Origin: Roseateles oligotrophus
GTDB lineage: Bacteria > Pseudomonadota > Gammaproteobacteria > Burkholderiales > Burkholderiaceae_C
NCBI RefSeq assembly: GCF_014204525.1
Contig: NZ_JACHLP010000012.1
Span: 62,001-126,000, forward strand
Length of the DNA: 64,000 nucleotides
Reading direction: 5' to 3'
In this document: positions 1 to 64,000 of the stretch, piece after piece
How positions within the stretch are numbered: position 1 is the first letter of the stretch
How the letters are laid out: every line of letters begins with the position of its first letter
Notes under the pieces: model-generated
Database searches by the model: none
What the model was told of the DNA's origin: nothing
The model's input: the letters and a program-made list of their open reading frames with translations, nothing else
Made by a program: the position numbers and the translations under genes

Positions 1-794
1 GCAAAGGCGTCAAGTACGGCGGCACGCCCATGTACGACCACATGGCCCTGGACGGCCTGGAAGACGCCTACCAACGCGGCAAGGCCATGGGCGTGTTCGC
101 CGAACAATGCGTGGCCAAGTACGCCTTCACCCGCGAGGCGCAAGACGCCTTCGCCGTCGCCTCCACCGAGCGCGCCAAGCGCGCCAATGAAGACGGCAGC
201 TTCGCCTGGGAAATCGCCCCCGTGACCGTGGCCGGCCGCGCCGGCGACACCGTCTTCAGCCGCGACGAACAGCCCTTCAAGGCCAAGCTGGACAAGATCG
301 CCGGCTTGAAGCCCGCCTTCGTCAAAGACGGCACCATCACCGCCGCCACCTCCAGCTCCATCTCCGACGGCGCCGCCGCCCTGGTGCTGATGCGCGAGAG
401 CACCGCTGCCAAGCTGGGCGTCCAACCGGTGGCGCGCATCGTCGGCACCGCCGTGCACGCCAACGCGCCCGAGTGGTTCACCACCGCCCCGGTCGGCGCC
501 ATCCAGAAGCTGCTGGCCAAGAACGGCTGGGACGCCAAGAGCGTCGACTTGTGGGAAGTCAACGAAGCCTTCGCCGCCGTCACCATGGCCGCCATGGCCG
601 AGTTCAAGCTGCCGCATGAAATCGTCAACGTCAACGGCGGCGCCGTCGCCCTGGGCCACCCCATCGGCGCCTCGGGTGCCCGCATCCTGGTCACGCTGAT
701 CGGCGCTTTGAAGCATCGCGGCCTGAAGCGCGGCGTGGCGTCGTTGTGCATCGGCGGTGGCGAGGCGACGGCGATGGGTGTGGAGTTGCTGTGA
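1..794 (+). CDS. Acetyl-CoA acetyltransferase (thiolase), C-terminal part
   Basis: This is a 5'-truncated gene: the reading frame enters the window at base 3 and ends at a TGA at 792-794, giving about 264 residues of a family usually near 390. The C-terminal thiolase signature NVNGGAVALGHPIGASG carries the active-site His (GHP), and CIGGGEATAM near the end carries the second catalytic Cys. Thiolases condense two acetyl-CoA to acetoacetyl-CoA or cleave 3-ketoacyl-CoA, in the cytoplasm, for PHB synthesis or fatty-acid degradation. Which role applies cannot be told without the N-terminus and upstream neighbours. An intrinsic terminator follows about 70 bases after the stop. Confidence 0.93.
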   Translation, partial: KGVKYGGTPMYDHMALDGLEDAYQRGKAMGVFAEQCVAKYAFTREAQDAFAVASTERAKRANEDGSFAWEIAPVTVAGRAGDTVFSRDEQPFKAKLDKIAGLKPAFVKDGTITAATSSSISDGAAALVLMRESTAAKLGVQPVARIVGTAVHANAPEWFTTAPVGAIQKLLAKNGWDAKSVDLWEVNEAFAAVTMAAMAEFKLPHEIVNVNGGAVALGHPIGASGARILVTLIGALKHRGLKRGVASLCIGGGEATAMGVELL

Positions 795-865
795 CGCTTC
801 GCATGGTTGCTTGAGCCGAAGCGCCGGGCCGAGCTGAATTCGGCTTGAGACCCTCCGGTAAAAAA

Positions 866-903
866 AGAGCCAGCGGACCTTCGGGTCGCTGGCTCTTTCT
901 TTT
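866..903 (+). terminator. Intrinsic terminator after the thiolase gene
   Basis: A stem AGAGCCAGCG(G)ACC / GGTCGCTGGCTCT with a stable TTCG tetraloop (one bulged G) is followed by a T-rich tract. An A-run precedes the stem, so it may act in both directions. It separates the thiolase transcript from the NAD-salvage cluster. Confidence 0.85.
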
Positions 904-904
904 T

Positions 905-932
905 TTGATTACTTGCTTCGCTCGATTAATAG
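905..932 (+). promoter_or_regulatory. Possible promoter of the prs-nadV-nrtR cluster
   Basis: TTGATT at 905-910 and TAATAG at 927-932, 16 bases apart, resemble weak -35/-10 boxes just upstream of prs. An imperfect inverted motif GATG-N7-CATC follows at about 932-946 and could be a regulator site, for instance for the downstream NrtR-like protein. Both are pattern readings with poor consensus matches. Confidence 0.3.
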
Positions 933-963
933 ATGTACGATGCATCAAACGAATAGGTAAATC

Positions 964-1827
964 ATGCAATCCAAGCTGACTCTTCATTCATCCCTCACCC
1001 CCGATAGCCGCGAGGCCGGCCGGGAGCACCCGGGCATCCAGTGCCTTGGCTTTCCGGGCGGCGAGCGCCATGTGCGCTTGCCCGAGAGCGTGCTCGGCTC
1101 CACGGATCGCTGCTGGATGATCACGGCCGGCCTCTACTCGGCCGAGGGAGTGATGGAGCTGTTGTTGTTGAGCGATGCGCTCAAGCGCGCGATCCCGGTG
1201 GAGGCATCAATTCATCTGCAATTGCCCTATGTGCCTTATGCCCGCCAGGACCGTGTCGCCGTTGAAGGCGAGCCGCTGTCGGCCGCGGTTTTCTGCCAGT
1301 TGATCAACAGCGCCGAGTTCGCCTCCGTCACGGTGAGCGACCCGCATAGCGATGTTGTCTCCGCTCTGCTGAAAAACGTCCGCATCATTCCAGCGGCTCA
1401 TTATGTTCAACAGCTGCGCGAGGGCGCCCTGGCTCATGTCCCGGCGCTCGCCGTCGTCGCGCCCGACGCCGGCGCGCGCAAGCGCGTCGAGACCGTTGCC
1501 AAGGCGATCGGAGCCCCGGTGGTCTATGCAAGCAAGCGTCGCAACCCCCTGAGCGGAAAGCTCAGCGATGCCGCCGTCGAGTCCGAGTTGCCCGAGCTTC
1601 CTCTGCTGGTGGTGGACGACATCTGCGACGGTGGTGGCACCTTCATCGCCCTGGCCGCGGCGCTGCGCGAGCGCAGCCGCCAGTCGCTCTACCTCTACGT
1701 GACCCACGGGCTCTTCACCAAGGGGCTGGCGCCGCTGACGCCGCATTTCGACGCCATCTTCACCCCCTTCTGCGCCGACCCCGCCCTGGCCGAGCAGACC
1801 TGCATCCACCGCGCCAAGCCCGCCTGA
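964..1827 (+). CDS. prs: Ribose-phosphate pyrophosphokinase (PRPP synthetase family)
   Basis: The 287-residue protein matches the PRPP synthetase family, which makes 5-phosphoribosyl-1-pyrophosphate from ribose-5-phosphate and ATP. The PRPP-binding loop is visible as LLVVDDICDGGGTF near residues 218-231, with a SKRRNPLSGK flexible-loop segment around 195. It is shorter than housekeeping Prs (about 310-315 residues) and resembles the divergent forms paired with nicotinamide phosphoribosyltransferase. It is followed after 41 bases by nadV, which consumes PRPP, so it probably serves as a dedicated supplier. The ATG at 964 has only a weak ribosome-binding site (TAGGTAA). Confidence 0.9.
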   Translation: MQSKLTLHSSLTPDSREAGREHPGIQCLGFPGGERHVRLPESVLGSTDRCWMITAGLYSAEGVMELLLLSDALKRAIPVEASIHLQLPYVPYARQDRVAVEGEPLSAAVFCQLINSAEFASVTVSDPHSDVVSALLKNVRIIPAAHYVQQLREGALAHVPALAVVAPDAGARKRVETVAKAIGAPVVYASKRRNPLSGKLSDAAVESELPELPLLVVDDICDGGGTFIALAAALRERSRQSLYLYVTHGLFTKGLAPLTPHFDAIFTPFCADPALAEQTCIHRAKPA

Positions 1828-1868
1828 CAGCCTGGCCCCGTCATTCAAGAAACACCGAGGAGGAACCC

Positions 1869-3455
1869 ATGAAAATCAACCCGCTGAACCTGATCGACTT
1901 TTACAAATCGGGCCATGTCTTCCAGTACCCCGAGGGCACGCAGAAGGTGTACTCGAACTTCACGCCGCGCTCGGACCGGCTGGCGCCGGTGCTGCGCGAA
2001 GGCCCCGGTGCTTTTGATGGGCGGGTGCTCTTCTTCGGCCTGCAGGGTTTCATCAAGGAGTTTTTGATCGAGCTGTTCGACCAGCAGTTCTTCCAACTGC
2101 CCAAGGAGCAGGCCGTGCGCCGCTACCAGCGCCGCATGGATAACGCCTTAGGCCCCGGTGCCGTGCCCGTGCATCACATCGAGGCGCTGCACGAGCTGGG
2201 CTATCTGCCCGTGCGCATCAAGGCCCTGCTCGAGGGCTCGCTGGTCAATCTCAAGGTGCCGGTCTTCACCATCACCGAGACCCTGCCCGCCTTCTTCTGG
2301 CTGGTGAACTATCTGGAAACCATGCTCTCCAACGGCGTCTGGAAGCCGATGACCGTGGCCACCATCGCGCGTCAGTACCGCCGCCTGCTGGAGGTCTTTT
2401 GCGAGCAAACCGGCGCTGACCCCAGCTTCATCGACTGGCAGGCCCATGACTTCTCGGCCCGCGGCATGGCCAACCCCGAAGACGCCAGCCGTTGCGGGGC
2501 CGGCCATCTGGTCAGCTTCTGCGGCACCGATACCGTCTCGGCCATCGATTATGTGGAAGACTTTTACGGCGCCGACAGCGACAAGGAGCTGCTGGGCGGC
2601 TCGGTGCCCGCCACCGAACACAGCGTGATGAGCATGGGCGGCCAGCTCGACGAGGTTTCTACCTTCCGCCGCCTGATCACCGAGGTGTACCCGAGCGGCA
2701 TCGTCAGCATCGTCTCCGACACCTGGGACTTCTGGCAGGTGATCACCCACCACGCCGTGACGCTCAAGGCCGAGATCCTGGCCCGTCAGCCCAATGCCCT
2801 GGGCCAGGCCAAGGTCGTGTTCCGCCCCGACTCCGGCGACCCGGTGCTCATCCTGACCGGCTATCTCGACGCAGAACTGGCCCGCGATGCGGCGGGTGAG
2901 TTCCTGCGTGACGAGCTGGGCCGCTACACCGTGGGCCACAACGGCCACTTGATTTCGGATGCCGAACGCCGCGGCTCCGTGCAATGCCTGTGGGACATCT
3001 TCGGCGGCACCGAGACCGCCAAGGGCTACAAGGTTCTGCATGAGCGCGTGGGCTTGATCTACGGCGACTCCATCACCCTGGAGAGGGCGCAGCAAATCTT
3101 GTCGCGCCTGCAAGCCAAGGGTTTTGCCTCGGGCAATGTGGTGCTGGGTGTTGGAAGCTATAGCTATCAGTACCTGACGCGCGACAGTTTCGGCATGGCC
3201 ATGAAGGCCACGGCGGGCATCGTCGGCGGCGAGCTGCGCGAGCTGTCCAAGGACCCCAAGACCGACAGCGGCGTCAAGAAGTCGGCCGTGGGCTTGCTGC
3301 GTGTGGAGAAGGTGGGCGGGGACTATGTGCTCCTCGATCGCCAGACGCCCGAGCAAGAGGCTCAAGGCCTGTTGGAGCTGGTGTTCGAGAACGGCAAGCT
3401 GCTGCGCGAGCAGAGCTTTGCCGACATCCGTGCGCGGGTGAGAGCCGATGCCTGA
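1869..3455 (+). CDS. nadV: Nicotinamide phosphoribosyltransferase (NadV/NAMPT family)
   Basis: The 528-residue protein starts MKINPLNLIDFYKSGHVFQ, typical of bacterial NadV and eukaryotic NAMPT, which join nicotinamide and PRPP to give NMN. The core contains HDFSARGM (near 193-200), the FRPDSGDP substrate-binding segment and GVGSYSYQ. A strong ribosome-binding site (GAGGAGGAAC) precedes the ATG. The gene sits between prs (making its co-substrate) and an NrtR-like regulator. Together they form a compact NAD-salvage unit that bypasses deamidation of nicotinamide. Length and motifs are complete. Confidence 0.95.
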   Translation: MKINPLNLIDFYKSGHVFQYPEGTQKVYSNFTPRSDRLAPVLREGPGAFDGRVLFFGLQGFIKEFLIELFDQQFFQLPKEQAVRRYQRRMDNALGPGAVPVHHIEALHELGYLPVRIKALLEGSLVNLKVPVFTITETLPAFFWLVNYLETMLSNGVWKPMTVATIARQYRRLLEVFCEQTGADPSFIDWQAHDFSARGMANPEDASRCGAGHLVSFCGTDTVSAIDYVEDFYGADSDKELLGGSVPATEHSVMSMGGQLDEVSTFRRLITEVYPSGIVSIVSDTWDFWQVITHHAVTLKAEILARQPNALGQAKVVFRPDSGDPVLILTGYLDAELARDAAGEFLRDELGRYTVGHNGHLISDAERRGSVQCLWDIFGGTETAKGYKVLHERVGLIYGDSITLERAQQILSRLQAKGFASGNVVLGVGSYSYQYLTRDSFGMAMKATAGIVGGELRELSKDPKTDSGVKKSAVGLLRVEKVGGDYVLLDRQTPEQEAQGLLELVFENGKLLREQSFADIRARVRADA

Positions 3456-3513
3456 GCCGCAGCTTGGGCGAGCCAGAGACCTGCCGTCCCTTGCAGAGGA
3501 AAGCCCGAGAGCC

Positions 3514-4200
3514 ATGTTCAAGACCCCCATCCTCACCGTCGACGCCGTCATCCTCACCTTGGTCGGTGACAAGCTCATGGTCGGTTTGATGCGGCGCAGT
3601 GACGCGCCTTGCGCCGGCCAGCTGGCCTTGCCGGGCGGCTATGTCCACGCGGACCCCGAGGCCGGCAAGGTCGATGCTTCCACGGGCGATGCCATGCTGC
3701 GGATCTTGCGGAGCAAGCTGGGCTTCAGGCCCAGCCATCTGGAGCAGGTCTGCACCGCCTCCGGTCCCAAGCGCGACCCGCGCGGCTGGTCCGCCAGCGT
3801 GGTACATCTTGCGCTGCATCAGCAGGAGGTGGTGCAACCTCTGGTGGACGCTGGCAAGCTCGAAATGCACGAGCTGATCCCGACCTTGACCCTGAAGGCG
3901 CGTGACCTGGCTTTTGACCATCTGCAACTTGTTGACACAGCGCTGGCGCGTCTGAAAGCCAAGGCCAGCTACTCCACCATCGTCGCCCACCTGCTGCCCA
4001 AGGTGTTTCGCATGTCCGACCTGCAAGCGGCCTACGAGATCGTCACCGGCGTGCCGACCAACAAGGACAACTTCCGCCGCAAAGTTCTGGACGAAGCCGT
4101 GCTGGTGGAGGCCGAGCTGCTGCGCCACTCCGGCGGGCGCCCCGCCCAGGGCTACAGCTTGCGGGAGGAGCTGGCGATTCTGGGGCGGCAGATCAGCTGA
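3514..4200 (+). CDS. nrtR: NrtR-like regulator (Nudix domain plus winged helix)
   Basis: The 228-residue protein has an N-terminal Nudix fold (ILTVDAVILTL..., then LALPGGYVH) and a C-terminal winged-helix segment (about 150-228, with GVPTNKDNFRRKVLD). This is the architecture of NrtR, the ADP-ribose-sensing repressor of NAD genes. The Nudix box lacks the usual REUXEE glutamates (MLRILRSKLGF), as expected for a sensor rather than a hydrolase. An alternative ATG at 3448 overlaps the nadV stop by 8 bases and would add 22 atypical residues; 3514 fits homologous N-termini better. It probably controls its own operon in response to NAD status. Confidence 0.85.
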   Translation: MFKTPILTVDAVILTLVGDKLMVGLMRRSDAPCAGQLALPGGYVHADPEAGKVDASTGDAMLRILRSKLGFRPSHLEQVCTASGPKRDPRGWSASVVHLALHQQEVVQPLVDAGKLEMHELIPTLTLKARDLAFDHLQLVDTALARLKAKASYSTIVAHLLPKVFRMSDLQAAYEIVTGVPTNKDNFRRKVLDEAVLVEAELLRHSGGRPAQGYSLREELAILGRQIS

Positions 4201-4230
4201 GACCCAGCGAGACGGAGTCGTGCGCCAGGT

Positions 4231-6429
4231 TCAGAACTCACGGCGCCAGCTCATGCTGAGATTGCGCCCGCGCCCGGCGTAGTAGTCATCATTGGTGCCC
4301 GCGTAGTTGGCCTCACTGTAGTAGGTGAGGTACTGGCGATCCAGCAGATTTTCCACCCCGACGCTCAGGCTGCCCCAGGGCGAGAGCCAGCGTGTCGAGA
4401 GGTCCAGCAGGGTGTAGCCGCTGAAGTGCTCGTCGAGCCGAACGGAGCCCGCGAGCTTGCCGACATTGGCATGGCGCGGCCGGAAATGCTGGGCCGTTAG
4501 CTGGGCGCTGAGGGCCGGGGCGAACTGCCACTGGCCGGCTAGCACCAGCTTGTCTGGGCCCTGTGCGCGTGCGCCCAGGTCTAGGTCCATCGGCAGGTTG
4601 GGGCCCGCTGCGGTACGGCCGCGGGTCTGCGAGTAAATGGCGTTGAGGCGCAGATCGCGCGAGGCCTGCCACTCGCCCGTGAACTCGAAGCCGTTCACCG
4701 TGATGGGCACGCGCTGCACCACACCCAGACCATTGCTGACGATGGTCTGGGTGCCCAGATCGGAATGCGAGCGATAGACGGAGGTGGAGAAGCTCGCGGT
4801 ACGGCCGCGCCAGGCCAGGCCCAGCTCGCGGTTGTCGGTCACCACGGCCTGGAGATCGACCAGCTTGTCGACCGACTGGCCGGGCGTCCTGACCGCCCGC
4901 AGCACCACGCCCACATCGGTGGGGCCGAAGCCCTCGTTGTAAGAGGCGAAGCTGGACCATCCGCTCTTGCCGAAGCGCCACACCCCGCCCAGGCTCTTGA
5001 CCAGCTTCTGCGCCTGGCGCTCGCCACCCATGACTTCCCGGCTGCCGTAGGCCGCCAGGGTCCGGTAGGTGCTGACCGCCAAGCGGCTGCGCTCATCGCG
5101 CAGGCCGCCACGCAGGGTCAGCGGGCCCCATTCATACTCCAGCTGGGTAAAGGGGGCGACGCTGCGGTACTGCAGCGGCGGCATCCAGACACGCTCGGTC
5201 ATGGTCAGGCGCTGGGACGAGATGTCGTTCAGCACGTCCACCCCCAGGCTCAGCTCCAGACCCTTCAGGCCCAGGTCGGGGCGTACCCAGCTGCTGCGCA
5301 GGCCCCATTTGTCGGCCACGAGCTCGCTGCGATCGACCAAGGTGCCGGCCGGGGCGATGGCCGGGTCCTGGAAGATGGAGAAGATGCTGCCGGTGAAGCT
5401 GGCCTTGAAGTCTTGCTTGAACAGCTGCAGGCTGGCCTGGCCGCCTGCCAGATCGGCATGGCTCCAGTCCAGGCTGACCGAGCGCACATGGGTGCGCGGG
5501 CTGTCCCATTTCAGCACGGCAGGCCGCGAGCTGGTGGGCCGGCCGCTCTTGCGATCGCCAGACAGGTCGGCGCGGTCATCGAAGCCGTCCGCCTCGTACC
5601 GGTTGAACATCAGCTGCACGCGTTGATCGCCGAAGTCCTTGCCCAGCTTGACAAAGACATCGGCCGCCTTGTGCAGGGACTCGGCGGCCAGGGGCCGGCC
5701 GTCGCCGTCAACGCCAACGCCTTGCTGGCGTGTGCCCAGATAGGCCAGGGCATCGAAGCCATCCACGCCCTCGCTCTTGTGGGCCAGCGTATAGCCGGCC
5801 TTCCAGCTGGCCGTGTCGCCATGCAGCTGGGTGCCGAACTTCAGCTCCACGCCGTGACGCGTGCCCACTTGTTTGGGGCGGCGGGTGATGGTGTTGATGA
5901 TGCCGCCGGTGGCGCCCATGCCTTGCACGGCCGAGGCGCCGCTGATCACCTCGACGCGCTCCACAATCATTGCGTCGGCGAAATAGCCGTCACGGCCGCC
6001 GGCGCGCAGGGGATTGGTCTGCGGGATGCCATCCAGCAGCAGCAAGGCGCTGCGTCCGCGCAGGCTTTCTCCAAAGCTGCTCAGCTTTTGACGCGAGGGC
6101 GAGTAGCCCGGGACGGTCACGGCCAGCAACTGGCTGGGGTCCTCGCTGATCAGGGTTTGGCGATCCACCTCCTCGCGCGCAATGATGCTGACCGCGCCCG
6201 GAATCTTCTCCACCGCCTTGGTGCCGCGCGTGGCTGTCACCACCACGCGGCCTAGCGATTCCATCGACTGGGTGTCGGCGGCTTCGGTGGCTGCGGATGA
6301 CTTGGGCTCGTCTTGTGCGTCTGCCAGGCCGGCCGACAGCAGAGTGAGCAGGCCCAGCGTGGCGCAAGGCAGGGGGCGGCTGGAGCGCGCGGCGCGGCGC
6401 GGGCGTTTGAAGATGGCGAATTGGGGCAT
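4231..6429 (-). CDS. TonB-dependent outer-membrane receptor
   Basis: This 732-residue receptor has a signal peptide (positive N-terminus, then CATLGLLTLLSAGLADAQ), a TonB box around GRVVVTATR (residues 60-68), a plug domain (EKIPGAVSIIAREEVDRQ to RVEVISGAS...MGATGGIINTIT) and a long beta-barrel ending in the aromatic-terminated strand LSMSWRREF. It imports iron-siderophore or haem-type ligands across the outer membrane using TonB energy; the ligand cannot be read from sequence. It has no STN signalling domain, unlike the other two receptors here. A Fur box lies about 190 bases upstream, implying repression under iron sufficiency. It converges with nrtR. Confidence 0.93.
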   Translation of the reverse strand: MPQFAIFKRPRRAARSSRPLPCATLGLLTLLSAGLADAQDEPKSSAATEAADTQSMESLGRVVVTATRGTKAVEKIPGAVSIIAREEVDRQTLISEDPSQLLAVTVPGYSPSRQKLSSFGESLRGRSALLLLDGIPQTNPLRAGGRDGYFADAMIVERVEVISGASAVQGMGATGGIINTITRRPKQVGTRHGVELKFGTQLHGDTASWKAGYTLAHKSEGVDGFDALAYLGTRQQGVGVDGDGRPLAAESLHKAADVFVKLGKDFGDQRVQLMFNRYEADGFDDRADLSGDRKSGRPTSSRPAVLKWDSPRTHVRSVSLDWSHADLAGGQASLQLFKQDFKASFTGSIFSIFQDPAIAPAGTLVDRSELVADKWGLRSSWVRPDLGLKGLELSLGVDVLNDISSQRLTMTERVWMPPLQYRSVAPFTQLEYEWGPLTLRGGLRDERSRLAVSTYRTLAAYGSREVMGGERQAQKLVKSLGGVWRFGKSGWSSFASYNEGFGPTDVGVVLRAVRTPGQSVDKLVDLQAVVTDNRELGLAWRGRTASFSTSVYRSHSDLGTQTIVSNGLGVVQRVPITVNGFEFTGEWQASRDLRLNAIYSQTRGRTAAGPNLPMDLDLGARAQGPDKLVLAGQWQFAPALSAQLTAQHFRPRHANVGKLAGSVRLDEHFSGYTLLDLSTRWLSPWGSLSVGVENLLDRQYLTYYSEANYAGTNDDYYAGRGRNLSMSWRREF

Positions 6430-6620
6430 AGTGAGTTTCGATGGCGAGAGTGAGCAGCCCTGCGACGTCGAGGCCCACCAGGCTCAGACCCAATGCCGCC
6501 GAGAGGCGTCGCAACAAAGCCCGAGGGGCTGGCAGGACGGAGCGGCTGGCTTGGCGGCTGGCGATGAAGATCTACTGCTGCTGCAGTCGAAGCGAGGGCT
6601 TCGGGCAGACAGCCAGCTAT

Positions 6621-6639
6621 TGTAATGAGAATCATTATC
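6621..6639 (-). promoter_or_regulatory. Fur box upstream of the TonB receptor
   Basis: TGTAATGAGAATCATTATC matches the 19-base Fur consensus GATAATGATAATCATTATC at 16 of 19 positions. It is placed upstream of the receptor that starts at 6429. The roughly 190-base leader between box and start (6430-6620) shows no convincing gene. Confidence 0.85.
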
Positions 6640-6862
6640 AATGATGAGTCCGCGGTGGACTCGACGGGGCCGAATCGAGGTGGCTATGCGCACAAGGGTT
6701 TGCTAGCTAAGGCCTCGTCCCAGGGTTCAAGCCTCCGTCACCGCGTGGCGGCCGGCGTGGGAGGGGAGCGCCATTCAACACGAGTCCGCAGATCTTTCGG
6801 CTGAAATCGCTGCGCCTTACGGGCCAGTCCGTCTTTCAGGCGCGTCGTGGGTCGGTGGAAAT

Positions 6863-6899
6863 GGGGCAGGTCTTGCCTATAGATTCGAGACTTGACCCC
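6863..6899 (+). repeat. 37-bp palindromic repeat, copy A
   Basis: Degenerate copy of a palindrome whose arms read GGGGTCAGGTCTTGCC / GATTCGAGACCTGACCCC around a TATA centre. Related copies lie at 7341-7377 (B), 7564-7586 (C, truncated) and 11209-11244 (D, inverted). It overlaps the upstream edge of the unknown gene at 6925. The 200 bases before it (6640-6860) hold no recognisable gene. Confidence 0.75.
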
Positions 6900-6924
6900 A
6901 GGCTGCTCAAAGAATCCACCAGGC

Positions 6925-7284
6925 ATGCCCGTCGATGGGCGCAGCACCTGGGTGCCTGGCAAGGCCCTGGAGCGCTTTCTGCAGACGAGGTGCAACCTGA
7001 TGCCGGCGCAAACACGAGAACGCGTCGAGCGCATCTGCGAAGCCATCGTGCAGGTCACGCCGCAGCTGCTTGTGGCCACAAAGCAGTACCCCGCGTTTTA
7101 CGAGACGGGCAAGCGCATGCTCCATGCCTGGAACGAGGGGATGAACAGCCTGCGTCTTCAGAAGACCTGGAGCCTGCCTTCGCTGGACGAGACTCTCGCG
7201 GCGGCCAAGTTCTCTGGCCCTAAACCTAAGAGTTTCACGAAGCCCGAGAAGATTGGCCGCTCGGCCCTGCTCGGGAAACGCTAA
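6925..7284 (+). CDS. Hypothetical protein, 119 residues
   Basis: I do not recognise this family. The predicted protein is charged and mostly helical (TRERVERICEAIVQVTPQLL, then a basic tail GPKPKSFTKPEKIGRSALLGKR), with no signal peptide or membrane segment. A TTG at 6892 would extend it by 11 residues into the upstream repeat; the ATG at 6925 is preferred but has a weak ribosome-binding site. It lies between repeat copies A and B and is followed by a possible terminator at 7455-7480. It could be an accessory gene of the repeat-bounded island or a decayed remnant. Confidence 0.45.
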   Translation: MPVDGRSTWVPGKALERFLQTRCNLMPAQTRERVERICEAIVQVTPQLLVATKQYPAFYETGKRMLHAWNEGMNSLRLQKTWSLPSLDETLAAAKFSGPKPKSFTKPEKIGRSALLGKR

Positions 7285-7340
7285 TTGATGACCTGAGCAG
7301 ACCTTTCTGTCTGCCGGGCGTGTTGTGGATCGACGGAAGC

Positions 7341-7377
7341 GGGGTCAGGTCTTGCCTATAGATTCGAGACCTGACCC
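7341..7377 (+). repeat. 37-bp palindromic repeat, copy B
   Basis: Best-preserved copy: GGGGTCAGGTCTTGCC, a TATA centre, then GATTCGAGACCTGACCC. It is followed by short tandem repeats of GACCTGACCCTCAAGCC at 7380-7420. Copy D at 11209-11244 is the same element in inverted orientation. Confidence 0.85.
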
Positions 7378-7454
7378 TCAAGCCTTGCCGAGACCTGACC
7401 CTCAAGCCTGACCCTCAAGCCATAGGCTCGGACTTGGACGGGAAGAAGAAAAGC

Positions 7455-7480
7455 CAGCGGCCATGGGGCGCTGTTTTTTT
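7455..7480 (+). terminator. Possible intrinsic terminator
   Basis: CAGCG-G-CC / GG-G-CGCTG stem (one mismatch) with an ATG loop, followed directly by seven T residues. It would end transcription coming from the unknown gene at 6925-7284 and insulate the downstream island. Confidence 0.55.
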
Positions 7481-7563
7481 GCTCTGGCGGGTGACGAGTG
7501 GAATCGCAGGCAGATAGCAACAGGGCAGGGCGGCAGGTTAGCCGAGATGCACGCAGTTGAGAG

Positions 7564-7586
7564 GCTTTAGATTCGAGACCTTACCC
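7564..7586 (+). repeat. Truncated palindromic repeat, copy C
   Basis: GCTTTAGATTCGAGACC plus TTACCC is half of the palindrome. It shares the CTTTAG variant with inverted copy D (11209-11244), whereas A and B read CTATAG. C and D therefore form the closest matching inverted pair around the reverse-transcriptase locus. A second TTACCCTCAAG follows at 7600-7610. Confidence 0.6.
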
Positions 7587-7689
7587 TCAAGCTTTCATTA
7601 CCCTCAAGTTTCATATGCACCAGTGCAGGCTCTTTCGGCCAACCCAGTTACAGGTGAATCTCTCGACTTGAGTCTTGAAGGGCCCTACC

Positions 7690-7935
7690 AAAAAGTATTT
7701 GCCAAACGATATCTCAATCGATTGGTGACCCCCCAAACATTCCGATCGTGTGTCCTTCGCACCAACCTGTTCGCTTGGCGACGCGTGGGCAAGCAGGATA
7801 GTTCTCGCGTCGGTTCAAACACGCGTGAGCGTGTAAGTGTTCTAAGGCAGCAGACTCTTACGTAGCAGTCCTTTGCCTAAGTCTGGATTTGACCTAAGGC
7901 GGCCATGTTTGAGGGGTCGCACCTATTGTTGCACA
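7690..7935 (-). ncRNA. Candidate DRT3-associated non-coding RNA
   Basis: The stretch directly downstream of drt3b on the minus strand has no credible gene but contains several hairpins. These are a 9-bp stem with one bulge at 7875-7900, an ACACGC/GCGTGT stem at 7819-7834, a GCTTG/CAAGC stem at 7773-7794, and CCAA-U-CGAU / AUCG-U-UUGG at 7702-7725 followed by a U5 run at 7694-7690 that could terminate it. Between the last two hairpins the minus strand reads ACACAC (7753-7748). Characterised DRT3 systems are reported, from memory, to use an ACACAC template inside an ncRNA. The boundaries and strand are inferred; no expression evidence is available. Confidence 0.5.
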
Positions 7936-9942
7936 TTAATACGGTGTCCTGAGTTGCTTCCGCTTGAGTACATCATCCAAGCGAACTTCCTTCGACCAGT
8001 TGAAAAACCAGACTTCTCTAGCTGCGATTTCAAGGAAGTTCTTAGCTCTCGCATTGAGGTCAGCATTGCCTTTGTGAACTAGTGCAGCCTTTACAATTGC
8101 AGTCTTGTCATCGATATTCAAGAAAGGACAGGAGGATATGTCGAGAAGTAACATAGTTAAATCTGCTCGATGAAACCACTCGAATTCGTCTGCAAAAATA
8201 TCCTTTAATCTTTCGATTATTAGGTCTTTGATAGGCTGATATTCAATCTCGTTGTTGCAGATGTAAAGCGCCGAAACAAGCTGAAAATAGCCTAAGTGGG
8301 AAACGGTTCGCTTTCCTTTTTTTATGTTATCGAGTCCAAAGGCAGTGCATAGTTGTTGAGAATTGATGCCATAGTTCCCTCCTAGTGTTTGAAGTACAGT
8401 AAGAAGGTTTAGGGCCTCAATATTGTCGTTTGCATTTGAACTGAATCCTCTTGTGGTTGTAAACTTAATCTCTTGAGAGATTTTTGTGAAAATTCTCTCG
8501 GAGAATGTGCCTGGTCCCAGACGGGCGAAATCAATAATCGCAAGAACGATTTCGGAGGTTAGATAGGTTTGTCGAACTCTTGGGCTACTGGCATACAGAA
8601 AGAATAGAATATCTAGGATGGCCAATAAAAAGTTGGCGATTGAGTCGATCTGCGTGGAGTCAGATAGCGACTCCTTCATCTTTCCCGTATACCTCCAAAC
8701 TAGTCTCTTTAGGGCAGCGAGAAAGTAATTTGAAGATGTATCGAATGTCGCGTTGTGGGTCTTTAAGTGTTTTTTAATGTCGCGAATTGTAGAGTTTGCC
8801 AAGTCGCTACTAGACCGAATCCTGGCAGCCCGCCTTACTGTTTCCGGATTGATCAATGGTGGTCGAACAACGTCTTCGGTCTTTATCGCCCTATCGAATG
8901 TCTCGGATATGGTTGAAGCGATCTCCATTCTTGCTGAGGTTTCTGCAGTCGAAAACGGCCGTTCCATGGTAACCGTCTTGGAGTCGTTGAGGCTCAATCT
9001 GTAAGGGTGCAAGCATTCAGAAATGCAGAGTTGAATTTTCGATAGATTTTCCTTGGAGTTGGAGAAAACAAAGTAGTCATCGACATACCTCCTGATTTCA
9101 TACTCGAGGCCGCAAGATAGTGGTGGGTTGTGCTCGAGTAAAGACTTTTCGATGTCCAGATCAATTTGCTGAAGGATTGATTCAGCGAATACTCTGGAGA
9201 CCTCGGGTCCAACAATAATTCCGGCGGTCTCGTTATAGTTGCTGCATTGCATTAGCCTATCAAAATTTGACTCAAAATTATCGGTGCTGGATCCCCGAGA
9301 ATTTCTTTTTGCATAGTCTTTACTCTTTACAGCCCATCCTATGGTATGGGTGTAAATTCTTCCAAAGCATTGGGTAATGTCTAGCTTAAGAAGCAGGCTA
9401 AACCTTTTTTCAAGGTCGTGAAATTCGCTGGATTCAAAGAACTTGTGTAGCAGCGTGTATTTTTCGTAAGAGTAGAAGGAAGAAGCGGTTCGAGATACAG
9501 ATGAGAAACCGTCCGACTTTGCTTCTATGCCTTTGCTTCTACCAGATAGAGGGCGTCTTACTCGAGATTTTTCAACATAATAAGATGCAACAGAGGATGG
9601 CGCGCGCAAGGACCATTTGCTCTTTTTGCATTGGGCTAATATTGCCCCAGAATATTTTCTATAGAAATCGGCGACAGCTATTTGTTGGCACGGATGCATG
9701 ACAGAAAGTGACCGAAATTCCGTCGGATTCTTTTTGATTTTGTAATTGTATGGAATGGTGTACTTCTGATCGGCAAACAGCGAAAACTTGCATGCTGTGT
9801 CTAGCGCTTTTGGTCCGTGCTTTTTTAGGAAATGGTAAAATCCTTCATTTGAAAATAGTAGTGGAACTTCGTATGGAAGCGTGTCGGTCAAAATTGCGCG
9901 GAAATGGTCAGACTTCCTTACTTTTATAATTTTTTTATGCAT
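7936..9942 (-). CDS. drt3b: Anti-phage reverse transcriptase Drt3b (DRT type 3)
   Basis: This 668-residue protein has reverse-transcriptase motifs: motif A LLLKLDITQCF (Asp about 188), motif B-like GIIVGPEVSRVFAE (about 241-254) and catalytic YVDD (286-289). A long helical C-terminal region (about 340-668) follows. Length, the paired RT partner and the YVDD context fit Drt3b (UG8 group) of the DRT3 defence system. The ATG at 9942 has a GGGGAG ribosome-binding site and overlaps drt3a by 8 bases; a TTG at 9969 is the longer alternative. Codon use is strikingly AT-rich compared with the GC-rich neighbours, a sign of horizontal transfer. Stop is followed by the candidate ncRNA. Confidence 0.85.
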   Translation of the reverse strand: MHKKIIKVRKSDHFRAILTDTLPYEVPLLFSNEGFYHFLKKHGPKALDTACKFSLFADQKYTIPYNYKIKKNPTEFRSLSVMHPCQQIAVADFYRKYSGAILAQCKKSKWSLRAPSSVASYYVEKSRVRRPLSGRSKGIEAKSDGFSSVSRTASSFYSYEKYTLLHKFFESSEFHDLEKRFSLLLKLDITQCFGRIYTHTIGWAVKSKDYAKRNSRGSSTDNFESNFDRLMQCSNYNETAGIIVGPEVSRVFAESILQQIDLDIEKSLLEHNPPLSCGLEYEIRRYVDDYFVFSNSKENLSKIQLCISECLHPYRLSLNDSKTVTMERPFSTAETSARMEIASTISETFDRAIKTEDVVRPPLINPETVRRAARIRSSSDLANSTIRDIKKHLKTHNATFDTSSNYFLAALKRLVWRYTGKMKESLSDSTQIDSIANFLLAILDILFFLYASSPRVRQTYLTSEIVLAIIDFARLGPGTFSERIFTKISQEIKFTTTRGFSSNANDNIEALNLLTVLQTLGGNYGINSQQLCTAFGLDNIKKGKRTVSHLGYFQLVSALYICNNEIEYQPIKDLIIERLKDIFADEFEWFHRADLTMLLLDISSCPFLNIDDKTAIVKAALVHKGNADLNARAKNFLEIAAREVWFFNWSKEVRLDDVLKRKQLRTPY

Positions 9943-11158
9943 GTGCCCAGACTCCCCGTGCTTCGCCAAGTTGTTTATTCTTGAAGTGTCGAAAAACGGG
10001 CGCTGAGTGGCCCTTGAGAAAAGAGTGGCTGCATATATGTCTACGCTGCGCGTTGTTAAGTCGGCTACTTAATTTTGTACCAATACTCCCGGTCTTTGAG
10101 TACACGAGCTTTTGTAAAAAGCAATCTAGCTCTTTGAATATCGTTGTGGCCGATTCTTTGTTAATGTACTGATGATTGTAGTAAATTCCGGAATATAGGG
10201 TTCCGTTTTGTTTTGAGCCCCCAACCTTAAAGTTGCTTGTGAGGAATCTTATTCTAAGAATTAGGTCTTCATATTTTTCGTCGCGAATGTATTGCATTAT
10301 TGAAATTGCAATGCGAGATTTAATTTTTGAAACTTTCTTCTCTGGTATGGAGACAGTGAATTTGTCTTTCTTTGTGCTGGGGAACTTGATGGAGTAGCCT
10401 AGGTAAGATATTTCTCTGCTGGCGGATGTCTTTGACCCAGTGATTCCATCTTTGTCTATTTTAATGCATGTGGTTTTTCTGGCATTTAAAGTAAGGCCAG
10501 TTGGGAGTAGTTTATTTATGTCGCTCTCGATAGTTGATGCATCTCCATGGCAAAAGAATAGTGCGTCATCGACATATCGAGTATAGAAATAGCAGTATGG
10601 AAGTCTACGGCACCCATCTTCGAACTTGCGTAGGTAATATTCGGATAAGATGGAGCTCACTGAAAGCCCACGAGGGAGTCCTGCGCTATGTTTTATTTGA
10701 TCTGAATTGAATAGATTTGCGATCAATTGAATCGTCTTTGGGCTAACGGTGGGCTCTAGTTTTAGATCTATCAATAGTCTTGAGCGATCAATGCTTTCAA
10801 AAAATCCTTTGATGTCGAATTTGTGAATTGTTTCATCCTTTGCCTCTTTCGCTAATTGAATTACTTGCGGAACAATTGAATTCCTGTCGGCGGAACTGAT
10901 ATTAAGTGCTCGCCGCAAGTTGTCTGCTATTTTCCGCAAAACGAATTCATCGGCAGCAGTACTGGAGGTTAGGACGAGGCAACCATTTCGAATTTGGGTC
11001 TTGAAAGACGAGAAGGCGAAGTGTTCATCCTGCACTTGCGTCTCAATGTCGCTTAGTGAAAGTCGTATGGCTGAATTGCCGACGCCCAATGAGTATTTTT
11101 CGGGGTCACCTCTTCTTAAAAGTCTCCAGAAAGACTTCGTAGAGAAACTTTGGTCCAT
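9935..11158 (-). CDS. drt3a: Anti-phage reverse transcriptase Drt3a (DRT type 3)
   Basis: The 407-residue protein is a compact reverse transcriptase: motif A HKFDIKGFFESID (Asp 115), motif B SAGLPRGLSVSS (about 158-169), catalytic FYTRYVDDALFF (YVDD 195-198) and a thumb-like region beyond 250. It matches Drt3a (UG3 group), which pairs with Drt3b. Characterised systems are reported, from memory, to copy an ncRNA template into repeat DNA. The ATG at 11158 follows GGGAG at good spacing; a GTG at 11170 would add four residues. It is the first gene of the two-gene operon and is equally AT-rich. Confidence 0.87.
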   Translation of the reverse strand: MDQSFSTKSFWRLLRRGDPEKYSLGVGNSAIRLSLSDIETQVQDEHFAFSSFKTQIRNGCLVLTSSTAADEFVLRKIADNLRRALNISSADRNSIVPQVIQLAKEAKDETIHKFDIKGFFESIDRSRLLIDLKLEPTVSPKTIQLIANLFNSDQIKHSAGLPRGLSVSSILSEYYLRKFEDGCRRLPYCYFYTRYVDDALFFCHGDASTIESDINKLLPTGLTLNARKTTCIKIDKDGITGSKTSASREISYLGYSIKFPSTKKDKFTVSIPEKKVSKIKSRIAISIMQYIRDEKYEDLILRIRFLTSNFKVGGSKQNGTLYSGIYYNHQYINKESATTIFKELDCFLQKLVYSKTGSIGTKLSSRLNNAQRRHICSHSFLKGHSAPVFRHFKNKQLGEARGVWAHA

Positions 11159-11208
11159 CTTCACTCCCACTAAGTATTCGCTTCGGGGTCCACGCTTCGC
11201 ACCGCTTC

Positions 11209-11244
11209 GGGGTCAGGTCTCGAATCTAAAGGCAAGACCTGACC
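11209..11244 (-). repeat. 36-bp palindromic repeat, copy D (inverted)
   Basis: GGGGTCAGGTCTCGAATC...GGCAAGACCTGACC is the reverse complement of the left-hand copies A-C. It lies about 50 bases upstream of drt3a, so the drt3 promoter must lie in or next to it. Two direct copies of CGCTTCGGGGTC occur at about 11179-11190 and 11203-11214. GC content returns to the host level beyond this point. Confidence 0.85.
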
Positions 11245-11387
11245 TCCACCCCTCAATGATCAAAATGCGACCCCAGCATCGTCGCATCGTTTTCAATGGC
11301 CATGCTGTTGAGTTTGTTCGCTAGCTTGCGCATCAGCACGCCGGAGGCGCTTCGTATGGCGGAGTCGAGTTGGCTGACCCAGGCCGA

Positions 11388-12563
11388 CTACTTGGCCACA
11401 GCGTTCAACCCCGGCAAATACACCCCCGCAATCTTGTCAATAAACGCCTGCGGCGAAGCCCCCATCAAATTGCTCAGAAAAATCACCGTGAGATCGTCGT
11501 TAGGGTAGATGAAAACGGCCGCACGCGCGCCGCCGGTGAGGGCGAACGCGGGATGCAGGGGGCGTTGAATGCTTGGAAAGCCCAGGCCGTAGCCGTTGAT
11601 GACGGCGTTGAAGCCGCGCTGCGTGCCGTCTTTGAGCAGCTGCGGTTTCAAGAGCTGTTCCAGGCTGCTCTTGTTCACCAGCTTCAGGTCTTGCAGCGCA
11701 ATCACCCATTCGGCCAGATCGGTGGAGGTGGTACGGATGCCGCCGATGGGGAAGAACATGTCTGCCAGCGGCTCGTGGCGCAGCAAGGGCGTCGCGCTGC
11801 GTTCGACGCCGACCGTTTTCATGCCCTTGATTTGCGGCGTTACGATGGTGTAGAGCGTGGCCACCGGCGGCTTGATCACGGCGGTGTCGGTGAAGCCGCT
11901 GAGCTGCATGCCCGCGGGCTTGAATTGCCGGCTGCGCACGAACTCGGCGTAAGACTGGCCGCTGATTTTTTCGATCAGCTTGCCGACGACGACGTAATTG
12001 GTTTGCGAATACTCAAAACGCGTGCCGGGCGCAAAGTTCAGCGGCAGCTCCTGCACCTTGGCCCAGGCCTGCTCGGGCTCGGCGCCGCCCAGCGGGCGGG
12101 CGTTGTCGTCGATGACTTCGGGCAGGCCGGAGGTGTGGGTCAGCGCTTGTCGGATGCTGACTTCGGCCCAGGCCGGCGGCAGGGTCTTGAGATAGCTGGC
12201 CAGGGGCGCGTCGAGATCGAGCTTGCCCGCTTCCACCAACTGCATCACCGCCACGCCGGTCACGGCCTTGCTGATGGAGTTGATGCCGAAGATGGTTTGC
12301 TTCGTCACCGGCGCCCCGGTCTCGAGATTGGTCTGGCCGTAGGCGCCGGTGAACACAATCTTGCGGCCCTGCACCACCGTCAGCTGGGCGCCGGGGATGC
12401 CGCGCGCGCTCATCTCGTTCCGGACTAGGCGCTCGACGGCGGCCGCCTTGTTATCGGCCTCGGCCTCGGCGGCCTCGGCGGCCACGGGGGTGTGGGCGTA
12501 GGCGCAGCCGCCCATGCTGCTCAGCGCCGTGATCAGGCAGATGGCGGTGGAAATCTTGTGCAT
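11388..12563 (-). CDS. Serine hydrolase of the beta-lactamase class C/EstB family
   Basis: The 391-residue protein has an exported N-terminus (MHKISTAICLITALSSMGGC), perhaps a lipoprotein with Cys about 22. The class C serine motif SISK is in GINSISKAVTG, followed by a YSQTNY motif in place of YxN and a LTGG motif in place of KTG near the end. Such proteins are penicillin-binding-protein-like peptidases or esterases of the cell envelope and are seldom true beta-lactamases. The ATG at 12563 has a GGAG ribosome-binding site; the longer frame to 12611 adds 16 non-signal residues. It lies just outside the DRT3 island, with a small gap to the permease operon. Confidence 0.88.
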   Translation of the reverse strand: MHKISTAICLITALSSMGGCAYAHTPVAAEAAEAEADNKAAAVERLVRNEMSARGIPGAQLTVVQGRKIVFTGAYGQTNLETGAPVTKQTIFGINSISKAVTGVAVMQLVEAGKLDLDAPLASYLKTLPPAWAEVSIRQALTHTSGLPEVIDDNARPLGGAEPEQAWAKVQELPLNFAPGTRFEYSQTNYVVVGKLIEKISGQSYAEFVRSRQFKPAGMQLSGFTDTAVIKPPVATLYTIVTPQIKGMKTVGVERSATPLLRHEPLADMFFPIGGIRTTSTDLAEWVIALQDLKLVNKSSLEQLLKPQLLKDGTQRGFNAVINGYGLGFPSIQRPLHPAFALTGGARAAVFIYPNDDLTVIFLSNLMGASPQAFIDKIAGVYLPGLNAVAK

Positions 12564-12674
12564 CGTTCTTGCTCCGTCCCTGGTTGAGGTGAGCGAGCTT
12601 TTATCAGACAAGACGGCAGTCTTGGGCCGGGCCCCGCATTTAACGCTTGTTTTGGGCGCATCTCGCCCGCCGCT

Positions 12675-14474
12675 TCAGTGGTCGAAGTGCAGCCGCAGCA
12701 GCGCCATATCGTCGCTGATGGCCGTGCTGCTGAGCTTGTCCGCCAAGTTGCGCATCAGCACGCCGGAGACACCTTGCATGGCGGAGTCGAGCCGGCTGCC
12801 GTCTTCGTCGTTATCGCCGTCCAGCAGGGCGTGCAGATCGACGGTGCTGTACGGCATGGCCGTTAGGCCTAGCGGCAGGGGTGGGCCTTCGTGCAGCAGC
12901 TCCAGGTCGAAGTTGAATTCGTCGAAGCTGCCGTTCAGGGCCAGCACCCGGCCGCCGCCGGCGGCCTGGATGGCTTCGCTGGCCTCCAGCGCGGCGAGAG
13001 CGGCGCGGCGCACGATGTCCATGCGGGCGCCCCAGGCGCCGCCCTGGCGTTCGACGAAGGCGGTGATCTGGTGCGTCAGCGGGTCCAGGGCGGGGTCCAG
13101 CGCGCTGTGGGCGCTGCGCCGCGTGCCCAGGCGGAACAGCAAGTTCAGCAGCAGCACCGTCAAGCCCGCCACCACAAAGCCGTCACCGGCCAGAAAGCGC
13201 AGGCTCTCCGGCAGGGTTTGCGAAAGCCCGGGCATCAGCATCGTGGCCAGGCCGGCGCAGAGCGAGAGGCCGACCATGAAGATGCCGCGGCTGTCCAGCG
13301 CGCGGGTGGCGATCAGCTCGATGCCCGAGACGATCAGATAGGCCGCGGCATACAGCTCCACCGCGCCCAGCACGGCGTGCGGGATCAGGGTTAGGGCCAG
13401 GGTCAGCTTGGGGCTCAGCGCGGTCAGCAGCAGCAGGCCGGCGGCCACCAGGCCGATGACCCGCGAGCTGGAGCCGGTGGCATGCACCAGGGCGATATTG
13501 GCCGAGCTGGGTGCCGTCGGGAAGCTGCCGAACAGGCCGCTGAGCAGGTCGCTGACACCGTTGGCGCGGATGCCGCGGCCCACCATCTGCATATCGGCGC
13601 GGCGCCAGTCGGCGTTGTTGGTTTTGTCCATCACGATCAGGCAGCCGATATTGTCCAGCTGGTTCAGCGCCGCGATCAGCACGATGGCCAGCAGGATCTC
13701 GGGCCCCAGCGTGAAGCTGGGCGTGATGGGCTGGGGCAGGGCCAGCAGGGGCGCGCTGCTGACCCATTCCATGCCGACCAGGCGGCCGCTTACTGCTGCG
13801 ATCAGCAAGCCAGCCAGAATGCCCATCATCAAGCCCAGCAGCTTGAAGCGCCGCCCGCCCCAGACCGATAGCGCCACGATGCTGGCCAGGGCCGTGCCCG
13901 AGATCAGCGCGCTGACGCCGTCCAACTGCATCTGCGCGTTCACGCCCAGGGCGTTGCGCACCGCCGGCTCCACCAGGGCCAGGCCGCCCATGCAGATCAC
14001 CGTGCCCACCACGGGCGGCGGAAAGAGCGGGCGCAGAAAGCGCATCACAGGCCCCAGGCCGACGGTGACCAGGGCTGTGACCACCGTCACCTGTACCAGG
14101 GCGCCCACGCCTTGCGAGGCGATGGCGGCGCCGGCCACGGTGATCATCATCGGGTCGGGCTGGAACACCAGCAGCGTGCCGCTGCCCCAGCGCCCGCCCC
14201 AGGCCTGCAAGGCCGTGCCCATGGCCATGCCCAGCAGGGTGACGGCCACGATGGAATGGGTTTGCGGCAGGCTCAGGCCGGCGATCTTGGCGGCCGCCAG
14301 CACATGGGTGATCAGGGCCAGCACCGTGGCCGCATGCTGCAGCGAGAGCAGGCCCAGGGCGGCGGGTGGCGGGCACTCGTCGGCGGCGTAGATCAGCTCG
14401 AAGGGCCGGCGGCCGGGCTTGGAGGGCGGCAGCCAGCGCTGCAGCCCTTGCGACAGCAGCTGCTGCAAACTCAT
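12675..14474 (-). CDS. NCS2 nucleobase permease fused to an extra C-terminal domain
   Basis: Residues about 40-470 form a multi-pass nucleobase:cation symporter-2 (xanthine/uracil permease) core, with LNQLDNIGCLIVMDKTNNAD and a GSFPTAPSSANIALVHATGSSSR stretch. Residues about 475-599 form a soluble tail that looks like a decayed histidine-kinase-type ATPase: HQITAFVERQGGAWGARMDIVRRAALAALEASEAI, with no clear G boxes. Ordinary NCS2 permeases end near 450-480. The gene overlaps the STAS gene by four bases (ATGA) and is last in a partner-switching operon, so the tail may let the STAS protein control transport. This coupling is inference. Confidence 0.85.
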   Translation of the reverse strand: MSLQQLLSQGLQRWLPPSKPGRRPFELIYAADECPPPAALGLLSLQHAATVLALITHVLAAAKIAGLSLPQTHSIVAVTLLGMAMGTALQAWGGRWGSGTLLVFQPDPMMITVAGAAIASQGVGALVQVTVVTALVTVGLGPVMRFLRPLFPPPVVGTVICMGGLALVEPAVRNALGVNAQMQLDGVSALISGTALASIVALSVWGGRRFKLLGLMMGILAGLLIAAVSGRLVGMEWVSSAPLLALPQPITPSFTLGPEILLAIVLIAALNQLDNIGCLIVMDKTNNADWRRADMQMVGRGIRANGVSDLLSGLFGSFPTAPSSANIALVHATGSSSRVIGLVAAGLLLLTALSPKLTLALTLIPHAVLGAVELYAAAYLIVSGIELIATRALDSRGIFMVGLSLCAGLATMLMPGLSQTLPESLRFLAGDGFVVAGLTVLLLNLLFRLGTRRSAHSALDPALDPLTHQITAFVERQGGAWGARMDIVRRAALAALEASEAIQAAGGGRVLALNGSFDEFNFDLELLHEGPPLPLGLTAMPYSTVDLHALLDGDNDEDGSRLDSAMQGVSGVLMRNLADKLSSTAISDDMALLRLHFDH

Positions 14475-14824
14475 AGCGGGCAGGCGGCCAGCTGGCGCAG
14501 GGCGGTGGCGCGTTCGTCGACCGTGTCGATGATCTTCAGAAAGCCGCTGATCTCGAAGACCTCGCGCACATGCGGGGCCAGGCCGCAGAGCAGCAGCTGG
14601 CCCTGGCCCTGCTTGGCGCGCTTGGCCACCATCAGCACCACGCGCAGGCCGGCGCTGGAGATGTAGTCCACGCCGGCGAAGTCCAGCACGGCGCGGCGGC
14701 CGGGGGCGCTGAACAGCTCCAGCACGGCCTGCTCGAAGGTGGCGGCGCTGGCGCTGTCGATGCGGCCGCGCAGGCTCACCAGCTGGCTGCCTTGCTCGTC
14801 CTGGCGTTGGTGTTCGAAGCTCAT
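14471..14824 (-). CDS. STAS-domain anti-sigma factor antagonist (RsbV/SpoIIAA-like)
   Basis: The 117-residue protein is a single STAS domain. DYISSAGLRVVL around residues 53-64 contains the serine normally phosphorylated by an RsbW-type kinase and dephosphorylated by a SpoIIE-type phosphatase. Both partners are encoded directly upstream in the same operon (14829-15278 and 15275-17311). It overlaps the downstream permease by ATGA. In such systems the unphosphorylated form binds the kinase or another target. No sigma factor is encoded nearby, so the output may be the permease tail. Confidence 0.93.
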   Translation of the reverse strand: MSFEHQRQDEQGSQLVSLRGRIDSASAATFEQAVLELFSAPGRRAVLDFAGVDYISSAGLRVVLMVAKRAKQGQGQLLLCGLAPHVREVFEISGFLKIIDTVDERATALRQLAACPL

Positions 14825-14828
14825 AGAT

Positions 14829-15278
14829 TCATCCTTGTCGCTTGAGGGTTTTGAACAGCACGATCAGATTGCCGCTGCCGTCGTAGAAGGCGCGCACGTC
14901 GTCCATCATGTTTTTGACCAGATGCACGCCCAGGCCGCCCATGGGGCGCTCCTCCACCTCGGCATCCAGGCTGGGTTCGGGGGCTTGCTCGAAAGGGTCG
15001 AAGGGCGGGGCGTCGTCTTTGAGCTTGATCTCCAGCCACTCGTCGGAGCGCGAGATGCGGATGTGGATGTAGCGGTCCGGCGCGCCCTGCAGGCCGTGCT
15101 GGATGATGTTGGTGATCAGCTCCTCCAGGCACAGATTGACGGCAAAGGCCAGGTCGGGGCGCTGCACCAGCGCCCGGCTAACGGCTTGCGCAAGCGGGGC
15201 GATTTCTTCCACCCGGCTGGCCAGGCGGTAGTCCAGCAAGCGGGTGGTGTGCTTGAGTTGCAGAGGTGCACGGCTCAC
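14829..15278 (-). CDS. RsbW-like serine kinase (HATPase_c_2 anti-sigma factor)
   Basis: The 149-residue protein is a GHKL ATPase of the anti-sigma kinase type. The N box is LCLEELITNIIQHG and the G1/G2 region is MGGLGVHLVKNMMD. A GTG start at 15278 overlaps the SpoIIE stop in GTGA and follows a strong AAGGAG; the longer frame to 15329 would overlap its neighbour by 55 bases. It is expected to phosphorylate the STAS protein encoded four bases downstream. Confidence 0.9.
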   Translation of the reverse strand: MSRAPLQLKHTTRLLDYRLASRVEEIAPLAQAVSRALVQRPDLAFAVNLCLEELITNIIQHGLQGAPDRYIHIRISRSDEWLEIKLKDDAPPFDPFEQAPEPSLDAEVEERPMGGLGVHLVKNMMDDVRAFYDGSGNLIVLFKTLKRQG

Positions 15279-17311
15279 GTTGAGCTCTCCTTGGCCATCA
15301 AAAAACCGGGATGCGGGGATTTGCGGCACAGCAGCAGGGCGGTCAGGTCGTCCGAGGCCTCGGCCTCGCCGACAAAGGCCGCCACATCGGCCACCAGGCT
15401 GCCCAGCTTGTCGGCCGCGGCCTCGCCCTGGCTGCCGGCCAGCCAGGCTTGCAGCCTGGCCTCGCCGTAGGCATGGCCTTGGCTGTTGAAGGCCTCGGTG
15501 ATGCCGTCGGTGTAGAGCAGCAGGGTGTCGCCGGGCTGCAGCTGGGCTTGCTGGTCGCTATAGCTCATGCCGGGCAGCACGCCCAGGGCCATCTCGCAGG
15601 CGCAGGCCAGTGCCTGCAGCCGGCCGCCGGGCTGGCGCAGCAGGGGCGCGGGGTGGCCGGCGCAGGCGTAGACCAGCTCGCCGCTCGCGGGGCTGTAGAT
15701 GCCGTAGCAAGCCGTAACGAAGAGTTCCATCGGATTGCGGGCGCTCAGCGCCTCGTTGGTGCGCGCCAGCACCTCGGCCGGGGCCAGGCCGGACTGCGCC
15801 AGGTCTTGCAAGACGGTGCGCGAGACGGCCATGAAAAAGGCCGCGCCCACGCCCTTGCCCGCCACATCGGCGACGAGGAAGCCCCAGCGCCCGTCGGCCA
15901 GGGCAAAGCAGTCGTAGAAGTCGCCGCCCAGCTCGCGCGCGGGGTGCATGCAGGCGCGCATGGAGAACTCGGCCGTGTCCGGGAAGTGCTGGGGCAGGAT
16001 GGCTTGCTGCATATCGCGCGCCGAGGCCAGCTCTTCCTGCACCCGCAGGGCGGCCAGGTGCAGCTGCTCGTTCTTGTCGGCCAGCTCCAGGGTGCGCAGC
16101 TGCACCAGGCGTTCCAGCTCGCGCTGGCGCGATTCGTTCTGCTCGCGGATCACGTCCAGCAGCCGGCCCACCTCGGCCGCCACGCTGTTGAAGTTGCCCG
16201 CCACCAGCACCAGCTCGTCCTGCGTGTCGACGCGGATGCGGGTGTCCAGCCGGCCGGCGCAGAAGTCCTGCGTGCCTTGCGAGAGCTGGCGCAGCGAGCG
16301 CAGGGTCGAGACGTAAATGCCGGCGAACAGATAGGCGATGGCCGCCATCGCCCCCACCAGCAGGGCGCCCACCTGCCACTGGCTGCGCTGCAAGGCGGCC
16401 AGCCGCGCCTCCAGGCGGGCATCGGCCTGGGCGATGCTGGCGGCCGCCAGGGCGCGCACCTGGGTCAGATTGGTCTGGGCCAGGGGGCGCAGCTCCTCGA
16501 TGGCGGCGGGCCGGTCCAGCACCTTGTCCACCGCGTCCTGCTGGGCCTCGACGCCGCCGAGCAAGGTGTGCAGCTGGGCCTGCAGGCGCGCGTCCTGCTC
16601 GCCCGCCAGCAGCTGGCTCATGCCCGCGCGCAGCGGCGGCATGGCCTCGCTCAGCACCACCTGGGCGGCCACGGCATAACTGGCCATGTCATCGCTGGCC
16701 AGGTTGAGGGCGTCGCGTTGCTTGGCCAGGGTTTCCTGCAGCAGGGGCAGGCGGTGGGCCAGCATGTCGAAGGCGGCGTCCAGCGTCGGGTCCACGCTGA
16801 GGCGGTGCACGCGCGCGCTTTCGCGCATCAGGGCCAGCAAGGCATTGATGCTGCCGGTGTGGGCGGCGAAGCGGCGCTGCGCCTCGTCCCGCGGGCTCAG
16901 GGCCAGTTGCTGCAGCCAGTGCTGCTGCAGGCGGGTGGCCAGCTCGGGCAGGGCGTTAGGCCCCGGGCCGGCCTGTTTGGCCCAGTGCTGCAGGCGCTGC
17001 ATCTCGGTGGCCAGCTGGTTCAGCTCGGCCAGGCCGGGGGCGTTGGCGGCGGGCTGGCCGCGCAGATTGATCAGGCCGGCCAGCAACTGGCCTTGCTGGG
17101 CCAGGGTGGCCAGGCCGCGGCGTTCCAGCTCGGCTTGCTGGGCCTCCAGCGTGCTCTTGCGCAGCAGTGGCCAGCTCAGCAAGGCCAGGGCCAGCAGCAT
17201 CACCGCGCCCACCAGCAGGAATTTGCGCGAAAAGGAAAGCCGCCCCGACAACCAACTGGCCGGCGCCAGCAGCCGCGGCAGGGCCGCGCCGGCGTGGATC
17301 AGCATGCTCAT
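15275..17311 (-). CDS. Membrane-bound SpoIIE-type PP2C phosphatase with HAMP domain
   Basis: The 678-residue sensor has a first membrane helix (about 29-49), a periplasmic helical sensor (50-315), a second helix (about 316-337), a HAMP segment, a coiled coil (about 395-440) and a C-terminal SpoIIE/PP2C phosphatase domain. Metal-binding motifs are visible as GGDFYDCF, VADVAGKGVGAA and LLLYTDGITEA. It probably dephosphorylates the STAS protein when its periplasmic sensor is engaged. It overlaps the upstream PstS-like gene by four bases (ATGA), which suggests that the periplasmic protein delivers the signal. Confidence 0.93.
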   Translation of the reverse strand: MSMLIHAGAALPRLLAPASWLSGRLSFSRKFLLVGAVMLLALALLSWPLLRKSTLEAQQAELERRGLATLAQQGQLLAGLINLRGQPAANAPGLAELNQLATEMQRLQHWAKQAGPGPNALPELATRLQQHWLQQLALSPRDEAQRRFAAHTGSINALLALMRESARVHRLSVDPTLDAAFDMLAHRLPLLQETLAKQRDALNLASDDMASYAVAAQVVLSEAMPPLRAGMSQLLAGEQDARLQAQLHTLLGGVEAQQDAVDKVLDRPAAIEELRPLAQTNLTQVRALAAASIAQADARLEARLAALQRSQWQVGALLVGAMAAIAYLFAGIYVSTLRSLRQLSQGTQDFCAGRLDTRIRVDTQDELVLVAGNFNSVAAEVGRLLDVIREQNESRQRELERLVQLRTLELADKNEQLHLAALRVQEELASARDMQQAILPQHFPDTAEFSMRACMHPARELGGDFYDCFALADGRWGFLVADVAGKGVGAAFFMAVSRTVLQDLAQSGLAPAEVLARTNEALSARNPMELFVTACYGIYSPASGELVYACAGHPAPLLRQPGGRLQALACACEMALGVLPGMSYSDQQAQLQPGDTLLLYTDGITEAFNSQGHAYGEARLQAWLAGSQGEAAADKLGSLVADVAAFVGEAEASDDLTALLLCRKSPHPGFLMAKESST

Positions 17312-17751
17312 TCCAGATTGGCGCTGAGCAGCACCTTGACCGTGCTGCCGGCCGGCTTGCGGGTGACGTAGCCGATGGCGCCGGGCGTGCTCTGCACCAG
17401 GCGGGCGACTTCTTCATCGCTCTCGACCTGGCGCGGCGGCAGGCCCATGCCGGTGAAGCTCTGGCGCGCCCAGTAGGCGCGCAGCTGGCCGGGGCTGCGG
17501 CCGCTGAGCTGCTCGTAGAAGGCGCGGCGCAGGGCATGGCCCTCGCGCAGGTCGATGGGCTGGATGGCCTGCCCGTCGGGCCAGCTTTGCTGCTGGCGCA
17601 GAAAGATCTGGGTGGCGCGCTCGGGGCTGAGCTTGTCCAGGGTGACGTCTTTGTGGGCGATCAGCAGCAGCGTGGGCTCCTTGGGGGCGGCCAGGGCAGC
17701 GGCGGCCAGCCAGCAGCTGGCGGCGCAGAAGAGGTGCGGGATGAGTTTCAT
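17308..17751 (-). CDS. PstS-like periplasmic binding protein, small
   Basis: The 147-residue protein has a signal peptide (MKLIPHLFCAASCWLAAAALA) and the short PstS-like fold seen in phosphate-binding-related proteins: LSPERATQIFLRQQQSWPDG, then RRAFYEQLSG and GAIGYVTR near the C-terminus. True PstS is about 330-350 residues, so this is a single-lobe, minimal form often found next to sensors and porins. It lies three bases downstream of the porin and overlaps the phosphatase, so it may be its ligand-binding partner. The ligand is unknown. Confidence 0.8.
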   Translation of the reverse strand: MKLIPHLFCAASCWLAAAALAAPKEPTLLLIAHKDVTLDKLSPERATQIFLRQQQSWPDGQAIQPIDLREGHALRRAFYEQLSGRSPGQLRAYWARQSFTGMGLPPRQVESDEEVARLVQSTPGAIGYVTRKPAGSTVKVLLSANLE

Positions 17752-17754
17752 GGC

Positions 17755-19164
17755 TCAGAACACCAGGTCCAGCGTGAGGCTGAACAGTTGCAGCTTGGGC
17801 GCGAAGGGCAGGGCGGGCACGGCCAGCGCGCCCGGTGTGTGGGAATCGGGGGTTTGGACGCGGTCGAACTGGGCCTTCAGCGCCATGTTTTCGCGCCAGT
17901 CCCAGCGCAGGCCCAGGCTCAGCGAGCGGGTGGACAGGTCGGCAAACTGCTGGGCCTGCTCCAGGCCGGCGCGCAGCTGGCTCATGCCGGCGTCCAGCGC
18001 CGGGTCCAGGCCCAGCGGAGCAAGCGCGCTGCTGTCCAGCTTGGGGCCAGAGCGCTGCTGGCGCGCGACGCTGAGGTAGGGCGTGAAGTCGCCCCAGCTG
18101 CGCGCCAGCGTCAGGCTGTAGCCGCGGTAGCGGCCGACCAGATCGCTGCGCGAGTCCATATGGGTCAGCTCGGCCAGCAGCCGCCATTGCTGCCAGTTAG
18201 CGTCGGCGCCCAGGCTGGTGTAGATGGGGCGGTTGTCAAAAGGCTTGCTCAAGCCTGGCAAGGCCTGCACCCTGGCCGCCAGCGCCGCCGCCAAGGGCGC
18301 GGGCAGCTGCGGGTTGCGGGCCATTTGCTGCAGGGCGCCGCCCAGCTGGGCCAGGCCGGTGCCCAGCTGCGTGACCTGTTCGGAGCGCAAGGTGTAGCGG
18401 TCAATCTCGGTGCGCGAGAAGCGCAGCATGGCCTGGGGCAGGTGGGCGCTGATGCTGAAACCGCGCAGGCCGCGCAGGCTGGCGTCGGCGCTCTGCACCG
18501 GCTTGAGGTTATGAAAGCGGTGCGGGTAGTCGTAGCCGCCGGCATAGGCTTGTAGCAGCAGGCTGGCGTCGCCGAGGTTGTGGCGGTACTGCAGGTCGCC
18601 GCCGTCCAGGCTGGCCACGCTGTTCACCATGCCGTAGAGCGGCAGGGCCGGGCGCATGCTGAGGTTGGCGTAGCCGATCTCGGCGATGTCGGAGTCGAAG
18701 TAGAGCGGGCTGCGCAGCCGGCCCAGGCGTGCGCTGAGTCCGTTTGTTAGCTGCTGGCGCAGGGCGGCGATGCGCAGCTGCGGCCGCATGTCCTCGCCCG
18801 CCCGGGCCACGCCCTGCAGCAGCAGCGAGGTCTGCGCCAGCGGCTGCCATTCCAGCTGCAGGCCCAGCACCGAATCCAGATTGGCCGACCAGCCCTGCCG
18901 CACCGGCCGGGTCTGCGAGAAGGAGCTGATGGCGCCGGCGGTGGCGTTGTCGTTATGGCTCAGGCCCAGCGTGGCGAAGCCGGAGAGGCGCAGGCTGCTG
19001 TTGCTGTTGTTTGCATTGCTGTTGGCCGGTGCCGCCTCGCTCGCAGGCGCTTCGCTCTCGTCGGCTGCTGCGGCAGCGGGCCGCCCCGCCAGGCTCAGCC
19101 AGGCCAGCGCGAAAGCGGCGGCCAGCCTGTGCAGGCGGGGCCGGGTTGCTGCTTGTTTGTCCAT
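17755..19164 (-). CDS. Outer-membrane beta-barrel porin-like protein
   Basis: The 469-residue protein has a signal peptide (AAAFALAWLSLAGRPAAAAA), a low-complexity Ala/Ser/Asn linker (about 35-55), and alternating barrel strands ending in a terminal aromatic LFSLTLDLVF. I assign it to the porin-like barrels that often accompany short PstS-like proteins; no exact family is claimed. It is the first gene of a six-gene operon (to 12675) whose members touch or overlap. An 8-bp direct/inverted repeat block lies about 90 bases upstream. Confidence 0.75.
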   Translation of the reverse strand: MDKQAATRPRLHRLAAAFALAWLSLAGRPAAAAADESEAPASEAAPANSNANNSNSSLRLSGFATLGLSHNDNATAGAISSFSQTRPVRQGWSANLDSVLGLQLEWQPLAQTSLLLQGVARAGEDMRPQLRIAALRQQLTNGLSARLGRLRSPLYFDSDIAEIGYANLSMRPALPLYGMVNSVASLDGGDLQYRHNLGDASLLLQAYAGGYDYPHRFHNLKPVQSADASLRGLRGFSISAHLPQAMLRFSRTEIDRYTLRSEQVTQLGTGLAQLGGALQQMARNPQLPAPLAAALAARVQALPGLSKPFDNRPIYTSLGADANWQQWRLLAELTHMDSRSDLVGRYRGYSLTLARSWGDFTPYLSVARQQRSGPKLDSSALAPLGLDPALDAGMSQLRAGLEQAQQFADLSTRSLSLGLRWDWRENMALKAQFDRVQTPDSHTPGALAVPALPFAPKLQLFSLTLDLVF

Positions 19165-19250
19165 GAAAGTCCTTGCTTGCCTTTGCAGCGCTCCGGCCGG
19201 CCTGGTGGCGGGATGGGCGCTGCTTGATTGAGCAGGACTGTGCAGAGCGA

Positions 19251-19280
19251 GCGTTGAATTTGCGTTGAAGAGTTCAACGC
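19251..19280 (-). promoter_or_regulatory. Triple GCGTTGAA operator-like block
   Basis: GCGTTGAA occurs at 19251-19258 and 19262-19269, then inverted as TTCAACGC at 19273-19280. Start-to-start spacing is 11 bases, one DNA turn. The block sits upstream of the porin/partner-switching operon and may bind a dimeric regulator. Confidence 0.5.
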
Positions 19281-19698
19281 GGGCAGGTAGACAGGCAGGA
19301 AAGCGCTGCGCCAGGCCGCTTCGAACCGAGACCTCGCAAAGGGTCAGCGGGGCAGGGGCCTTGGCCCAAAAGGGCCGCGAAAGAACGAGTCTTGTGGAGG
19401 ATTTTGGCGACGGCCCGAAAGCTCAAAAACTTGTCGGAGCTGATCCAACAGCCGGGTCGTTTGCAAGGGCGGCAATTAGCCCAGCGCAAAGCTGCAGAGA
19501 ACGGGCTTTGGGCAAACCGGGGGGCAGTAAGGCAGGCAACAGTGGGCATAATTACTCAAGTGCCGAATTTGCGGCGTACAGAAGCAAATTCACCGATGGC
19601 TCCAGAAACTCGTCTTTGCAAACCTTGAGTCGCCCTCCGGGATTGGGGGGGAGTTGCTGGACAGCCTCGTTATGCGTCTTCCAGGACCTCGAGTCACC
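19281..19698. other. Intergenic region without a recognisable gene
   Basis: Short open frames here lack ribosome-binding sites, host-like GC3 or family resemblance. Nothing beyond possible promoter sequence for the divergent flanking genes was found. Confidence 0.6.
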
Positions 19699-20130
19699 AT
19701 GCGCTTCTTTCTCGCTTCGCTCATGACCGCCCTCATCTCTCTGCCAGCTTGGGCCGATCACCCATGTCGGCCGAGTCCCTGCACAATGTCAAAGGCAAGA
19801 GGCGAATCGTGCTCTTCCCATGCCGACTGGATTGTTGAGGGAACCGTGGTCAGCGTCCAGAACACTCTCGTCCCGTGGGGCGCTGACGGAAAAGGCCGCG
19901 TCTGGGATCGCGGGCGCGTCGAACTCGTCGAGCCTTCGGTCACGAAGGGTACATATGCGCTTCTCTATGATCGAGCGGTCCTTACTGGCGCTTCCTTTTG
20001 CTATTTCTCAATAGCGATGGTTCCTCCCGAGTGGACGGGCAAGCGCATCCGTGCATTTGGTACGAGCACTCCTTTGTTCGCGCCTTGGGGCGACGTCGGC
20101 GTAATCGGCGTTGAACTTGTTGAGCCGTAA
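19699..20130 (+). CDS. Hypothetical secreted protein
   Basis: The 143-residue protein begins with a clear signal peptide (MRFFLASLMTALISLPAWA, cleavage before DH). The mature part has four Cys (CRPSPC, SCSS, FCYF), suggesting periplasmic disulfides, and predicted beta-rich segments (WIVEGTVVSVQN, GVIGVELVEP). I do not recognise a family. The frame is open to 19654, but the ATG at 19699 starts the signal peptide. A composite repeat starts about 18 bases after the stop. Codon use is somewhat less GC-biased than the core genes. Confidence 0.6.
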   Translation: MRFFLASLMTALISLPAWADHPCRPSPCTMSKARGESCSSHADWIVEGTVVSVQNTLVPWGADGKGRVWDRGRVELVEPSVTKGTYALLYDRAVLTGASFCYFSIAMVPPEWTGKRIRAFGTSTPLFAPWGDVGVIGVELVEP

Positions 20131-20147
20131 GTGCTTTGGCGTCCGAT

Positions 20148-20340
20148 ACGCCTAACCCTACTACAGGGACTTCCCGACAAATCAATCGGTAGACAGCGGT
20201 AGACAGGGTCAGTTCTTAAGTTTCAAGTCCCATCCGCTCACCACGAAAGTTCGTAGATCGGCTAGGCGAAAGCGTAAGCAGATGGCTCCTCATAGTACTG
20301 CTGAGGCGTCGGGTTACGCTGCGCAAACCCGACCTACAAC
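20148..20340 (+). repeat. Composite repeat, left copy (REP-containing)
   Basis: This copy begins CGCCTAACCCTACTACAGGG, contains GGTAGACAG motifs and a TCAAGTCC...CCGCTCACCACGAAAGTTCG block, and ends in a REP (GTCGGGTTACGCTGCGC...CCCGACCTAC, 20308-20337). A diverged second copy lies at 24911-25197 in the same orientation, so the two bracket the genes from 20362 to 24918. Confidence 0.8.
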
Positions 20341-20361
20341 TGGGCTTGCCGGCTCGCGGCC

Positions 20362-21084
20362 TTACACGCATTTGCCCATGAGCGGGCCTTGCAGCATAAA
20401 GGGCAGGACGAGAATGCCAGACACTTCTACCGGCCCGATTTTGGGCGGGTTGAACTTGAGCGCGTCGGGCCGCAGGCAGCCGGGCTTGCCAGCAAACTCG
20501 GCACTTGCCGCGAAGTGATCCGACTTGCTGCGTTTGGGCGTGCCCAAGTCCTGGCCGCTGGCTTCGGCCAGTTGTTGGACTTGGCTTTTGCTGTTCGACA
20601 TGGCCGCGCGCAAGGTGTCGGTGCCTAGCTGCAAGGGGGCGGGGCTTGCTGGTATGTCGAGGCTGTCGCCTTGCGGGGGCGGCGTCGGACTGGGGGCTTG
20701 GGCAATGGCGGCTGACGCGGTTGCCGTTTCGAAGTCAAACGATGGTTCCGAGATGACGAGGGATGAAAGCTTCCCAAACTGGGGTGGCGGATCTTCCTCC
20801 CGTTGACTGACTTCTTTGCTTGGGCTGAGGAAAACAGTGATGGCTTGCCTCAGCCCTGGGCCCTCGAATCGGGCGGTGGATGGCCTCATCAAGAGCTGCA
20901 AGAAGCAGCCCAGGATCAGCAGACTCAGCAAGGCGGCCAGCAGTCTTGAGCGGCGCGAAGGAGCGTCTAGCAAGACCGCAAGCTTGGGGTCGAAAGTGCC
21001 GGGTCTTGCCAGTGCCAAGGTCATTGCGAGTATTGCGTGATGGAGTCTGAGAGCGTCCGCAGTTTCCCATCCCCAATCCGACAC
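20362..21084 (-). CDS. Hypothetical single-pass membrane protein
   Basis: The 240-residue protein has one hydrophobic helix (LLAALLSLLILGCFLQLLM, about 48-66), then a Pro/Ser-rich presumably periplasmic region (PSPTPPPQGDSLDIPASPAP) and a C-terminal segment with two Cys. The topology is TonB-like, but the C-terminus shows no TonB domain and I assign no function. The start is a GTG at 21084; an ATG at 21024 would remove 20 residues. It is divergent from padR across 108 bases that contain a perfect palindrome, so both may share that operator. Confidence 0.55.
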   Translation of the reverse strand: MSDWGWETADALRLHHAILAMTLALARPGTFDPKLAVLLDAPSRRSRLLAALLSLLILGCFLQLLMRPSTARFEGPGLRQAITVFLSPSKEVSQREEDPPPQFGKLSSLVISEPSFDFETATASAAIAQAPSPTPPPQGDSLDIPASPAPLQLGTDTLRAAMSNSKSQVQQLAEASGQDLGTPKRSKSDHFAASAEFAGKPGCLRPDALKFNPPKIGPVEVSGILVLPFMLQGPLMGKCV

Positions 21085-21166
21085 TGCCGCCCATGCAGCG
21101 CGGTTTTTTTACCGGATTTCTTTTTTAATCACGGCTTAGGAGTCTCGTGAAACTCGCTTGACTCGG

Positions 21167-21188
21167 TAACTCTACATATGTAGAGTTA
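21167..21188. promoter_or_regulatory. Perfect 22-bp palindrome, likely PadR operator
   Basis: Each half reads TAACTCTACAT and the two halves are exact reverse complements. The site ends four bases before the padR start, where binding would block transcription or translation initiation, as in autoregulated PadR-type repressors. Confidence 0.8.
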
Positions 21189-21192
21189 TTGC

Positions 21193-21546
21193 ATGAAACG
21201 AACACGCGCTCCCTCGCAGCAGGCCTTGGCCGTGCTGCTGGCTTTGGCCGACGCCGGTGATGAATGGCGTCATGGCTATGACATTGCGACGCAGGCCGAC
21301 ATCAAGTCCGGGACCTTGTATCCCTTGCTCATGCGGCTGGAAGCGCAGGGCCAGCTTGAAGCGGTGTGGCAGGAGTCGCCCACACCGGGCCGCCCGCCAC
21401 GCCACGCCTACCGGCTGACACAAGCAGGCCGAGCTTGGCTGGCTGGCATGGGCGAAGCGCTCGATCAGGCGCGGGCGCGTCGAGACGCCATGGCGCCCCA
21501 GCCTGGCTTGAGCGCTGCAGCCAAAACATCGGCCTCCTCGATATGA
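21193..21546 (+). CDS. PadR-family transcriptional regulator
   Basis: The 117-residue protein is a PadR winged helix: HGYDIATQADIKSGTLYPLLMRLEAQGQLE (residues 28-57) is the recognition-helix and wing region, followed by PPRHAYRLTQAGRAWL. PadR proteins repress efflux or envelope genes until a small ligand binds. The stop overlaps the start of the next gene (ATGA), a typical PadR-membrane protein pair. The 22-bp palindrome just upstream is the probable operator. The C-terminal tail is short and Ala/Ser-rich. Confidence 0.9.
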   Translation: MKRTRAPSQQALAVLLALADAGDEWRHGYDIATQADIKSGTLYPLLMRLEAQGQLEAVWQESPTPGRPPRHAYRLTQAGRAWLAGMGEALDQARARRDAMAPQPGLSAAAKTSASSI

Positions 21547-22700
21547 GCAATCCGAGTCCAAGGCAAAGCGGCTGGGTCTTGGCATGCGCGCAGGGGATGA
21601 TGCGTGCATGTCTGGCCCTGATGCCATCGGAATATGCCCAATGGGGGCGAGCCATGGCTGCGGAGTTGGACGCGGTCAGCTCACCCGGGGCGGCGTGCAG
21701 CTTCGCGCTGGGTTGCCTGGGGCTGGCGTTGAAGCTGCGCCTGTTCGCCATGTTCTGGGTGGCTGTTGATCCCTTGACGCAAGGCACGACCCTCCTGTTT
21801 TCCTCGCTCGCCGGCCTTGGCGGCGCTTGCGCCTGCTTGGCCGTGCTGGCGGGCGGCGTCTTCATGGCCTTGGCAGGGGCGCCGCCGGCCTGGCCCTGGA
21901 TGAATGGTGTGTCGCTAAGTTTTGCACTGCTCAGCTTGGCTCTGCTGCCACGGCAGCGTTTGCAGACGGATGTGCGGCTGCGCGCGACGCTGTGCTTTCT
22001 CTTGGGTGCAGTCCTGCTGGCTTGCACCGCTCTGGAACCCATTGCAGGCTTGGCCGGCCGCTGGCTGCGACTGGGGCCTGTCACCGTTCAGCCCGTCTGG
22101 CTGCTGCTGCCCAGCCTCTTGCTTTTATCGGGACGAGCGCCGAACACGGGAGCCGAAAGATTCGCTGGCAGCACAGGCCTGGGCCTGGCACTCGCCATCG
22201 TGGCGCTGATAGCGCAAGCGGAACTTTGCTGGCTGCTGCTCATGGGCCTCATTTTGTTGCTGCGCGGCGGGCGTCGGCCAGGCCACCGGGGCGAGTCTTT
22301 GCTTGCCTGTCTGGCCTTGTTGGGCGCAGGCATGACGAGCCAAACCTGGCAGGCACCGAGTACCCAGGCCTTTGTTGATCAGGTGCTGATGCAGAGCTGG
22401 TCGCAGGGTTCGGGGCTTGCACTTGCTTGGCTCCTGCCCGCGGCCCTGTTGCCGTCTGTGCTGCCCGTTTGGCGACACCGGCATGCGCTTGAGCATGGCC
22501 TGCTCTGGTCCGGCATCTTTTTGCTGAGTCTGCCGGGATGGCTGCCGAGCCCGCTACTGGGCATGGGCGGCAGCGCCATCCTGGGCTATGTCCTCAGTCT
22601 GGCCGCGGTACCTGGACCTGGGCAGAGGCTGGTCGGCCGATCCGGCGCAGCAACTCCGCCGAACAGGCGCGAACCCAGCGGCTTGCTCAGGCTTTACTGA
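21543..22700 (+). CDS. PadR-coupled multi-pass membrane protein
   Basis: The 385-residue protein has a short cytoplasmic N-terminus (LALMPSEYAQWGRAMAAELDAV), a motif common in membrane proteins co-transcribed with PadR regulators, followed by roughly ten hydrophobic helices. No enzyme or transporter motif was recognised. The ATG at 21543 overlaps the padR stop in ATGA; the open frame extends to 21366 but would run antiparallel through padR coding sequence. It is likely the target of the PadR repressor. A strong hairpin follows the stop. Confidence 0.7.
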   Translation: MSNPSPRQSGWVLACAQGMMRACLALMPSEYAQWGRAMAAELDAVSSPGAACSFALGCLGLALKLRLFAMFWVAVDPLTQGTTLLFSSLAGLGGACACLAVLAGGVFMALAGAPPAWPWMNGVSLSFALLSLALLPRQRLQTDVRLRATLCFLLGAVLLACTALEPIAGLAGRWLRLGPVTVQPVWLLLPSLLLLSGRAPNTGAERFAGSTGLGLALAIVALIAQAELCWLLLMGLILLLRGGRRPGHRGESLLACLALLGAGMTSQTWQAPSTQAFVDQVLMQSWSQGSGLALAWLLPAALLPSVLPVWRHRHALEHGLLWSGIFLLSLPGWLPSPLLGMGGSAILGYVLSLAAVPGPGQRLVGRSGAATPPNRREPSGLLRLY

Positions 22701-22726
22701 GCCCACGTTTCCCCCAGCCCTGAAGT

Positions 22727-22755
22727 TCAAGCTGGCCTTGAAAAGGCCAGCTTGA
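22727..22755 (+). terminator. Strong hairpin, possible terminator
   Basis: TCAAGCTGGCCTT (22727-22739) and AAGGCCAGCTTGA (22743-22755) form a perfect 13-bp stem with a 3-base loop. No T tract follows directly, so termination is not certain; it may instead stabilise the upstream mRNA. Confidence 0.5.
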
Positions 22756-22822
22756 GGCCGCTGCATGGGCGCTTTTGCTTCAGCACGCTAATCACATATC
22801 TCCATTCACAGGACAAACCGCC

Positions 22823-23722
22823 ATGACCCTCCGCCGTCGCTCCTTCCTTGCCATCGCCGTGCTGATGTTGCTGGGCTCCTTCTATCTGGCCTGGCAGCAC
22901 TGGAGCCAGCCTTGGGGGACCCAGGCCGTGCGTTTCACACCGGCACAGCAGGAGTGCGGGCAGCAGGGGCGGCTGCGTTACTGCATCAACCGAGACGCCG
23001 CTGGCGTGAACGGTGATTGGGTTTACCACCTGCATGGCCGCAAGCTCGACGAAACGGCCTGGAACGACCCCAGCTATATGACGGCCATGATCCAGGCTGC
23101 CTGGCAGCAGAGGGGCCAGCGTCCGCCCACCGTGGTCACGCTGTCCTACGGCCCGGTCTGGCTGCTCACGCCCAGGGGCAAGACCGAAGCCAGCGGCCTG
23201 CTGGAACAGATCAGCGTGGACATGGACGCGATCGAAGCTCGGCATGGCCGGCCCGCAAACCGCCTGCTTCTCGGCGAATCGATGGGCGGGCTCAATGCCC
23301 TGATCCTCGGGCTGAGCCGGCCCGAACGCTTTGCCAAGGTGGCGGCGCTCTGTCCCGGTGTCTATATAGATTCGCCGTTTGCCTCGCTGAGCCAGCTGAA
23401 GGCCGCCCTGGAACGAACCGGGGCCGATCCCAAGATCGGCTTCGGCGTCCTCAGCCTGGCGCGCCGATACGTGGCGGACGATGCGGAGTGGCAGCAGGTA
23501 TCACCGCTGGCCTTGATCGAGCGGCCCCTGCCTGCCGCGAGCCAGGGCCCGCAGCTGTATGTCTCTAACGGTTTGTACGATCGTTACGGCAACTTCGAGG
23601 GCAGTCAGCGCCTGGTCGAACGCGCCCGTGTCCAGGGTTGGCTGACCGAGTGGCACCCAATTTACGGCGGCCACTGCGCCAGCGATATCGACTCGCTGGC
23701 CCGCTTTCTGCTGCGGGGCTGA
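22823..23722 (+). CDS. Membrane-anchored alpha/beta hydrolase (esterase-like)
   Basis: The 299-residue protein starts with a basic tip and a single hydrophobic helix (LAIAVLMLLGSFYLAW), a signal anchor or signal peptide. The nucleophile elbow is GESMGG (in RLLLGESMGGLNALIL, about residue 155), and the last His is in IYGGHCASD. The fold resembles esterase D/putative feruloyl-esterase-type hydrolases that act in the periplasm. The ATG at 22823 has AGGACA upstream. The substrate is unknown. Confidence 0.85.
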   Translation: MTLRRRSFLAIAVLMLLGSFYLAWQHWSQPWGTQAVRFTPAQQECGQQGRLRYCINRDAAGVNGDWVYHLHGRKLDETAWNDPSYMTAMIQAAWQQRGQRPPTVVTLSYGPVWLLTPRGKTEASGLLEQISVDMDAIEARHGRPANRLLLGESMGGLNALILGLSRPERFAKVAALCPGVYIDSPFASLSQLKAALERTGADPKIGFGVLSLARRYVADDAEWQQVSPLALIERPLPAASQGPQLYVSNGLYDRYGNFEGSQRLVERARVQGWLTEWHPIYGGHCASDIDSLARFLLRG

Positions 23723-23918
23723 GGTGCTGCTCTGGACTACATTCGTGTCAGCAAACAAACAGCTGAGCGGTAGACAGGGGCGGGTCTTGCCAGGCATGCG
23801 CGGCCGGCAATCAAGTAATGCAGCCCGGCCGCGTCGATACGCCAAGCGGAGCTTGACGGCAGTTCCTTGCGGGCATCTCCGCACTTCTGAGTGCTGCAAT
23901 CCGCCCATAATTGGCTGC

Positions 23919-24059
23919 ATGTCCGCGCAAGCCTTGACCAAATCTCCACTGAACGCCACCTCGGGCGGCGCGATTCAGTTCAACACGGTTGATCTGTCGC
24001 CGGCTCCGCTTGGCCGCTTCGCCAGCGAAATGTGGCGGCAGATAAACGCTGACTGGTAG
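23919..24059 (+). CDS. Short hypothetical open frame
   Basis: A 46-residue frame (MSAQALTKSPLNATSGG...EMWRQINADW) in the 370-base gap after the hydrolase. It has no recognisable domain or good ribosome-binding site and may be a truncated remnant. The rest of 23723-23918 holds a GGTAGACAGGGGCGGGTCTTGCC-like fragment of the composite repeat and nothing else obvious. Confidence 0.25.
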   Translation: MSAQALTKSPLNATSGGAIQFNTVDLSPAPLGRFASEMWRQINADW

Positions 24060-24091
24060 CCCCCTTCATTTCAACCGATTGATCCTCGTCC

Positions 24092-24454
24092 ATGCCAACA
24101 CAAACCGAAATTTCCAGAGCAAGAAAGTTGCTCCTCTTGATGCCCCTCATCTTTCTTGGCGGCAGTTGCATCGGGTGGTTCATCACGTTGCCGTACTACA
24201 AGACTGACGTGCGGGCTTACATGGTTGTGGGCTGGCTGGTCATTCTCTCTAGCGTTTTTTCTCCTCTGTTTATCTTGGGGCGGTGTGCCACGTTGCTAGG
24301 TGCAAGCTGGATCTACTTCGGTTTGCTGCCGATCTTGTTCATTCCCATTGCGCCTGCAATTTCTTGGCTTGCCCTGTGGCAGCGGCAATCTAGGCTGGCT
24401 TCCGAGCGGGCTGAGCCTCGCGCACAAGAGATTCCAAGTGGCCAAGATGTCTAA
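24092..24454 (+). CDS. Hypothetical small membrane protein
   Basis: The 120-residue protein has three or four hydrophobic helices (LLLLMPLIFLGGSCIGWFI, YMVVGWLVILSSVFSPLFIL, ASWIYFGLLPILFIPIAPAI) and a polar C-terminal tail. No family was recognised. Codon use is less GC-rich than the core genes, consistent with an accessory gene. A second small membrane protein follows in the same direction. Confidence 0.5.
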   Translation: MPTQTEISRARKLLLLMPLIFLGGSCIGWFITLPYYKTDVRAYMVVGWLVILSSVFSPLFILGRCATLLGASWIYFGLLPILFIPIAPAISWLALWQRQSRLASERAEPRAQEIPSGQDV

Positions 24455-24501
24455 CCTTATGTTGTAGCCGACGACTTGCGGTGCTGCTGAGTTTGTATGT
24501 T

Positions 24502-24918
24502 ATGTATCTAGATCGAATGCAACCATCTTCAATTTTCCGTAGCGGCGAGAAGGTGTTGGACGCTGTTTCGGAGTCCTTCTCGCCAAGGTGTGGTGCGTCT
24601 TCGGCAGAGATCCGAAAGAACGGGCTTCTCTGCCTTGGCATTGGTCTTCTGTGTTTTGTCATTGGCGGGTCGCTAATCTTTGTTGCGCCCAGTATTCCTG
24701 CCCTGGCGATGCTGCCGGCAGTGCTTTCGTATGCCTTCGTGATCGTTGGTGCATATCGAGCGGTACTCGGGAAGACCCCTGAGTCCGCGCATCCCGGAGA
24801 GCTCTCGATCAAACGCATTGCGTTCGCCGTCGTGACGATCGTTTTTCTGTTTGTGGCGCTGGGCGGTCTGATGTACCTTGGAAACTTCCTGTATGAGCTC
24901 TTGCAGCCAGCCGCCTAA
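24502..24918 (+). CDS. Hypothetical small membrane protein
   Basis: The 138-residue protein has three likely membrane helices (GLLCLGIGLLCFVIGGSLIF, LAMLPAVLSYAFVIVGAY, IAFAVVTIVFLFVALGGLMYL) after a short polar N-terminus. No family was recognised. The start is uncertain: GTG 24481, ATG 24502 or ATG 24517, all without a clear ribosome-binding site. The stop overlaps the edge of the right-hand composite repeat, just as the gene at 19699-20130 ends next to the left-hand copy. Confidence 0.5.
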   Translation: MYLDRMQPSSIFRSGEKVLDAVSESFSPRCGASSAEIRKNGLLCLGIGLLCFVIGGSLIFVAPSIPALAMLPAVLSYAFVIVGAYRAVLGKTPESAHPGELSIKRIAFAVVTIVFLFVALGGLMYLGNFLYELLQPAA

Positions 24919-25197
24919 CCCTTTTACAGGGACTTCCCGGTTAATCAAGCGGATTGACGTGGGCAGTAGTCGATAGTCGCCTTTGCTGCTTCCCTCAAGA
25001 CGTGAGTTCGGGTAGACAGTACGGGTAGACAGGGTCAGGTCTTAAATTTCACGGGTAGACAGGGTCAGGTCTTAAATTTCAAGTCCCTTCCGCTCACCAC
25101 GAAAGTTCGCAGGTCGGGTTGGCGAAAGCGTAAGCAGATGGCTACTCATCGTGCTGCTGAGGCGTCGGGTTTCGCTGCGCGAACCCGACCTACAACT
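24911..25197 (+). repeat. Composite repeat, right copy (REP-containing)
   Basis: Begins CGCCTAACCCTTTTACAGGG and ends in the same REP pair as the left copy at 20148-20340. It contains an exact tandem duplication of 30 bases at 25021-25050 and 25051-25080 (ACGGGTAGACAGGGTCAGG...), absent from the left copy. The REP half-sites are at 25109-25130 and 25163-25195. Confidence 0.8.
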
Positions 25198-25205
25198 TTC
25201 TGTAG

Positions 25206-28200
25206 CTAACGTTGAATTCGCATTGAGTCTTCAAAGGCGGCTTGCTGGCTCAAGCAACGTTGCCGCAGCAGCTCCGCCCCAAAAGCCTCGGCATGCGCCA
25301 GGGCCTGGGCCAGGCTTGCGCGTACCGCAGCGTCCTCAACCCGGCTCAGCTGCAGGCCCAGCGCGCGCATGCGCCAGAGCTCGGGCAGCAGGTAGAACTC
25401 CTGGCGCTGCTGCGCCATGGCCAAAGCCCGCACGATGTTTTGCAGGGCCGGCTCGGCCAGGCCCAGCTGCAATTGAGCTTCGATCAAGAAGGACAGAAAG
25501 GTGGCCTCGGTGCTGGGCATGGCCACGGCCGAGGCGGCACAGGCCGCTTCGATGAGCCCCAGGCCCGCGGGCTCGCCGCGCTGGCATTGCGTCCAGCCCA
25601 GCACCAGATCGGCCACCACCCGCCACAGCGCCATGCCGTGGCGCTCGCTCAGCTCTGCCAGTTCGCGGGCATAGGTTTCGGCGGCGCCCAGTTCGCGCAG
25701 ATGGCGCTGCAGCACGGCGACGATGGCCAGGCTGAATCCCAGCGTCTGCACATGGCCCAGGGCGCGGGCCTGGGCCAGGCCTTCGCGGGCCTGGGCCTGG
25801 GCGGCCTCGGCCTGGCCTGTTAGGGCCAGCGGCCAGCTCAGCAGGGTGCGGGCGGTGATGCCGCCATGCTCGCCGTAACGGCCGGTCAGCAGGGTGGGCG
25901 CGAGGCGCTGGCCGGCTTCGGCGGCCTCGCGCAGGGCCTGGCTGGCGGCCGCCAGCTGGCCGGCGAAGAACAGGTTGTTGCCCAGGGCATAACTGGCTTG
26001 TACGGCGGCAGCGGCATCGTGGTCCTGCGCGGCCACCCGGCCCAGCTCGGCCGCCAAATCCAGCGCCGATGCTTCGCCCGGCCCGCTGCGGCTGCCCAGC
26101 CACAGGCCCCACATGGCCTGAAAGCGCAGGCCCCGGCCGCGTTCGGGGGCTTGCAGGCAAGCGTCCAGCGCTTGGGCGTAGCAGCTGCGTGCCGCCGCCG
26201 AGCCATAGCCTTGCAGGGTCAGCAGGCAGTGGCCCAGGCCCAGCAGCAGGGGGGCGCGCAGGCGTTCGGCCAGGGCGGGGTCGGCATTGGCATTGGCATT
26301 GGCAGCGGCCGGCCATTGCAGGGCGACCAGGCCTTGTTCGAACAGATGGCGGGCCTCGACCTGGGCCGATTGCGCGGCGGCGCGTTCGGCCGCCTGCAGC
26401 CAGTAGTGGGCGGCGGCCGGGTCCTGGGCGGCGTGCAGATGGCGGGCCAGGGCCTCGGGGGCCTCGGCGGCACGGGCGGCGTAGCGGTCCATCAGCGCGT
26501 CGGCCGCGCGGCGGTGCAGGGCGCGGCGTTCGGCCGGGGCCAGGGTCTCCAGGGCGGCCTCGCGCAGCAGGGCGTGGCGGAACTGCCAGACCCCGCTGAC
26601 GCTCAATTGCAGCAGACCCGCGTGCTGTAGCTGGCTCAGGCCTTGATCCAGCTGGGCCGCGCTCAGGCCGAGCAGGGCTTGCAGCAGCTCGGGCTCCCAG
26701 CCGCTGCCCAGCAGGGCCGCGCCCTGGGCCAGGTGTTTGGCCAGCGGGGGCAGTTGGTCCAGGCGCGCGGCGAGCAGGTCCCACAAGGTGGCGGGAATCT
26801 GCTCGCCGCCGGCCCGGCCCTGGGCCAGGTGCCAGGAGCGGGCCAGTTCCTCGGCAAACAAGGGCACGCCGTCGGCGCGCTGCAGGATCTCGCGGCGTGG
26901 CTCGGCGCCGCTGGGCGCGTGGGCCAGCTGGGCGATCAGCTGCGCCATCTGCGCGGCCGGCAGGCTGTGCAGCTGCAGCTGCAGGGACAGCTGGGGCCGC
27001 AGCTCCGCGGGCGGGGCCAAGCGCGAGCTGAGCAGCAGCAGGCCGGGCAGGGCCTGGGCGCTGGCGCGGGCCAGATGCAGGGCCAGCAGTTCCAGCGTGG
27101 AGGGGTCGGCCCAGTGCAGGTCTTCCAGGATCAGCAGCTGGCGCTGGCCCTGGGCCATGCGCTCGAACAGCGTGCTCAGCAGGCCCAGCAGCTGGCGTTT
27201 GTGCAGGGGTTCGATGAGCGGGGGGCTCTGCGTGCTTTGTGGCTGCAGCAGCTGGCTCAGCAGGGCGCGGTGGTGGGGGCTGTCCAGCCCGGCTTGTTGC
27301 AGCAGGGCTTGCAGGCCTTGCTCGGCCTGGGCTTCGCTGCAGTCCGCGGGCAGGCTGCGGCGCAGCAGGGCGACGATGGGTTGCAAGGGGCTGTGCAAGG
27401 TCTCGGGCCGGCATTGCAGCTGCAGCACGCGCGGCCCTTGCAGGGCGGGTGCTGCCGCATGGGCGGCCTGGCGCAGGGCCTGCAGCAAACGGGTCTTGCC
27501 CAGGCCGGGCTCGCCTTGCAGCCAGACGGCGCGGGCCTGGCCTTCGGCCTCGGCCCATTGCTGCAGCAAGGCCGCCAGCTCGGCCTCGCGGCCGACCATG
27601 GGCAGCAGCTGGCGCAGCAGCTCGGCCCGGCCGCCGGGGCCGCTGCTCAGCAGGGCGGCGCTGCCGTCGGGCGCGGCGGGCTCGAAGCGGTGGTGGCGCT
27701 CGCTTTGCTGGCACAGCTCGGCGCTGACCTGGGCCCGGCCTGCGTCGGCCAGCAAGGCCAGTCTGCGGGCCTGGCGGGAGATGGCGCCGACGCCGTCCGG
27801 CGAGGCCTGCTCGGGTGCCGCATGCACCCAGCCCGCATGCAGGCCCAGGCGCAGATCCAGGCATGGCTCGCGCGGCAGGCGCAGCAGCTGCCACGCGGCC
27901 GACAGGGCCAGGCGCGGCGCCTGCTCCAGCGCCTGCGGGTGGCCGAAAAAGGCCAGCAACTCGCCGCCCTCGGCTCTTTGCACATGGGCGCCCTGGGCCA
28001 GCAAAAGCTCGCGCGCCTGGCTCAGCTGCCGCTGCATCTGACGGGCTATTTGCTCGGAGGCCAGGGACTCCTCGGCCTGGGCTTGCAGGGCCTCAATCAG
28101 GCCCCATTCGCAGGCCAGGGCGACGACGCGGCGGCGCTCGGGCCGGGCCGGCAGGGGCGGCTCGGCCGGCCCGGCCTGGGCCTGGCGCAGCTGCCGGGCC

Positions 28201-28967
28201 AGGGCCTGGGTTTCTTCTTGCGGCTGGGCCTTCAGTTCGCCGTGCAGCCGGGCGCGGAAGCGTTCGAACAAGGCCAGCGCCTCGCCCGTCTGCGCCGGCC
28301 CGGCCAGGTGCATGCAGCGGCGCAGCGCGGCCTCGCACCAGGGGTCCAGGGCCAGGCATTGGTGGGCGCTGGCGAGGGCGGCGGCGCTGTCGCCGTCTTC
28401 CTCCTGCAACTGGGCCAGGGCTTGCAGGCTGCGCAAGGCCTGGCGCTGCAAGGCCTCGCGGCGCGGCGCCAGCCATTGCTCGAAGCCGGGGGCCTCGCTC
28501 AGGGCCAGGCCGGCCAGCAAGGGGCCGCGGTAGAGGCTCTGGCATTGCTGCAAGGCCTGGCGGCGGGCCTCGCGCTGGGGGCTGGTGGCGTCCAGCTGGG
28601 CCTGGGCAAAGTCCTGGCAGTCCAGGCTCAGGCCCTCGTGCAGCAGCTGCACTTGTTTTTTGTCGGCCGGCAGGCTGGGTTGCAGGCCCAGGCCGTCCAG
28701 GCAGCGGCGCAGATCGAACAGGGCGCGGCGCAGATTGGCGCGGGCCTGGGGCAGGGCCGAGTCGGGCCACAGGGTTTCGGCCAGGCCCTCGCGCTGCAAG
28801 GGCCCGGTTTGCAGGGCCAGCATGGCCAGCAGGGCGCGCGCCTTGTCGTAGGGCAGGGCCTGCGGTTCGCCTTGCGCGTTGCAAAGCTCGAAGCCGCCCA
28901 GCAGCCGCAGCCGCGGGCGCGCGTGCGGCGTGTCCGGGGCTGCGGCTGTGGGGGACTGGGCGGGCAT
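25206..28967 (-). CDS. Large SARP-type regulator: BTAD, cyclase-like, AAA ATPase, TPR
   Basis: The 1253-residue protein has an N-terminal winged helix (about 18-110) and BTAD helical domain (about 115-260). A degenerate class III nucleotide-cyclase-like region (about 280-430; LDLRLGLHAGWVH) follows, then a STAND-type ATPase with Walker A GEPGLGKTR (about 485-493) and Walker B LLILEDLHWAD. The C-terminal half (about 780-1253) is TPR-like helical repeats. Such proteins integrate a signal through the TPR/ATPase and activate transcription. It lies 110 bases downstream of, and co-directional with, a FecA-type receptor gene. The cyclase region lacks obvious metal Asp residues, so it is probably not catalytic. 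Confidence 0.85.
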   Translation of the reverse strand: MPAQSPTAAAPDTPHARPRLRLLGGFELCNAQGEPQALPYDKARALLAMLALQTGPLQREGLAETLWPDSALPQARANLRRALFDLRRCLDGLGLQPSLPADKKQVQLLHEGLSLDCQDFAQAQLDATSPQREARRQALQQCQSLYRGPLLAGLALSEAPGFEQWLAPRREALQRQALRSLQALAQLQEEDGDSAAALASAHQCLALDPWCEAALRRCMHLAGPAQTGEALALFERFRARLHGELKAQPQEETQALARQLRQAQAGPAEPPLPARPERRRVVALACEWGLIEALQAQAEESLASEQIARQMQRQLSQARELLLAQGAHVQRAEGGELLAFFGHPQALEQAPRLALSAAWQLLRLPREPCLDLRLGLHAGWVHAAPEQASPDGVGAISRQARRLALLADAGRAQVSAELCQQSERHHRFEPAAPDGSAALLSSGPGGRAELLRQLLPMVGREAELAALLQQWAEAEGQARAVWLQGEPGLGKTRLLQALRQAAHAAAPALQGPRVLQLQCRPETLHSPLQPIVALLRRSLPADCSEAQAEQGLQALLQQAGLDSPHHRALLSQLLQPQSTQSPPLIEPLHKRQLLGLLSTLFERMAQGQRQLLILEDLHWADPSTLELLALHLARASAQALPGLLLLSSRLAPPAELRPQLSLQLQLHSLPAAQMAQLIAQLAHAPSGAEPRREILQRADGVPLFAEELARSWHLAQGRAGGEQIPATLWDLLAARLDQLPPLAKHLAQGAALLGSGWEPELLQALLGLSAAQLDQGLSQLQHAGLLQLSVSGVWQFRHALLREAALETLAPAERRALHRRAADALMDRYAARAAEAPEALARHLHAAQDPAAAHYWLQAAERAAAQSAQVEARHLFEQGLVALQWPAAANANANADPALAERLRAPLLLGLGHCLLTLQGYGSAAARSCYAQALDACLQAPERGRGLRFQAMWGLWLGSRSGPGEASALDLAAELGRVAAQDHDAAAAVQASYALGNNLFFAGQLAAASQALREAAEAGQRLAPTLLTGRYGEHGGITARTLLSWPLALTGQAEAAQAQAREGLAQARALGHVQTLGFSLAIVAVLQRHLRELGAAETYARELAELSERHGMALWRVVADLVLGWTQCQRGEPAGLGLIEAACAASAVAMPSTEATFLSFLIEAQLQLGLAEPALQNIVRALAMAQQRQEFYLLPELWRMRALGLQLSRVEDAAVRASLAQALAHAEAFGAELLRQRCLSQQAAFEDSMRIQR

Positions 28968-29077
28968 GGGTGTGCAGGGTTAGGGCGGCGTCGAGGCGCG
29001 AGTATGCCTGGGCACGTGCAGGCGCCCGCTGCCTGCCTTTCGCTGCACTTCCCTGGGTCGAGTTGGCTTGCCGCCGT

Positions 29078-31510
29078 TCAGAAGCGGTATTTGGCGCTGA
29101 GCGTGGCGTTGCGTTCCATGCCCATATAGGTCGAGCCCCAGGCGCGCGACTGCACATATTTCTTGTTCAGCGCATTCGACACATTCAGGGCCAGGCGCAG
29201 GGCGCCGCGGTCGTAATAGACGGACAGGTCGGCCAGATCGTAGGCCGGCTGCGGCGCGGCGGTGTTGCTGGCATCGTTCTGGCGCTCGCCCACATGGCGC
29301 CAGCCCACAGCCAGACCCAGGCCATTCAGCTGGCCGCCGAAGCCGCTGTAGTCCAGCCAGGCCGAGGCCATGTGTTTGGGAACCTGAATCGGCGTCTTGC
29401 CCAGGTCGGGGCCGTCGCTGCGCGTCACGATCACATTGTTGTAGGCATAGTTGCCGACCAGGCTCAGGCCCCGGGCGATCTCGCCGCGCGCTTCCAGCTC
29501 CAGGCCGCGCGAGCGGATTTCACCGGTCTGCTTCATGCGCTCCTTGGGGTCGGCCCGGTCCGGCGTCAGGACATTGGACTTGCTCAGCTCGAACAGCGCC
29601 ACCGTCCACAGCGTGCGGCCGTGCTCGGGCGCCACCTTCAGCCCCAACTCGAACTGGCGGCCCAGAGTGGGCACAAAGGGCTTGCCGTTGGAGGCCGTGC
29701 CGCTCTCGGGCTGGAAGGACTCGGCATAGCTGGCATAGGGCGTGACGCCGCCGGCCAGCCGGTAGCTCAGGCCCACACGGCCGGAGAAGGCGCGCGCGTC
29801 GACGCGCACATCGGTCTGGTAGACGGGGTCCTTGACATGAGACTTGCTGCGGTCCCAGCGCCCGCCCAGGTTGAGCAGCCACTGCGGCCCGAGCTGGATC
29901 TGGTCCTGCACATAAAAGCCCAGGTCCTGGCGGCGTTGGCTCTCGTCGCCATCAAGTGTCGTGGGCTCGGGGATGGCCTGGCCATAGATGGGCTGGCGCA
30001 GGTCCAGCGGCGGGGCCTCGGCCGTCCAGCCGAGGCTGCGCCCGCGAAAACCGTTCCAGTCCAGGCCCAGCAACAGCCGGTGCGTCAACGCGCCATGGGC
30101 CAGCCGGCCTTCGAGCTGGGTGTCCAGCTGGGTTTGATCGAAGTTGTTTCGGTGCAGCACGGCCGTGCGGTTCTGGGTGTAGCCGTCTTCCGCCCGACGG
30201 GTCCAGAAGTGATGCTTGCTGCCCTTGGCATGGACCTGGCGGAAGTTCTGGCGCAGCTCCCACTCGGGATTGAAGCGGTGGCGCAGCTGATAGCCCAGCA
30301 ACTGGTGCTTGTTCTTCAGCCAGCTATAGGCCGGCTCGCCTTCGAGCACATGGCTCGGCTCGCCATCGGCGCCGGTGAGATACCAGATATCGTCGCCCGC
30401 GCGGTTGTCCATGGCCTCGGCCAGCAGGGTCAGCGAGGTGTCGGCCGAGGCCTGCCACAGCAGCGAGGGCGCCACATACAGGCGCTTGTTGGCCACGGCC
30501 GCACCGTTGGGGTAGCGGGTCTGCGATTCGCTGTCCAGGCCGGTGGCCACCAGGCGGTAGCTGAGCCGGCCGGCCTCGTCCAGCGCGCCACCCACATCGG
30601 CCATCAATTGCTTGCGCCCGAACGTGCCCAGTTGCACGCCCACCTCGCGCAAGGCCTCGGCGCCGGGCTGCTTGCTGACGCGGTTGACGATGCCGCCGGC
30701 ATCGCCCTGGCCGAACAGCACCGAGGACGGGCCCTTCAGGATCTCGACCCGCTCCAGGCCATAGGTCTCATTGGCGATGACCAGGTCGTAGACATCGCCC
30801 AGCTTGAGCCCGTCGCGGAAATTGCCGCCAGCCTGGGTGCCGAAGCCGCGAATCAGAAACCAGTCGAAGCCCCGGTTCTCGAAGCCGTACTGCTCGGTGG
30901 ACACCCCGGCCGTGTAGCGCAGCGCCTCCTGCACGCTTTGCACATCGCGGGCCTGCAACTCATGCGCAGCGATCACCGAAACGGACTGCGCAATCTCGCT
31001 GATCGCCTGATCCATCTTGCCGCCCGTGGCGCTGCGCTTCGCGGCATAGCCCAGCACCGGGCCGTTGGCGCTTTCCTGCAGGGCGTTGGCGCGAGCCCTC
31101 ACCACCGGCAGGGCCGGCGCATCGGCGGCCGGGCCGGTAGCCGACACCGCTGCCGGCGCGGCGCGCAGCACGTAGACGGCGGGTGCGGCCTCCAGCGCCT
31201 GCAGGCCCGTGCCTTCCAGCAGGCGGGCAAAGCCGGCCGCCGGGGCGAAGCTGCCGTTCAGGCCGGCCGCGCGCCGGCCCGCCACCAGGGTCGGGTCCAG
31301 CTGCACCGACACCCCCGCGCTGGCGGCGAACAAGGCCAGCGCCTCGCCCAGCGGGCCGGCCGGGATGCTGTGTGTTTTGACAGCTATGTTTTGATTGGCG
31401 GCGGGCTGCTGGGCCAGGGCTTGCTGGCCGGCCAGGGCGATGGTGCTCAGGCTCAGCAGGGCCAAGCCGCGGCGCAGGGTGCGCGGGGAATGAGGGAGGG
31501 AAGCAAACAT
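29078..31510 (-). CDS. FecA-type TonB-dependent siderophore receptor with STN domain (module 1)
   Basis: The 810-residue receptor has a signal peptide (LRRGLALLSLSTIALAGQQALA), an STN signalling domain (about 45-125; HSIPAGPLGEALALFAASAGVSV), a plug (about 165-290; RVEILKGPSSVLFGQGDAGGIVNRVSK) and a barrel ending in NATLSAKYRF. STN domains contact a FecR anti-sigma factor in the periplasm; fecR and fecI lie directly upstream. The family imports ferric siderophores. The ATG at 31510 starts the signal peptide; the frame is open to 31567. Confidence 0.93.
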   Translation of the reverse strand: MFASLPHSPRTLRRGLALLSLSTIALAGQQALAQQPAANQNIAVKTHSIPAGPLGEALALFAASAGVSVQLDPTLVAGRRAAGLNGSFAPAAGFARLLEGTGLQALEAAPAVYVLRAAPAAVSATGPAADAPALPVVRARANALQESANGPVLGYAAKRSATGGKMDQAISEIAQSVSVIAAHELQARDVQSVQEALRYTAGVSTEQYGFENRGFDWFLIRGFGTQAGGNFRDGLKLGDVYDLVIANETYGLERVEILKGPSSVLFGQGDAGGIVNRVSKQPGAEALREVGVQLGTFGRKQLMADVGGALDEAGRLSYRLVATGLDSESQTRYPNGAAVANKRLYVAPSLLWQASADTSLTLLAEAMDNRAGDDIWYLTGADGEPSHVLEGEPAYSWLKNKHQLLGYQLRHRFNPEWELRQNFRQVHAKGSKHHFWTRRAEDGYTQNRTAVLHRNNFDQTQLDTQLEGRLAHGALTHRLLLGLDWNGFRGRSLGWTAEAPPLDLRQPIYGQAIPEPTTLDGDESQRRQDLGFYVQDQIQLGPQWLLNLGGRWDRSKSHVKDPVYQTDVRVDARAFSGRVGLSYRLAGGVTPYASYAESFQPESGTASNGKPFVPTLGRQFELGLKVAPEHGRTLWTVALFELSKSNVLTPDRADPKERMKQTGEIRSRGLELEARGEIARGLSLVGNYAYNNVIVTRSDGPDLGKTPIQVPKHMASAWLDYSGFGGQLNGLGLAVGWRHVGERQNDASNTAAPQPAYDLADLSVYYDRGALRLALNVSNALNKKYVQSRAWGSTYMGMERNATLSAKYRF

Positions 31511-31598
31511 GAAGGGATCTGAGCTTTCGTGAAATGGTGGGTACTCCAAGCCATGACACGGGGGCACAGAGAAAGGGGACAGCCGTCGGCGAAAAAAG

Positions 31599-32558
31599 TT
31601 AGCGTGCCGCCAGCGTGACCCACCAGCGCGTGCGCCGCACGACCCGCAGCGGCAGGGTCAGGGGCAGGGCGTCCAGCACGGCGTCGATGCGGTCGAGCTG
31701 GAAGGCGCCGCTGATGCGCAGCCCGGCCACAGCCGGCTCGCAGCGCAAGAGGCCGGGGCGGTGGCGGGACAGCTCGGCTGCGAACTCGTCCAGCCGCATC
31801 TCGTGGGCGAACAGCAGGCCGCGCGTCCAGGCCGCCGCCTGGGCTGCGGCCGGTTGCGGCGCCTGCGCGCCATCGTTGCTGAAAACACTTTGCTGGCCGG
31901 CTTGCAGCACGCGCACAGCGCCCTGGCTGGGGCTGATTTCCACCGCTCCCTGCTCCACCAGCAGCAGGGTTTGCGCCCCGCTCAACTCGCGCACCAGAAA
32001 GCGCGTGCCCAGCGCCCGCAGCCGGCCCTGGGCCGTGTCCACCAGGAAGGGGCGCTGCAGGCCGGGGTCGGCGGCGGTATCGACCCGGATCTCGCCCCGG
32101 CGCAGCGCGATGCGGCGCTCGCTGGCGCCGAAGTGCAGCGTGATGGCCGTGTCGGTATTGAGGTGCAGCTGGCTGCCGTCCGGCAGCCGCAGCTCGCGGC
32201 GCTGGCCGATGGCGCTGCTGTATTCGCCGCTGGTCTCGGGCCACAGCAGCCAGGCCGCCGGTGCGCCGGCCAGCAGGGCCACCAGGCCGCCCAGCGCCTG
32301 GCGGCGCCCCGGGCGCCCGGCCCCGCGTGGCCGGTTCAGCGCCGCCAGCGCCGGGCCGCGCGGCAGCTGGCCCAGGCGCTGGGCTAGGGCCTGGGCGCGC
32401 TGCCAGGCCCGCTCATGCTCGGGGTCAGCGGCGCGCCAGCGTTCGCAGGCCTGCAGCTCGGCCCCGCTCAGCTCACCGCCATGCAAGCGCATCAGCCACT
32501 GCGCCGCCGCCCGGGCCACGGCCCGGTCCAGCGGGCGTGCGTCGGGCTCGGCGCTCAT
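31599..32558 (-). CDS. FecR-family anti-sigma factor (module 1)
   Basis: The 319-residue protein has an N-terminal cytoplasmic domain (AAAQWLMRLHGGELSGAELQACERWRAADPEHERAWQRA), a short hydrophobic segment (ALGGLVALLAGAPAAWLLW, about 95-113) and a periplasmic FecR domain (RELRLPDGSQLHLNTDTAITLHF). The C-terminus is STN-like (DEFAAELSRHRPGLLRCEPAVAGLRISGAF). It transduces the ligand-loaded receptor signal to the sigma factor whose gene it overlaps by ATGA. The receptor gene starts about 90 bases downstream. Confidence 0.93.
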   Translation of the reverse strand: MSAEPDARPLDRAVARAAAQWLMRLHGGELSGAELQACERWRAADPEHERAWQRAQALAQRLGQLPRGPALAALNRPRGAGRPGRRQALGGLVALLAGAPAAWLLWPETSGEYSSAIGQRRELRLPDGSQLHLNTDTAITLHFGASERRIALRRGEIRVDTAADPGLQRPFLVDTAQGRLRALGTRFLVRELSGAQTLLLVEQGAVEISPSQGAVRVLQAGQQSVFSNDGAQAPQPAAAQAAAWTRGLLFAHEMRLDEFAAELSRHRPGLLRCEPAVAGLRISGAFQLDRIDAVLDALPLTLPLRVVRRTRWWVTLAAR

Positions 32559-33103
32559 AAATCCAGCATCAGGCATTCCTCGAAAGCCTGGGCCATATAG
32601 CGCTTGACGCTGCGCACCGTCACGCCCAGCTGCAGGGCGATCTCGGCATAGCTCAGGCCCTCCAGCTGCGATAGCAAAAAGGCGCTGCGCACCTTGGCCG
32701 GCAGGGCGTCCAGCAGGGCATCGATGGCTTGCAGGCTTTGCAGCAGGGCCAGGCGCTGCTCGGGCGAGGCGGCCAGGGGCTCGGGGCTGTGGGCCAGCGC
32801 GGCCAGCCAGGCCTGCTCCAGCGACAGGCGCCGGTAATGGTTGAGCAGCAGCCGGGAGGCCACGGTGCTCAGGTAGGCGCGCGGCTCGCGCAGCTCGGGC
32901 AGGGCAGGCAGGGCGGCGGGGCTGAGCAGCAGGCGCACAAAAGTGTCCTGTGCCAGATCGGCCGCCTGATGCGCATCGCCCAACTTGCGCCGCAACCAGG
33001 CCAGCAACCATCCATGGTGCTGGGCATACAGCTGGCCGAGCTGTTGAGACCCAGGGGCCGGGGTGGCAACAGCTTGGGCGAGGACGGTTGGCACGGCAGA
33101 CAC
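32555..33103 (-). CDS. FecI-type ECF sigma factor (module 1)
   Basis: The 182-residue protein has sigma region 2 (QLYAQHHGWLLAWLRRKLGDAHQAADLAQDTFVRLL) and region 4 (LEGLSYAEIALQLGVTVRSVKRYMAQAFEECL). FecI-type factors activate the adjacent receptor gene when FecR relays a siderophore signal. The start is a GTG at 33103. A Fur box lies about 30 bases upstream, so iron represses the module. It is clearly paralogous to the factor at 38532-39080, sharing QLGQLYAQHHGWLLAWLR. Confidence 0.93.
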   Translation of the reverse strand: MSAVPTVLAQAVATPAPGSQQLGQLYAQHHGWLLAWLRRKLGDAHQAADLAQDTFVRLLLSPAALPALPELREPRAYLSTVASRLLLNHYRRLSLEQAWLAALAHSPEPLAASPEQRLALLQSLQAIDALLDALPAKVRSAFLLSQLEGLSYAEIALQLGVTVRSVKRYMAQAFEECLMLDL

Positions 33104-33133
33104 CCCGGAAAGCGGTGCGCTGCACCTTTGTTA

Positions 33134-33152
33134 AATGAGAATGGGTCGCATT
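33134..33152 (-). promoter_or_regulatory. Fur box of module 1
   Basis: AATGAGAATGGGTCGCATT matches the palindromic form AATGAGAATGATTCTCATT at 16 of 19 positions. It lies between the sigma-factor gene and the divergent vapB gene. Confidence 0.8.
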
Positions 33153-33240
33153 CTATCTGAATGAGCCACATGAACTTTCGCCGGCTCCGCGTTAGAATTT
33201 CTGGCATCTGATGTTTGATGCGTTGTGCAGGGAGACCGTG

Positions 33241-33483
33241 ATGCGAACCACCTTGAGCCTGGATGACGATGTGCTGCTGGTGGCCAAAAGCATGGCCGAG
33301 CGTGAACGCAAAACCTTGGGCGAGGTGATCTCGGCCCTGGCTCGCAAGGCCTTGCAGCCTGAGCCCGGCGCGGGCGCTGCAGCCTCGGCGGCGCGCAACG
33401 GCATTCCCTTGCTGGCGCGCAAGGCGCAGGCCCTGCCGGTGACCCCGGAGCTGGTGAACCAGTTGCGCGAGGAACTGCTGTGA
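33241..33483 (+). CDS. vapB: VapB-type antitoxin (ribbon-helix-helix)
   Basis: The 80-residue protein starts MRTTLSLDDDVLLVAKSMAE, a ribbon-helix-helix DNA-binding fold, with a C-terminal toxin-binding tail. GGGAGA precedes the ATG at 33241. Its stop overlaps the GTG start of the PIN-domain toxin by four bases. Such antitoxins bind and neutralise the toxin and repress their own promoter. Confidence 0.88.
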   Translation: MRTTLSLDDDVLLVAKSMAERERKTLGEVISALARKALQPEPGAGAAASAARNGIPLLARKAQALPVTPELVNQLREELL

Positions 33484-33932
33484 AGGCAGGCAAGCCGGCC
33501 AAGGCCTATCTGCTGGATGTGAATGTGCTGATCGCCCTGGTGGACCCCGCCCATGTGCAGCACGACGCGGCCCATGCCTGGTTTGAGCAGCAGGGCAGCC
33601 CTGCCTTCGCCACCTGCCCGCTGACCGAGAACGGCTTGCTGCGCATCGTCGGCCACCCGCGCTACCCGGGCTCGCCGGGCACGCCGGCGGCCGTGCTGCC
33701 GCTGCTGGCCGGGCTGCGCGCCCTGCCTGGCCATCGCTTCTGGGCCGACGAGCTGAGCCTGCTGGATGCGCCGCGCATAACCGCCAGCCGCCTGCTGCAC
33801 TCCTCCCAGATCACCGACAGCTATCTGCTGGCCCTGGCCCAGTCCCACGGCGGCCAACTCGCCTCGTTTGATCGCCGCCTGGTGGTGGATGCCGTGACTG
33901 GGGGAGCGCAGGCTTTGTGCTTGATCGGCTGA
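33480..33932 (+). CDS. vapC: VapC-type toxin, PIN-domain ribonuclease
   Basis: The 150-residue protein is a PIN domain. The acidic catalytic residues are visible in LLDVNVLIALVD, PLTENGLLRI, ITDSYLLALA and LASFDRRLV. PIN toxins cleave specific RNAs, often initiator tRNA or rRNA. The GTG start overlaps the antitoxin stop (GTGA). The TGA is followed immediately by the first, partial unit of the 71-bp repeat. Confidence 0.92.
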   Translation: MKAGKPAKAYLLDVNVLIALVDPAHVQHDAAHAWFEQQGSPAFATCPLTENGLLRIVGHPRYPGSPGTPAAVLPLLAGLRALPGHRFWADELSLLDAPRITASRLLHSSQITDSYLLALAQSHGGQLASFDRRLVVDAVTGGAQALCLIG

Positions 33933-34050
33933 GCCAGCCACAAGCCCCTTCCGGGCCTTTGTGCGCGGGCTCTGCCGTAGGTCGGGTTAGCGCAGCGTAA
34001 CCCGACAAGCCGCGGAAACGTCGGGTTACGCTGGCGCTAACCCGACCTAC
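33933..34050. repeat. Partial 71-bp repeat unit interrupted by an inverted REP pair
   Basis: 33933-33972 is a partial copy of the downstream 71-bp unit (CAGCCACAAGCCCCTTCC...). It is followed by a REP at 33977-34006 (GTAGGTCGGGTTAGCGCAGC...) and its inverted partner at 34020-34050, a BIME-like pair. The same REP flanks the RAYT gene at 36949. Confidence 0.85.
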
Positions 34051-34066
34051 CTTGCTTGTGCGCTCC

Positions 34067-34279
34067 CTCAGCCCAGCCACTTGTATCGTGGCTGGGCCTT
34101 CGTCAGCCACAAGCCCCTTCCGGGCCTTGTGTGCGGCCTCAGCCCAGCCACTTGTATCGTGTCTGGGCCTTCGCCAGCCACAAGCCCCTTCCGGGCCTTG
34201 TGCGCGGGCTCAGCCCAGCCACTTGTATCGTGTCTGGGCCTTCGCCAGCCACAAGCCCCTTCCGGGCCTTGTGCGCGGG
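34067..34279. repeat. 71-bp tandem repeat, three units
   Basis: Units start at 34067, 34138 and 34209, each beginning CTCAGCCCAGCCACTTGTAT and ending with CTTCCGGGCCTTGTGC-type sequence. The array ends two bases before the receptor stop. In the first unit CCCAGCCAC / GTGGCTGGG forms a perfect 9-bp stem; the others carry a G-to-T change in it. The units may be duplicated bidirectional terminators between the convergent vapC and receptor genes. Confidence 0.9.
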
Positions 34280-34280
34280 C

Positions 34281-36767
34281 TCAGAACCGGTAAGACGCCG
34301 AGAAATTCAGCGAACGCGGTTCGCCCCATTTGCGTATGGCACTGCTGAACAAGCCCGTCTGGTAGGTCTTGTCCAGCGCATTGTCGATGTGCAGGCTGGC
34401 CTGCCAATGCCGGTTGATCTCGTAGCGGGCCATCAGATTGAGCAGGGCATAGGCTTGTTGCTCGACCTCCACCTGCTGGCCCAAGGGATGAGTCGCCCCC
34501 GCGTAGAAGCGGCTCTGCCAGTTCAGCCCGCCGCCCAGGGTCAGGCCTTGCAGGGCGCCGCCCAGGCGGTAGCTGGTGAAGAGCTTGAGCTGGGTGCGCG
34601 GCATCTGGGTGTTGATGGCCTGGCCGCTGGCATCGCTGGCCTTGAAATGCGCCAGGCCCAGCGAGGCCTGCCACTGCGGCGCGAGCTGGCCGCTGATCTC
34701 GGCCTCCACGCCCTGGGTGCGCGCACCCAGGGCCTCGACAAAGGCCTGCTCGGCCGGTTGCGCACCGGGGATGTTGCCGCGCGGGTCGGGCTGGGCCAAG
34801 TTGTCTTGCTGGATGCGGAACAGGGCCAGCGAGGCATTCAGCTCACCGTCCAGGAACTCGCCCTTGAGGCCCAGCTCCTGGCTGTTGCCGCGTATGGGTG
34901 TGAGCGTGCGCGCCTGCCAGTCGCGCTCGGTCTGCGGCTGGAAGATGGCGGTGTGGCTGAGGTAGGCCGAAACCTGCTCGCCCAGGTCCTGCACCAGGCC
35001 GGCATAAGGCGTCAGGATGGCTTTGTGATGATCCTGATAGACGACGCCCGACTCCTCGCGCCGCACCTTCTGGCTGCTCAGGCGGGTGCCCAGCACGGCC
35101 TTGAGCGAGTCGCTCAGGCTCAGCCGCGTGGCGGCATAGGCGGCGGCCAGCCGATCTTCGCGCAGCATGGTCCAACTGGGGCTGGCAGAAAAATCAGGGC
35201 GCGGATAGCGGCCGTCCCACTGCGGATAAGGCCCGGTCGGCACGGCGGGTTTGGTCAGGGAATCGTGGCCGCTGTTGCGGCTTTGCTCACGCGCCAGATT
35301 GGCGCCCAGCATCAGCTCGTGGCGCCGGCCCCAGGCCGAGAAGGGGCCGCTGGCCTGCAGGTCCAGGGTGTCGCTGCTGCTTGTGCCCTTGTAGCGATTG
35401 GGGCCGGGCTCCAGGCCCAGGCCGGTCAGCCTGTCGGGTGCGCCGCTGACGTAGAACAGGACGGCGTCTACGTTGCCCTTGATGCGGGTGGCGCTGGCCT
35501 TGAGCTTCCAGCCCCCGGCCAGGCGCTGTTCAAGCTGGGCGAAGGCGCTTTGCATGCCGTTGTCCCAGAAGGTCCAGTCCGCCGTCGTGGTTTCGCCGCG
35601 ATCGACCGGGATGGGCGTGCCATCGGAGAACCACATCGGCGTGCCGCCCCAGACCACGCCGCGCGGTGCGGTCTGGCGCCAGTCCAGACCCAGGCTGAGG
35701 CGTGTGCCGGGGCTCAGATCGACATCGACCACGCCATACAGGGCAGTCTTCTTACGCGAGTACATGCGGGTGTAGGACTCCTGCTCCTGGTGGGTGGCCA
35801 CCAGGCGGGCGCGCCAGCGCCCGTCGGCGCTCAGCGGCGTGCTCACATCGGCCTCGGCGCGGCGCAGGCCCCAGCTGCCCAGGCCCAGGCTCAGTTCGCC
35901 GGCCAGCGTCTTGCTGTCGGCATGCTTGCGCAGCAGATTGACGGCGGCGGCCGGCGCGCCCGAGCCGGTCAGCAGGCCGGCCGCCCCGCGCACCACCTCG
36001 ACGCGGTCGAACAAGGCCATGTCCAGGCCAGCGATGCCATAGCCCCAGCTCTCGCTGAAGCGCACCGGCACGCCGTCGATCAGGAAGTTGTTGATCTCGA
36101 AGCCGCGCGCGCTGTAGTCGGCCCTCTCGGTATCACCCTGGTTGGTGGACACGCCGGGTGTTTGCGCCAGGGCCTGGCCCAGGTCCAGCACGCCCTGGTC
36201 GTCGAGGCGCTGGCGGGTCAGCACGGTGACGGACTGCGGCGTGTCACGCAGGCCCAGGCTCAGGCCGGTGGCCGCGCTGGTGATGGGCACGGTGTAGGAG
36301 GCCGAGCCCTCGCTGCTGGCCCGCAAGGCCTGGACCCGGGCGCGTACCACCGGCAGCGCCGGCTCAATGGCCGGGGCGGCCGGCGCGGCTGCGGGTGCTG
36401 CGGTGGCGGCCGGCGTGGGCGCGGGGCCGGCCGGGCGCAGCACATAGCCCACCTCGGTGCGCGCCGCCTCGTAGCCGCTGCCCCGCAGTAGTTCGGCAAA
36501 GCCGCTGGCCGGGCTGTGGCTGCCGCTCAGGCCGGGTGAGCGCAGGCCGGCGAGGCGGCCGGCATCCACCGCGATGGACAGGCCCGCCGCCTGGGCGAAG
36601 CGGTTCAGTGCCTCGGCCAGCGGGCCGGCCGGGATGTTGTAGACGCGCACGGCCGCCTGGGGCGCGGCGCCAGTTTGGGCATGGCCGCTGCCGGCCCAGC
36701 TGGCCAAGGCCAGGGCCAGAGCGACGGGATGCAGGCGGAGGCGGGTATTTCTCAAAGTCACAGGCAT
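34281..36767 (-). CDS. FecA-type TonB-dependent siderophore receptor with STN domain (module 2)
   Basis: The 828-residue receptor has a signal peptide (LHPVALALALASWAGSGHAQ), an STN domain (about 42-120; VYNIPAGPLAEALNRFAQAAGLSIAVD), a plug with RVEVVRGAAGLLTGSGAPAAAVN, and a barrel ending in SLNFSASYRF. It resembles ferric siderophore receptors of the FpvA/FecA signalling type. Its presumed regulators fecR and fecI lie upstream but are separated by a RAYT transposase and its REPs. The ATG at 36767 starts the signal peptide; the frame is open to 36815. The stop abuts the 71-bp repeat array. Confidence 0.93.
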   Translation of the reverse strand: MPVTLRNTRLRLHPVALALALASWAGSGHAQTGAAPQAAVRVYNIPAGPLAEALNRFAQAAGLSIAVDAGRLAGLRSPGLSGSHSPASGFAELLRGSGYEAARTEVGYVLRPAGPAPTPAATAAPAAAPAAPAIEPALPVVRARVQALRASSEGSASYTVPITSAATGLSLGLRDTPQSVTVLTRQRLDDQGVLDLGQALAQTPGVSTNQGDTERADYSARGFEINNFLIDGVPVRFSESWGYGIAGLDMALFDRVEVVRGAAGLLTGSGAPAAAVNLLRKHADSKTLAGELSLGLGSWGLRRAEADVSTPLSADGRWRARLVATHQEQESYTRMYSRKKTALYGVVDVDLSPGTRLSLGLDWRQTAPRGVVWGGTPMWFSDGTPIPVDRGETTTADWTFWDNGMQSAFAQLEQRLAGGWKLKASATRIKGNVDAVLFYVSGAPDRLTGLGLEPGPNRYKGTSSSDTLDLQASGPFSAWGRRHELMLGANLAREQSRNSGHDSLTKPAVPTGPYPQWDGRYPRPDFSASPSWTMLREDRLAAAYAATRLSLSDSLKAVLGTRLSSQKVRREESGVVYQDHHKAILTPYAGLVQDLGEQVSAYLSHTAIFQPQTERDWQARTLTPIRGNSQELGLKGEFLDGELNASLALFRIQQDNLAQPDPRGNIPGAQPAEQAFVEALGARTQGVEAEISGQLAPQWQASLGLAHFKASDASGQAINTQMPRTQLKLFTSYRLGGALQGLTLGGGLNWQSRFYAGATHPLGQQVEVEQQAYALLNLMARYEINRHWQASLHIDNALDKTYQTGLFSSAIRKWGEPRSLNFSASYRF

Positions 36768-36898
36768 GGGAAATGGAGGCGCTCGGGCGCCCGGTGGTGT
36801 TGATCTCCTGTGCATGACGGGCGAGAAAGGATTTGTGGAACCGGGGGGTGAAAATTTATTCAGGGGCTGGGCGTATATTGAACAGATGGACAGCCGCC

Positions 36899-36928
36899 GT
36901 AGGTCGGGTTAGCGCAGCGTAACCCGAC
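36899..36928 (+). repeat. REP, left flank of the RAYT gene
   Basis: GTAGGTCGGGTTAGCGCAGC followed by GTAACCCGAC. It is the exact inverted partner of 37489-37518, and the gene between them is the probable mobilising RAYT. Confidence 0.92.
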
Positions 36929-36948
36929 AACTCCCTGGTAAATCACCC

Positions 36949-37482
36949 ATGCAATACCGACGCGCCTTTGCTCCCGGCGGCACGCTGTTCTTTACCGTGG
37001 TGATCGAGGGACGGCGGCCTGTTCTGGCTTCGGCCGAGGCGGTCGCGGTGTTGCGGCAGGCGTTTAAAACGGTGCGCCAAAGCCGCCCCTACGCCCTGGA
37101 TGCCATTGCGGTTCTGCCCGATCATCTGCACTGCATTTGGACCCTGCCTGCGCAGGACGCCGACTTTTCAACCCGCTGGCGACTCATCAAAACGTGGTTC
37201 ACCAAACATTGCCCACCTGCATTGTTGGAAGCACCCAGTCCGGCCCGTCTTGCAAAGGGCCAGCAAGCCATTTGGCAGCAACGTTTTTGGGAGCATGTGC
37301 TGCGCGACGAGGCAGACCTAGCCCGCCATATCGACTACATCCACTACAACCCCGTGAAACACGGCTTGGCCAGTGCTGCGGGCGACTGGCCGTGGTCCAG
37401 CTTTGGCCGCTATGTGGCTGCGGGGGTGTATCCGGCGGATTGGGGGCAGGGTGATAGAGACTGTCGGCTGGTGCGGCGCTGA
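36949..37482 (+). CDS. REP-associated tyrosine transposase (RAYT)
   Basis: The 177-residue protein belongs to the Y1/HUH transposase family related to IS200/IS605: the metal-binding HUH motif is in VLPDHLHCIW and the catalytic Tyr in HIDYIHYNPVKHG. RAYTs cut and join single-stranded REP hairpins. Perfect inverted REPs lie 20 bases before the start and 6 bases after the stop. Related REPs occur at 20308, 25163 and 33977-34050, evidence of past spread. It sits between fecR and fecA of module 2 in the opposite orientation to them. Confidence 0.93.
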   Translation: MQYRRAFAPGGTLFFTVVIEGRRPVLASAEAVAVLRQAFKTVRQSRPYALDAIAVLPDHLHCIWTLPAQDADFSTRWRLIKTWFTKHCPPALLEAPSPARLAKGQQAIWQQRFWEHVLRDEADLARHIDYIHYNPVKHGLASAAGDWPWSSFGRYVAAGVYPADWGQGDRDCRLVRR

Positions 37483-37488
37483 GGGAAT

Positions 37489-37518
37489 GTCGGGTTACGC
37501 TGCGCTAACCCGACCTAC
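37489..37518 (-). repeat. REP, right flank of the RAYT gene
   Basis: Exact reverse complement of the 36899-36928 REP, just after the RAYT stop and three bases before the fecR stop codon. Confidence 0.92.
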
Positions 37519-37521
37519 CCG

Positions 37522-38535
37522 TCACGGCAGCTCCCCCACATCCACCCACATCACCCAGCCCGCCAGCGTGCTGCGCATGCGCAGCTGCGGGAAGCTGGTG
37601 ACCAGCAGGCGCAGGGCTTGTTCGGGCTGGTCCAGCGGCAGCACGGCGCTGACGCGTAGGCCTTCGATGGCGGCGCGGTCGTAGCGCAGCAGGCCGGGGC
37701 GGTGGCGGGCCAGGGTGTCCAGCACCTCGGCCAACGGCCGTTCGTTGACCACCAGCTGGCGGCCCTGCCAGGCAGCCTCGACGGCGGCGGCGTCAATGGG
37801 CGTGAGCGTGCAGCTGCGGCCGGCTTCGATGCGCAAGGCCTGGCCGGCCATAACGACTTGTTCCGATGTGGTGCCGCTGGCGCGCACGGCCGTGCGGGAC
37901 TCCAGCATGCTCAGCTCGGTCGCCTCCGCGCCTTGCCGGCTGACCACGAAGCGCGTGCCCAGGGCGCGGATCTCGCCCTGCGGCGTGCGCACCAGCAGGG
38001 GCCGCTGGGGGTCGGACGCCACGTCGATCAGCAGCTCGCCCTGTGCCAGCTCGATCACGCGGCGCTGGTCGTCGAAGTGCAGGCTGACGGCGCTGCCGCC
38101 GTTCAGGCGCAGCAGGCTGCCGTCGGCCAGGCGCTGCTCGCTCCATTGGCCGTGGCCGGTGCGCAGGTCGGCCAGCAACCAGGCCGCAGGCCAGGCTTGC
38201 AGCGCCAGCCAGCTCGGCAGGGCCAGCAGCAGGGCCAGCGCCAGGGCGGTGGCGCCGGCATGCTGGCGCCTGCTGCGCCCGGCGGCCCGGGCCGCCAGCG
38301 CACCGGCTTGCAGGCAGCGGCCGGCGGCGGCCGGCGGGGTCTGGGCCAACTGCCCCAGCAGGGCTTGCAGGGCGGCGCCGGCGCGGGCATGGCGGGCGTC
38401 GGCGGCCTGCCAGCTGGCAAAGCCGGCCCGGGCGCGGGCCTGTTCGGCGGGGTCGTCGGCCGTCAGCCTGGCCACCCATTGGGCGGCTTGCTCGGCGATG
38501 GCGGCGTCTGACAGGGGCTGTTGCTGCTGCTTCAT
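37522..38535 (-). CDS. FecR-family anti-sigma factor (module 2)
   Basis: The 337-residue protein has an N-terminal cytoplasmic domain (AAQWVARLTADDPAEQARARAGFASWQAADARHARA), a hydrophobic helix (ALALALLLALPSWLALQAW, about 97-115), a FecR domain (QRLADGSLLRLNGGSAVSLHF) and an STN-like C-terminus (LAEVLDTLARHRPGLLRYDRAAIEGLRVSAVLP). It overlaps the sigma gene by ATGA. It should relay signal from the receptor at 34281-36767, which is now about 750 bases away because of the RAYT unit. Its stop lies next to the REP. Confidence 0.92.
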   Translation of the reverse strand: MKQQQQPLSDAAIAEQAAQWVARLTADDPAEQARARAGFASWQAADARHARAGAALQALLGQLAQTPPAAAGRCLQAGALAARAAGRSRRQHAGATALALALLLALPSWLALQAWPAAWLLADLRTGHGQWSEQRLADGSLLRLNGGSAVSLHFDDQRRVIELAQGELLIDVASDPQRPLLVRTPQGEIRALGTRFVVSRQGAEATELSMLESRTAVRASGTTSEQVVMAGQALRIEAGRSCTLTPIDAAAVEAAWQGRQLVVNERPLAEVLDTLARHRPGLLRYDRAAIEGLRVSAVLPLDQPEQALRLLVTSFPQLRMRSTLAGWVMWVDVGELP

Positions 38536-39080
38536 GCCGCCAGGGCGCAGCGGCTCAGCACCTGCACCAGGTATTTCTGCACCATGCGGCCGGACACGCC
38601 CAGGCGCGCCGCCACCTGCTGCTGGGTGAGCCCCTCCAGATAGTGCAGCACAAAGGCCTGGCCGGCCTTGGGCGCGGCGCCTTCCAGGGCGGCGCCTATC
38701 TGCGCCAGGGTCTGCACGGCGATCAGCTCTTGCTCGGGCGAGGGCTGATAGTGCTGGGTGTTGGCCTGGCTCAGCGCCTGCAGATAGGCCAGCTCGATGG
38801 CCTGGCGCCGCGCCCGGTCCACCAGCAGGTGGCGGGCGGTGGTGCACAGCCAGGCGCGCGGCGTTTGCAGGCCGGCCAGCGTGTCCAGGGCATCGCGCGC
38901 CAGCAGCAGGCGCATGAAAGTGTCTTGCGCCAGATCGGCCGCCTGCTGGCCGTCGCCCCGCAGCCGGCCGCGCAGCCAGGCCAGCAGCCAGCCATGGTGC
39001 TGGGCATACAGCTGGCCGAGCTGCGGCCCCAGGGCGGCAGCGGGCGGGGTAGGGGCGAGAACAGGCGACACGGCGGGCAT
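38532..39080 (-). CDS. FecI-type ECF sigma factor (module 2)
   Basis: The 182-residue protein has the same layout and length as the module 1 factor: region 2 QLYAQHHGWLLAWLRGRLRGDGQQAADLAQDTFMRLLL and region 4 LEGLTQQQVAARLGVSGRMVQKYLVQVLSRC. The ATG at 39080 is preferred over a TTG at 39089 that would enter the Fur box. It probably drives the module 2 receptor and is repressed by Fur. Confidence 0.92.
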   Translation of the reverse strand: MPAVSPVLAPTPPAAALGPQLGQLYAQHHGWLLAWLRGRLRGDGQQAADLAQDTFMRLLLARDALDTLAGLQTPRAWLCTTARHLLVDRARRQAIELAYLQALSQANTQHYQPSPEQELIAVQTLAQIGAALEGAAPKAGQAFVLHYLEGLTQQQVAARLGVSGRMVQKYLVQVLSRCALAA

Positions 39081-39088
39081 CTGGTTCA

Positions 39089-39107
39089 AATAAGAATGGT
39101 TCTCATT
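39089..39107 (-). promoter_or_regulatory. Fur box of module 2
   Basis: AATAAGAATGGTTCTCATT matches AATGAGAATGATTCTCATT at 17 of 19 positions and directly precedes the FecI-type gene. Confidence 0.85.
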
Positions 39108-39176
39108 CTAACGAAATGGATGCACGGGCCTGGGGCAGAATTGGCCCCGCGGCATGGGGCGGCAAAAGGACGGACG

Positions 39177-39848
39177 ATGGCTGGTGTTTTGGTGGTGGGC
39201 GCCTCGCGGGGCATCGGTTTGGAGTGGGTCAGGCAGGCCCGTGCGGCCGGCGCCCGGGTGGTTGCCACCGCCCGCGACGAGGCCGGCTTGCAGCGCCTGC
39301 GCGAGTTGGGCGCCGTGGCTTTGCAGCTGGATGTCAGCGATGCGGCCAGCGTGTCCGGCCTGGCCTGGCAGATTGATGGCTATCAATTCGACGAGGTGGC
39401 CGTGGTGGCCGGCGTCTTCGGCCCGCGCACGGCCCATATCCGCCAACTGCCCACCGAGGCCGAGTTCGCCCAGGTGATGCAGACCAATGTGCTGGGCCCC
39501 ATGCGGGTCGTGCCGCAGCTGCTGGACGCGCTGGCGCCCCAGGCCAGGCTGGCCCTGCTGTCTTCGCGCATGGGCTCCATGGGCTTGCGCAGCGGCAAGG
39601 GCAGCAGCCTTTACCGCGCCTCCAAGGCGGCGCTCAACTCCTATCTGAAAGACGTGGCCCTGGAACTGCAAGGCCGCGCCATCTGCCTCAGCCTGCACCC
39701 CGGCTGGGTGCGCACCGAGATGGGCGGCGAGGACGCCGATATCGATGTGCAGACCAGCGTGGCCGGCATGCGGGCGACGCTGGCCGGCTTGAGCCCGGCA
39801 GACAATGGCGCTTTCCTCGATTACGAGGGGCAGGCCTTGGCTTGGTGA
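39177..39848 (+). CDS. Short-chain dehydrogenase/reductase (SDR)
   Basis: The 223-residue protein is a classical SDR: nucleotide-binding GASRGIG (residues 8-14), a DVSDAASV stretch, and the catalytic Ser with YRASK (LSSRMGSM...SLYRASKAALNSYLKDV). It should use NAD(P)H to reduce or oxidise a carbonyl/alcohol; the substrate is unknown. AAGGA precedes the ATG at 39177. The gene is divergent from the FecI-type gene. Confidence 0.92.
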   Translation: MAGVLVVGASRGIGLEWVRQARAAGARVVATARDEAGLQRLRELGAVALQLDVSDAASVSGLAWQIDGYQFDEVAVVAGVFGPRTAHIRQLPTEAEFAQVMQTNVLGPMRVVPQLLDALAPQARLALLSSRMGSMGLRSGKGSSLYRASKAALNSYLKDVALELQGRAICLSLHPGWVRTEMGGEDADIDVQTSVAGMRATLAGLSPADNGAFLDYEGQALAW

Positions 39849-39888
39849 GGCCGCAGTCGATCCAGCAATAAGAGAGAAGGGCAGGCGT

Positions 39889-41292
39889 TTGAAGCAAGCG
39901 GTTCGAAGGATGTTCTTGTTCTTGGCGGGTCTGAGCTTGTTGCTGGCCCTGCTGGTCTTGGCATGGCTGGCCAGCAATAACCGCTGGGTGGATGCGCGGC
40001 CCCAGCCGCGCCCGCCCAGCCTGCAGCCCTCGACGTCGATCGGGGTTGCCGAGGCGAATGTGTTTTTTGATCTGACGGGCCTGTTCGTGGGCTCGCAGCA
40101 ATCGCCCTCGGTCCAGGGCCAGGCCTTGTGGGCGGGTCAGGCCGAGCCCAAGGCCAGCGTGCCCGAGTTGAAGCCCGAGGTTGGCGACGCGTTGTGGGCC
40201 TGTCGTTGGGACCGGCAAGATTGCCTGGCCTTGTGGCAGGGTGAGGTGCCCGCCCTGCGCCAGAGCCTGCAGCGGCAGGCGCCCTTGCTGCAGCGTTGTG
40301 CCGAGCTGGCGGATGCGCTGGCCGAGGGGCGCAAGACCCTGCAGGAGCCGGTGCAACCAGCGCGAGCGCTGATCCAAACCTTGTCTGATCAATATGCCGC
40401 GCTGCCGGTGGCGCTGCATTTGCAGGGCCTGCAAGCCTGCGTACGCGGTTTGGAGCTGCAAGCTGTGCTGGCCTCCCGGTCGCAGCAGGCGGGCCAAGCC
40501 GCCGCGCTGAGCCAAGCCCTGGGCCGCTACCGCGCCCTGAGCCATGCCCAGCTGCAGGGCAGTCAAAGTCTGCAGTCCACGGCGGTGGCCTGGCGGATCG
40601 AGAGCCAGCGTTTGCGCTTTTTGACGGCGCTGTTGGCGGCCCAGGCGGCGCTCGCCCCGCAGTTGGCGGCAGAGTTAGGCCCCTTGCCTGCACGAGCGAA
40701 GGACGCCGGGGCCTGGATGGCGGCTGAGTCATTCTTCGCCGCCCAGTTGTTTCAAGAACTGGGGGCTTTGTGTGGTCGCGTCGAGGCGCCGAGCTTGCAA
40801 GCCGAGGCGGGGCTCATCCAGCGCACGCGCTGCCAGTTCGGCCTGATGCCGCAGGCCCTCATCCAGGCCAGCGATGCGCGCTGGTTGGCGCGCCAGCAAG
40901 CGGCCAAGGCCGGGCCGGAAGCCTTGCTGCAAGCGCTGGAACTGCAGGCGCAGAGCCAGGCCGAGTTCTCGCTTTTCAATCTGCCCTGGCGCAATCCGAT
41001 CGGGCAGATCCTGCTGGATGTGGGCCAGATGGGCTATGCCAGCTACCCGGCTCGGCAGGCCGATCTTTTGCTGGAGCACCGGGCGGCGCAACTAGCGCTG
41101 GCCCTGGCCCAGCAAGGCGTGCCGCCCGCCCAGAGAGCGAGTTGGCTGAGCCAGCAACAGGGGCTGACGCCAGGCCAGCGTGAGCGCCTGCGGCTCAATG
41201 TCGACGGCCTTGGTTTCACCTTGCACTCCTGGGGCCGCGCGGCCAAGGACGGCGCGCCCGCAGCCGCTCAACGGTGCCCCTTGGTGGGGTGA
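39889..41292 (+). CDS. Hypothetical membrane-anchored protein
   Basis: The 467-residue protein has one N-terminal hydrophobic helix (MFLFLAGLSLLLALLVLAWLAS) and a long Gln/Ala/Leu-rich helical, presumably periplasmic domain. Cys pairs such as WACRWDRQDCLALWQGE suggest a disulfide. I do not recognise the family. A TTG at 39889 with AGAAGGG upstream is the likely start; an ATG at 39910 would remove seven residues. It ends about 50 bases before the acyl-CoA dehydrogenase gene. Confidence 0.65.
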   Translation: MKQAVRRMFLFLAGLSLLLALLVLAWLASNNRWVDARPQPRPPSLQPSTSIGVAEANVFFDLTGLFVGSQQSPSVQGQALWAGQAEPKASVPELKPEVGDALWACRWDRQDCLALWQGEVPALRQSLQRQAPLLQRCAELADALAEGRKTLQEPVQPARALIQTLSDQYAALPVALHLQGLQACVRGLELQAVLASRSQQAGQAAALSQALGRYRALSHAQLQGSQSLQSTAVAWRIESQRLRFLTALLAAQAALAPQLAAELGPLPARAKDAGAWMAAESFFAAQLFQELGALCGRVEAPSLQAEAGLIQRTRCQFGLMPQALIQASDARWLARQQAAKAGPEALLQALELQAQSQAEFSLFNLPWRNPIGQILLDVGQMGYASYPARQADLLLEHRAAQLALALAQQGVPPAQRASWLSQQQGLTPGQRERLRLNVDGLGFTLHSWGRAAKDGAPAAAQRCPLVG

Positions 41293-41343
41293 GAGGCTAC
41301 TTACTTTTTGATTTCATCATTCGACCCAGAACAAGGACTCTCC

Positions 41344-42474
41344 ATGATCCTCTCCGAAGACCACCGCGCCGTCCAAGACGCCGTGCGCGCCTATGTGCAA
41401 GACCAGATCGCCCCCAAGGCGGCCGAGTGGGACAAGACCCATCATTTCCCGGCCGCTGAACTGAAGGGTTTGGCCGAGCTGGGCTGCTACGGCGTGGCCG
41501 TGCCCACCGAGTACGACGGCGCGGGCCTGGACTATCTGGCGCTCAGCATCATCCTGGAGGAAATCGGCGCCGGCGACGGCGCCACCTCCACCGTGGTCAG
41601 CGTCAACAACTGCCCGGTCTGCTCCATCCTGATGGCCTTTGCCAACGAGGCGCAGAAGCAGCAGTTTCTGCGCCCGCTGGCACGCGGCGAGATGCTGGGC
41701 GCCTTCTGTCTGACCGAGCCCCATGTGGGCTCGGAGGCGGGCGGCCTGAAGACCACGGCGGTGCGCGAGGGCGAGGACTATGTGCTGAACGGCGTCAAGC
41801 AATTCATCACCAGCGGCAAGCATGGCGATGTGGCCATCGTCATGGCGGTGACCGACAAGGCCGCCGGCAAGAAAGGTATCAGCGCTTTCGTCGTGCCCAC
41901 CAACACGCCGGGTTATGTGGTGGCCCGCGTCGAAGAAAAAATGGGCCAGCATGCCAGCGACACGGCCCAGATCGTGTTCGAGAACTGCCGTGTGCCGGCC
42001 GCCAACCGCCTGGGCGAAGAAGGCCAGGGCCTGAAGATCGCGCTCTCCGGACTGGAGGGCGGCCGCATCGGCATCGCCTCGCAGGCCGTGGGCATGGCGC
42101 GCGCCGCCTTTGAAGCGGCATTGCGCTACAGCAAGGACCGTGTCACCTTCGGCCAGCCCATCTTCAATCACCAGGCCATGCAGTTCAAGCTGGCCGAGAT
42201 GGCCACCCAGATCGAGGCCGCCCGCCAGCTGATCTGGCATGCCGCCGCGCTCAAGGATGCCGGCCTGCCCTGCCTGAAAGAGGCCGCCATGGCCAAGCTC
42301 TTCGCCACCGAGATGGCCGAGCGCGTCTGCTCCGAGGCGATCCAGATTCACGGTGGCTATGGCTATCTGAGCGACTTCCCGGTGGAGCGCATCTACCGCG
42401 ATGTGCGGGTCTGCCAGATCTACGAGGGCACGTCCGAGGTGCAGAAGATTTTGATCGGCCGCGCGCTGGCTTGA
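41344..42474 (+). CDS. Acyl-CoA dehydrogenase
   Basis: The 376-residue flavoprotein has the two signatures of the family: [16 protein letters not shown] (FAD/substrate-binding) and [34 protein letters not shown], whose YEGTSE glutamate is the catalytic base. It introduces the trans-2 double bond in acyl-CoA beta-oxidation and passes electrons to ETF. Length is normal for short/medium-chain enzymes; the exact chain length cannot be told. The ATG at 41344 matches family N-termini ([14 protein letters not shown]). Confidence 0.94.
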
Positions 42475-43767
42475 TCAGACCGGCATCTCCGCCTGGCCCA
42501 GCGGCCAGCGGAAGTCCAGCCGCAGGCCCTCGCCCGCCGGGGCGCTGGCGCGGACCTCGCCCTTCATCTGCTCCACCGCCAGCTTGCGCACGATGCTCAG
42601 GCCCAGGCCCGAGCCGCCCTGGCCCAGCCGGGTGGTGAAGAAGGGGTCGAAGAGCCGGGGCAGATTGGCCGGGTTGACGCCGCAGCCGTTGTCGCTGTAG
42701 CCGAGCAGCAGCTGGTCGCTCGTGAGCTGGGCCTGCAGGCGTATGCAGGGCTGGGCCTGGTGCTTGAAGGCATGCACCAGCGAGTTGTTGACCAGGATGG
42801 TGACGATGCGGCGCAGCGCCTCGGGGAAGCCGATGCCACTGCCGGCCTTGATGTCGAGCTGCAGCTGCACCCGGGCGGCTTGCAGCTGGGAACTCATGTC
42901 CAGCAAGCAGCTTTCGAGCGTGCCAGCCAGATCGAACTGAGCCGGGGCCTCGGGCCTGGACAGCGAGCCCAGCTCCTTGAAATTGCTCACCAGGGCCGCC
43001 GCCCGGGAGGCGTTGGCTTCTATCATCAGCGCCGCGCTGTGGCCTTGCTCGCCCAGGGCCAGCAGCTCCTGGCGCGACACCTTGTCGGCCTTGAGCAGGC
43101 TGCCCAGCCGTGCCAGCTCGGCACTGAGGGTGGTGGCGCCCAGCAGGATATTGCCGATCGGCGTGTTCATCTCGTGCGCGATGCCGGCCACCAGGCGGCC
43201 AAGCGCCGCATGCTGCTCGGCCTCAACCACTCGCAGCAAGGCCTGCTGGAGCTGCTGGCTGCGTTCTTCCACCCGCTGCTCCAGCTCGGTGTTGAGGGCC
43301 AGCAGCTCGGCGCTGCGGCGCCTCACCTCGGCCTCCAGATGTTCTTCGTGGCGTTCCAGCTGGCGGCGCTGCTGGAATAGCTCGGTAAACACCCTGACCT
43401 TGCTGGTCAGCAGATGGCGGTCCAGGGGTTTGGGCAGATAGTCCACCGCACCCGATTCATAACCCCGGATCACATGGGGCGTGTTGGTCAGGCCGGCGGT
43501 GACAAAAATAATCGGCAGCGTGCCGGTCTTGGGGTGGCTGCGCAGCAGCTCGGCCACCTCGTAGCCATTCATGCCGGGCATCTGCACATCGAGCAGAATC
43601 AGCGCGAATGGCTGTTGCAGGCACAGGCGCAGGGCGCGGTTGCCGTCTTCGGCGCTCACCACCTGCAGGGGCAGGCCCATGCTCTCGAGCAGGCTTTTCA
43701 TCGTCAGCAGATTGCTGGCTTGGTCGTCGACGACCAGGATGGGCACCAATTCCTCGGCTTGAGTCAT
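42475..43767 (-). CDS. Response-regulator/histidine kinase hybrid
   Basis: The 430-residue cytoplasmic protein begins with a receiver domain (residues about 9-125; phospho-Asp in LILLDVQMPGMNGYE). A coiled coil (about 130-185), a HisKA-like helix pair (LVAGIAHEMNTPIGNIL) and an HATPase domain (NNSLVHAFKH, SDNGCGV, GGSGLGLSIVRK) follow. The receiver-first order suggests a phosphorelay kinase regulated by another kinase, probably the 1043-residue hybrid kinase nearby. The ATG at 43767 is used; a TTG at 43773 is also possible. Confidence 0.9.
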   Translation of the reverse strand: MTQAEELVPILVVDDQASNLLTMKSLLESMGLPLQVVSAEDGNRALRLCLQQPFALILLDVQMPGMNGYEVAELLRSHPKTGTLPIIFVTAGLTNTPHVIRGYESGAVDYLPKPLDRHLLTSKVRVFTELFQQRRQLERHEEHLEAEVRRRSAELLALNTELEQRVEERSQQLQQALLRVVEAEQHAALGRLVAGIAHEMNTPIGNILLGATTLSAELARLGSLLKADKVSRQELLALGEQGHSAALMIEANASRAAALVSNFKELGSLSRPEAPAQFDLAGTLESCLLDMSSQLQAARVQLQLDIKAGSGIGFPEALRRIVTILVNNSLVHAFKHQAQPCIRLQAQLTSDQLLLGYSDNGCGVNPANLPRLFDPFFTTRLGQGGSGLGLSIVRKLAVEQMKGEVRASAPAGEGLRLDFRWPLGQAEMPV

Positions 43768-43810
43768 TTGCAAGAGTGGGCAAGGCCTGCGATTTGCGGC
43801 ATTTTGCAGT

Positions 43811-44674
43811 CTAGCCTGCGGCCGCCGTCTTGCAGTAGATGCGTGAGCCCAGGCTCAATTCCTGGTAGCGGTCGGCGATGCTTTGCAGCTCCAGCGTCTC
43901 CTGCGCGCCCAAGACCAGGAAGCCGCCGACGCGCAGGCTGCGGTCCAGCAGCTTGAAGCAATGGGACTTGGCCTCGCGGTCGTAGTAGATCAGCAGATTG
44001 CGGCAGAGGATCAGGTCCATCTCGCCGAAGTCCGCATCGCCGACGGCGTTGTGGTTGGCGAACACCATGCCTTGCTTCAGGCTGGGGTCCATCCAGGCCA
44101 GGCCTTGGTCGACGCGGTAATAGTCGCCGAAGGACAGCTTGCCGCCGCTGGCCTGGTAGTTGCGGGTGGCCAGACGCAGGCTCTCGACCGCGTACGCGCC
44201 CTGGCGGGCCCGCGCCAGCGCGGCCTCGTTGATGTCGGTGCCGTAGATGCGGCTGCGCGCCTCCAAGCCGGCCTCGCGCAGCAGGATGGCCATCGAGAAC
44301 GCCTCCTCGCCGCTGGCGCAGCCGGCATGCCAGACCTTGATGGCCAGCGAGGTGGCCAGATGCGGCAAGACCTCGCCGCGCAGACGCAGAAACACGGCGG
44401 GGTCGCGGAACATCTCGGTCACACCCACGGTGACCTGTTGCAGCAGGCTCTGGACCAGGGCAGCGTCGCGCAGCAAGGGATGCAGCGCGGCGGAGAAGCT
44501 GGGCAGGCCTTGCAGGGCCAGCCAGCGCCGCAGGCGCCGTTGCAGCGAGGCCGTCGCGTAGGAGCGCAGATCCACCCGGTGCGCCCGGTACAGGCCCTGA
44601 ACCAGCAGGTCCAGCTCGATCAGCTCCAGCTCGTTGAGGGCCTGCTGTTCGCCGGTTTGGCGGGGCTCAATCAT
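43811..44674 (-). CDS. CheR-type protein methyltransferase
   Basis: The 287-residue protein has the CheR N-terminal helical domain and an S-adenosylmethionine-binding fold: VWHAGCASGEEAFSMAI, IYGTDINEAAL, and DLILCRNLLIYYD. CheR enzymes methylate glutamates of chemoreceptors or receptor-like kinases. It overlaps the hybrid kinase gene by 8 bases and no CheA/CheW/CheB genes are nearby, so the methylation target may be that kinase. The second half is well conserved to the end. Confidence 0.9.
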   Translation of the reverse strand: MIEPRQTGEQQALNELELIELDLLVQGLYRAHRVDLRSYATASLQRRLRRWLALQGLPSFSAALHPLLRDAALVQSLLQQVTVGVTEMFRDPAVFLRLRGEVLPHLATSLAIKVWHAGCASGEEAFSMAILLREAGLEARSRIYGTDINEAALARARQGAYAVESLRLATRNYQASGGKLSFGDYYRVDQGLAWMDPSLKQGMVFANHNAVGDADFGEMDLILCRNLLIYYDREAKSHCFKLLDRSLRVGGFLVLGAQETLELQSIADRYQELSLGSRIYCKTAAAG

Positions 44675-47600
44675 CGTTCGCGCGCGCCGGGCTGGGGCCT
44701 AGCCAGACCTGCATCATGGACAGCAGCTGCTCCTTGTCCAGCGGCTTGGCGATGTAGTCGCTGGCGCCTGCGGCCAGGCAGGCCTCACGGTCGCCCGGCA
44801 TGGTCTTGGCCGTCATGGCGATGATGGGCAGGCGGGCTTGCTCGGGGTGGGCACTGCCCGGGCCCAGGGCCCGGATGGCGCGCATGGCGGCGTAGCCGTC
44901 CATCTCCGGCATCATGATGTCCATCAGGATCAGCTCGATCTGCGGGTTGGCGCTCAGCAGGCTCAGGGCCTCGTGCCCGTTCTCGGCCTCGATCAGGCGC
45001 ACGCCGTGGTAGCTCAGCAAGCTGCCGATGGCGAACACATTGCGCATATCGTCGTCCGCCAGCAGCACGGTGCGGCCTCGCAGGCTGCTGATTTCTGCGG
45101 CCAATGCCGTCGCTGCGGGGGCGGCTGGGGCGCTGCTGCCGGCGGCCTGGTCGGCCGGCGGAGGGCGCTGGGCCAGCAGGGCTTGCAGGTCCTGGCGGAC
45201 GCGGGCCGGGCTGTGGTCACCCTTGACGATCAGGGCCTGGGCCAGATGGCGCAGGCTGCGCTCCTGGCTGGGCGTGGGCTGGCGGCCCGAGTGCACCAGC
45301 ACCGGCAGGCTGGCGCTGCTGTGTTGCTGGCGGATCTGCTGCAGCAGGTCTTCGCCGCGCATATCGCCCAGGCCCAGGTCCAGCACCAGGGCGTCGTAGC
45401 GGGCTTGCTGCAAGCGGTCCAGCGCCTGCCGGCCCGAGCTGGCGATGTCGATCTGCATGCCGGGCCCGCTCAGCAGCTCGCTCAAGGCATAGGCCTCGGT
45501 CGGGTGGTCTTCCACGATCAGCAGGCGCGCGCCGGCCGCCGGGCTGGAGCTGGCCGGGGGCGGCGGATCTACCGCGGCGCCGGCCCTGGGTTCCAGCGGC
45601 AGCAGCAGGGTGAAGGTGCTGCCCTGGCCGATTTGGCTGAGCAGGTTCAGCTGCCCTTGCAAGCCCTGCGCAAGCTGGCGCGAGATCGACAGGCCCAGGC
45701 CGGTGCCGCCATAGCTGCGGCTGATGCTGCCGTCCGCCTGCTTGAAGGCCTCGAACACCAGGGCTTGCTTGTCGGCCGCGATGCCGATGCCGCTGTCGCT
45801 AACGGCCAGGGCCAGCGTGGCCTGGCCCAGCGGGCTGTCGGCGGCCGTCAGGGCCTGGAGCTTGAGTTCGACCTGGCCTTGCTGGGTGAACTTGATGGCA
45901 TTGGAGAGCAGGTTCTTCAGCACCTGCTGGGTGCGGCGCAGGTCGAGCCGCAGCGGGCTGGGCAGGGCCGGTGCCAGGCTGAAGTCCAGGCGCAGGCCTT
46001 TTTGCTGGGCCAGGGGTGTGAACATCTGGCGCAGCGGTTCGATCAGCTCGTCCAGCGTGTGGGGCTCGAACAGGTATTCGACCTGGCCGGCCTCGATCTT
46101 GGAGAGGTCGAGGATGTCGTTGATCAGGCTCAGCAAGTCCTGGCCGGCGGCATGGATGGCGCCGGCGAACTTGCTCTGCTTCTCGCTCAGACATTGCTCG
46201 CGGTCGTCCTGCAGCAGGGCCGACAGCATCAGCATGCTGTTCAGCGGCGTGCGCAGCTCGTGCGACATATTGGCCAGGAATTCGGACTTGTAGCGGCTGA
46301 CCTGTTCCAGCTCCTGCGCTCGCCGTTCCAGCTCACGGCTGCTGTCGCCCAGCTCGGCATTGCGCAGATCGAGTTCGCGCCGCTGCGACTCCAGGGCCTG
46401 AGCATGGGCTTGCAGCTCCTGGTTGTTCTGCTCCAGCTCCTCTTGCTGGCTTTGCAGCTCCTCGCTCTGCGCCTGTGTGGTGGCCAGCAGCTCGTGGGTG
46501 CGCTGGCGGGACAGGGCCGAGCCCAGGCCCAGGCCTATGCCCTCGCGGGCCAGTTCGCTGAACTCCAGCGCCATCTCGTCAAAGCCTTGGAAGGCGCCCA
46601 GCTCCAGCAGGCCGATCAGGCCACCGGCATCGAACAGGGGCAGCAGCAGCAAGGCGGCGGGCGCGGCCTCGCCGGTGCCCGAGCTGGCGCGCAGATAGCC
46701 CGCGGGCAGGGGGCTGATGTGCTGCAGCTCGGCATTCTGGGCCGCCCCGCCCACCAGGCCCTGGCCGAGCGGGAAGCGCCGGCTCTGGCCCGGCTCGTCC
46801 AGCAAGCCCTCGGCCGCCACCCGCTGCAAGTCCTGACTGCCGGCCTGGTAGAAGTACAGGGCGCCCACCACGGCTTGCAGCCTGTGCATCGCGTAGCGCA
46901 AGACTGCCTGCCCCAGCTCCTGCGGCGGCAGCTCGCGGCGGGTGATCAGGTTCAGCTCGGCCAGGCCGGTCTTGATCCAGTCGCTGCGTTCCTTGGCCAG
47001 ATGGTTGTGCGTCAAGGCCCGTGCCATCGCGTTCAGCGCGTGCATCAGGCTGTGCTGGTCGGCCCGCGCGAGCGGTGCCTCCAGATGGTGTTCGCCCTGC
47101 GCGATGCGGTTGGCAAAGGCCACGGCGGCTTGCGGTTCACCGCCGAGTTGTCTCAGCATATTGCGCGTTACCCGCCAGCCGATCAGGCCGGCGAACAAGA
47201 CCGTCAAGACGCCCAGGCCCAGGACCTGGCGGCGCACGCTCTCCATCTCGGCGGTGGAGGCCGCGGCGGCCTTGCGCATTTGCTCACGGGCCGGTTCTAT
47301 GTATTTGTAGAGCCGGTCGAGATAGGCCAGCTGGGCCGGGCGCGCCGTCGTCAGCAACTGCGTTTTGGCCGCCTTGAACTGGCCGGTATCGATCAGCCGG
47401 GCGAAATCCTGTTCCAGCGGCAGGTAGATCTCGCGTGCGCTAATGATCTGCTCGAACAAGCGCCGTGAAGCCACATCGTTGCTGAGCCTCTTCAGCTCCG
47501 CCAGATGGTCTTTGCGCTCCTGGATCTCTTCACGCAGCCCGACCAGCTCCTTGCCGATCAGGGCCGGCTCGTCCAGGATCAAGGTGTTGCGGATGTGGCG

Positions 47601-47798
47601 GGCCGACTCCAGCAAGCTGGTGATCCATTGCTCGGCCACGATGACGCGCTCGGCCACCACATCGGTGATGTAGTCGTTCTTTTCGTTCTGCACATCGAGG
47701 TAGCGCAGGGCCACGCCGACCGAGCTGGCCATCAGCAAGAGCAGCAAGGCCAGCAGGCCGAAGAGCTGTGCCTTGAACGAGAGCTTGTCACTCGCCAT
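44667..47798 (-). CDS. Hybrid sensor histidine kinase with GAF and two receiver domains
   Basis: The 1043-residue protein has a first membrane helix (about 14-35), a four-helix periplasmic sensor (36-195), a second helix (about 198-216) and a HAMP-like stretch. A GAF domain (about 300-430), a long coiled coil (440-520), HisKA (FLANMSHELRTPLNSML), HATPase (GGTGLGLSISRQL) and two receivers (LLIVEDHP and VLLADDDM starts; Asp in LVLDLGLGD and LILMDIMMPEMDG) follow. The ATG at 47798 has GGAG upstream. The MCP-like sensor plus adjacent CheR suggests adaptation by methylation, an inference. Confidence 0.92.
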   Translation of the reverse strand: MASDKLSFKAQLFGLLALLLLLMASSVGVALRYLDVQNEKNDYITDVVAERVIVAEQWITSLLESARHIRNTLILDEPALIGKELVGLREEIQERKDHLAELKRLSNDVASRRLFEQIISAREIYLPLEQDFARLIDTGQFKAAKTQLLTTARPAQLAYLDRLYKYIEPAREQMRKAAAASTAEMESVRRQVLGLGVLTVLFAGLIGWRVTRNMLRQLGGEPQAAVAFANRIAQGEHHLEAPLARADQHSLMHALNAMARALTHNHLAKERSDWIKTGLAELNLITRRELPPQELGQAVLRYAMHRLQAVVGALYFYQAGSQDLQRVAAEGLLDEPGQSRRFPLGQGLVGGAAQNAELQHISPLPAGYLRASSGTGEAAPAALLLLPLFDAGGLIGLLELGAFQGFDEMALEFSELAREGIGLGLGSALSRQRTHELLATTQAQSEELQSQQEELEQNNQELQAHAQALESQRRELDLRNAELGDSSRELERRAQELEQVSRYKSEFLANMSHELRTPLNSMLMLSALLQDDREQCLSEKQSKFAGAIHAAGQDLLSLINDILDLSKIEAGQVEYLFEPHTLDELIEPLRQMFTPLAQQKGLRLDFSLAPALPSPLRLDLRRTQQVLKNLLSNAIKFTQQGQVELKLQALTAADSPLGQATLALAVSDSGIGIAADKQALVFEAFKQADGSISRSYGGTGLGLSISRQLAQGLQGQLNLLSQIGQGSTFTLLLPLEPRAGAAVDPPPPASSSPAAGARLLIVEDHPTEAYALSELLSGPGMQIDIASSGRQALDRLQQARYDALVLDLGLGDMRGEDLLQQIRQQHSSASLPVLVHSGRQPTPSQERSLRHLAQALIVKGDHSPARVRQDLQALLAQRPPPADQAAGSSAPAAPAATALAAEISSLRGRTVLLADDDMRNVFAIGSLLSYHGVRLIEAENGHEALSLLSANPQIELILMDIMMPEMDGYAAMRAIRALGPGSAHPEQARLPIIAMTAKTMPGDREACLAAGASDYIAKPLDKEQLLSMMQVWLGPSPARANDD

Positions 47799-47999
47799 AC
47801 CGGGGTCTCCATGCAATTCACAGCCGCCGTGCGATGCGACGCGCCGTCCCGGCTCTACTCTAACGCTTCATGCCCTGGGGGCTGGGCCGCTCAGGCTTGT
47901 GCGAGCCGCGCCCGATGGGCGGAAATTGCCCCTGAAACACAGGGTGCCTGGGTAAAACCCTGGGGGTGCTGCCGCGCTGATTTGGACTAAGGTGGCTGC

Positions 48000-48656
48000 A
48001 TGATCGAGCCCGCCTTTCCCGAACGCGCCCTGCAGGCCATGCCGCGCAGCCCGCTGCAGTTTTATTTCGATTTCTCCTCGCCTTACTCCTACATCGCCTC
48101 GGAGTGGGTCGCGGCCGTGGCCGCCCGCCATGGCCGGCCGGTGCAGTGGCATGCCATTTTGCTGGGGGTGACCTTCCAGGCGGCCGAGCTGAAGGCCCCG
48201 GTGGCCTATCCGCTCAAGCGCGACTATGTGCTGCGCGACTTTGCCCGCTCGGCCTACTTCGCCGGCCTGCCTTATCGGCAGCCCAGCGCCTTCCCCATCG
48301 CGACCCAGAATGCCGCGCGGGTGTTCTGGTGGCTGCATGCCCAGGATCCGGCGCGCGCCGTGGCCTGGGCCAAGGCCGGCTTGCGGGCCTACTTCACCCG
48401 CGACGTGGCGCTGAATGATGAGAGTCAGCTCAAGACCTTGGCGCAGGAGTGCGGCCTGGACCCGGATGCGGCGCAGGCCGCCTGGCATGAGCCGCAATGG
48501 AAGGAGCGGCTCAGGGCCGCCAACGAGGCCGCCATCGCCGCCGGCGTGTTTGGCGCGCCCTTCTTCATCATCGACGGCGAGTCCTTCTGGGGCAATGACC
48601 GCCAGGCGCAGATCGAGCGCTGGCTCAGCAGCGGGCCCTTCAAAGATCTGGTTTGA
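48000..48656 (+). CDS. 2-hydroxychromene-2-carboxylate isomerase/DsbA-family protein
   Basis: The 218-residue protein has a kappa-class GST/DsbA thioredoxin fold: FYFDFSSPYSYIASEW near the N-terminus supplies the catalytic Ser in place of the CxxC, and GVFGAPFFIIDGESFWGNDR is the C-terminal signature. The type enzyme isomerises HCCA during naphthalene degradation, but most homologues act on unknown glutathione-dependent substrates. An ATG at 48039 is an alternative start. The 3' end overlaps the convergent CWC gene by 17 bases. Confidence 0.87.
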   Translation: MIEPAFPERALQAMPRSPLQFYFDFSSPYSYIASEWVAAVAARHGRPVQWHAILLGVTFQAAELKAPVAYPLKRDYVLRDFARSAYFAGLPYRQPSAFPIATQNAARVFWWLHAQDPARAVAWAKAGLRAYFTRDVALNDESQLKTLAQECGLDPDAAQAAWHEPQWKERLRAANEAAIAAGVFGAPFFIIDGESFWGNDRQAQIERWLSSGPFKDLV

Positions 48657-48854
48657 CGGCGGGCTGGTCTTCGGCGCTCAGGGTCCGCAAGCAGGCCAGG
48701 CACAGGCAGCCGCTGTACTGCTGGCCCAGGCGTTGGCGCAAGTCCTCGCTGAGTTTCATGTCAAAGCAGTCGCAGCGCTGGTCCTGGGCGCCGCAATGAA
48801 AACCGCCGCCGCAGCGCGGGCAGCGCTCGTCAAGGCGGGGCGCCGGTGCCGGGC

Positions 48855-48858
<4 letters not shown>
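48640..48858 (-). CDS. Small cysteine-rich CWC-family protein
   Basis: The 72-residue protein has paired cysteines (RCPRCG, FHCG, RCDCFD, GCLCLACL) typical of the cysteine-rich CWC family, probably a zinc-binding protein of unknown role. Its stop overlaps the isomerase gene and its start overlaps the end of the ligase gene, so it is translated downstream of the ligase on the minus strand. Confidence 0.85.
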
Positions 48859-50402
<1,544 letters not shown>

Positions 50403-50456
50403 GCCCGCATTGTCGCCAATGCGCAGGGCCTGTTCGCTCCCTGTTTCGGGGGGCTG

Positions 50457-50472
50457 TGGCTGCTACATTGCA
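50457..50472 (+). promoter_or_regulatory. Possible sigma-54 (-24/-12) promoter
   Basis: TGGCTGCTACATTGCA fits TGGC-N7-TTGCA, the sigma-54 consensus spacing, upstream of the activator gene. It would start transcription near 50483, right at the ribosome-binding site (AGGAG, 50485-50489), which is a very short leader and weakens the case. Confidence 0.35.
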
Positions 50473-50496
50473 GCTTCCATTCCCAGGAGCCGACCC

Positions 50497-51978
50497 GTGC
50501 CCGCCAACCAATTGCCGCTTGGACTCGATGCCGCTTTGAGCATGGCCGCGCAGTCCTTGTTCCAGGTGCTGGAGACCTCGGTGCAGGGCATGATGGTGCT
50601 GGACCGCGAGCACCGCATCGTCTGGATCAGCGAGGGCTATAAGCGCTTTTTGCCGGCCCTGGGTTTTGGCGACGAGCGCGAGTTCGTCGGCCGCCGGGTC
50701 GAGGAGGTCGTGCCCAATACCTTGATGGCCCAGGTGATAGAGACGGGCCAGCCGATTTTGGTCGATCTGCTGACCAATAAGGCCGGCAGCTTTCTGGTCA
50801 GCCGCCTGCCGCTGCGCAACGAGGCGGGCGAGGTGATAGGCGCTTTGGGCATGGTCTTGCTGGACCATCCCGAGACGACCTTGCGGCCGCTGATGCAGAA
50901 ATTTGCCGAGTTGCAGCAGGAGCTGATCGAGACCCGCCGCCAGCTCGCCGCCGAGCAGGCCCGCAGCCGCCGGCCCAAGCACACGATTGCCAGCTTCATC
51001 GGCTCCAGCCCGGCGGCGCTGGAGCTCAAGCGCCAGGCGCGCCGCGCGGCGCTGAGCGATTCCACCGTGCTGCTGCTGGGCGAGACCGGCACCGGCAAGG
51101 AGTTGCTGGCCCATGCCATCCATGCGGCTTCAGCGCGCGCCGCCAAGCCCCTGGTCAGCGTCAATATCGCCGCCGTACCCGACACCTTGCTGGAGGCCGA
51201 ATTCTTCGGCGTGGCGCCGGGTGCCTACACCGGGGCGGAGCGCAAGGGCCGCGCGGGCAAGTTCAGCATCGCCGACGGCGGCACGCTCTTCCTCGACGAA
51301 ATCGGCGATATGCCGCTGGCCCTGCAGTCCAAGCTGCTGCGCGTGCTGCAGGAGCAGGAGTTCGAGCCCCTGGGGAGCAACCAGGTGCTGGCCGTGGACC
51401 TGCGGGTGGTGGCGGCCACCAGCCGTGATCTGGCGGCCATGGTGGCGCGCGGCGAGTTCCGTGCCGACCTTTACTACCGCCTCAACGTCCTGCCCCTGCG
51501 TGTGCCGCCGCTGCGCGAGCGCATGGCCGATCTGGAGGCCCTGGTCGAGACCTTGCTGGAGGACATCGCGCGCCGCTCCGGCATGCCGCACAAACCCTTG
51601 AGCACCGAGGCGCTGGAATGGCTGGCCGCCCAGGGCTGGCCCGGCAATATCCGCGAGCTGCGCAATGTGCTGGAGCAGGCCAGCCTGATGAGTGAGGAGG
51701 CGGTGCTGACGCCGGCCTGCTTCGAGGCCTGCAGCAGCTTTGCGGCCCGCGCCCGCGCACTCGCCGCGCCGCCCCGGCCGGCGCCCGTTCCGGCCCCGCA
51801 GGCGCCAGCTCCCGCCGGCCTGCGCCCCCTGCCCGAGGTGATAGAGCGGGTCGAGCGCGATGCCATCGCCCAGGCCCTGAGTCTGACCGCCGGCAACCGC
51901 ATGGCGGCCGCCCGCCTGCTGCAGATTTCGCGCGCCAGCCTGTACGAGCGCCTGGCGCGTTGGCCGGATCTGGGCTGA
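50497..51978 (+). CDS. Sigma-54-dependent activator with PAS domain
   Basis: The 493-residue protein has a PAS-like sensor (about 15-130; [29 protein letters not shown]), a coiled linker, an AAA+ domain (Walker [12 protein letters not shown], the GAFTGA loop as GAYTGA, Walker [14 protein letters not shown]) and a C-terminal Fis helix-turn-helix ([20 protein letters not shown]). GTG at 50497 follows AGGAG at ideal spacing. The Phe-to-Tyr change in the loop is a known natural variant. It probably activates the divergent ligase gene. Confidence 0.92.
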
Positions 51979-52087
51979 ATTTCGCCAACTCATCAAGTAA
52001 CTGCTTAGTCGGCGGCTTGTCATAGTCGGGAGACCCAAGCAGCAGAGCCATCCGATCCCGGCGGCCTGCGCCAGGGCGGAGACTCGG

Positions 52088-53629
52088 ATGAAAAAAATGA
52101 TGCTGGCCACGCGTTTGCGGCTGACGGTGCTGGTCTGTGTGTTGCTGTTCGTAGCCCTGGTCATGGGGCTGGCGCAGCGCTCGGCCGCCAGTTTGATGGA
52201 GGTCAAGATGCTGACCACGGTGGAGCAGGTCAAGCGGGCCGAGAAGATCGCGGACGAGTACCTGGCCAAGGCCAAGTCCGGCGCCATGCCGGAGGCCGAG
52301 GCCAAGGCCGCCGCCGCGGCCGAGATCGGCAAGCTGCGCTACTCCGGCAACGAGTACATCTGGATCAACGATATGCAGCCTCGCATGGTCATGCACCCCA
52401 TCAAGCCCGAGCTGAACGGCAAGGACCTGGGCGGCAACAAGGACCAGGCCGGCAAATTCCTGTTCGTGGAATTCGTGAACGTGGTCAAGGCTGCCGGCGA
52501 GGGCTATGTCGACTACCTCTGGCCCCGCCCCGGTGCCACCGAGCCCGTGCCCAAGCGTTCCTATGTCAAGGGTTTTGCCGCTTGGTCCTGGGTGCTGGGC
52601 TCGGGAATCTATACCGATGATGTCGAGAGCATCGCTCACAAGGACGCCCGCCTGGCCCTGATCCTGGTGCTGCTGGGCGGTGGCCTGGCGATGTTGGCCG
52701 TCGAGCTGGTGCTGCGCAGCCTGCGCCAGCGTCTGGCCAGCATGAAGACCTTGATGCAGGCCGTGGCCGAAGGCGATCTGCGCGCCAAGGTCGAGATCGG
52801 CCAGCAAGACGAGGTGGGCCAGGTGATGACCCAGGTGGCCGCCATGCAGGAGCGGCTGACCGAGCTGGTGCTGGCCATACGCAGCGCCACCGAGTCCATC
52901 GGCCATGCCTCCAGCGAGGTGGCCGTGGGCAGCCAGGACCTGTCCATGCGCACCGAGCAGGCGGCGGCCAATCTGCAGCAGACGGCGGCCTCGCTGCAAG
53001 ACCTGACCCAGCAGGTCAAGCTGAGCGCCGAGGCGGCCGTGCAAACCCATCAGCTGGCCGGCAGCGCCGCCGACCGAGCCCGCGATGGCGCGGTGGTGAT
53101 GGACGAGGTGGTCAGCACCATGGAGGGCATCTCCAGTGCCAGCCGCAAGATCTCCGACATCATCGCCGTCATCGACGGTGTGGCCTTCCAGACCAATATC
53201 CTGGCCCTGAACGCGGCCGTGGAGGCGGCCCGGGCGGGTGAGCAGGGCCGTGGTTTTGCCGTGGTGGCGGCCGAGGTGCGCAGCCTGGCCCAGCGCTCGG
53301 CCCAGGCGGCCCGGGAGATCAAGAGTCTGATCATGGATTCGGTCGAGCGTGTCAACGCCGGCACGGCCCAGGTCAACCGTGCGGGCAGTTCCATGGGCGA
53401 GATCCTGGGTGCGGTGCAGCGGGTCAGCAGCACGGTGGGCGAGATCAGCCAAGCCAGCAGCGGCCAGTCCGACGGCATCCACCAGATCAACCATGCCCTG
53501 ACCCAGCTGGACGGCATGACCCAGCAGAACGCCGCCTTGGTCGAACAGACGGCCGCTGCGGCGGAGTCGCTGAAGCAGCAGGCGCAGGGGCTGAACGATA
53601 CGGTGGCGGTGTTCAAGACCAGGCGTTGA
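52088..53629 (+). CDS. Methyl-accepting chemotaxis protein with single Cache domain
   Basis: The 513-residue receptor has a membrane helix (about 10-30), a periplasmic single-Cache sensor (about 35-185; [25 protein letters not shown]), a second helix (about 188-208), a HAMP domain and a methyl-accepting signalling domain. The hairpin tip reads [39 protein letters not shown]. Single-Cache receptors often bind short carboxylates. There is no C-terminal NWET-type CheR pentapeptide. A GGAG lies before the ATG. Confidence 0.93.
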
Positions 53630-54287
53630 GCTTTGGGGTTATTGCTGTAGGGCTGCTAAGCGGCGCGTAGCGCCGGTGACTGGTTTCTTGTTGGAAGGCC
53701 CAGCGGGGAATTCGCCCCCGCAGGCGCCCTACTTTTTTGCTTCGCCAAAAAAGTAGGCAAAAAAGGCGACCCGAATGCCTGGCCCCTGCGGGGTCCGCTG
53801 CGGCACTTGGCTTTGGCGGGCCGCGCCCAACTCACTGCGCTACGCTCCGTTCAAACAAGGGGCGCGAGTCAGTTCACGAAGTCGCTTCGCGACGCCCGCC
53901 AAAGCCAAGCACCGCAGCCCAGGCAACACGGGACATGCGAAAACCACACGGCTCGCTGCGCGTCGCCTCGATTGCGCCGCAGCTATCGCTGCAGGCGCTT
54001 GGGCGAACTTCCGGCTGGGCCTTGGCAAAGGGTGATGCAGCAGGTAAAGCCACCATTGCTCTGTACCAAGAACCGTCCAAATTTCGGACGCCGTCTTGAA
54101 TCTGGACGACCCCCTGCCGCTAACCGTCCACTTTTCATGCAAGCCCCGGGCGAGCAAGACCTTGCCTGGGCGCTAACTTCCTCCCACCATGGGGCCGCCC
54201 TCGGTGTTTACACCGGGGCCGGCGTTTCGGGCACAGGGTTTGCAAAAGTTCTCCGGTCAGAGACGAAAAAAACGCTGGAGACTTTGT
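53630..54287. repeat. Intergenic region with a dispersed repeat and CCTACTTTTTTG hairpin
   Basis: CCTACTTTTTTG (53728-53739) and CAAAAAAGTAGG (53746-53757) form a perfect 12-bp stem with a CTTCGC loop, followed by CAAAAAAGGCGACCC and a GC-rich tail to about 54190. I know similar blocks as dispersed non-coding repeats in Burkholderiales. No gene is supported here; the region also includes the leader of the binding-protein gene. Confidence 0.7.
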
Positions 54288-55487
54288 ATGAGCCAAGGCA
54301 ATACCCGCCGCCGTGTGATCCTGCTGTGCAGCCTGGGCCTGATGGCGCTGCCCGCGCTGGCCCAGGGCAGCAAGGCCGAGATCCGCATCGCCCATGTCTA
54401 CTCCAAGACCGGCCCGCTGGAGGCCTACGGCAAGCAGACCCAGACCGGCTTCATGATGGGCCTGGACTACGCCACCGGCGGCACCTTCACGGTGGCAGGC
54501 AAGAAAATCGTCGTGATCGAAAAAGACGACCAGGGCAAGCCCGATGTGGGCAAGAGCCTGCTGGCCACCGCCTACGGCGATGACAAGGCCGACCTGGCCG
54601 TCGGGCCGTCTTCCTCCGGCGTCGCCCTGGCCCTGCTGCCGGTGGCCGAGGAGTACAAAAAGATCTTGCTGGTGGAGCCCGCCGTGGCCGACTCCATCAC
54701 CGGCGATAAATGGAATAAATACATCTTCCGCAGCGGCCGCAACTCCAGCCAGGACGCCATCGCCAATGCCGTGGCCCTGGACAAGGCCGGCACCAGCATC
54801 GCCACGCTGGCGCAGGACTACGCCTTCGGCCGCGACGGCGTCAAAGCCTTCAAGGACGCGATCAAAAAGGCCAAGCTCGTGCACGAGGAGTATCTGCCCA
54901 CGACCACCACCGACTTCACCGCCGGTGCCCAGCGCCTGATCGACAAGCTCAAGGATCAGCCCGGCCGCAAGATCATCTTTGTGATCTGGGCCGGCGCGGG
55001 CAACCCCTTCAAGATCGCCGACCTGGACCTGAAACGCTACGGCATCGAGATCGCCACCGGCGGCAATATCCTGCCGGCCATGACGGCCTACAAGCAGTTC
55101 CCGGGCATGGAGGGAGCCAGTTACTACTACTTCGGCATGCCCAAGAACCCGGTCAATGAATGGCTGGTGGCCAACCACTACAAGCAGCACAAGACGCCGC
55201 CCGATTTCTTCACGGCCGGCGGCATGAGCGCGGCCATCGCGGTGGTCGAGGCCTTGAAGAAGACGGCCGGCGACACCGGCACGAACAAGCTGATCAAGGC
55301 GATGGAGGGCATGAGCTTCGAGACGCCCAAGGGCAAGATGACTTTCCGCCCCGAAGACCATCAGGCCATGCAGAGCATGTATCACTTCAGGATCAAGGTG
55401 GACCCGGCGTTTGCCTGGGGGGTGCCGGAGCTGGTGCGGGAGATCAAGCCCGAGGAAATGGCCGTGCCCATCCGCAACAAGCGCTGA
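54288..55487 (+). CDS. ABC transporter substrate-binding protein (branched-chain amino-acid type)
   Basis: The 399-residue periplasmic protein has a signal peptide (RRRVILLCSLGLMALPALAQ) and the LivJ/AmiC-type fold (IRIAHVYSKTGPLEAYGKQTQTGF, then GPSSSGVALALLPVAEEYKK and RSGRNSSQDAIANAV). It binds an unknown small ligand for the downstream transporter. GGAG precedes the ATG at 54288; the frame is open to 54189. The gene heads a run of five transporter genes followed by two hydrolases. Confidence 0.92.
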   Translation: MSQGNTRRRVILLCSLGLMALPALAQGSKAEIRIAHVYSKTGPLEAYGKQTQTGFMMGLDYATGGTFTVAGKKIVVIEKDDQGKPDVGKSLLATAYGDDKADLAVGPSSSGVALALLPVAEEYKKILLVEPAVADSITGDKWNKYIFRSGRNSSQDAIANAVALDKAGTSIATLAQDYAFGRDGVKAFKDAIKKAKLVHEEYLPTTTTDFTAGAQRLIDKLKDQPGRKIIFVIWAGAGNPFKIADLDLKRYGIEIATGGNILPAMTAYKQFPGMEGASYYYFGMPKNPVNEWLVANHYKQHKTPPDFFTAGGMSAAIAVVEALKKTAGDTGTNKLIKAMEGMSFETPKGKMTFRPEDHQAMQSMYHFRIKVDPAFAWGVPELVREIKPEEMAVPIRNKR

Positions 55488-55495
55488 GCCAGGCC

Positions 55496-56266
55496 GTGCT
55501 GGAAACCAGAAACCTAAGCATCAAATTCGGCGGCCATACGGCGGTGGACGCGGTGTCTTGCACCTTCGAGCCCGGCACGCTGACCGCCATCGTCGGCCCC
55601 AACGGCGCGGGCAAGACGACTTACTTCAATCTGATCTCCGGCCAGCTGCGCGCCACGGCCGGCCAGGTCTTGCTGAATGGCCAGGACCTGAGCGCCTTGT
55701 CCGCGCCGCTGCGTACCCGTCAAGGCCTGGGTCGGGCCTTTCAGCTGACCCAGCTCTTTGCCAATCTGTCGGTGCTGGAGAACGTCCGCCTGGCCGTGCA
55801 GGCGCGGGCCGGCAAGGGCTTGCGCATGCTCTCGGTCTGGCTGCAGCATCGCGAGTTGACGGACGAGGCCATGAACATCGTCGAGCGCGTCCATCTGCAG
55901 GCGCGTGCACACAGCCCCGCCGCCAGCCTGCCGCATGGCGATCAGCGCAAGCTGGAGGTGGCCATGCTGATGGCGCTGCAACCCCGGGTCTATATGTTTG
56001 ACGAACCCACGGCCGGCATGAGCGTGGACGAGGTGCCGGTGATCCTGGACCTGATACGCGAGCTCAAGGCCAGCCGCCAGCATCTGATCCTGCTGGTCGA
56101 GCACAAGATGGACATCGTGCGCGAGCTGGCCGACCGCATCATCGTCCTGCACATGGGGCAGTTGGTGGCCGACGGCGAGCCCGCTGCGGTGATCGCCTCG
56201 CCCGTGGTGCAGCAAGCCTATCTGGGCCTGGGGCTGGATGAAGAGGAGGCTTTGCAGCCATGCTGA
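55496..56266 (+). CDS. ABC transporter ATP-binding protein (LivG-type)
   Basis: The 256-residue ATPase has Walker A GPNGAGKTTY, Q-loop, a signature region HGDQRKLEVAMLMA (in place of LSGGQ), Walker B VYMFDEPTAGM and H-loop VEHKMD. The degenerate signature SLPHGDQRKLEVA is common in LivG. The likely start is GTG 55496, just after the binding-protein stop. It should pair with LivF next to it. Confidence 0.92.
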   Translation: MLETRNLSIKFGGHTAVDAVSCTFEPGTLTAIVGPNGAGKTTYFNLISGQLRATAGQVLLNGQDLSALSAPLRTRQGLGRAFQLTQLFANLSVLENVRLAVQARAGKGLRMLSVWLQHRELTDEAMNIVERVHLQARAHSPAASLPHGDQRKLEVAMLMALQPRVYMFDEPTAGMSVDEVPVILDLIRELKASRQHLILLVEHKMDIVRELADRIIVLHMGQLVADGEPAAVIASPVVQQAYLGLGLDEEEALQPC

Positions 56267-57012
56267 GCCTGCGCGGCGTCCACACCCATATCGGGGCTTA
56301 TCACATCCTGCACGGCGTGGACATGGAGGTACCGGCCGGCCAACTGACCATGTTGCTGGGCCGCAATGGCGCGGGCAAGACCACGACCTTGCGGACCATC
56401 ATGGGGCTTTGGCAGGCCAGCCGGGGTCAGGTCTTGCTGGACGGCCGGCAGATCGCCGGGCCCGGCTGCGCGGCACTGAGCACGCCCGAGATCGCCCAGC
56501 AGGAGGTGGCCTATGTGCCCGAAAGCATGGGCATCTTCAGCGAGCTCAGTGTGGCCGAGAACCTTTTGCTGGCGGCCCGCCGCGCGCGCAGCTTGAAGGA
56601 GCTGGACACGCCGCGCCTGGAGTGGTTGTTCGGCCTCTTTCCGGCGCTGAAGAAGTTCTGGCTCTACCCGGCCGGCAAGCTCAGCGGCGGGCAAAAGCAG
56701 ATGCTGGCGATTGCCCGCGCCATGCTGGAGCCGCGCCGCCTGCTGCTGATCGACGAGCCCAGCAAGGGCCTGGCGCCTGCCATGGTGCGCAATCTGGTGG
56801 CGGCGCTGCAGGAGCTGAAGTCCACCCAGACCACCATCTTGCTGGTGGAGCAGAACTTTGCGGTGGCCAAGGCCTTGGGCGACCGGGTGGCGGTGATGGA
56901 CGACGGCCGCGTCGTCCACGCCGGCGCCATGGCCGAACTGGTGGCCGATGAGCGCTTGCAGCAGCGCCTGCTGGGTTTAAACCTAGATTCGGCAGTTGAC
57001 CGCTCGCTCTGA
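56260..57012 (+). CDS. ABC transporter ATP-binding protein (LivF-type), C-terminus from a repeat
   Basis: The 250-residue ATPase has Walker A GRNGAGKTTT, signature KLSGGQKQML and Walker B LLLIDEPSKGL. GAGGAGG precedes the ATG, which overlaps the LivG stop. LivF proteins usually end near 235-240 residues. Here the last ten residues (NLDSAVDRSL) and the stop codon are encoded by the left terminal repeat of a MITE-like element, so insertion replaced the natural C-terminal end. The catalytic core is intact. Confidence 0.9.
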   Translation: MLSLRGVHTHIGAYHILHGVDMEVPAGQLTMLLGRNGAGKTTTLRTIMGLWQASRGQVLLDGRQIAGPGCAALSTPEIAQQEVAYVPESMGIFSELSVAENLLLAARRARSLKELDTPRLEWLFGLFPALKKFWLYPAGKLSGGQKQMLAIARAMLEPRRLLLIDEPSKGLAPAMVRNLVAALQELKSTQTTILLVEQNFAVAKALGDRVAVMDDGRVVHAGAMAELVADERLQQRLLGLNLDSAVDRSL

Positions 57013-57217
57013 CCTGGAAACATCGATGTTTACTGTGTTCTCGCCTGTTAACAGCGATCACCCTCTGGGTGACAGCGCTACACGCCCGCCTGGCTCGCCA
57101 AACGGTGCGCTGGCTGCGTTGCTTCTCCTTGTGGGCATCAGCCCACCGCGTCGGCGCGCCTTGCCAGCACACCGCCTGGCGAGCCCTTCGGGCGCGTCCA
57201 ACTGCCGAATCTAGGTT
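56980..57217. mobile_element. MITE-like element between livF and livH
   Basis: AACCTAGATTCGGCAGTTG at 56980-56998 and its exact reverse complement at 57199-57217 bound a 238-bp stretch without a gene. The match extends imperfectly outward to about 25 bp. No transposase is inside, as in miniature non-autonomous elements; target-site duplication is not obvious. Confidence 0.75.
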
Positions 57218-57236
57218 CAAGCCTGGGAGCGCATCA

Positions 57237-58256
57237 GTGATCAGCAAAACCATAACCAGCAAGGCCGACGCCATCCCCCAGGCCCGCTTCGACCTCATTC
57301 CCCTGCTCTTGATCGCCGGCCTGGCCTTGCTGGCCTTGCCCCTGATCGGCAGCCCCAGCACCTGGGCCACGCTGACGGTGGCGGGCCTGGCCATGGGCCT
57401 GATCATCTTCATCATCGCCTCCGGCCTGACCCTGGTCTTCGGCCTGATGGATGTCTTGAACTTCGGCCACGGCGTCTTCATCGCCCTGGGCGCCTTCATG
57501 GCCACGACGGTGCTGGGCGCGATGAGTGGCTACACGGCCAGCGCGAGCCTGCTCAGCAATCTGCTCGCGGTGGCCGTGGCCTGCCTGGTCGGCATGGGCG
57601 TGGCGGCGGCCGTGGGCCTGTTGTTCGAGCGGGTGCTGGTACGGCCGGTCTACGGCATGCATCTGAAGCAGATCCTGATCACCATGGGCGGCATGATCAT
57701 CGGCGAGGAGTTGATCAAGCTGGTCTGGGGCGCGCAGATGATCCCGTTGCCCCTGCCCGAGGCCTTGCGCGGCGCCCTGTTGTTCGGGGACGTGGCGGTG
57801 GAGCGCTTCCGCATCCTGGCCTGCCTGGCGGGGCTGGCGGTGTTCGCCCTGCTGCTTTGGCTCCTGAACCGGACCAAGCTGGGCCTGCTGATACGCGCCG
57901 GCGTGCAGGACCGCGAGATGGTGGAAAGCCTGGGCTACCGCATCCGCCGGCTCTTCGTCGGCGTCTTCGTCGGCGGTTCGGCCCTGGCCGGTCTGGGCGG
58001 GGTGATGTGGGGCATGTACCAGCAAAGCGTGACGCCGCAGATCGGCGCACAGGTCAACACGCTGATCTTCATCGTCATCATCATCGGCGGCCTGGGCTCC
58101 ACGCTGGGCTGTTTTGTCGGCGCCCTGGCCGTGGGCCTGCTGGCCAATTACTGCGGCTTTCTGGCGCCGAAGCTGGCGCTGTTCAGCAATATCGCCCTGA
58201 TGGTGGCCGTGCTGCTGTGGCGGCCGCAAGGCCTGTATCCGGTCACGAATCGTTGA
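57237..58256 (+). CDS. ABC transporter permease (LivH-type)
   Basis: The 339-residue permease has about eight or nine membrane helices and the LivH motifs GLTLVFGLMDVLNFGHGVFIALGAF and IIIGGLGSTLGCFVGALAVG. A GTG at 57237 with GGGAG at good spacing is the start; the open frame reaches 57069 only because it runs through the MITE. The permease is probably the partner of LivM downstream. Confidence 0.92.
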   Translation: MISKTITSKADAIPQARFDLIPLLLIAGLALLALPLIGSPSTWATLTVAGLAMGLIIFIIASGLTLVFGLMDVLNFGHGVFIALGAFMATTVLGAMSGYTASASLLSNLLAVAVACLVGMGVAAAVGLLFERVLVRPVYGMHLKQILITMGGMIIGEELIKLVWGAQMIPLPLPEALRGALLFGDVAVERFRILACLAGLAVFALLLWLLNRTKLGLLIRAGVQDREMVESLGYRIRRLFVGVFVGGSALAGLGGVMWGMYQQSVTPQIGAQVNTLIFIVIIIGGLGSTLGCFVGALAVGLLANYCGFLAPKLALFSNIALMVAVLLWRPQGLYPVTNR

Positions 58257-58271
58257 TGGAGGCCTGCCGCC

Positions 58272-59357
58272 ATGCTCATCAAGTCCCTGCTGTCCCATGA
58301 CCTGCCGCGCAGCCGCCTGCTGGCGGCCCTGCTCATCCTCATCGTGATCGGCCTGGCGCTGACGCCCTTCATCTTCCCCAGCACCCGCGCCCTCAATGTG
58401 GCGGCCAAGATGCTGATCTTCATCGTGCTGGTGGCCAGCTATGACTTGCTGCTGGGCTATACCGGCATCGTCAGTTTTGCCCACACCATGTTCTTCGGCA
58501 TCGGGGCTTATGGCATCGCGATTGCCAGTACGCGCATGGAGCCGGGCTGGGCGGCGGTCGGTGTGGGCCTGGGCGCGGCCCTCGTCGTTTCCTTGCTGCT
58601 GTCCCTGGCCATCGGCTTGTTCAGCCTGCGGGTCAAGGCCATCTTCTACGCCATGATCACGCTGGCCGTGGCCTCGGCCTTTCTGACCCTGGCCTCCCAG
58701 CTGTCTGAATTCACCGGCGGCGAGGACGGCCTGAGCTTCAAGCTGCCCGCGGCCTTGCAGCCCAGCACCGAGTATCTGGAGCAGCCTTTTCTCGGCGTCA
58801 TGTTCGACGGCCGCTTGCTCAGCTACTACCTGCTGTTCGCCGCCACCGTGGTCCTGGTGCTGCTGCTGCTGCGCATCGTCAACTCGCCCTTCGGCCGTGT
58901 GCTGCAGGCCATACGCGAGAACGACTTCCGCGCCGAGGCCATAGGCTATCGCTGCGTGGTCTACCGCAGCCTCTCGAATGTGCTGGCCGCCCTGTTCGCC
59001 ACCCTGGCCGGCGCCCTGCTGGCACTCTGGCTGCGCTACAACGGGCCGGACACCTCACTGTCCCTGGAGATCATGCTGGACCTGCTGCTGATCCTGGTGA
59101 TTGGCGGCATGGGCACGATTTACGGCGCCGTGGTCGGCAGCGTGCTGTTCGTGCTGGCGCAGAGCTATCTGCAGGACCTGATGAAGCTGGGCGCGGCCGC
59201 GCTGGACGGCGTGCCCCTGCTCTCGCAATTGATCGCCCCGGAGCGCTGGCTGCTATGGCTGGGCCTGCTCTTTGTGCTGGCCGTCTATCACTTCCCCAGT
59301 GGCATTGTCGGGCGCTTGCGCGCCGGCTTGGCCACATCTCCCTCAAAGCACGAATAG
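58272..59357 (+). CDS. ABC transporter permease (LivM-type)
   Basis: The 361-residue permease has about nine helices and the LivM motifs YDLLLGYTGIVSFAHTMFFGIGAYG, an EAA-like loop (AIRENDFRAEAIGY) and VIGGMGTIYGAVVGSVLF. GGAGG precedes the ATG. It ends 12 bases before the hydroxybutyrate-oligomer hydrolase gene, so the two are surely co-transcribed. Confidence 0.93.
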   Translation: MLIKSLLSHDLPRSRLLAALLILIVIGLALTPFIFPSTRALNVAAKMLIFIVLVASYDLLLGYTGIVSFAHTMFFGIGAYGIAIASTRMEPGWAAVGVGLGAALVVSLLLSLAIGLFSLRVKAIFYAMITLAVASAFLTLASQLSEFTGGEDGLSFKLPAALQPSTEYLEQPFLGVMFDGRLLSYYLLFAATVVLVLLLLRIVNSPFGRVLQAIRENDFRAEAIGYRCVVYRSLSNVLAALFATLAGALLALWLRYNGPDTSLSLEIMLDLLLILVIGGMGTIYGAVVGSVLFVLAQSYLQDLMKLGAAALDGVPLLSQLIAPERWLLWLGLLFVLAVYHFPSGIVGRLRAGLATSPSKHE

Positions 59358-59369
59358 GAGTTCTGAAGA

Positions 59370-61478
59370 ATGAAGACCCTGACTTTGAAACTGAGTTTGC
59401 TGGCGACCGCACTTGGGCTCGGCGCCTGCGGCGGCGAGGACGTCAAAGAGCCCTTGGCGATCAACACCAAGCCCGATTTCGTCGTCGGTCTCAAGACCAC
59501 CAGCTACGACGGCCTGAGCGACGACTTGCTGAGCGCCGGCCTGGGCAAGAGCGGCCTGGCCAGCGCCAGCTTCCCCGCTTACGCCGATGCGCTCAAGCCC
59601 ACGGCGGCCGAGCTGCGCCGCGCCGCCATCTACAACAACTATCGTGCCATCGTCGACGTGGCGGCCAACGGCGGTTACGGCACGCTTTACGGCCCCAATG
59701 TGGCGGCCGACGGCACGGTGGGCACGGGCGAGGGCAAGATCGCCGGCACCGAATACCTGGCCTTCAGCGACGACGGCACGGGCACGCGCAATGTCAGCCT
59801 GATGGTGCAGGTGCCCGCCAACTTCAACCCTTCCGAGCCCTGCATCATCACCGCCACCTCCTCGGGCTCGCGCAGCATTTACGGCGCCATTTCCACCGGT
59901 GAATGGGGCCTGAAAAAAGGCTGTGCCGTGGCCTATACCGACAAGGGCACGCATGCCGCCGGCCATGATCTGGCCAGCGACACCGTGCCCCTGCTGGACG
60001 GCACGCGCAGCACGGCCGCGGCAGCGGGCACCGGCGCTGGTTTCAAGGCGCCGCTGACGGCGGCCGAGCTGTCCAGCTTCAACGCCAGCACGCCCAACCG
60101 CCTCGCCTTCAAGCATGCACACTCGCAGCGCAACCCCGAGAAGGACTGGGGCCTCTACACCTTGCAGGCGGTGCAGCTGGCGTTTTATGTGCTGAACGAG
60201 CGCTATGGCCAGGACGTGGGCGACGGCCGCAAATGGATCACCCTCAAGCCCGAGAACACCTTGGTGATCGCCTCCAGCCTGTCCAATGGCGGCGGCGCCG
60301 CGGTGGCGGCGCTGGAGCAGGACAGCAAGGGCTTGATCGACGGCCTGGCCGTGTCCGAGCCGGCCGTGGCCCTGCCGGCCAATCTGAGCGTGTCGCTGCA
60401 GCGCGGCAGCAGCACGCCCAAGTCTTTTGGCAAGCCGCTGTACGACTACATCACCCAGGCCAATCTGCTGCAGAACTGCGCCTCCCTGGCCACGGCCGCG
60501 GCGGACTCGCCCGGCGCCGTGGCCTTTTACGCCAGCTACAAGGCCAAGCGCTGCCAGAGCCTGGCCGACAAGGGCCTGATCAGCGGCGCCACCACGCTGG
60601 AGCAGGCCAATGATGCCTTGCAAAAACTGCGCGACAGCGGCTGGGAGGCCGAGTCCGATCTGCTGCACGCCTCGCATGGCGATTACGAGGTGCCGGCGGC
60701 CGTGGCCGTTACCTATGCCAATGCCTATGCGCGCGCCAGCGTGAAGGACAAGCTCTGCGGCTATGGCTTCGCGGCCACGACGGCTCTCGGCGTGCCCACC
60801 GTCGTTTCACCCGCGGCCCTGGCCGATATGTTTGCCAAGGGCAATGGCGTGCCGCCCTCGGCCGGCGTCAACCTGATCAATGAGCTGAGCGTGGGCACGC
60901 CTGTGCGCAATGTGTTCTCGGTCTCGCCCAGCAGCGGGGCCACCGACATCAATGCCGATGGCGCTGACTGCCTGCGCAAGCTGCTGACCGGCAGCGACGC
61001 CAGCGCCCGGGCCGTGCAGGCCGGCATCGACGAGACCCGCCGCAACGGCAATCTGCGCGGCCGCCCGGCCCTCATCGTGCATGGCCGCAACGACGCCTTG
61101 CTGCCGGTCAACCACACCTCGCGGCCCTATACCGCGCTCAACAAGCAGGTGGAGGGGACGGCCAGCCAGCTCAGCTATATCGAGGTGACCAATGCCCAGC
61201 ATTTCGACACCTTCATCGACAACCCCTATCTGCCCGGCTATGACACGCGCTTCATCCCTCTGCATGTCTATCTGAACCGGGCGCTGGACGCCGTTTACGA
61301 CAAGCTGCGCAGCGGCAAGGCCTTGCCGCCCAGCCAGGTCGTGCGCACCCAGCCGCGCGGCGGTGTGGCCGGTGCGGCCCCCGCCATCACGGCGGCCCAT
61401 GTGCCGCCGATTGCGGCCACGCCGGCCAGCGGCGACCTGATCACCATGAGTGGATCGACACTGCGCATCCCGGACTGA
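59370..61478 (+). CDS. D-(-)-3-hydroxybutyrate oligomer hydrolase
   Basis: The 702-residue protein matches the 3HB-oligomer hydrolase family, which splits short polyhydroxybutyrate oligomers to monomers. It begins with a lipoprotein-type signal (LLATALGLGACGG), implying a periplasmic or outer-membrane location. The nucleophile Ser is probably in VIASSLSNGGGAAV; an Asp/His pair lies in RPALIVHGRNDALLPV and EVTNAQHFD. GGAG precedes the ATG. Linkage to the ABC transporter suggests that its product, or a related compound, is imported. Confidence 0.93.
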   Translation: MKTLTLKLSLLATALGLGACGGEDVKEPLAINTKPDFVVGLKTTSYDGLSDDLLSAGLGKSGLASASFPAYADALKPTAAELRRAAIYNNYRAIVDVAANGGYGTLYGPNVAADGTVGTGEGKIAGTEYLAFSDDGTGTRNVSLMVQVPANFNPSEPCIITATSSGSRSIYGAISTGEWGLKKGCAVAYTDKGTHAAGHDLASDTVPLLDGTRSTAAAAGTGAGFKAPLTAAELSSFNASTPNRLAFKHAHSQRNPEKDWGLYTLQAVQLAFYVLNERYGQDVGDGRKWITLKPENTLVIASSLSNGGGAAVAALEQDSKGLIDGLAVSEPAVALPANLSVSLQRGSSTPKSFGKPLYDYITQANLLQNCASLATAAADSPGAVAFYASYKAKRCQSLADKGLISGATTLEQANDALQKLRDSGWEAESDLLHASHGDYEVPAAVAVTYANAYARASVKDKLCGYGFAATTALGVPTVVSPAALADMFAKGNGVPPSAGVNLINELSVGTPVRNVFSVSPSSGATDINADGADCLRKLLTGSDASARAVQAGIDETRRNGNLRGRPALIVHGRNDALLPVNHTSRPYTALNKQVEGTASQLSYIEVTNAQHFDTFIDNPYLPGYDTRFIPLHVYLNRALDAVYDKLRSGKALPPSQVVRTQPRGGVAGAAPAITAAHVPPIAATPASGDLITMSGSTLRIPD

Positions 61479-61484
61479 ACCGAA

Positions 61485-62327
61485 ATGGACCACAGCTCCC
61501 ACTACATCCACTGCCTGGGCCGTGAGCTGCACTACACCGAGTGGGGCAGCGCCCACTCGGAGCTCGTGATTGCCTGGCATGGCCTGGCCCGCACCGGGCG
61601 CGATATGGACGAGCTGGCCCGGCATCTCGCCGGCCGCTACCGCGTGATCTGCCCGGACACCCTGGGCCGCGGGCTCTCGCAATGGAGCCCGGCGCCCGCG
61701 AGCGAGTACTGCCTGGACTTCTACGTCCGCCAGGCCCAGGCCCTGGTCGATCAGCTGGGCCTGGACCAGTTCCACTGGGTCGGCACCTCGATGGGCGGGG
61801 CCATAGGCACACTGGCGGCGGCCGGGCCGCTGCGCGGGCGCATACGCCGCCTGGTCCTGAACGACAACGGCCCCCAGCTGGCCCCGGCCGCCATAGACCG
61901 TATACGCAGCTATGCGGGCAGCCCGGCGGCTTTTGCCACCGTCGGCGAGCTGGAACAGTATTTCCGCCAGGTCTACCTGCCCTATGGCTGGCTGTCGGAT
62001 GCGCAGTGGCGGCGCCTGACCGAGAGCTCGCTGCGCCGCCTGCCCGACGGGCGGGTGACGCCGCATTACGACCCGGCCATGGTGCAGCAGTTCGTCAACT
62101 ACCCGCAGGACTACGATTTATGGGCGGCCTGGGACAGCCTCAGCCTGCCCGTGCTGTGCTTGCGCGGCGAGTCCTCCGACCTGCTGCTGCCCGAGACCGC
62201 CGAGGCCATGCGCCAGCGCGGGCCTTGTGCGGCGGTGGTCACGATCGCCGGCTGCGGCCACGCGCCGGCCCTCAATGTGCCGGAACAGCTGGGCTTGGTG
62301 GAGAGGTTCTTGAACGGAGGGGCCTGA
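61485..62327 (+). CDS. Alpha/beta hydrolase
   Basis: The 280-residue cytoplasmic hydrolase has an oxyanion/entry loop AWHGLARTG, nucleophile elbow GTSMGG (in HWVGTSMGGAIG), an Asp region (LCLRGESSDLLLP) and catalytic His in GCGHAPALN. It lies six bases after the oligomer-hydrolase stop and may hydrolyse an imported ester or dimer. The exact substrate is unknown. Confidence 0.9.
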   Translation: MDHSSHYIHCLGRELHYTEWGSAHSELVIAWHGLARTGRDMDELARHLAGRYRVICPDTLGRGLSQWSPAPASEYCLDFYVRQAQALVDQLGLDQFHWVGTSMGGAIGTLAAAGPLRGRIRRLVLNDNGPQLAPAAIDRIRSYAGSPAAFATVGELEQYFRQVYLPYGWLSDAQWRRLTESSLRRLPDGRVTPHYDPAMVQQFVNYPQDYDLWAAWDSLSLPVLCLRGESSDLLLPETAEAMRQRGPCAAVVTIAGCGHAPALNVPEQLGLVERFLNGGA

Positions 62328-62729
62328 CTATTCGGGCAGCTTGACCCAGCGGCTCAGATGCGTGCGCAGGGACTTGAAGTCCAGCGGCTTGGTCAGGTGC
62401 TCGTCCATGCCGGCCTCCATGCTGGCCTGCACATCGCTGTCCAGGGCATGGGCGGTCAGGGCCAGGATGGGGAAGGGGGCCAGCGTGCCGGCGGCCTGCA
62501 GCTCGCGCAGGCGGCGGGTGCATTCCAGGCCGTCCATGCCGGGCATCTGGATGTCCATCAAGACCAGGTCGGGGGCGGCCAGGCCGCAGGCACTCAAGGC
62601 TTCCAGGCCGTTATTGGCCAGGCGGGTCTGCAGACCCATCAAGGCGAGGAATTCCAGCGCCACCACCTGGTTGATGGGGTTGTCTTCCACCAGCAGCACC
62701 TCGGGGGTGGACGCCTTAGTGGGCAGCAT
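62328..62729 (-). CDS. Receiver-domain-only response regulator
   Basis: A receiver domain nearly alone: EVLLVEDNPINQVVA at the N-terminus, phospho-Asp in LVLMDIQMPGMDGLE, Thr in ILALTAHA and Lys in HLTKPLD. It has no output domain, as in phosphorelay intermediates. ATG 62729 follows AAAGGAA at good spacing (ATG 62735 is also possible). An upstream ATG at 62894 with GGAG would add 55 residues, but that segment has low GC3 and no domain. It converges with the hydrolase gene and its kinase is not nearby. Confidence 0.85.
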   Translation of the reverse strand: MLPTKASTPEVLLVEDNPINQVVALEFLALMGLQTRLANNGLEALSACGLAAPDLVLMDIQMPGMDGLECTRRLRELQAAGTLAPFPILALTAHALDSDVQASMEAGMDEHLTKPLDFKSLRTHLSRWVKLPE

Positions 62730-63273
62730 AGTCATACTTCCTTTGGCCTCCAGCCCTGTGGCGCTGGCTCTCGACGGATGATGACCGGGCGGGCTGTAGG
62801 CCAGTGCGTTTGGCGTTGCCTGCCTTTGCACCGCGGCCATGGCCCCTAGCTGCGCGGCTGCGATGGCCGCGCGATTGAAAACGATTTGAGTCATCTGGAC
62901 TGCTCCACCCACTGAAACTCGACGAACGCACCTTTTGTTGGGCCGTCGGGTCGCATCGTGCAGCGCAAACCATAGCCCTCCCTGTCACGGTCAGTCTATC
63001 TTGCCGCTGAACACTGCCTCCGGGTAAAAAAACCGTGGGCTCTCTTGCGCTGGGCTGATACGAAATAGCTGCCGGACCCGGCCATTGTTGCTGTGCGCCC
63101 GGAGATTCGCAATGCGCACCCCTCGGCAAGAGGTAACAAAAAGATCGTCGCCGCCCCCGGGCCGGGGCCTGGCGGCTTGCCGTCCGGCGCGGCGCCGCCC
63201 GGCTGGGCTCCTGACATCTTTGGGTCACTTCCCTCTCTAGAATGCCTGCTCCCAGCGTCAGCAGGTAGCTCCC
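62730..63273. other. Intergenic region without a clear gene
   Basis: Contains the probable leader of the receiver gene (or its N-terminal extension to 62894) and the promoter region of uvrA. A TAGAAT box at 63237-63242 lacks a well-spaced -35. No RNA gene was recognised. Confidence 0.5.
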
Positions 63274-64000
63274 ATGTCCGAAGGTCTGATCCGCATCCGC
63301 GGTGCCCGCCAACACAATCTCAAGAACCTTGATCTGGATCTGCACACGGGCGAGTTGACCGTGGTCACCGGCCCCAGCGGCTCGGGCAAGTCCAGTCTGG
63401 TGTTCGACACCTTGTACGCCGAGGGCCAGCGCCGCTATGTGGAGACCTTCTCCGCCTATGCCCGCCAGTTCCTGGACCGCATGGACAGGCCGGCCGTGGA
63501 CAAGGTGGAGGGCGTCCCGCCCGCCATCGCCATCGACCAGACCAATCCGGTGCGCACCTCGCGCTCCACCGTGGGCACGATGACGGAGCTGAACGACCAC
63601 CTCAAGCTGCTCTACGCCCGCGCCGCCGAGCTGTTCGACCGCAAGACCGCCGCCCCGGTGCGCCACGACACGGCGCAAAGCATTTACGCCGAGCTGCTGG
63701 CCCGCACGGCCGCCGCCAACCCTCGCCTGGCCCTGACCTTCCCGGTCGAGCTGCCCGGCAACACCTCGGCCGAGCAGGTGGAGCAGTGGCTGTCGGCTTC
63801 CGGGTTTACCCGGATTCAAGCCCAGCGCGAAGTGGCCACGCCCAGCGGGCCGCACAAGCTTCTGGATGTCGTCGCTGATCGATTGCGCCTGCAGGGCGCC
63901 GACAAGCAGCGGGTGATGGAGGCCATCGAGTTATGCCTCAAGCGCGGCGGCGGGCGCTTCAATGTTTACGTCTTGGACCATGAAGAGGGGGGTGAGCCGG
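63274..64000 (+). CDS. uvrA: Excinuclease ABC subunit A, N-terminal part
   Basis: The gene starts at ATG 63274 and runs off the window, so 242 codons are present. MSEGLIRIRGARQHNLKNLD is the UvrA N-terminus, followed by Walker A GPSGSGKSS and FDTLYAEGQRRYVETFSAYARQFLDRM. UvrA recognises bulky DNA lesions in nucleotide-excision repair. The stretch resembles the divergent, very long UvrA form of betaproteobacteria rather than the 940-residue type, but that needs the rest of the gene. Confidence 0.94.
   Translation, partial: MSEGLIRIRGARQHNLKNLDLDLHTGELTVVTGPSGSGKSSLVFDTLYAEGQRRYVETFSAYARQFLDRMDRPAVDKVEGVPPAIAIDQTNPVRTSRSTVGTMTELNDHLKLLYARAAELFDRKTAAPVRHDTAQSIYAELLARTAAANPRLALTFPVELPGNTSAEQVEQWLSASGFTRIQAQREVATPSGPHKLLDVVADRLRLQGADKQRVMEAIELCLKRGGGRFNVYVLDHEEGGEP

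Follow-up and report, generated by a model that had tools for sequence, protein, structure and literature searches.

The stretch of Roseateles oligotrophus DNA analysed here (64,000 nucleotides; hereafter, the window) carries on its minus strand, at positions 7936-11158, two reverse transcriptase (RT) genes. The first, drt3a (9935..11158), encodes a protein of 407 amino acids of the UG3 type (class 2), and the second, drt3b (7936..9942), a protein of 668 amino acids of the UG8 type (class 1) with a helical tail. An earlier note on this DNA had described two adjacent, overlapping open reading frames, and the coordinates are confirmed (11158-9935 and 9942-7936, minus strand), with an overlap of 8 nt (ATGCATAA). 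It had also credited both proteins with complete RT centres: each has a motif A Asp and a YVDD, and Pfam RVT_1 scores above its cut-off for both. In Drt3a the YVDD occupies residues 195-198 (10565..10576, minus strand) and the motif A Asp is residue 115; both YVDD aspartates are present in 91/91 aligned sequences, and D115 in 90 of them (the remaining one has a gap). The YVDD of Drt3b lies at residues 286-289 (9076..9087, minus strand).

The assignment of the pair to DRT3 (UG3 plus UG8), proposed from the letters alone, is borne out by profile searches, in which each protein passes the curated NCBIfam cut-off for DRT3. Drt3a matches the PADLOC Drt3a model at 1.9e-114 and NF041747 with 349 bits (cut-off 200), and Drt3b matches the PADLOC Drt3b model at 9.8e-206 and NF041748 with 650 bits (cut-off 350). 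In sequence searches of the PDB, the top or second match for each protein was a chain labelled Drt3a or Drt3b (9z6y_A at 2.2e-34 for Drt3a; 26cz at 3e-122 and 9z6y_H at 4e-94 for Drt3b). The two proteins share little outside the RT core, as the note had held: each is best matched by its own models, and Drt3b finds the Drt3a models weakly (9.6e-9 and 1.8e-7 in two profile searches). A check set beforehand looked for better matches to group II intron, retron or Abi RTs, or to one RT family for both proteins, and found neither. The RT core does give weaker matches to retron, group II intron and Abi models, as would two unrelated RTs lying side by side, but these score far below the DRT3 models for both proteins; the top Drt3a and Drt3b models are more than 200 bits ahead of any other RT family. 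Moreover, the window has no Rfam match at gathering thresholds, and the order Drt3a to Drt3b recurs among loci of several phyla. We regard a chance neighbourhood of unrelated RTs as refuted by the profile scores, its probability being practically nil. The AlphaFold2 model of Drt3b (pLDDT 83.9, pTM 0.86) folds like the class 1 RTs AbiK, DRT4 (UG15) and DRT6 (Foldseek E 3.6e-15 to 8e-13); the 50 Foldseek matches listed include no DRT3 structure (structure library up to 8 April 2026), and this comparison is therefore no test of DRT3 itself.

The roles of the nucleotide gates, the catalytic centre and the DNA-priming tyrosine of E. coli Drt3b are described in PMC13174585, and every one of these that we tested is retained here. 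By alignment to the Drt3b of an E. coli locus (L185), the gate residues E22, R71 and R241 correspond to E25, R77 and R250. E25 (9868..9870, minus strand) would be the adenine gate, R250 (9193..9195) the cytosine gate or switch, and Y668 (7939..7941), the final residue, the counterpart of the priming tyrosine Y666; a Tyr stands at this position in 90/93 loci. We infer that L185 is the EcoDRT3 of that paper, since its Drt3b of 667 amino acids fits the published numbering. The 'TQCF' of Drt3b motif A, which the note had named as potentially informative for the mechanism, is hardly unusual, and the hope placed in its TQ did not hold: C192 and F193 are found in 92/93 and 93/93 loci, and T190 (5/93) and Q191 (2/93) occupy variable positions, filled mostly by S (71/93) and K (64/93).

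A candidate RNA downstream of drt3b

The DRT3 mechanism requires a non-coding RNA (PMC13174585). We found good evidence for a candidate ncRNA downstream of drt3b, placed as in E. coli DRT3 (7690..7935, minus strand; the ends are approximate, and the closing helix sets a minimum of 7727-7918). This third component had gone unnoticed in the earlier note, whose extent of 7936-11158 stands for both genes; past its left boundary the functional unit probably continues for about 250 nt. The putative Drt3a template, ACACAC at 7748..7753 (minus strand), has the expected position and strand, and lies in a block (AGGACACACGATNGG, 7756-7742) common to Hydrogenophaga flava (L118) and Pseudomonas gessardii (L039). 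The longest string common to the downstream regions of all three is the 12-mer AGGACACACGAT, identical in each; in 1000 mononucleotide shuffles the longest shared string never exceeded 9. The AC repeat alone is weak evidence in the window, being present in 310/2000 shuffles of its 260 nt, and the 15-nt block with up to 2 mismatches occurs in 27/100 whole-window shuffles (the actual match is exact). Of 93 regions, 85 had an (AC)3 no further than 260 nt from drt3b; 50 dinucleotide shuffles gave 10.2 such regions on average and 17 at most, and the five other dinucleotides stayed at background level.

The segment 7690-7938 folds with a z of -3.27, and none of 200 shuffles was equally stable. Its predicted closing helix joins a 5' arm at 7905..7918 to a 3' arm at 7727..7740 (both minus strand), 7 nt past the template, with 14/14 positions paired. 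Set against H. flava in a gapless register of our own choosing, 7 of 13 compared pairs show two-sided changes. In a duplex test the helix was strong in the window (1/100 shuffles as good) and individually weak in H. flava (9/100), P. gessardii (10/100) and E. coli L185 (30/100). This test omitted L067 and L097 (no motif), loci whose chosen motif was less than 75 nt away from the stop, the frameshifted L105, and L038 (at a contig end, its downstream part being L118). Six further loci from Burkholderiales have an analogous helix, with 96.6% of cells paired (1/500 shuffles), but a contrary measure of covariation, the number of further pair types, was reached by 489/500 shuffles. A sequence-only Infernal model of 13 relatives, built without the window, found no match in it, and RNAalifold on the relatives' RNAs returned no common pair, so that the structure of the RNA was not recovered in full; we think that RNAs this divergent are too poorly aligned by MAFFT. 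The window contains no tRNA by scan, and on the minus strand of 7300-11500 we found no terminator-like site and promoter-like sites at chance level only.

Acquisition and surroundings of the locus

Both RT genes are AT-rich (GC 0.419 and 0.425, versus 0.674 for window 14500-64000), and their GC3 (0.43 and 0.45) is far from that of the permease (0.92) and TonB receptor (0.86) genes. A Drt3b search of five same-genus genomes gave no match, and a sister genome (G144) has a different gene content, without DRT3, at the same site. The claim that the pair was acquired is thus supported. The neighbours scanned encode a TonB receptor and a hydrolase of the beta-lactamase family. Flanking palindromic repeats were considered as ends of a transposable cassette, and this was rejected: 8/18 same-genus genomes, one of them the host, carry the repeat in low copy, and G144 has it at this very site, where DRT3 is missing. 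On these grounds it resembles the intergenic repeats of the REP type.

Acquired AT-rich DNA with no Drt3b in five same-genus genomes, and with nearby repeats that are degenerate and a gene end that is duplicated in part, could also be a relic, recent junk or decaying genes that no longer work in this host. The open reading frames, however, are full-length, with the catalytic, gate and priming residues and the gene overlap intact, and the ncRNA keeps its template and paired arms, a joint retention not expected under decay. A relic is, in our judgement, very unlikely. We consider it highly probable, from sequence and from analogy with E. coli, that the locus is a complete DRT3 anti-phage system, horizontally acquired by this Comamonadaceae-type betaproteobacterium and working by the E. 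coli mechanism.

Proposed mechanism and survey of DRT3 loci

The reference mechanism is that of E. coli DRT3 (PMC13174585), and its steps are carried over to the present locus; by sequence, we see the RTs, the residues, the template, the closing helix and recB/recC. Drt3a would bind the downstream ncRNA and repeatedly copy its ACACAC loop into poly(dTdG). Drt3b, primed on its C-terminal Tyr668, would add dC and dA in alternation to give poly(dCdA), Glu25 and Arg250 standing in for a template. The two strands would anneal into repeat duplex DNA, which the host nuclease RecBCD would clear until a phage disables RecBCD or triggers the system otherwise; the duplex would then build up and arrest the infected cell. 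From that analogy we infer that the RNA is transcribed in this host, and likewise the synthesis and its product, the complex, the trigger and the defence. The host genome encodes both recB (916 bits, cut-off 696) and recC (963 bits, cut-off 583), parts of the published guard.

We surveyed 106 non-redundant DRT3 loci picked by similarity, which extends conservation already in print. The cytosine gate is Arg in 106/106 and the adenine gate is Glu or Asp in 104/106; (AC)3 is present within 260 nt in 97/106. Moraxella caprae has His at the adenine gate, two Snodgrassella loci are without a recognisable RNA template, and an Arg in the E22 column of L051 reflects an N-terminal truncation. The 93-locus set left out L001 and L119 (the window itself), L006 (identical to L038), L138 (part of L137), L107 (identical to L002), L113 (identical to L004) and RT matches with a Drt3b score of at most 300. 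For the 106-locus set, L190-L212 and L241 were put in, L213-L240 and L242-L259 were omitted (short, weak matches or pieces), L211 was excluded by its score, and 13 loci sharing 90% identity or more were removed. The query P0002 alone found no relative among viral contigs; 22 loci were found by an alignment query. DNA-level searches gave no match in plasmids (with window 7300-11400) or in E. coli genomes (with the window's drt3b).

Since the locus is far from its E. coli counterpart (Drt3a 32% and Drt3b 36% identical, and an ncRNA barely alignable apart from the template), it might be a DRT3 with another product or role. Yet its gate residues and ACACAC template are the same as in E. coli, and altered gates paired with an altered template, sought in the 106 loci, did not occur; a different product or role is extremely unlikely. 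Since the same gates and template are found in several phyla, the product sequence itself, and not its repetitiveness alone, appears to be under selection, which bears on the choice of TG/CA repeats as effector. One might speculate, and we rather doubt it, that two independent codes, one in the RNA that Drt3a copies and the other in the gate residues of Drt3b, have stayed locked across phyla to one TG/CA-repeat duplex, either half alone being useless. If so, the systems that break the lock (the two Snodgrassella loci and M. caprae) would make a different product or act through Drt3b only. DRT3 is a reported case of protein side chains directing sequence-specific DNA synthesis, and this locus offers a far-diverged test case, with all tested gate and primer residues kept and a mapped candidate ncRNA.

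Comparison with known systems

Like E. coli DRT3 (L185), the locus has Drt3a, Drt3b and ncRNA in this order on one strand, an ACACAC template, and the equivalents of E22, R71, R241, Y666 and both catalytic centres, at the low identities given above. The template lies 185 nt from the drt3b stop, versus 131 in L185, and the priming tyrosine is the final residue, versus the last but one. L185 adjoins an integrase and phage-satellite-like genes, unlike the TonB receptor and hydrolase here.

The closest relative found is the DRT3 of H. flava (L038/L118), divided between two contigs (Drt3a 50% identical; Drt3b about 55% over the available part). It shares the block AGGACACACGAT.GGAATG and a closing helix of the same type, whereas the hairpin directly 5' of its template is far stronger (z -7.13) than that of the window (z -0.44), which is no stabler than shuffles. 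P. gessardii (L039) shares the 185-nt template offset and the block noted above, the two C-termini being ELRTPY and QLRTPY, and differs in that its Drt3a and Drt3b are each 38% identical.

In model fold, Drt3b resembles the class 1 RTs AbiK, DRT4 and DRT6. AbiK is a single-gene system, not known to have a partner RT or RNA. DRT4 and DRT6 are also single-gene systems without either (PMC13213688), and RTs of class 1 are reported to start synthesis from a protein primer (PMC13174585).

Identity of the two reverse transcriptases

The locus is a complete-looking, divergent DRT3 system with a candidate RNA. Its two genes, identified as open reading frames and with PADLOC and NCBIfam models, lie on the minus strand: drt3a (11158-9935; 407 residues) and drt3b (9942-7936; 668 residues), the start codon of the latter falling within the 3' end of the former, with an overlap of 8 nt. 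The shorter reverse transcriptase (RT) is Drt3a according to both PADLOC (1.9e-114) and NCBIfam (349 bits, cut-off 200), and the longer one is Drt3b (9.8e-206; 650 bits, cut-off 350), which confirms the assignment of the pair to DRT3 proposed in an earlier note. The top PDB sequence match of Drt3a was 9z6y_A, labelled Drt3a (2.2e-34); those of Drt3b were 26cz (3e-122), a SUMO fusion labelled just RNA-directed DNA polymerase that we take to be Drt3b, and 9z6y_H, labelled Drt3b (4e-94). We modelled Drt3b with AlphaFold2 (30 sequences, pLDDT 83.9, pTM 0.86), and in a fold search the prediction was nearest to UG15/DRT4, DRT6 and AbiK, its expected class 1 RT kin; no DRT3 structure was present among the top 50 fold matches listed (structure library to 8 April 2026).

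The 667-residue Drt3b of the Escherichia coli locus L185 has Glu 22, Arg 241 and Tyr 666, matching the numbering in the available text of PMC13174585, and we therefore carried the published residue numbering straight over. When aligned to L185, the window Drt3b keeps every residue of the published model that we checked: E22 corresponds to E25, R71 to R77, D182 to D188, F187 to F193, R241 to R250, Y276-D279 to Y286-D289, and Y666 to Y668. The TQCF of motif A, which the earlier note had considered informative for the mechanism, is not so: its T and Q occupy variable positions (found in 5/93 and 2/93 aligned Drt3b proteins, respectively), while C is kept in 92/93 and F in 93/93.

A candidate RNA downstream of drt3b

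The noncoding RNA of E. coli DRT3 lies downstream of drt3b, according to the available text of PMC13174585. The only AC triplet repeat in the 600 nt past the window drt3b stop is ACACAC, which lies on the coding strand at 7753-7748. Taken alone, this would be weak evidence for a template, since shuffling the 260 nt downstream yields such a repeat in 310 of 2000 trials. The evidence becomes strong because the surrounding block recurs in Hydrogenophaga flava, the nearest relative by Drt3b among the matches listed, and in Pseudomonas gessardii. The block AGGACACACGATNGG is common to the window, to L118 (downstream of the H. flava locus L038), and to the P. gessardii locus L039; apart from three copies of the window itself, no others among 178 loci carry the exact pattern. 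At most, the three downstream regions have a string of 12 nt in common, AGGACACACGAT; the maximum over 1000 mononucleotide shuffles was 9 nt. Of 93 regions from the family, counting that of the window, 85 contain (AC)3 in the first 260 nt past drt3b (mean 10.2 and maximum 17 in 50 dinucleotide shuffles); the five other dinucleotides remain at background level. The ACACAC template of the candidate RNA is thus well supported.

The predicted fold of window 7690-7938 has an energy of -84.4 kcal/mol (z -3.27), a stability equaled by 0 of 200 shuffles. In this fold, a 14-bp helix on the minus strand (7918-7905 with 7740-7727) closes the RNA, and the template lies close to the inner end of the helix. 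Its H. flava counterpart has 13 bp; in the gapless register that we set from the inner end, 7 of the 13 pairs are changed on both sides, 1 on one side, and 5 are identical. In six other Burkholderiales loci, 96.6% of the cells of an analogous 10-pair helix, picked from those same sequences, are paired (47-64% when the register is slid). Four of its pairs show two-sided change, a number reached by 11/500 shuffles, and 1/500 shuffles scored as high for cells paired, two-sided cell changes and covariation score; further pair types, matched by 489/500 shuffles, count against covariation. In a duplex test (100 shuffles each) of the 65 loci whose template is 75 nt or more from the drt3b stop, no more than 5 shuffles were as good in 32 loci. 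The window had 1/100; individually the test is weak for H. flava (9/100), P. gessardii (10/100) and E. coli L185 (30/100). A sequence-only RNA model from 13 relatives gave no match in the window, the hairpin immediately 5' of the window template was unremarkable against shuffles, and there was no terminator-like site on the minus strand of 7300-11500. Taken together, these tests leave the closing helix fairly well supported and, in contrast to template and helix, the putative full structure not supported.

Family-wide, the distance from the drt3b stop to the template is either ~27-51 nt or ~70-264 nt, which suggests that DRT3 has two or more RNA architectures. The shorter distance occurs mostly in loci whose Drt3b C-terminus is SQEVY or similar.

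Conservation across DRT3 loci

We surveyed the best 80 of at least 569 relatives in genome contigs, ranked by similarity to the window protein, together with viral contigs (22 loci), plasmids (7/170 matching records), E. coli (3/15) and further genomes; the sample is biased toward window relatives because loci were taken by that similarity. Removing Drt3b proteins at 90% identity or more left 106 of 119 loci. All 106 have Arg at the R241 equivalent. At the position of E22, 94 have Glu, 10 have Asp, Moraxella caprae L066 has His, and the truncated record L051 has Arg. Within 260 nt of drt3b, 97/106 carry (AC)3 and 102/106 carry two and a half AC units or more, the latter count being partly due, perhaps, to chance: L048, for example, was counted through an ACACA outside the expected place. 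The four others comprise the frameshifted L105, L199, whose (AC)4 falls at nt 264, and two Snodgrassella loci, L067 and L097, in which both RTs are intact and the 600 nt past drt3b contain no AC motif; the RNA of these two may lie elsewhere or be lost. No altered gate was paired with an altered template among the 106 loci. The M. caprae Drt3b, with His at the adenine gate (TQPYHMPI) and an intact CACACACAC template downstream, is a natural gate variant. The survey extends conservation already in print: the available text of PMC13174585 describes E22 and R241 as highly conserved, with E22D frequent, and the ACACAC motif as conserved in 41 systems.

Genomic setting and host context

The pair is AT-rich relative to its chromosome, as the earlier note had it: drt3a and drt3b have 42% GC, compared with 67% in window 14500-64000, and their GC3 values (0.43 and 0.45) are below those of the neighboring permease (0.92) and TonB receptor (0.86) genes. 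The host genome has one Drt3b copy, and none was found in five same-genus genomes searched. The site is variable, because two other genomes carry different genes there. The sister genome G144 aligns with the window on both flanks (window 912-4201 at 85%, 11384-17167 at 88%). The 2.3 kb between these flanks in G144 hold different genes, which replace DRT3 and the TonB receptor and, from their translations, seem to include uridine kinase-like and acetyltransferase-like ORFs. In G794, the permease is separated from a further copy of its 3' end by an ORF that we read as RAYT-type transposase-like. The window likewise has a second permease 3' end just upstream of drt3a (124 nt, 76% identical; 11253-11376 versus 12675-12798). 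Such doubled ends may mark repeated insertion at the end of the permease gene.

Copies of a near-perfect palindrome of 34-36 nt, GGTCAGGTCTTGCCT[A/T]TAGATTCGAGACCTGACC, bracket DRT3 in inverted orientation (7342-7377 and 6863-6898, plus strand; 11210-11244, minus strand). With up to 3 mismatches, the 5.3-Mb genome has only four copies, and the one not listed here lies close to the end of the same contig; the palindrome, which looks like a REP-type repeat, is present in 8 of 18 same-genus genomes, host counted. G144 (L179) has two copies (11668-11699 and 11841-11876) a short distance upstream of a gene of 704 aa (12064-14178). Its product resembles a GHKL-type ATPase, and its C-terminus gave weak nuclease-like matches that fall short of the cut-offs (VRR_NUC 0.0024, HSDR_N 0.0027); a 41-nt piece resembling window 7422-7462 lies past the gene. 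This gene, for which PADLOC gave no match, is possibly a further uncatalogued defense gene near the DRT3 site.

Both recB and recC are present in the host genome, so that the published RecBCD guard could operate there, and by analogy the window DRT3 most likely works like the E. coli system. Among the papers listed in literature searches on DRT3, none dealt with a Comamonadaceae DRT3, and we do not claim priority. A Kosakonia drt3b has a DNA match in 15 of 5426 E. coli genomes. In the E. coli loci L185 and L186, DRT3 is chromosomal and has an integrase on one side and phage-satellite-like genes (ogr/Delta-like, polarity suppression) on the other.
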